In this document: in pieces, positions 1-15,616 of the stretch
How positions within the stretch are numbered: the first letter of the stretch is position 1
How the letters are laid out: every line of letters begins with the position of its first letter
Source: Candidatus Omnitrophota bacterium
GTDB lineage: Bacteria; Omnitrophota; Koll11; Aquiviventales; Aquiviventaceae
DNA length: 15,616 nucleotides
Direction of reading: 5' to 3'
Assembly: GCA_016196415.1 (NCBI GenBank)
Contig: JACPXS010000112.1
Coordinates: forward strand, 1-15,616
The notes under the pieces: model-generated
Databases searched by the model: none
The model's input: only the letters and a program-made list of their open reading frames with translations
Told to the model about the DNA's origin: nothing
Made by a program: the position numbers and the translations under genes

Positions 1-1
1 C

Positions 2-418
2 GAGGTCGTGGCGAAGCGCGGCAATCTCGCGGGTATGATCCCCGACGGCCGTCGCGACGTCCGCAGCGATGAGCTGGAAAATAAAGTAATCCTCAGCAAG
101 GATGTTGGGCCGTGGAATCTGGTGGGCAACTTCGTCTTTGAAAAGCCGCTCAACACCCATAGCGATTGGGAGTTTGAGTACACCGCCGGGGTGAGCTATG
201 CGCTGACGGACCGAACCCGCGCCGGCCTTGAATGGAAAGAGACCTTGGGCGATTCGGATGAATTCGGGTTTCGGCGGAAGGATCACAACATCGTGCTTGC
301 GCTAGGCCTCTACACGAGCCTCACCCCGCATGTGCGCGTACTCATCGGCCCAGCGTTCGGGTTGACCCGTGCGAGCGACGACCTGCAACTCCGCAGCATT
401 ATGGAAATGGAGTTTTGA
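2..418 (+). CDS. Outer-membrane beta-barrel protein, C-terminal part
   Basis: The reading frame is open from base 2, so the N-terminus lies to the left of the window and about 138 residues are visible. The visible part alternates short strand-like segments (for example WNLVGNFVFEKP, WEFEYTAGVSYALT, TRAGLEWKETLG, HNIVLALGLYTSL, VRVLIGPAFGL) with polar turns. It ends in MEMEF; a terminal aromatic residue is the usual beta-signal recognised by the BAM assembly machinery. It is probably an outer-membrane barrel, but I cannot name the substrate. Its TGA overlaps the ATG of the ZIP permease gene (TGATG), so the two are probably co-translated and may act together in metal handling. The GTG at base 8 is an internal codon and not a credible start. 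Confidence 0.7.
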   Translation, partial: EVVAKRGNLAGMIPDGRRDVRSDELENKVILSKDVGPWNLVGNFVFEKPLNTHSDWEFEYTAGVSYALTDRTRAGLEWKETLGDSDEFGFRRKDHNIVLALGLYTSLTPHVRVLIGPAFGLTRASDDLQLRSIMEMEF

Positions 419-1641
419 TGACGCATTCCCTCGCAGAGGGGCCCTGGCTTCTTGGTTTGCTGGCCGGGGGCACCATTGTCCTCGGGTTGCCGATCGCTCG
501 CCTGCGCCATGTCACGACCCGCGCCAGAGCCTTCCTGAATGCCGTCTCCACCGGCGTGTTGATTTTCCTCTTGGTCGAGATGTCCGGCCACTTGCTCGAA
601 GGGATTGAAGAGCTGGTGGAAGAGGCGATAGCGCGTGGCAGCCCGCTCACCGCTGCCCTGCGAGACGGCGGGCTCTTCGTGCTCGGCTTCTCCCTCGGCT
701 TGTTGGGGATGGTCTATTTCGAGCGGCGTTTCCTCGGCGCGGCGAAAAACGGCCTGGCGCCTCGGGCGCGGGCGAAGCAGATCGCCTTCATGATCGCCGT
801 GGGGCTGGGGCTGCACAACTTCAGCGAAGGGTTGGCGATCGGGCAGGGGTATGCGGCCGGGGCCATGCGGCTGGCATGGCTGCTGGCCATTGGGTTTGCC
901 CTGCACAACGCCACGGAGGGATTCGGGATCGCCGCTCCGCTGTCGGGCCACCAGGTACGGTGGAGGTTTTTGCTCGGAGCCGGGGTGATTGCCGGAGGCC
1001 CGACGTTTCTGGGCGCGATCGTGGGCGGCTGGTGGGCGAACAAACCCGCCGAAACATTCTGCCTCGCGCTGGCCTCAGGAACTATCCTCTATATTGTGGG
1101 GGAGCTTCTCCATCTGGGACGGCAACTGAAAGAAGAGTCGGTGGTAGGGCTGGGGTTGCTGACCGGGTTTTTCGTCGCGGTCCTCACGGACTTCCTGTTG
1201 ATCGGCGCGATGGCGCATGGGAGCGGAGCGGCCGATGCGCATGAAACCCACGAATCGCGCTATGACCTGACGGAGGTGGGCGAGCACGCGCCCCGGCATG
1301 GCGGGTTCTTCGGGGACGCCGATGACCTCTACCACTACGAGCTGGTCTTGGATGCGCCCAATCAACTGCGGTTGTACGTGAACGATGAGCGTAACCGTCC
1401 CCTCAATGTCCGTCTCCTTCAGGGGCGGTGGACGCTGGACCCGGATGAGTCCGCGCCACGGACCGGAGCCTTCAGCCCCGCCATCGATGGGGGCTACTTT
1501 ATGGCCACGCTACCCCTTCCTCTAAAGAGCCCTGTGCATGTTGAAGTCGCCGTCCAGAAAGGCTCGGTGTGGGCTCCTATGGAGTTTTTCCTCCCAGCTC
1601 CATCGATTCTCCCTGACGCCCAAGCCACCGGATCCCAGTAA
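418..1641 (+). CDS. ZIP-family metal permease with extra C-terminal soluble domain
   Basis: A 407-residue membrane protein of the ZIP (Zrt/Irt-like) family, which moves divalent metals such as zinc or iron across the inner membrane. Hydrophobic segments occur at about 8-26, 41-60, 85-100, 122-140, 152-170, 185-203, 213-231 and 242-265. The family metal-site motifs are present: HNFSEG at 133-138, HNATEG at 163-168, and a GELLH segment near 228-232. After the last membrane segment comes a His-rich linker (HGSGAADAHETHES, 267-280). A soluble domain of about 115 residues (290-395) follows, predicted beta-rich, beginning RHGGFFGDADDLYHYELVL. Typical bacterial ZIPs are about 250-300 residues and lack this part. 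The start is ATG 418, in TGATG overlap with the upstream barrel gene; a TTG at 415 is less likely. ZIP assignment is firm, the metal is unknown. Confidence 0.9.
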   Translation: MTHSLAEGPWLLGLLAGGTIVLGLPIARLRHVTTRARAFLNAVSTGVLIFLLVEMSGHLLEGIEELVEEAIARGSPLTAALRDGGLFVLGFSLGLLGMVYFERRFLGAAKNGLAPRARAKQIAFMIAVGLGLHNFSEGLAIGQGYAAGAMRLAWLLAIGFALHNATEGFGIAAPLSGHQVRWRFLLGAGVIAGGPTFLGAIVGGWWANKPAETFCLALASGTILYIVGELLHLGRQLKEESVVGLGLLTGFFVAVLTDFLLIGAMAHGSGAADAHETHESRYDLTEVGEHAPRHGGFFGDADDLYHYELVLDAPNQLRLYVNDERNRPLNVRLLQGRWTLDPDESAPRTGAFSPAIDGGYFMATLPLPLKSPVHVEVAVQKGSVWAPMEFFLPAPSILPDAQATGSQ

Positions 1642-1717
1642 GCCGGCGTCCCTCCTCTCCCAGCACGCTCTTCCCCACCCGCCCCGTACCCCGCTGTCCC
1701 CGAGGAGGGCCTGCGCG

Positions 1718-1726
1718 TGCTATAAT
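1718..1726 (+). promoter_or_regulatory. Extended -10 promoter for nadE
   Basis: TGC followed directly by a perfect TATAAT (1721-1726) forms an extended -10 element. There is no good TTGACA at the expected distance, which fits extended -10 promoters. Transcription would begin near 1733, only about 11 bases before the nadE ATG at 1744, so the mRNA would be nearly leaderless. The 100-bp gap otherwise holds C-rich sequence without a recognisable terminator for the ZIP gene. Confidence 0.5.
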
Positions 1727-1743
1727 ACGAGCTTCCTACGAGG

Positions 1744-3438
1744 ATGCCCCCCCTGCGTGTAGCCTTAGCACAACTCAACGTCACCGTTGGAGACCTTGAG
1801 GGGAATCGGCGCTTGATCGGGGATGCGATCTGTCGCGCGCGCGCCTGGATGGCCGATGTCGTCGTGGTGCCGGAACTGGCGATTACCGGCTACCCCCCCG
1901 AGGATCTGCTCCTGAAACCGCAGTTTGTGGAGGCCAATCGGCTCTCCCTTGAACGGTTGACTCCGCTTGCGCGCGGGCTCATCGCGCTGGTCGGATTTGT
2001 GGACCGCGATCCGCAGGGGCGTCTCTACAATGCGGCCGCGGTGCTGGCCGAAGGCCGGCGCGTGGCGAGCTATCGGAAACAGTATTTGCCAAACTACGGC
2101 GTCTTCGATGAGCAGCGGTATTTCGCCGCCGGCTCGGGCTCGCTGATCCTGGATCTCGACGGGGTTCGCGTCGGGCTGACGATCTGTGAGGATTTGTGGG
2201 AACAGCACCCCTGCGAGGCGTTGGCCGCCTCCGGCGCGCAGGTGGTCGTCAATCTCTCGGCCAGCCCGTACCACGCCGGAAAACTCAACGTGCGCGAAGC
2301 GCTGTTCGGGGAGCGCGCTCGGGACAACCGCCTGGCCGTCGCCTACTGCAATGTGGTCGGGGGGCAGGATGAGCTGGTCTTTGATGGGGCGAGCTTGTTC
2401 TTGGACGCGCAGGGGCGCGAGATCGCCCACGCGAGGCAGTTTCAACCGGACCTCTTGGTGCGGGACCTGGCGGTTGGGCCGCCGCGTGCGATGCGGCGCG
2501 CGCCGCACGCAGTACGGGTGATCCGCGTGGCGCACCGCATCCTGAAGCGCCCTCCCCTGCGATGCGAGCCCATCCGGAGGCTCACCGAGACGGAAGAGGT
2601 CTACGAGGCGCTGACGTTGGGCGTGCGGGACTACGTGCGCAAGAATCGGTTCTCGACGGTGGTGCTGGGGCTCTCCGGCGGGATTGATTCGGCGTTGACG
2701 GCCTGCCTGGCGGTGGATGCGCTCGGGGCCGCGAACGTCAACGGCGTGGTGATGCCGTCGCGTTTCTCCTCGGAGGCCACCCAGACCGATGCCAGAGCGC
2801 TCACCCGCGCGCTGGGAATCGAGCTGCTGGAGATGTCCATCGAGCCGATCTTCACGGCGTACGGGGCGGCCTTACAGCCGTTCTTCGGCGATCGGCCCCC
2901 CGATGTGACCGAGCAGAACATCCAAGCCAGGATCCGCGGTCACCTGCTCATGGCGCTGTCCAACAAGTTCGGGTGGCTCGTCCTGACGACCGGCAATAAG
3001 AGCGAGCTCGCCACGGGCTACTGCACGCTCTACGGCGACATGGCTGGCGGGTTTGCGGTGATTAAGGATGTGCCCAAAACGCTGGTGTACCGGTTGGCTC
3101 GGTTTCGCAACCAGCGAGGGCCGGGTCGCCCGATTGCGGAAAGCATTATGACCAGGGTCCCGACGGCGGAGCTGGCGCCCAACCAGACCGATCAAGACAC
3201 CTTGCCGCCCTACGAGACGTTAGATCGGATCATCAAGGCCTACGTGGAGGAGGACCGCAGCTTCCAGGAGATCTTCAGCCTGCAGCGAGTGGATCCTGCG
3301 CTCGTCGCGCAGGTGTTGCAGATGGTCGACCGCGCCGAATACAAGCGGCGCCAAGGGGCTCCCGGCATCAAGATTACGCCGAAGGCGTTCGGCAAAGATC
3401 GCCGCATGCCCATCACCAACCGCTTCCAGGAGAGCTGA
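1744..3438 (+). CDS. nadE: Glutamine-dependent NAD+ synthetase
   Basis: A 564-residue two-domain enzyme that makes NAD+ from nicotinic acid adenine dinucleotide, ATP and glutamine; this is the last step of NAD synthesis, in the cytoplasm. Residues 5-265 are a nitrilase-fold glutaminase with the expected triad: E44 (VPELAITGYPPEDL), K112 (YRKQYLPNYGVFDE) and C148 (LTICEDLWE). Residues 285-560 are the synthetase domain, with the ATP-binding loop SGGIDSALT at 311-319 and a conserved TTGNKSELATGYCTLYGDMAGG region at 415-436, quoted in part as TTGNKSELATGY. The length matches the bacterial glutamine-dependent class. A GAGG touches the ATG at 1744 with no spacer, so initiation may be leaderless-like. 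A CTG at 1753 would have better spacing but is a rare start. It is monocistronic or leads into the regulator at 3762, from which it is now separated by an inserted element. Confidence 0.97.
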   Translation: MPPLRVALAQLNVTVGDLEGNRRLIGDAICRARAWMADVVVVPELAITGYPPEDLLLKPQFVEANRLSLERLTPLARGLIALVGFVDRDPQGRLYNAAAVLAEGRRVASYRKQYLPNYGVFDEQRYFAAGSGSLILDLDGVRVGLTICEDLWEQHPCEALAASGAQVVVNLSASPYHAGKLNVREALFGERARDNRLAVAYCNVVGGQDELVFDGASLFLDAQGREIAHARQFQPDLLVRDLAVGPPRAMRRAPHAVRVIRVAHRILKRPPLRCEPIRRLTETEEVYEALTLGVRDYVRKNRFSTVVLGLSGGIDSALTACLAVDALGAANVNGVVMPSRFSSEATQTDARALTRALGIELLEMSIEPIFTAYGAALQPFFGDRPPDVTEQNIQARIRGHLLMALSNKFGWLVLTTGNKSELATGYCTLYGDMAGGFAVIKDVPKTLVYRLARFRNQRGPGRPIAESIMTRVPTAELAPNQTDQDTLPPYETLDRIIKAYVEEDRSFQEIFSLQRVDPALVAQVLQMVDRAEYKRRQGAPGIKITPKAFGKDRRMPITNRFQES

Positions 3439-3444
3439 AATGGT

Positions 3445-3479
3445 GAGTGACCGGTGATGAGTGGCGAGTGACGAGTGAT
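3445..3479 (+). repeat. Left heptamer repeat array (GAGTGAY-type, five units)
   Basis: Five 7-bp units run head to tail: GAGTGAC at 3445, CGGTGAT at 3452, GAGTGGC at 3459, GAGTGAC at 3466 and GAGTGAT at 3473. They begin six bases after the nadE stop codon. The last unit overlaps the ATG (3478) of the decayed four-helix-bundle gene. The array is inverted relative to the one at 3728-3755. Confidence 0.85.
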
Positions 3480-3759
3480 GATCCGAAGCTTTCGGGAGCT
3501 TGATGTATGGCGAAAAGCCCACGCGCTCGCCCTTGAAATCTTCCATTCCAAGGAGTTGATTCAGTTCCTTAACATTGCGAAGCGGTCTGTGAGCGAAGTG
3601 CAGTACCTGCTCCAGTTTTCAGTCGATCAGGAACTCTTGGTTCAAGAGGAGTTTCGCCAGTGGGATGATCGTTACGAAGAAGTACACCGAATGCTTGGCG
3701 GCTTGAGGCGCTCATTAAACGGTTTTTCTCGCCACTCGTCACTCACCACTCGCCACTGA
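3478..3759 (+). pseudogene. Four-helix-bundle protein (S23/Avd-like), internally deleted
   Basis: The 93-residue product starts MIRSFRELDVWRKAHALALE and continues ELIQFLNIAKRSVSEVQYLL and YEEVHRMLGGLRRSL. These are the N-terminal helix and the C-terminal half of the four-helix-bundle family (TIGR02436, related to the 23S rRNA intervening-sequence protein and to the Avd protein of diversity-generating retroelements). The family's central segment, about 35-40 residues with the conserved QLRRAA.S...NIAEG-like motif, is missing: residue F22 joins directly to HSKELIQF. Family members are usually about 115-130 residues. The deletion is in frame, so a protein could still be made, but helix 2 is lost and it is unlikely to fold normally. 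The last residues (SRHSSLTTRH) are encoded by the right repeat array. GTG 3475 is an alternative start. Confidence 0.75.
3728..3755 (-). repeat. Right heptamer repeat array (CTCGYCA-type, four units)
   Basis: Four 7-bp units, CTCGCCA at 3728, CTCGTCA at 3735, CTCACCA at 3742 and CTCGCCA at 3749, are the inverted counterpart of the array at 3445-3479. The array overlaps the end of the decayed gene and stops a few bases before the response-regulator ATG at 3762, occupying the place where that gene's ribosome binding site would be. Confidence 0.85.
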
Positions 3760-3761
3760 CG

Positions 3762-4442
3762 ATGTATCGCGTCCTCTTCATCACGGACGACTGGGATCGG
3801 AAAAAGCCGCTCAAGTCGGGCTTGCTGGAGCGCGGCTTTTCCCTGGCGCCGATCGCCTCAGGCGAGCTGTTCAAGGACGACTTCGCCCCGCAACCACCGG
3901 ATCTCGTGGTGGTGGATTTGGAGCGCTGCGCCACCGAAGGCGCCAAGCTCTGCCACGCCCTCAAGCGCGAGCGCGCCCTGAAGGAGCCGCCCCTCGTTCT
4001 CTTGGTGACCGAGAACCTGCTGGGTCGCATCGACTTTGGCTGGGGCGTTGACGACTACCTCACGCTGCCCGTGACGGCGACGCGGCTCGCCGAACGGCTC
4101 AACTTCCTCATCTGGAAGCTGCACCGCGTGGCACCCGCCAACGGGTTCTCCCACGGCGGCTTGGTGGTCGACTTCGAACGCTACGAAGTCCATGTGAACG
4201 GCCAGCCGGCGGACCTGACGTATAAAGAGTTTGAGCTGCTGAAGTTCCTCGTCTTGCACGCCGGCAAGCCCTTCACGCGGGAGGCCCTGCTGGATAAGGT
4301 CTGGGGGTACGACTATTACGGGGGGACCCGCACCGTGGATGTGCACGTCCGCCGCCTGCGCGCCAAGATCGAAACCGGCGGTTGCACCTACATCGAGACG
4401 GTCCGCCACGTCGGCTATAAGTTCGTCCCGCCGCCCGCCTGA
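3762..4442 (+). CDS. OmpR/PhoB-type response regulator with degenerate receiver
   Basis: A 226-residue DNA-binding regulator. Residues 1-120 are a receiver-like domain with an acidic pair D9/D10, a candidate phospho-acceptor D52 (VVVDLERC) and T83. The nearly invariant lysine of receivers is replaced by leucine (DDYLTLPV, L102), so normal phosphorylation signalling is doubtful. Residues 129-224 are a complete winged-helix domain: LTYKEFELLKFLVLHAG, then TRTVDVHVRRLRAKI as recognition helix, and GYKF in the wing. No histidine kinase gene is adjacent. The 5' end has no clear Shine-Dalgarno sequence, because a heptamer repeat array lies immediately upstream. Function is unknown; it is a candidate to bind the 11-bp repeats further right, as is the orphan regulator at 7071. 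Family assignment is firm, loss of phospho-control is inference. Confidence 0.9.
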   Translation: MYRVLFITDDWDRKKPLKSGLLERGFSLAPIASGELFKDDFAPQPPDLVVVDLERCATEGAKLCHALKRERALKEPPLVLLVTENLLGRIDFGWGVDDYLTLPVTATRLAERLNFLIWKLHRVAPANGFSHGGLVVDFERYEVHVNGQPADLTYKEFELLKFLVLHAGKPFTREALLDKVWGYDYYGGTRTVDVHVRRLRAKIETGGCTYIETVRHVGYKFVPPPA

Positions 4443-4452
4443 GTCTCCAGGC

Positions 4453-4465
4453 GGGGTCAGACCCC
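4453..4465. repeat. REP-like palindrome GGGGTCAGACCCC (solo copy)
   Basis: A 13-bp perfect palindrome around a central A, ten bases after the response-regulator stop. The same 13 bases occur at 6945-6957, and the reverse complement at 6986-6998. Such palindromes are typical of REP sequences spread by REP-associated tyrosine transposases (RAYT); no transposase is in the window. Confidence 0.7.
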
Positions 4466-4598
4466 CAAGCCCTTCACATCTCACCTTCAACGAACGAAGC
4501 CCTGGACCTCGCAACCACAGCGAAGTTATCCCAGCATACCGAACAGCAAGGGAGAGACGCCAAACACGGATGCCTCCCACAGGGCGGTCGTCGTAGCG

Positions 4599-4637
4599 CC
4601 GGGTTGTTCCGGGGATGGGGAACAGCCCGGAATTTTT
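4599..4637 (+). terminator. Rho-independent terminator after the response regulator
   Basis: CCGGGTTGTTCC (4599-4610) pairs with GGAACAGCCCGG (4619-4630) across an 8-base loop, with one G-U pair. TTTTT follows at 4633-4637. It ends transcription about 190 bases after the regulator stop. The rest of 4443-4724 holds only the solo palindrome at 4453; I see no gene in it. Confidence 0.8.
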
Positions 4638-4724
4638 CTGGCAGGTGGCATCCGGATCATTCCTCCACGGCGTAGTACCTAGTGAAGGGTCGTGAAGCGT
4701 GACCTGCGAACCGGGGAGGATGGC

Positions 4725-4988
4725 ATGAGACTCTTCGTGGTACTTCGAGGGAAAACACGGGTTCGGCTGTCTGGCAGCCGTCTGTCCAACGGCCCTCCGA
4801 CCCCGTCGCCCGCACCCACATTCTTGCTCTTGTCCGATGAGCATGGGGCCGAGCAACACAGCGACCTGCTGGCCTCCTGCTTGTTACGAGCCCTGGAGGC
4901 GGTGCACCGCAACGGGAAGTCGGCGAGCAGTCCTGATGAGAGCACACAAGTTACAAGAGACGCTGGGAACAGCCGCGAAGAGCACTGA
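4725..4988 (+). CDS. Small hypothetical ORF, doubtful
   Basis: An 87-residue ORF beginning MRLFVVLRGKTRVRLSG, with a reasonable Shine-Dalgarno sequence (GGGGAGGA, 4713-4720, four bases before ATG 4725). The middle (FLLLSDEHGAEQHSDLLASC, about 43-62) looks protein-like, but the last 20 residues are low-complexity and polar. A second small ORF in the +1 frame overlaps its end, so these may be two halves of one frameshifted gene. I recognise no family. It lies between the terminator at 4637 and the sigma-factor gene. Confidence 0.3.
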   Translation: MRLFVVLRGKTRVRLSGSRLSNGPPTPSPAPTFLLLSDEHGAEQHSDLLASCLLRALEAVHRNGKSASSPDESTQVTRDAGNSREEH

Positions 4989-5121
4989 GCAGTCGATCCC
5001 ATCGCGACTGGTGCGCCATGCGGTTGAGGTGAGGCATGTCATTCGGCGCACGGAAGATCCTGCACTCCAGCGCACCCTGCAGCAGCTCCTGAAGCAGTGC
5101 ATGATTGCCTACCATGCCTGA
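4936..5121 (+). CDS. Small hypothetical helical ORF, doubtful
   Basis: A 61-residue ORF in a different frame from the ORF at 4725, which it overlaps by about 50 bases. The segment RLVRHAVEVRHVIRRTEDPA with LQRTLQQLLKQCMIAYH reads as two amphipathic helices, which is more protein-like than random. No good ribosome binding site precedes ATG 4936. It could be the C-terminal half of the preceding ORF after a frameshift. No family is recognised. The frame is also open further upstream to 4837. Confidence 0.3.
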   Translation: MRAHKLQETLGTAAKSTEQSIPSRLVRHAVEVRHVIRRTEDPALQRTLQQLLKQCMIAYHA

Positions 5122-5193
5122 AGACAGAGGAACACCGAGGTGGGCGCCGGTTTCTGATTGCGCCCCTCGCTCTTCTATGATAGAAGGATTGGG

Positions 5194-5787
5194 ATGGGTG
5201 GTGAACGCGCTCAAGATACGGCCTCACTTCTGCAGCGCACGGCCCGCGGGGACCGCGAGGCGTTCACGTGTTTCTACGACCGCTACGCCTCCCTCGTCTT
5301 CACCTTTGCCATCCGCCTTCTGCGAGCATCATCCGATGCGGAAGATTTGTTGCAAGACGTGTTCCTGCATGTCTGGTACCGCGCTGCGACGTACGCGCCT
5401 GAGCGAGGCAGCCCTGAGGCCTGGCTCATCACCATCACGCGCAGCCGGGCGCTGGATCGCCTTCGATCGCGTCAACGACGCGAGAAACGCGTCGTGTTGT
5501 TGGAGGAGCCTGCGCAACTCGAGGAGATCGAGGGAGAGGTGCCAGCGGCGGCACCCCTTGGGGAGCGCGAGATCATCGCGGGCGCGCTGGCGCAACTCCC
5601 TGACGTGCAGCGCACCGCGCTGGAGTTGGCCTACTTCGAGGGGTTCACGCAATCAGAAATTGCGGCCCGCGTAGGCGTGCCGCTTGGGACGGTGAAGACC
5701 CGGATTCACGACGGCTTGCTCCACTTACGCAAGCAGTTCCAAGCACAAGCAGGTCGAGGGCAGGATGAATCACGACGAGTGGCTTGA
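5194..5787 (+). CDS. ECF-type RNA polymerase sigma factor (SigK-like)
   Basis: A 197-residue extracytoplasmic-function sigma factor that directs RNA polymerase to a stress regulon. Region 2 spans about 22-92, with DAEDLLQDVFLHVW (48-61) as the -10 recognition helix. After a linker, region 4 spans about 126-182, with FTQSEIAARVGVPLGTVKTR (151-170) as the helix-turn-helix that reads the -35 element. Start ATG 5194 is chosen because AGAAGGA (5182-5188) lies five bases upstream; an earlier TTG at 5158 has no such site. A TATGAT at 5176-5181 is a possible -10, but it lies too close for a normal leader. Its 3' end overlaps the anti-sigma gene by 23 bp, the usual coupling of SigK/RskA-type pairs. 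The trigger is unknown. Confidence 0.93.
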   Translation: MGGERAQDTASLLQRTARGDREAFTCFYDRYASLVFTFAIRLLRASSDAEDLLQDVFLHVWYRAATYAPERGSPEAWLITITRSRALDRLRSRQRREKRVVLLEEPAQLEEIEGEVPAAAPLGEREIIAGALAQLPDVQRTALELAYFEGFTQSEIAARVGVPLGTVKTRIHDGLLHLRKQFQAQAGRGQDESRRVA

Positions 5788-6538
5788 ACCTGTAGAAGTC
5801 TACGCCCTGGGCGCGCTTGACGGGGAAGATCTCGCCAAGTGTGAGGCGCACTTGCAGGCGGGCTGTGAACTCTGTCCGCGTCACCTCAACGAGATCCGCG
5901 AGACGCTGACGCTCATCCCGCAGTCGCTTCCCCGGCTCGAGCCTCCTGCCGCGGTGAAAACGCGGGTGCTGCAGCAGCTCCCCGCTCCCCTGCTGGCCGC
6001 GGCCGTGCTCCAACCCCGCATCCCATGGGCGGGGTGGGCGGTGGGTGTGACGGCGGTCGCGGCGCTGAGCTTCATACTGGTGATGTCGCATACGACGCAG
6101 CGGAGCGTGCAGCAAGAACTGGCGCGACGGATCGAGCTGACCATCCAGCTTCGTCATGAATTGACGAAGCTGGAGCCTCTCACGGAATTCTTAATCAATC
6201 CCAACACGCGTCTCGTGGAGCTTCGCGGCTTACCCCCGAGTCCGGGCGCAAGCGGCCGGTTGCTCTGGAATCCGGTCACCCGGGAGGGCGTTCTGCTCAC
6301 CACAGGCCTGCCCCCGATCCCGTCGGATCAGGTCTATGAGCTGTGGGCCCTGGCAGGCGCCAAGGCCATTCCCGCCGGCCTCTTCAGCATCGATGCGCAG
6401 GGCCGCGGTGTGCTGCGGGTGCCGGACCTGCCTGCACGAGAGTCCTATGACGGGTTTGCCGTCACCCTCGAGCCAGCCGGCGGAGTGCAACAACCCACCG
6501 GCGCCATGCACCTCCTCGGGCATGCGTATGCACGCTGA
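5765..6538 (+). CDS. RskA-family membrane anti-sigma factor
   Basis: A 257-residue inner-membrane protein expected to hold the upstream sigma factor inactive until a signal arrives. Residues 1-60 are the cytoplasmic sigma-binding region, beginning EVYALGALDGEDLAKCEAHL, with a zinc-binding-type motif H29-x4-C34-x2-C37. One membrane helix lies at about 88-107 (WAGWAVGVTAVAALSFILVM). A short coiled segment (110-135) and a periplasmic RskA C-terminal domain (about 145-257) follow, with the typical YELWAL (191-196) and FAVTLEPAGGVQQPTG (231-246). The start overlaps the sigma gene by 23 bp, and the end overlaps the PilZ gene start by 17 bp, so all three form one operon. Release probably involves regulated proteolysis, as in this family; no protease gene is nearby. 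Confidence 0.92.
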   Translation: MNHDEWLEPVEVYALGALDGEDLAKCEAHLQAGCELCPRHLNEIRETLTLIPQSLPRLEPPAAVKTRVLQQLPAPLLAAAVLQPRIPWAGWAVGVTAVAALSFILVMSHTTQRSVQQELARRIELTIQLRHELTKLEPLTEFLINPNTRLVELRGLPPSPGASGRLLWNPVTREGVLLTTGLPPIPSDQVYELWALAGAKAIPAGLFSIDAQGRGVLRVPDLPARESYDGFAVTLEPAGGVQQPTGAMHLLGHAYAR

Positions 6539-6994
6539 GTGGAACACGGAGAGGACCGTTCTCATCGGTGCGCTGCAGCAGGAGCGACGGCGATTTCCTC
6601 GTGTGCAGAAGACGTGGTTTGTCCACTACGCCCGCACCGAAGTGCCTGGTACTGATTGGATGGGCAGCGTGAAAGACCTAAGCATGGGGGGCGCGCGCTT
6701 CAGGACCGAAGAGGTTCTCAAGATGAGCACACCGCTCAGGATGACGTTCAACCTCCCCGTGCCCGCCTTGCGCTTGGTCCAGGGCACGATTGTCTGGCGC
6801 CATGACGTACGGCCCCACGTCAGTATGAGTACGGCGTCGCATTTGAGACCCTGAATCTACCCCAGATGAGTGTCCTGCAGGGATATCTATCGAAGCTCCT
6901 CGAGCGGGGATCGCGATTGAAGCGCGCATCCGATCCACACCCTTGGGGTCAGACCCCAAGCGGGACCTCGCCCACTTTCCGCTTTGGGGTCTGA
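6522..6994 (+). pseudogene. PilZ-domain protein, frameshifted and ending in a REP-like repeat
   Basis: The first frame (6522 or 6528 to a stop at 6854) encodes a PilZ domain, the c-di-GMP-binding module. It has RRRFPRV (RxxxR) near residues 20-30, DLSMGGARF (D-x-S-x-x-G) and a strand RLVQGTIVWRHDV. At about 6813-6830 the frame fails. The expected C-terminal strand and helix (QYEYGVAFETLNLPQMSVLQ, then GYLSKLLERG) continue from 6821 in another frame, which needs one missing base or two extra. That frame is open to TGA at 6992-6994, inside a GGGGTCTGACCCC palindrome, so the native stop has probably been replaced by repeat sequence. It overlaps the anti-sigma gene. It may be a true mutation or a sequencing error. 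As read, the protein lacks the last PilZ strand. Confidence 0.8.
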
Positions 6995-7001
6995 CCCCCC
7001 C
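6942..7001. repeat. REP-like inverted pair of GGGGTCAGACCCC palindromes
   Basis: GGGGTCAGACCCC (6945-6957, extended as CTTGGGGTC...CCCAAG) and its reverse complement (6986-6998, preceded by CTTT) form an inverted pair separated by about 28 bases. The pair resembles a bipartite REP element (BIME-like). It overlaps the shifted reading frame of the PilZ gene and ends seven bases before the 11-bp repeat array at 7008. A solo copy is at 4453. Confidence 0.75.
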
Positions 7002-7007
7002 CACGCG

Positions 7008-7062
7008 TTACCGCGATTTAACCCCTCTGTGATCTCCCTGTAACATCCCGCCGCTATCCTGG
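7008..7062 (+). promoter_or_regulatory. Tandem 11-bp direct repeats, PhoB/GlnR-like operator of the orphan regulator
   Basis: Units with exact 11-bp spacing start at 7008 (TTAC), 7019 (TAAC), 7030 (TGAT), 7041 (TAAC) and, weakly, 7052. Within them CTGTGAT, four bases, CTGTAAC (from 7027) differs from the E. coli pho-box consensus CTGTCAT-N4-CTGTCAY at only a few positions. The AC-N6-type spacing also fits actinobacterial GlnR boxes. Three bases after the 7041 unit lies TATCCT (7055-7060), a possible -10, which places the array over the -35 region as expected for an activator. The predicted start of transcription is near 7067. Confidence 0.65.
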
Positions 7063-7070
7063 CCGCCATC

Positions 7071-7400
7071 ATGCCGGTGGAGGTGATGGCGGAACCGCTC
7101 ATCCTGCGCTTTGCGGATCTCGTGGTGGACTTGGATCAGTATCGGGTGCTCCTCGGGGGCCGTCCCCTGATCCTGTCCTATCGCGAGTACGCCTTGCTGG
7201 TCTACCTCGCCGGCCGGGCCGGACAAATCGTGCACAAACGTCAACTCTTGGAAGAAGGCCTGGGGCGGCATGACCCCGGCGGGTTACGCATGGTTGATGA
7301 GCACATCCGGCATCTCAAAAGCAAGCTGGAGCGCGAGGGGCGAACGTTTATTGAACCGGTCGGAGACTCGGGGTACCGCTTTGAATTCACCGCGATGTAA
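7071..7400 (+). CDS. Orphan winged-helix DNA-binding protein (PhoB-type domain, no receiver)
   Basis: A 109-residue protein that is almost entirely one OmpR/PhoB-type effector domain: FADLVVDLDQYRVLLGGRPL beta platform, LSYREYALLVYLAGRAGQ helix, LRMVDEHIRHLKSKLE recognition helix and GYRFEF wing. It aligns along its whole length with the C-terminal half of the regulator at 3762 but has no receiver, so it cannot be phosphorylated in the usual way. ATG 7071 has no ribosome binding site. ATG 7086 follows GGTGGAGG closely and fits the predicted transcription start near 7067 better, giving 104 residues. Arrays of 11-bp repeats lie both before and just after the gene; the first unit of the downstream array contains the TAA stop. 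It is a good candidate regulator of itself and of the porin-amtB-glnB operon, but that is inference. Confidence 0.85.
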   Translation: MPVEVMAEPLILRFADLVVDLDQYRVLLGGRPLILSYREYALLVYLAGRAGQIVHKRQLLEEGLGRHDPGGLRMVDEHIRHLKSKLEREGRTFIEPVGDSGYRFEFTAM

Positions 7401-7450
7401 CACCGAATTAACATCACCGTGATACGCGTGTAACGTGACCAGGGTAGCGT
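7398..7450 (+). promoter_or_regulatory. Second 11-bp direct-repeat array, operator of the porin-amtB-glnB operon
   Basis: Units start at 7398 (TAAC), 7409 (TAAC), 7420 (TGAT) and 7431 (TAAC), each exactly 11 bases apart. The order TAAC, TGAT, TAAC from 7409 repeats that at 7019-7051; the two 33-bp stretches match at 20 positions. Three bases after the last unit, TAGCGT (7445-7450) sits where TATCCT sits in the other array, supporting both as promoters. A 10-bp palindrome GATGGCCATC (7451-7460) falls at the likely transcription start. Confidence 0.65.
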
Positions 7451-7498
7451 GATGGCCATCTGCCCAACGCGATAGGGCCAACACAAGGGGGGAGCAGG

Positions 7499-8812
7499 AT
7501 GAACAACAGGTGGGTCGTGGGGCTATGCGTGGTATGCGGCGTGCTCGGCGCGGCCATGTCGGTGCGCGCGGATGACGCGTCGATGGCAAGCGACAAAGCG
7601 GAACTTCAGGTCTTGAAAGCGCGGTTGGAAAAACTCGAGCGCAAGGTCGAAGAGCAAGAGGCGGTGGGATCAGGCGCCGCTTCAGGGAACGCGATCGTCC
7701 AGCTTCCCAGCGGCCTCCACGGAGTCCAGATGGGCGGGTTTGTGGACACCTCCCTTGGATACAACTTCAACACGCCGCAGACCCGGACTAACACGCTGCG
7801 CGTGTTTGACACGCAGTCCCAGAGCTTCATGATCAACAACGCCGAGCTGGTGGTACAGAAGCCCGTGTCTTCCGAATCGCCGCTTGGATTCAAGACGGCC
7901 CTCTTGCTTGGGACCGATGCCGAAGTCGTGGGATCGGTGACCACCGGCTTGGGCCTTGGCACCGATGAGATCGATGTGAAGGACGCCTATGTGGACTACC
8001 TGGCGCCCCTCGGCGAGGGCCTGGATGTGAAGGTCGGGAAGTTTGCGACCATGCACGGGGCGGAGGTCATCGAGTCGAAGGACGACTGGAATATCTCGCG
8101 GTCGTTCTTATTTGGGTTTGCCATCCCGTTTACGCACACCGGCGTCCGCGCCACCTACCCGGTCACGAGCTGGTTGAGCACCACCGTGGGGCTCAACAAC
8201 GGGTGGGACGTGGTGGATGACAACAACGAAGGCAAAACCCTCGAGACGTCCTTCACCATTACCCCCTCCCCGACCACCTCACTGACCGCAAACTATATGG
8301 TGGGGCCTGAACAGACCACGAGTGCCACGCAACCCGCGACCACGGGACTTGGCAGCAATAGCCACATGCGTCACCTCATTGATATCGTCGCCAGCTATCA
8401 ACCCATCGATCCGCTGCAGCTCAAGTTGAACCTCGATTATGGGGTCGAGAAAGATGGCGTGCTCTTGGGCTTTGACAACGCCAGCTGGGTTGGCCTCGCC
8501 GGGTACGCGCGGTATGCGTTGACCGATCGGTGGGCTGTCGCCACACGGACGGAATGGTTCCACGACGCCGATGGAGTCCGCACCGCGTTCAACCCCGCCG
8601 CGGTCGCCACGAACGCCATCAATGGGATTACCGGCAGGGATCTCAAGCTCTGGGAATTGACCCTGACGAGTGAGTACAAGCTGAACCCGCACCTCATCGG
8701 CCGCCTTGAGTACCGCCATGACCAGGCCAGCGAGCACGTGTTCCGCCGCCAGGACGTGGGCCAGCGGCCGTACCAAGACAGCATCGCCATGGAGTTCATC
8801 GCGCCCTTCTGA
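7499..8812 (+). CDS. Outer-membrane porin, BBP2/OmpL-like
   Basis: A 437-residue exported protein. Residues 1-24 are a signal peptide (hydrophobic VVGLCVVCGVLGAAMSV, cleavage near VRA-DD). Residues 30-53 are a short coiled coil (KAELQVLKARLEKLERKVEE), as in trimeric porins. From about residue 75 a barrel begins with GGFVDTSLGYNFNTPQ and includes the family-typical stretch VDYLAPLGEGLDVKVGKFAT. It ends MEFIAPF, with a terminal phenylalanine. This pattern matches the beta-barrel porin-2 family. A strong purine-rich ribosome site (GGGGGAG, then AGG) precedes ATG 7499. It is separated from amtB by 48 bases without a terminator, so it probably forms the outer-membrane entry for the ammonium or another nitrogen source taken up by AmtB. 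Substrate is inference. Upstream it has the 11-bp repeat operator. Confidence 0.88.
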   Translation: MNNRWVVGLCVVCGVLGAAMSVRADDASMASDKAELQVLKARLEKLERKVEEQEAVGSGAASGNAIVQLPSGLHGVQMGGFVDTSLGYNFNTPQTRTNTLRVFDTQSQSFMINNAELVVQKPVSSESPLGFKTALLLGTDAEVVGSVTTGLGLGTDEIDVKDAYVDYLAPLGEGLDVKVGKFATMHGAEVIESKDDWNISRSFLFGFAIPFTHTGVRATYPVTSWLSTTVGLNNGWDVVDDNNEGKTLETSFTITPSPTTSLTANYMVGPEQTTSATQPATTGLGSNSHMRHLIDIVASYQPIDPLQLKLNLDYGVEKDGVLLGFDNASWVGLAGYARYALTDRWAVATRTEWFHDADGVRTAFNPAAVATNAINGITGRDLKLWELTLTSEYKLNPHLIGRLEYRHDQASEHVFRRQDVGQRPYQDSIAMEFIAPF

Positions 8813-8860
8813 ACGGACGGAAGGGTCACGAGAGAACCCAGATCAAGGAGGCAACCAGAA

Positions 8861-10426
8861 ATGGTGAAAGGCTCTTGGAGGAAATCTTGCAGCGTGTTCC
8901 TATTGGCCATGGTGGGAGCCAGTGTGATCTTGCCTGCGCTGGCGTGGGCTGAGCGCGCGCCGGACCCCGGCGGGGCCAACACGGGGATGGCGATCGACGT
9001 GCCGGCGGCCACGGCTGGTCAGCCGACGATGGGAGAACTGGCGAACGCCGTAGGCCACAACCGGGTCGCCATCAACATGATGTGGACGCTCATCACCGGC
9101 TTCCTCGTCATGTTCATGCAGGCGGGGTTTGCCATGGTGGAGACGGGGCTGACCCGCGCGAAGAACGTGGCGCATACGATGGCGATGAACTTCATGATCT
9201 ATCCGCTGGGGATGCTGGGCTTCTATTTCTGCGGATTCGCCTTCATGTTTGGAGGCTTAGGGGCGATCGGAACGATGGGGGGCTACGCCGGGCTGAACCA
9301 TGAGGCCACCCTCACCCTCTTTGGCAAATCCTTTGGGCTGTTCGGCACGAAAGGGTTTTTGCTGACCGGGGGCGCGTATGACGTCGCGGTCTTCGCGCTG
9401 TTCCTCTTCCAGATGGTGTTTATGGACACCACCGCCACGATCCCGACGGGCGCCTGTGCCGAGCGGTGGAAGTACAGCGCCTTCTTCATCTACGGCTGGT
9501 TTGTCGGCACGATCATCTACCCGATCTTTGGAAACTGGGTCTGGGGTGGGGGGTGGCTGGCGATGCTCGGCCAAACCTTCGGGCTCGGCCACGGCCACGT
9601 GGATTTTGCCGGCTCCTCCGTCGTGCACATGACCGGCGGCGTGATTGGTCTCGTCTTCGCCTGGCTGCTGGGCCCCCGCATCGGCAAGTACAACAAAGAC
9701 GGCAGCCCCAATGCGATTCCTGGGCACAGCATCCCGATGGCTATCATCGGGACGTTCATCCTGGCGTTTGGATGGTTTGGATTTAACCCCGGCTCCACCC
9801 TTGCGGGTGCGGATCTGCGCATCGCGGTCATCGCGACGAATACGATGCTCGCCTCTGCCACCGGGGCGGTGGCGGCTACGTTGTGGATGTGGTGGATCCG
9901 CACGAAGAAGCCCGATCCGAGCATGATGTGTAACGGGATGCTCGCCGGCTTGGTCGCCATTACCGCACCGTGTGCGTTCGTCAACTCCATCAGCGCGTGC
10001 ATCATTGGGTTGGTGGCCGGCGTGCTCGTCGTGGAATCCGTCTACTTCATTGAGCGGGTGCTCAAGGTCGACGACCCGGTCGGGGCCATCTCGGTGCATG
10101 GCGTCAACGGGGCCTGGGGTGTGTTGTCTCTTGGGCTGTTCGCCGACGGCACCTATGGGGATGGCTGGAACGGCGTAGCGGGTACCGTGAAAGGGCTGTT
10201 CTATGGATGCCCCTCGCAGTTCGTCGCGGAATGCATCGGGGTGCTGGCCAATTTTGTCTACGTCGGCCTGATCTCCGTGATTGTCTTCAAGTTCATCGAG
10301 ATGGTCGTGGGGCAGCGAACTGATCCCACGGTGGAGGTCCAGGGATTAGACGTCCCGGAGATGGGCGTGCCGGGCTATGTCGGGGTGAAGCTGGATAAGT
10401 TTTCTGAGACCCCGCTTTCGAAGTAA
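8861..10426 (+). CDS. amtB: Ammonium transporter AmtB
   Basis: A 521-residue ammonium channel of the Amt/Mep/Rh family. It has a signal peptide (about 1-30, ending ALAWA-E) and a polar linker, then eleven hydrophobic segments from about residue 68 to 482. Family signatures are present: MQAGFAMVETGLTRAKN (86-102), GACAERWKY (197-205), VDFAGSSVVHMTGG (247-260) and SVHGVNGAWG (411-420). These include D248 and the two pore histidines H256 and H413, equivalent to E. coli D160, H168 and H318. A Shine-Dalgarno AAGGAGG lies about nine bases before ATG 8861. The cytoplasmic tail ends in FSETPLSK. It is followed 33 bases later by a PII gene, the classic amtB-glnK arrangement in which PII blocks the channel when nitrogen is plentiful. 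Confidence 0.97.
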   Translation: MVKGSWRKSCSVFLLAMVGASVILPALAWAERAPDPGGANTGMAIDVPAATAGQPTMGELANAVGHNRVAINMMWTLITGFLVMFMQAGFAMVETGLTRAKNVAHTMAMNFMIYPLGMLGFYFCGFAFMFGGLGAIGTMGGYAGLNHEATLTLFGKSFGLFGTKGFLLTGGAYDVAVFALFLFQMVFMDTTATIPTGACAERWKYSAFFIYGWFVGTIIYPIFGNWVWGGGWLAMLGQTFGLGHGHVDFAGSSVVHMTGGVIGLVFAWLLGPRIGKYNKDGSPNAIPGHSIPMAIIGTFILAFGWFGFNPGSTLAGADLRIAVIATNTMLASATGAVAATLWMWWIRTKKPDPSMMCNGMLAGLVAITAPCAFVNSISACIIGLVAGVLVVESVYFIERVLKVDDPVGAISVHGVNGAWGVLSLGLFADGTYGDGWNGVAGTVKGLFYGCPSQFVAECIGVLANFVYVGLISVIVFKFIEMVVGQRTDPTVEVQGLDVPEMGVPGYVGVKLDKFSETPLSK

Positions 10427-10459
10427 CCACATGCATGAGACCAAGGAGCGAGCCACGCG

Positions 10460-10798
10460 ATGAAGAAGATCGAAGCGATTGTGCGACCTGAAAAAGTCGA
10501 CGAGGTGCGCAAGGCCCTCGACAAGGTTGGCTACGCTGGCGTCACGGTGACCGAAGTGCAGGGGCATGGCAAGCAAAAGGGGGTCACCCGCCAGTGGCGC
10601 GGAGATACCTACACGGTGGACTTCCTCCCGAAGATCAAGCTGGAAATCGTCGCGGGCGACGCCGACGCGGAGCAAATCCTCCAGGCAATCGCAAAAGCCG
10701 CGAAGACCGGTGACGTCGGTGACGGGAAGATCTTCGTGACGGACATCCGGGACGTCGTTCGAATCCGCACGGGCGAGCGCGGCCAAGGCGCGATCTAA
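10460..10798 (+). CDS. glnB: PII nitrogen-regulatory protein (GlnB/GlnK)
   Basis: A 112-residue PII signal protein of normal length. It binds ATP/ADP and 2-oxoglutarate and reports nitrogen state to AmtB, glutamine synthetase modification and other partners. Seen: MKKIEAIVRPEKVDEV at the N-terminus, QGHGKQKG (34-41, with Q39 for 2-oxoglutarate), the T-loop RGDTYTVDFLPK with Y51, TGDVGDGKIFV (83-93) and RIRTGERG (101-108). Y51 is the tyrosine uridylylated by GlnD in proteobacteria, so covalent control is possible. No glnD gene is in the window. The position directly after amtB suggests a GlnK role; the sequence alone does not separate GlnB from GlnK. Confidence 0.97.
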   Translation: MKKIEAIVRPEKVDEVRKALDKVGYAGVTVTEVQGHGKQKGVTRQWRGDTYTVDFLPKIKLEIVAGDADAEQILQAIAKAAKTGDVGDGKIFVTDIRDVVRIRTGERGQGAI

Positions 10799-10841
10799 CC
10801 CCTCGAGGGTGAGCCGGCGCAGCGAGGACAGGGGGGGTGGC

Positions 10842-10869
10842 GCCTGCCTGCGCCGAGGCTTCGGCAGGC
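10842..10869 (+). other. GC-rich hairpin after glnB
   Basis: GCCTGCC (10842-10848) pairs with GGCAGGC (10863-10869) around a 14-base loop, 44 bases after the glnB stop. No T-tract follows. It may protect the 3' end of the porin-amtB-glnB mRNA or slow polymerase, but it is not a standard terminator. Confidence 0.5.
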
Positions 10870-10903
10870 AGCGGGCCTCCGCCTGCGGCGGGCGGCACTC
10901 CTG

Positions 10904-10930
10904 TCGCGTCCACTATCAGGGTGGACGCGA
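10904..10930 (+). other. Perfect 10-bp hairpin in the glnB-glnA gap
   Basis: TCGCGTCCAC (10904-10913) and GTGGACGCGA (10921-10930) are exact reverse complements around a 7-base loop. There is no T-tract after it, so rho-independent termination is unlikely. It could be a processing site, a factor-dependent terminator or a protein-binding operator. Confidence 0.65.
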
Positions 10931-11033
10931 AATGCCGGACGCGCTGGCGGCCGGCCGTCGCCTCCCCGCTTCGCGGGTCCCCCGGCTCGGTCGCAGGCCC
11001 CGGGAAATCAAGAATCTCTATCACAATGAGCGT

Positions 11034-11098
11034 TGCTTAAGGCTCTAGGCTGGAGGCTCGAGGGTAACGCATGTGCCTCGAACCTTGAGCCTCGAGCC
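11034..11098. repeat. Heptamer inverted-repeat element without a gene (GGCTNNA units)
   Basis: The left arm has heptamers TGCTTAA (11034), GGCTCTA (11041), GGCTGGA (11048) and GGCTCGA (11055). The right arm has TCGAACC (11078), TTGAGCC (11085) and TCGAGCC (11092). The arms are inverted copies: 19 of 24 positions match between 11041-11064 and the reverse complement of 11075-11098, with a loop of about ten bases. The 7-bp period and inverted layout are the same as at 3445-3755, though the unit sequence differs and no gene lies inside. Confidence 0.7.
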
Positions 11099-11130
11099 AG
11101 AGCGCCCAGGGTCATTTTGAGAGGCGCTCT
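11099..11130 (+). other. Hairpin or operator just upstream of the glnA promoter
   Basis: AGAGCGCC (11099-11106) and GGCGCTCT (11123-11130) are exact reverse complements around 16 bases, ending 18 bases before the -35 element. It could be an upstream regulator-binding inverted repeat or a terminator-like stem for readthrough from glnB, but no T-tract follows. It completes the content of the 449-bp gap 10799-11247, in which I see no gene. Confidence 0.45.
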
Positions 11131-11148
11131 GACACCACCCGAAACCGG

Positions 11149-11176
11149 TTGACCTGGGTAGGACGGCTGGTATACT
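11149..11176 (+). promoter_or_regulatory. Sigma70-type promoter of glnA
   Basis: TTGACC (11149-11154), a 16-base spacer and TATACT (11171-11176) form a good housekeeping promoter. Transcription would start near 11183, leaving a leader of about 65 bases. I see no sigma54 (TGGCAC-N5-TTGC) promoter and no 11-bp TAAC repeats here, so this gene seems to be controlled differently from amtB. Confidence 0.75.
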
Positions 11177-11247
11177 ACACGGGTCCTTCCCGGGGACGTC
11201 GTGAGGCCCGCACTACCAGGTTCACCCACCAACCAAGGAGGTTCTCG

Positions 11248-12780
11248 ATGGCAAGAGTGACAGTCGCTCAAGCTCGTCGGTCACCGAGCCGGGTGGCACC
11301 CAGCCGCGCGGTGAGTGCTGACGGCGCGGTGAATTCCAAGCTCACCGCACCCATTACAGAGGAGGCGGTGAAACGGGTCTGGCAGATCATCAAGCAGCAC
11401 AACATCAAGGTCGTGGACCTGAAGTTTAACGACCTGCCGGGGTTGTGGCAGCACTTCTCGATTCCCGTGGAAGAGGTGGCCCAGAGCGCCAAGGAGGGGA
11501 TCTGGGTGGACGGGATCGGGTTTGACGGCTCCTCCATCCGGGGATTCCAGAAGATCCAGGAATCCGACATGAACCTGTTTCTGGACCCGAACACCGCGGT
11601 CCTGGATCCGGTCTGTGACAGCCCGACCCTGAGCCTTGTCTGTGATATCTACGATCCGCTCACGAAAGAGCCCTACAGCCGCGATCCCCGCTACATCGCG
11701 AAGAAGGCCGAACGCTACCTGAAGAAAACCGGGATTGCGGATGTGAGCTACTGGGGGCCGGAGCCGGAGTTCTTCATCTTCGACGACATCCGGTTCGACT
11801 CGACCGAGAACTCCAGTTACTACTTCGTGGACTCGGGGGAGGGCGATTGGAACACCGGACGAGAGGAGCACCCGAACCTTGGCTACAAGTCCCGGTACAA
11901 GGAAGGGTACTTCCCGGTGCCTCCACATGATACCTTCCAGGACATCCGTAGCGAGATCATGAACACAGCGCGCGCTGCCGGGGTCCCCGTGGAGAAACAC
12001 CACCACGAGGTGGCCACCGCTGGCCAGGCGGAGATCGACATGCGCTACGCGACCCTGACCAAAATGGCCGACCACCTCATGATGCTCAAGTACGTCACCA
12101 AGAACGTCGCCCGCAAACACCACAAGGTGGCGACGTACATGCCCAAGCCGCTCTTCGGGGATAACGGCTCCGGGATGCACACCCACCAGAGCCTCGCCAA
12201 GGCGGGCGCCAACCTGTTCTTCGACAAGAACGGCTATGCGCTCATCAGCCAAATGTGCAAGTGGTATATCGGAGGCCTTCTCAGGCACGCCCCCGCCATC
12301 CTCGCGTTTGCCGCCCCAACGGTCAACTCGTATAAGCGGCTCGTGCCAGGTTTTGAAGCGCCGGTGAACCTCGCGTACTCGGCCCGTAATCGCTCGGCGA
12401 TCTGCCGGATCCCGGTCTACGTGAGCTACCCGAAGAGCAAGCGGGTGGAATTCCGCGCGCCGGATCCATCCTGCAACCCCTACATCACGTTCGCGGCCAT
12501 GCTCATGGCGGGGTTGGATGGGATCCAGAACCGGATCGATCCGGGCCAGCCAGTTGATGAGAACCTGTACGAGCTGCCGCCGGGCAAAGCGCCCAAACAG
12601 GTCCCGGGGTCGCTCGATGAGGTGCTCGACGCCCTGGAGCGCGATCATCAGTTTCTGCTCAGGGGTGATGTCTTCACGAAGGATGTCATCGAGGTGTGGT
12701 TGGAGTACAAGCGCCAGGAGATCGACAAGATCCGTCTCCGCCCACATCCGTACGAGTTCTACCTCTACTTTGACGTCTGA
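11248..12780 (+). CDS. glnA: Glutamine synthetase, type I (beta-like, adenylylation site present)
   Basis: A 510-residue enzyme that makes glutamine from glutamate, ammonium and ATP. Start ATG 11248 follows AAGGAGG (11235-11241) at six bases. Motifs: VDLKFNDLPGLWQHF (56-70), GFDGSSIRGF (91-100), GPEPEFFIF (170-178), KHHHEVATAGQAEID (250-264), KPLFGDNGSGMHTHQS (300-315), NSYKRLVPGFEAPVNLAYSA (360-379) and RAPDPSCNPY (403-412). ENLYELPPG (438-446) matches the adenylylation loop of E. coli-type GSI-beta, with Y441 as the candidate tyrosine. About 40 N-terminal residues (MARVTVAQARRSPSRVAPSR and on) are an extra basic, probably disordered extension; family members usually have about 470 residues. 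A GTG at 11368 would remove it, but its GGAGG is only two bases away. No glnE is visible here. Confidence 0.97.
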   Translation: MARVTVAQARRSPSRVAPSRAVSADGAVNSKLTAPITEEAVKRVWQIIKQHNIKVVDLKFNDLPGLWQHFSIPVEEVAQSAKEGIWVDGIGFDGSSIRGFQKIQESDMNLFLDPNTAVLDPVCDSPTLSLVCDIYDPLTKEPYSRDPRYIAKKAERYLKKTGIADVSYWGPEPEFFIFDDIRFDSTENSSYYFVDSGEGDWNTGREEHPNLGYKSRYKEGYFPVPPHDTFQDIRSEIMNTARAAGVPVEKHHHEVATAGQAEIDMRYATLTKMADHLMMLKYVTKNVARKHHKVATYMPKPLFGDNGSGMHTHQSLAKAGANLFFDKNGYALISQMCKWYIGGLLRHAPAILAFAAPTVNSYKRLVPGFEAPVNLAYSARNRSAICRIPVYVSYPKSKRVEFRAPDPSCNPYITFAAMLMAGLDGIQNRIDPGQPVDENLYELPPGKAPKQVPGSLDEVLDALERDHQFLLRGDVFTKDVIEVWLEYKRQEIDKIRLRPHPYEFYLYFDV

Positions 12781-12806
12781 TCCCAGACGTTGAAGCGCCC
12801 CGAGGG

Positions 12807-12873
12807 AAATTGGGGACGTTTCTATTTTTCTCTGGGGTGCGTGCTGAGAGAGAAATAGAAGCGTCCCCAATTT
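12807..12873. repeat. REP-like long inverted repeat between the two glnA genes
   Basis: The left arm (12807-12833, AAATTGGGGACGTTTC and on) and the right arm (12849-12873, ending GCGTCCCCAATTT) are inverted copies with one substitution and a two-base length difference, around a loop of about 15 bases. A TTTTT run at 12871-12875 on the + strand could make it act as a terminator for the first glnA. The GGGGACG core is a REP/RAYT-style palindrome, from general recall, and differs from the GGGGTCAGACCCC family. Confidence 0.75.
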
Positions 12874-12955
12874 TTACGGGAGTGGTTGCATCATGTCGCG
12901 ACAGCGCTTGCGAAGATCGTAGAGGAAAACCCCATGCGTTCACGGAGTGTGCCCC

Positions 12956-14305
12956 ATGCCCGCAGTCGCTAAACGTCCCTTGAGGAAAGACAAAGAATAC
13001 GTCTTGCGCCTGGCGAAAGAGCACGACGTCCGGTTTATCCGGCTCTGGTTCACGGATATCCTCGGTTTCCTCAAGAGCTTTGCGATCACGATCGATGAGC
13101 TGGAGCAGGCGCTGGAAGAAGGCATGGGATTTGACGGCTCCGCGATCGAAGGCTTTGCCCGTATTGATGAATCGGACATGCTGGCTCTCCCTGATCCGAA
13201 CACCTTCTGTCTGCTCCCATGGCGGCCGAAGGAAAACGCCGTCGCCCGGATGTTCTGCGATGTCACCTACCCGGGCGGCCGGCTCTTCGAGGGCGATCCG
13301 CGCTACGTGCTCAAGCGCAACCTGGCGCAGGCCGGCAGGCTCGGGTTTACCTTTTATGTGGGGCCGGAGCTGGAGTTTTTCTTCTTCAAGAGCGCTGAAT
13401 CCCCGGTGCCGCTGGATGTGGGCGGCTACTTCGACTTGACGCCGCTGGACGCCGCCTCGGACCTGCGCCGCGACATCATCCTCTCGATGGAAGAGATGGG
13501 CATTGGGATCGAATACTCCCACCACGAAGCGGCGCCCTCGCAGCACGAGATTGATTTCCGCTACACCGATGCGCTCACGATGGCCGACAACGTCATGACC
13601 TACCGGCTTGTCGTCAAGGAGATCGCGTTCAAAAACGGCGTCTACGCCAGCTTCATGCCGAAGCCGCTGGCCGATCGGAACGGCTCGGGTATGCACGTGA
13701 ACGTCTCGCTCTTCAAGAGCGATCGCAACGCCTTCTACGAAGCGAAGGATCGGCTCCGCCTGTCCAAGACCGCGAAGCAGTTTTTGGCCGGGCTCCTCAC
13801 GCACGCCCCGGAAATCACGCTGGTCCTCAACCAGTGGGTCAACTCCTACAAGCGCCTGGTGCCGGGGTATGAAGCGCCGGTCTACGTGACGTGGGCGCAG
13901 CACAACCGCTCGGATCTCATCCGGATTCCCATGTACAAGCCTCGCAAGGAGGCCGCCACGCGCATCGAACTGCGCTCGCCGGATCCGGCCTGCAATCCGT
14001 ATCTCGCCTTCAGCGTGATCCTGGCGGCCGGGCTGGAGGGGATCGAGAAAAAGTATGCGCTGCCGACGCCGACGGAGGAGAACGTGTTTGCGCTCAGCGA
14101 TGAGGAGCGCGCGCGACGGGGGATTACCCAACTGCCCGGCAGTCTGGGGGAGGCGATTGCGCTTGCGGAAGGCAGCAAGCTTCTGCGCCGGGCGCTGGGC
14201 GAGCACGTCTTCCAGTCGTTCCTGCGGAACAAGAAGATCGAGCACACCCGCTTCCGCCAGGCCCTCACCGACTACGAGCTGAAAACCTACCTGCCGCTGC
14301 TGTAA
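12956..14305 (+). CDS. glnA: Glutamine synthetase, type I (alpha-like)
   Basis: A second glutamine synthetase of 449 residues, the length of the GSI-alpha class of Firmicutes and thermophiles. Motifs: FTDILGFLKSFAIT (32-45), GFDGSAIEGFARIDESDM (58-75), GPELEFFFF (136-144), HHEAAPSQHEIDF (189-201), KPLADRNGSGMHVNVSLF (236-253), NSYKRLVPGYEAPVYVTWAQ (296-315) and RSPDPACNPYLAF (340-352). It lacks the NLYxLPP adenylylation loop of the first copy (TEENVFALSDEERA instead, 373-386). R69 in EGFAR corresponds to the arginine used for glutamine feedback inhibition in B. subtilis GlnA. Start ATG 12956 has CGGAG eight bases upstream; GTG 12947 is also in frame. The two copies are clearly divergent, not a recent duplication. 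An exported protein gene follows after 12 bases. Confidence 0.95.
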   Translation: MPAVAKRPLRKDKEYVLRLAKEHDVRFIRLWFTDILGFLKSFAITIDELEQALEEGMGFDGSAIEGFARIDESDMLALPDPNTFCLLPWRPKENAVARMFCDVTYPGGRLFEGDPRYVLKRNLAQAGRLGFTFYVGPELEFFFFKSAESPVPLDVGGYFDLTPLDAASDLRRDIILSMEEMGIGIEYSHHEAAPSQHEIDFRYTDALTMADNVMTYRLVVKEIAFKNGVYASFMPKPLADRNGSGMHVNVSLFKSDRNAFYEAKDRLRLSKTAKQFLAGLLTHAPEITLVLNQWVNSYKRLVPGYEAPVYVTWAQHNRSDLIRIPMYKPRKEAATRIELRSPDPACNPYLAFSVILAAGLEGIEKKYALPTPTEENVFALSDEERARRGITQLPGSLGEAIALAEGSKLLRRALGEHVFQSFLRNKKIEHTRFRQALTDYELKTYLPLL

Positions 14306-14317
14306 CGTGGAGGCATG

Positions 14318-14677
14318 ATGCCCAGGCTGCGATTGGCGGGATGTATTGGAGTCATGTTGTGTATGGCCGCTGGGTCGGCTGCGTGGTCGGATCCGGTCGG
14401 CATCCCCGAGCAGGAGGGGACGACCTACTCAATCACGTACGAAGTCAACCCGTTTGAAATCCAGATGGTGAAAGACGTCCTGTCTTTCAAGGTGGCGAGC
14501 CTGGGTTCGAAGGAATTTCTCGTCTTTGAGCAGCAGGTTCTGAAGCTAAAAGTTCGGGGCTATCTGGATCTCAAACAAGTGCGCGCGATTCTTCCCACTG
14601 GCGTGGCTGCCGTGCGCATGCCATCCGTGGGGCCCAAGACCTTGCGTCTCCTTCCCCCATCCGAATCCGATCCGTGA
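14318..14677 (+). CDS. Exported protein of unknown function
   Basis: A 119-residue protein with a signal peptide (MPRLRLAGCIGVMLCMAAGS, cleavage probably after SAAWS near residue 24). The mature part is about 95 residues, with mixed strands and helices (TTYSITYEVNPFEIQMVKDV, then SFKVASLGSKEFLVFEQQVL), and no cysteines. I recognise no family. GTGGAGG (14307-14313) gives better spacing to ATG 14318 than to ATG 14315. It starts 12 bases after the second glnA stop and is probably co-transcribed with it. The pairing of a secreted protein with a cytoplasmic synthetase is unexplained. Confidence 0.75.
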   Translation: MPRLRLAGCIGVMLCMAAGSAAWSDPVGIPEQEGTTYSITYEVNPFEIQMVKDVLSFKVASLGSKEFLVFEQQVLKLKVRGYLDLKQVRAILPTGVAAVRMPSVGPKTLRLLPPSESDP

Positions 14678-14694
14678 CCCCTGGATCGAATATC

Positions 14695-14713
14695 GGGGAC
14701 AGGCACTGATTTC
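14695..14713. repeat. REP-like half-site GGGGACAGGCACTGATTTC
   Basis: This 19-base stretch resembles one arm of the GGGGACAGGCACT-type dispersed repeats I recall from environmental genomes. No inverted partner is visible nearby, so it is at most a remnant. It lies in the 87-base gap between two exported-protein genes. Confidence 0.35.
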
Positions 14714-14764
14714 TTCCATGGAACTTTTGCGCCTGGGCTGGTGTCTCACAAGGCAGGAGCAGAC

Positions 14765-15616
14765 ATGCGACGGCACATCTCAGTGACGATGCTCGTGCTG
14801 GTCGGGCTGGCGTTGGGGTGGCCGCTCCACGTGGCTGCGGCACCAGATGATCGTGTGCGCTTCGGCTTCCGGATGGACCTTCAGACGTTTCTCGACTTGC
14901 GGACCCTGGCGCCGGAGCTGCCGCAGGCATGTTTTCCCAGTCTGACACCTGAGGGCCAGCGGGCCTGGGAGACCGGGCTCGTGACCACGGTCTACAACAC
15001 CGGATCCTATCTGGAAGGCGATTTTAATGCGGACAGCCACGCGGACGCGGCGCTGCTGTTGGACGAACCGGTCCCAAACGGTCCGGTCCGTCGGCATGTG
15101 CTACTGGCGACGCGCCCGCTGGCGGACGGCCCCTGGAGGCGCGTGGCGCTCGTCCGGGTCGCGGAGGAGATCGCCGATCTTACCGTCGATCAGGTGCTGG
15201 AGCACTTCGCCGCCACGCCAGGCTCCGAGTTGGCCGTGTTCCTCAGCGCGATGCGGCCACCGGCGGACGGCGATGGCAAGGATGGGCTGGCCTTCTCGCC
15301 AGACATGGCCGTCGAACCTCGGCGTTCCATCGACTCATGGATCGCCCGGCTCGATGATCCAGATCCCCACGCGCGGCTGGAGGCCGCCGAGGCCCTGGGG
15401 GAGGCTGGATCAGCCGCGAAACCGGCGACCGACGCGCTGGTGCAGCGGTTCTACGATCCGGAGGAGGTGGTGCGCGATGCCGCGGCGCAGAGTTTGCGGC
15501 AGATCGGCCCGGACGTCGTGACGGCGCTCCGCACGCTGGTGGAGCGGGAGGGGGCCACCTGGGGGCGGCACGATCCTGGCGGACGCGCGCAACGGCTGGC
15601 GGTCAATTTGCTCGGC
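14765..15616 (+). CDS. Exported HEAT-repeat protein, N-terminal part (runs off the window)
   Basis: The frame is open from ATG 14765 to the right edge, giving 284 residues with no stop. CAGGAG (14754-14759) lies five bases before the ATG. Residues 1-26 are a signal peptide (VTMLVLVGLALGWPLHVAAA). Around residues 84-98, EGDFNADSHADAALL resembles an FG-GAP or calcium-loop motif. Residues about 188-262 form HEAT-like repeats: SWIARLDDPDPHARLEAAEA and LVQRFYDPEEVVRDAAAQSL, each a helix pair with the D-x-D/V-R-x-x-A pattern. Such repeats bind partner proteins. I cannot name a specific role. It may share a transcript with the exported protein upstream (87-base gap). Confidence 0.8.
   Translation, partial: MRRHISVTMLVLVGLALGWPLHVAAAPDDRVRFGFRMDLQTFLDLRTLAPELPQACFPSLTPEGQRAWETGLVTTVYNTGSYLEGDFNADSHADAALLLDEPVPNGPVRRHVLLATRPLADGPWRRVALVRVAEEIADLTVDQVLEHFAATPGSELAVFLSAMRPPADGDGKDGLAFSPDMAVEPRRSIDSWIARLDDPDPHARLEAAEALGEAGSAAKPATDALVQRFYDPEEVVRDAAAQSLRQIGPDVVTALRTLVEREGATWGRHDPGGRAQRLAVNLLG

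Follow-up and report, generated by a model that had tools for sequence, protein, structure and literature searches.

Putative GlnR-type nitrogen operators on either side of a receiver-less regulator gene in a Candidatus Omnitrophota bacterium

Upstream of the ammonium-transport genes of a Candidatus Omnitrophota bacterium, two arrays of 11-bp direct repeats enclose a small gene for a DNA-binding domain, raising the question of which protein reads the arrays and what they control. The first-pass annotation of the window (the whole 15,616-nucleotide stretch of DNA analysed here) proposed that this receiver-less orphan binds both arrays, autoregulates itself and controls the ammonium operon by a route other than NtrC, in a nitrogen or phosphate circuit. 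From sequence comparisons, we consider it probable that the arrays are GlnR-type nitrogen operators, that the full-length regulator encoded at 3762 binds them and acts as their activator, and that the orphan is co-regulated and tunes the regulon without reading the arrays.

The genes concerned all lie on the forward strand. They encode a full-length GlnR-like OmpR-family regulator with a pseudo-receiver and a winged-helix DNA-binding domain, the proposed array reader (3762–4442); the orphan, a receiver-less winged-helix protein (7071–7400); an outer-membrane porin (BBP2, 7499–8812; PF07642, 1.3e-83); the ammonium transporter AmtB (8861–10426; PF00909, 5.3e-107; TIGR00836, over cut-off); the P-II protein GlnB/GlnK (10460–10798; PF00543, 1e-33); and two glutamine synthetases, GS1 (11149–12780; TIGR00653, 1.9e-192, starting at residue 76) and the GlnA-related GS2 (12947–14305; TIGR00653, 1.3e-151). 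GS1 carries an N-terminal extension (11149–11380) of about 75 residues ahead of the GlnA domain, and long basic N-termini are also found on the GS1 relatives in L151 and L153. About 2.6 kb (4443–7006) separate the GlnR-like gene from the first array, and genes for a sigma factor of the ECF type, an anti-sigma factor of the RskA type and a PilZ-domain protein lie at 5158–6854. The order NadE, GlnR-like, orphan, porin, amtB, glnB, GS1, GS2 is found repeatedly, though varied in places and interrupted by contig breaks.

On re-reading the sequence we found the units TAAC, TGAT and TAAC at 7019/7030/7041 and 7409/7420/7431 with exact 11-bp spacing, 20 identities in 33 between the two 33-bp stretches, and the -10-like hexamers TATCCT (7055–7060) and TAGCGT (7445–7450, after the second array), all as first described. 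The repeats are real, but one upstream unit per array had been overlooked (GTTAC at 7007, GTAAC at 7397), so each array has four units rather than three. Array 1 (7007–7050, plus strand, before the orphan gene) reads GTTAC-n6-TTAAC-n6-GTGAT-n6-GTAAC-n6, and array 2 (7397–7440, plus strand, before porin-amtB-glnB) reads GTAAC-n6-TTAAC-n6-GTGAT-n6-GTAAC-n6; each is 4 × 11 bp, and 28 of 44 positions are identical between them. The unit consensus per array is GT(A/T)AC/TTAAC/GTGAT/GTAAC, followed by a TAnnnT -10 element that is kept at the same distance in relatives; among 31 aligned arrays, its columns hold T in 77% (column 49), A in 90% (column 50) and T in 90% (column 54). The orphan's stop codon, TAA (7398–7400), falls within the first unit of array 2. 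A consensus scan of 6800–7600 with the E. coli consensus passed no E. coli-type -35/-10 pair, which is compatible with an activator-dependent promoter.

Some features of the surrounding sequence can be added. TATCCT ends 10 bases 5' of the orphan ATG (7071), so almost no leader is predicted for the orphan mRNA, and the array-to-start spacing of 26 bases is also seen in L002, L003, L007, L008 and L009. Two GGGGTC(A/T)GACCCC palindromes, possibly a dispersed repeat, lie just 5' of array 1 (6943–6999), with a similar palindrome 5' of the orphan in L008. A search of the window against Rfam gave nothing at the gathering threshold.

The arrays stand out clearly from the rest of the window. A 38-bp pattern with at most three mismatches matched arrays 1 and 2 only, and two matches were reached by none of 200 dinucleotide shuffles. 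Scored with a matrix of 29 arrays from relatives, from which the window's own two were left out, array 1 reached 49.9 and array 2 reached 55.7; the next site in the window scored 11.3, and the best of 200 first-order Markov windows under the same matrix scored 13.8. The model R1 also recovers both arrays, a partly circular result since R1 was built from 31 rows that include them.

Searching genome contigs with the orphan protein yielded 16 loci, 14 of them titled Omnitrophota or Omnitrophica, one Planctomycetales and one Oleiharenicola. The last (L016, E 1e-4) is not a real relative and was dropped before all counts; L013 was counted as Omnitrophota despite its title of Planctomycetales bacterium, its genome having been drawn among the phylum of G001, and the record is probably misnamed. 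The downstream array was present in all 16 loci (the window and the remaining 15). The upstream array was found near the orphan gene in 15 of them and further upstream, at 4832, in L001, giving 16 of 16. Three more orphan genomes (G171, G271 and G291) also have both arrays, the second one in G271 being weak (19.9 bits). In total, the arrays flank the orphan in 19/19 loci. A strict pattern gave 18 matches in 12 of 14 genomes, every one at the two array places, and was absent from G002 and G006; with three mismatches allowed there were 35 matches in 14/14 genomes. The reversed control gave none with either pattern.

A genome-wide motif search points to nitrogen metabolism. In 15 genomes, R1 produced 30 matches at the two array places and seven secondary matches at E ≤ 0.01, five of which precede nitrogen genes: GAF-ANTAR genes in G001, G014 and G007 (the last truncated by the contig end, with 46% over 84 residues), NirB in G006, with a Rieske protein behind it, and GS1 in G009, where the site lies between glnB and GS1. 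The other two are a site about 550 bp 5' of a moeA gene in G006 and a 27-bp partial match without a clear target in G014. Two more sites come from the relaxed pattern (three mismatches), one at a GAF-ANTAR gene in G003, the other at a type III glutamine synthetase gene in G006. Among the scanned proteins, Pfam confirmed the domains GAF, ANTAR, P-II, NIR_SIR, Rieske, GSIII and MoeA. With amtB, P-II, glutamine synthetase, NirB and GAF-ANTAR genes as its predicted targets, the regulon concerns nitrogen, in keeping with the nitrogen-control role first put forward. At L093:4985-8891 and L094:5358-8319, a GAF-ANTAR gene, an N-terminally extended P-II gene and a nitrite reductase gene stand directly under a GlnR-type array, a group that is a nitrite-assimilation cluster.

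Across 285 genomes of the phylum, R1 matches outside the window's order and its sister order had E values of about 1e-3 to 1e-2. Judged from eight fetched regions and one second region of G204, these are mostly chance; the exceptions are weak array-like matches before GS1 in G034 and before NirB in G226, and, in G102, a weak R1 match ahead of pst genes.

Control of these genes by a route other than NtrC, as originally proposed, is supported by the content of the 15 genomes, all of the following counts coming from incomplete MAGs. No protein scored over the curated NtrC cut-off in any of the 15 (best 497.6 of 558.6 bits), NtrC-family relatives being present but all below it, and the GlnD/GlnE nucleotidyltransferase domain was found in two. 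RpoN exceeded its cut-off in ten, suggesting that sigma-54 is present for other uses.

The reader of the arrays is probably the full-length 3762 protein, not the orphan. Its best PDB sequence matches, 8hih (E 4.5e-39), 8hig and 8hml, are all titled GlnR, a Rhodococcus opacus protein annotated glnR ranks first among its plasmid-sequence matches, and its identity to GlnR was 37–45% in the alignments seen. In a tree of 36 rows with few from outside (five GlnR and seven other OmpR-family regulators), the 3762 protein, the sister-order proteins and actinobacterial GlnR formed one group (97/92), within which the sister-order proteins, not the window's, were nearest to actinobacterial GlnR (98/91). 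The seven other OmpR-family regulators fell outside it, together with seven more Omnitrophota regulators. The GlnR N-terminal domain PF21695 was matched by 27 of 30 aligned 3762-family members at E ≤ 0.001, the 3762 protein itself scoring 23.6 bits, below the cut-off of 27. The receiver Asp (D52) is kept in 29/30 and the conserved Lys position is Leu in 28/30, the pattern that a pseudo-receiver should show; the extract of PMC12632262 treats GlnR as a protein of this kind. None of the 13 window proteins scanned has a kinase domain, though a kinase may be encoded elsewhere in the genome.

The DNA-binding domain agrees with this assignment. PhoB reads bases via T194, V197, R201 and R219 (extract of PMC3264566), and the equivalents in the 3762 protein (T191, V194, R198, R215) are kept in 30/30 family members, as are T, V, R and R throughout the 13 GlnR-like proteins that we compared alongside the orphans. 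Because these residues are common to PhoB, the sequence alone is also compatible with another OmpR-family reader. The original placing of the arrays among tandem 11-bp operators of the OmpR/PhoB class holds in their four-unit form, which matches the published GlnR element of two 22-bp boxes with two half-sites each (extract of PMC5826061). Several observations weigh against the GlnR-like reading: the Omnitrophota regulators outside the GlnR clade include those from G034 and G226, two genomes with weak array-like matches, the array is missing from 9/28 genomes of the window's order, the PF21695 score is below its cut-off, the tree has few outside rows, and Foldseek with the 3762 model (pTM 0.54) ranked RpaA chains first and second and GlnR third.

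In the GlnR activation complex, each of the four sites holds one of four DNA-binding domains, arranged head-to-tail (Shi 2023, as told in PMC10704036), and the four receivers assemble into a tetramer bridging RNA polymerase (extract of PMC10704036). From this published mechanism we infer binding and activation of the same kind here, with nitrogen limitation as the signal. The four head-to-tail half-sites would lie on one helix face and stop at the -35 region of a promoter that needs an activator. The 3762 protein would bind each array as four protomers, its pseudo-receiver helping RNA polymerase to transcribe under nitrogen limitation. The predicted transcription units are the orphan gene and porin-amtB-glnB, the latter transcript probably reading on into both glutamine synthetases, and the orphan would modulate the regulon through contacts with polymerase/sigma or GlnR.

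Where, then, does the orphan belong? In the sister order (the order of G128), the array is present in 8/11 genomes and precedes porin-amtB-glnB in 8/8, without the orphan gene on the fetched stretches. The GlnR-like gene lies on the fetched stretch in six of the eight, and a further array stands between glnB and GS1 in six, two of which (G128 and G255) have only a partial one. Run against these eight stretches, the orphan query matched nothing but the GlnR-like gene itself, and the 285-genome survey, in which the orphan was found in eight genomes at E ≤ 1e-25, likewise lacked it in G074, G080, G128 and G255. The window's order has the array in 19/28 genomes, 18 of them with the orphan; in G312, of the same order, the arrangement is GlnR-like, array, amtB, and the 7 kb fetched contain no orphan. 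These arrays with no orphan beside them on the stretches examined suggest that the operator is probably older, the orphan having been inserted later together with its own array copy.

The orphan gene encodes a DNA-binding domain only, as the first-pass annotation stated: the product has 109 aa, matches PF00486 (1.6e-14) and is modelled by AlphaFold as a complete winged helix (pLDDT 88.8). A database search that admitted only similar lengths gave 497 matches at E ≤ 0.001, and the orphans group as a single clade in a tree built on few columns. In the 19 orphans, the position of PhoB T194 is occupied by M (14), V (three), T (one) or A (one), that of V197, central in the recognition helix, by Glu in all 19, that of R201 by H (16), S (two) or Y (one), and that of R219, the wing Arg, never by Arg. 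The PhoB set T, V, R, R is thus retained in 1/19, 0/19, 0/19 and 0/19, respectively, and Arg stands at the last reading position in 1/35 close homologues. The most constant stretch is residues 57–68 (R-x-LLEEGLGRHD, alpha2/loop), with E61, G63, G65, R66, H67 and D68 invariant in 19/19; in PhoB-type proteins the matching region includes the transactivation loop. Changed reading residues together with a frozen alpha2/loop make it most likely that the orphan contacts polymerase/sigma or GlnR. It is probably a co-regulated modulator under GlnR-like control that acts mainly via protein contacts; alternatively, it may bind DNA with altered specificity. We suggest tentatively that it is a built-in governor that gave up canonical base reading and docks on sigma/RNA polymerase or on the GlnR DNA-binding domains, capping ammonium uptake; the orphan would then be a new kind of regulator part.

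Alternatively, both proteins might share or compete for the arrays, with the GlnR-like protein activating and the receiver-less orphan occupying half-sites to damp expression as negative feedback. The orphan does carry its own operator copy, and a protein lacking a receiver could break the polymerase-bridging receiver tetramer of GlnR described in the extract of PMC10704036. However, its reading residues are changed, and the GTGAT/GTCAT third unit is not tied to its presence, so we regard this as doubtful. That third unit had been considered as a mark of orphan binding and was rejected, the orphan-less G312, G296 and G300 having the same change.

The original model, in which the orphan alone reads both arrays, appears unlikely. 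It would account for the position of the orphan gene between two arrays in each of the 19 loci, and the complete fold, with GlnR DNA-binding domains as the closest solved sequences, is what a DNA-binding regulator would have. Against this, the array occurs in eight sister-order genomes and G312 whose fetched stretches contain no orphan, and all four PhoB reading residues are changed in the orphans, down to the last-position Arg. Moreover, the KdpE DNA-binding domain in isolation can bind half-sites yet fails to promote expression (extract of PMC3264566). Of the proposed autoregulation, what remains is that the orphan has its own array; it is most likely controlled by the upstream GlnR-like 3762 protein, which keeps all four residues.

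Phosphate control, with PhoB reading the arrays as Pho boxes, has the same tandem 11-bp geometry and the PhoB-like base contacts of the 3762 protein in its favour, but was rejected as highly improbable, since the array targets are nitrogen genes and pstS in the same genomes carries a different array. PstS (PF12849) was found in 7/15 genomes, and by eye an 11-bp array of (C/T)TTACA half-sites lies upstream in six of the seven regions (L199–L205), missing from L203 and with only two clean units in L204. The best site of each of the seven regions scored between -0.4 and -20.4 with the matrix of all 31 arrays, compared with 33 to 56 for the nitrogen arrays under the 29-array matrix built from those arrays. 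Two operator codes that closely resemble each other thus occur side by side in one genome, and the weak match before the G102 pst genes shows that low-scoring matches can cross over and be Pho boxes.

GlnR-type control has been described for actinomycetes, and among open-licence papers we found none naming both Omnitrophota and GlnR, which does not prove their absence. If the GlnR-type assignment is correct, a phylum reached here only through MAGs displays the whole module: the regulator, its operator, and the amtB, P-II and glutamine synthetase genes. This module would offer a natural comparison for studying how GlnR pseudo-receivers sense nitrogen, and its receiver-less companion a means of asking which part of the activation complex is important.

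Firmicutes GlnR belongs to a different family, and the closest known system is actinobacterial GlnR (S. coelicolor amtB and glnA; complex 8hih), also an OmpR-type pseudo-receiver protein with no adjoining kinase and with amtB, P-II, glutamine synthetase and nitrite reductase as targets. As far as the extracts of PMC5826061 and PMC10704036 (Table 2) go, its operators likewise have four 11-bp gTnAC-like half-sites with a deviant third, the a2 site of S. coelicolor amtB being atypical and dispensable (PMC5826061). The present system differs in belonging to a candidate phylum, in having an outer-membrane porin as the first gene of the amtB operon, in b sites that read TTAAC/GTAAC rather than GaAAc, and in an extra receiver-less protein with its own operator. 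PhoB and the Pho box share the tandem 11-bp direct repeats 5' of the -10, the head-to-tail winged helices and the reading residues of the 3762 protein, whereas the half-site sequence and regulon differ and Pho-type arrays lie at pstS in the same genomes. Like the isolated KdpE DNA-binding domain (extract of PMC3264566), the orphan is a winged-helix domain only, but it is a natural gene, confined to one order here, with its reading residues replaced and its LEEGLGRHD loop nearly invariant.
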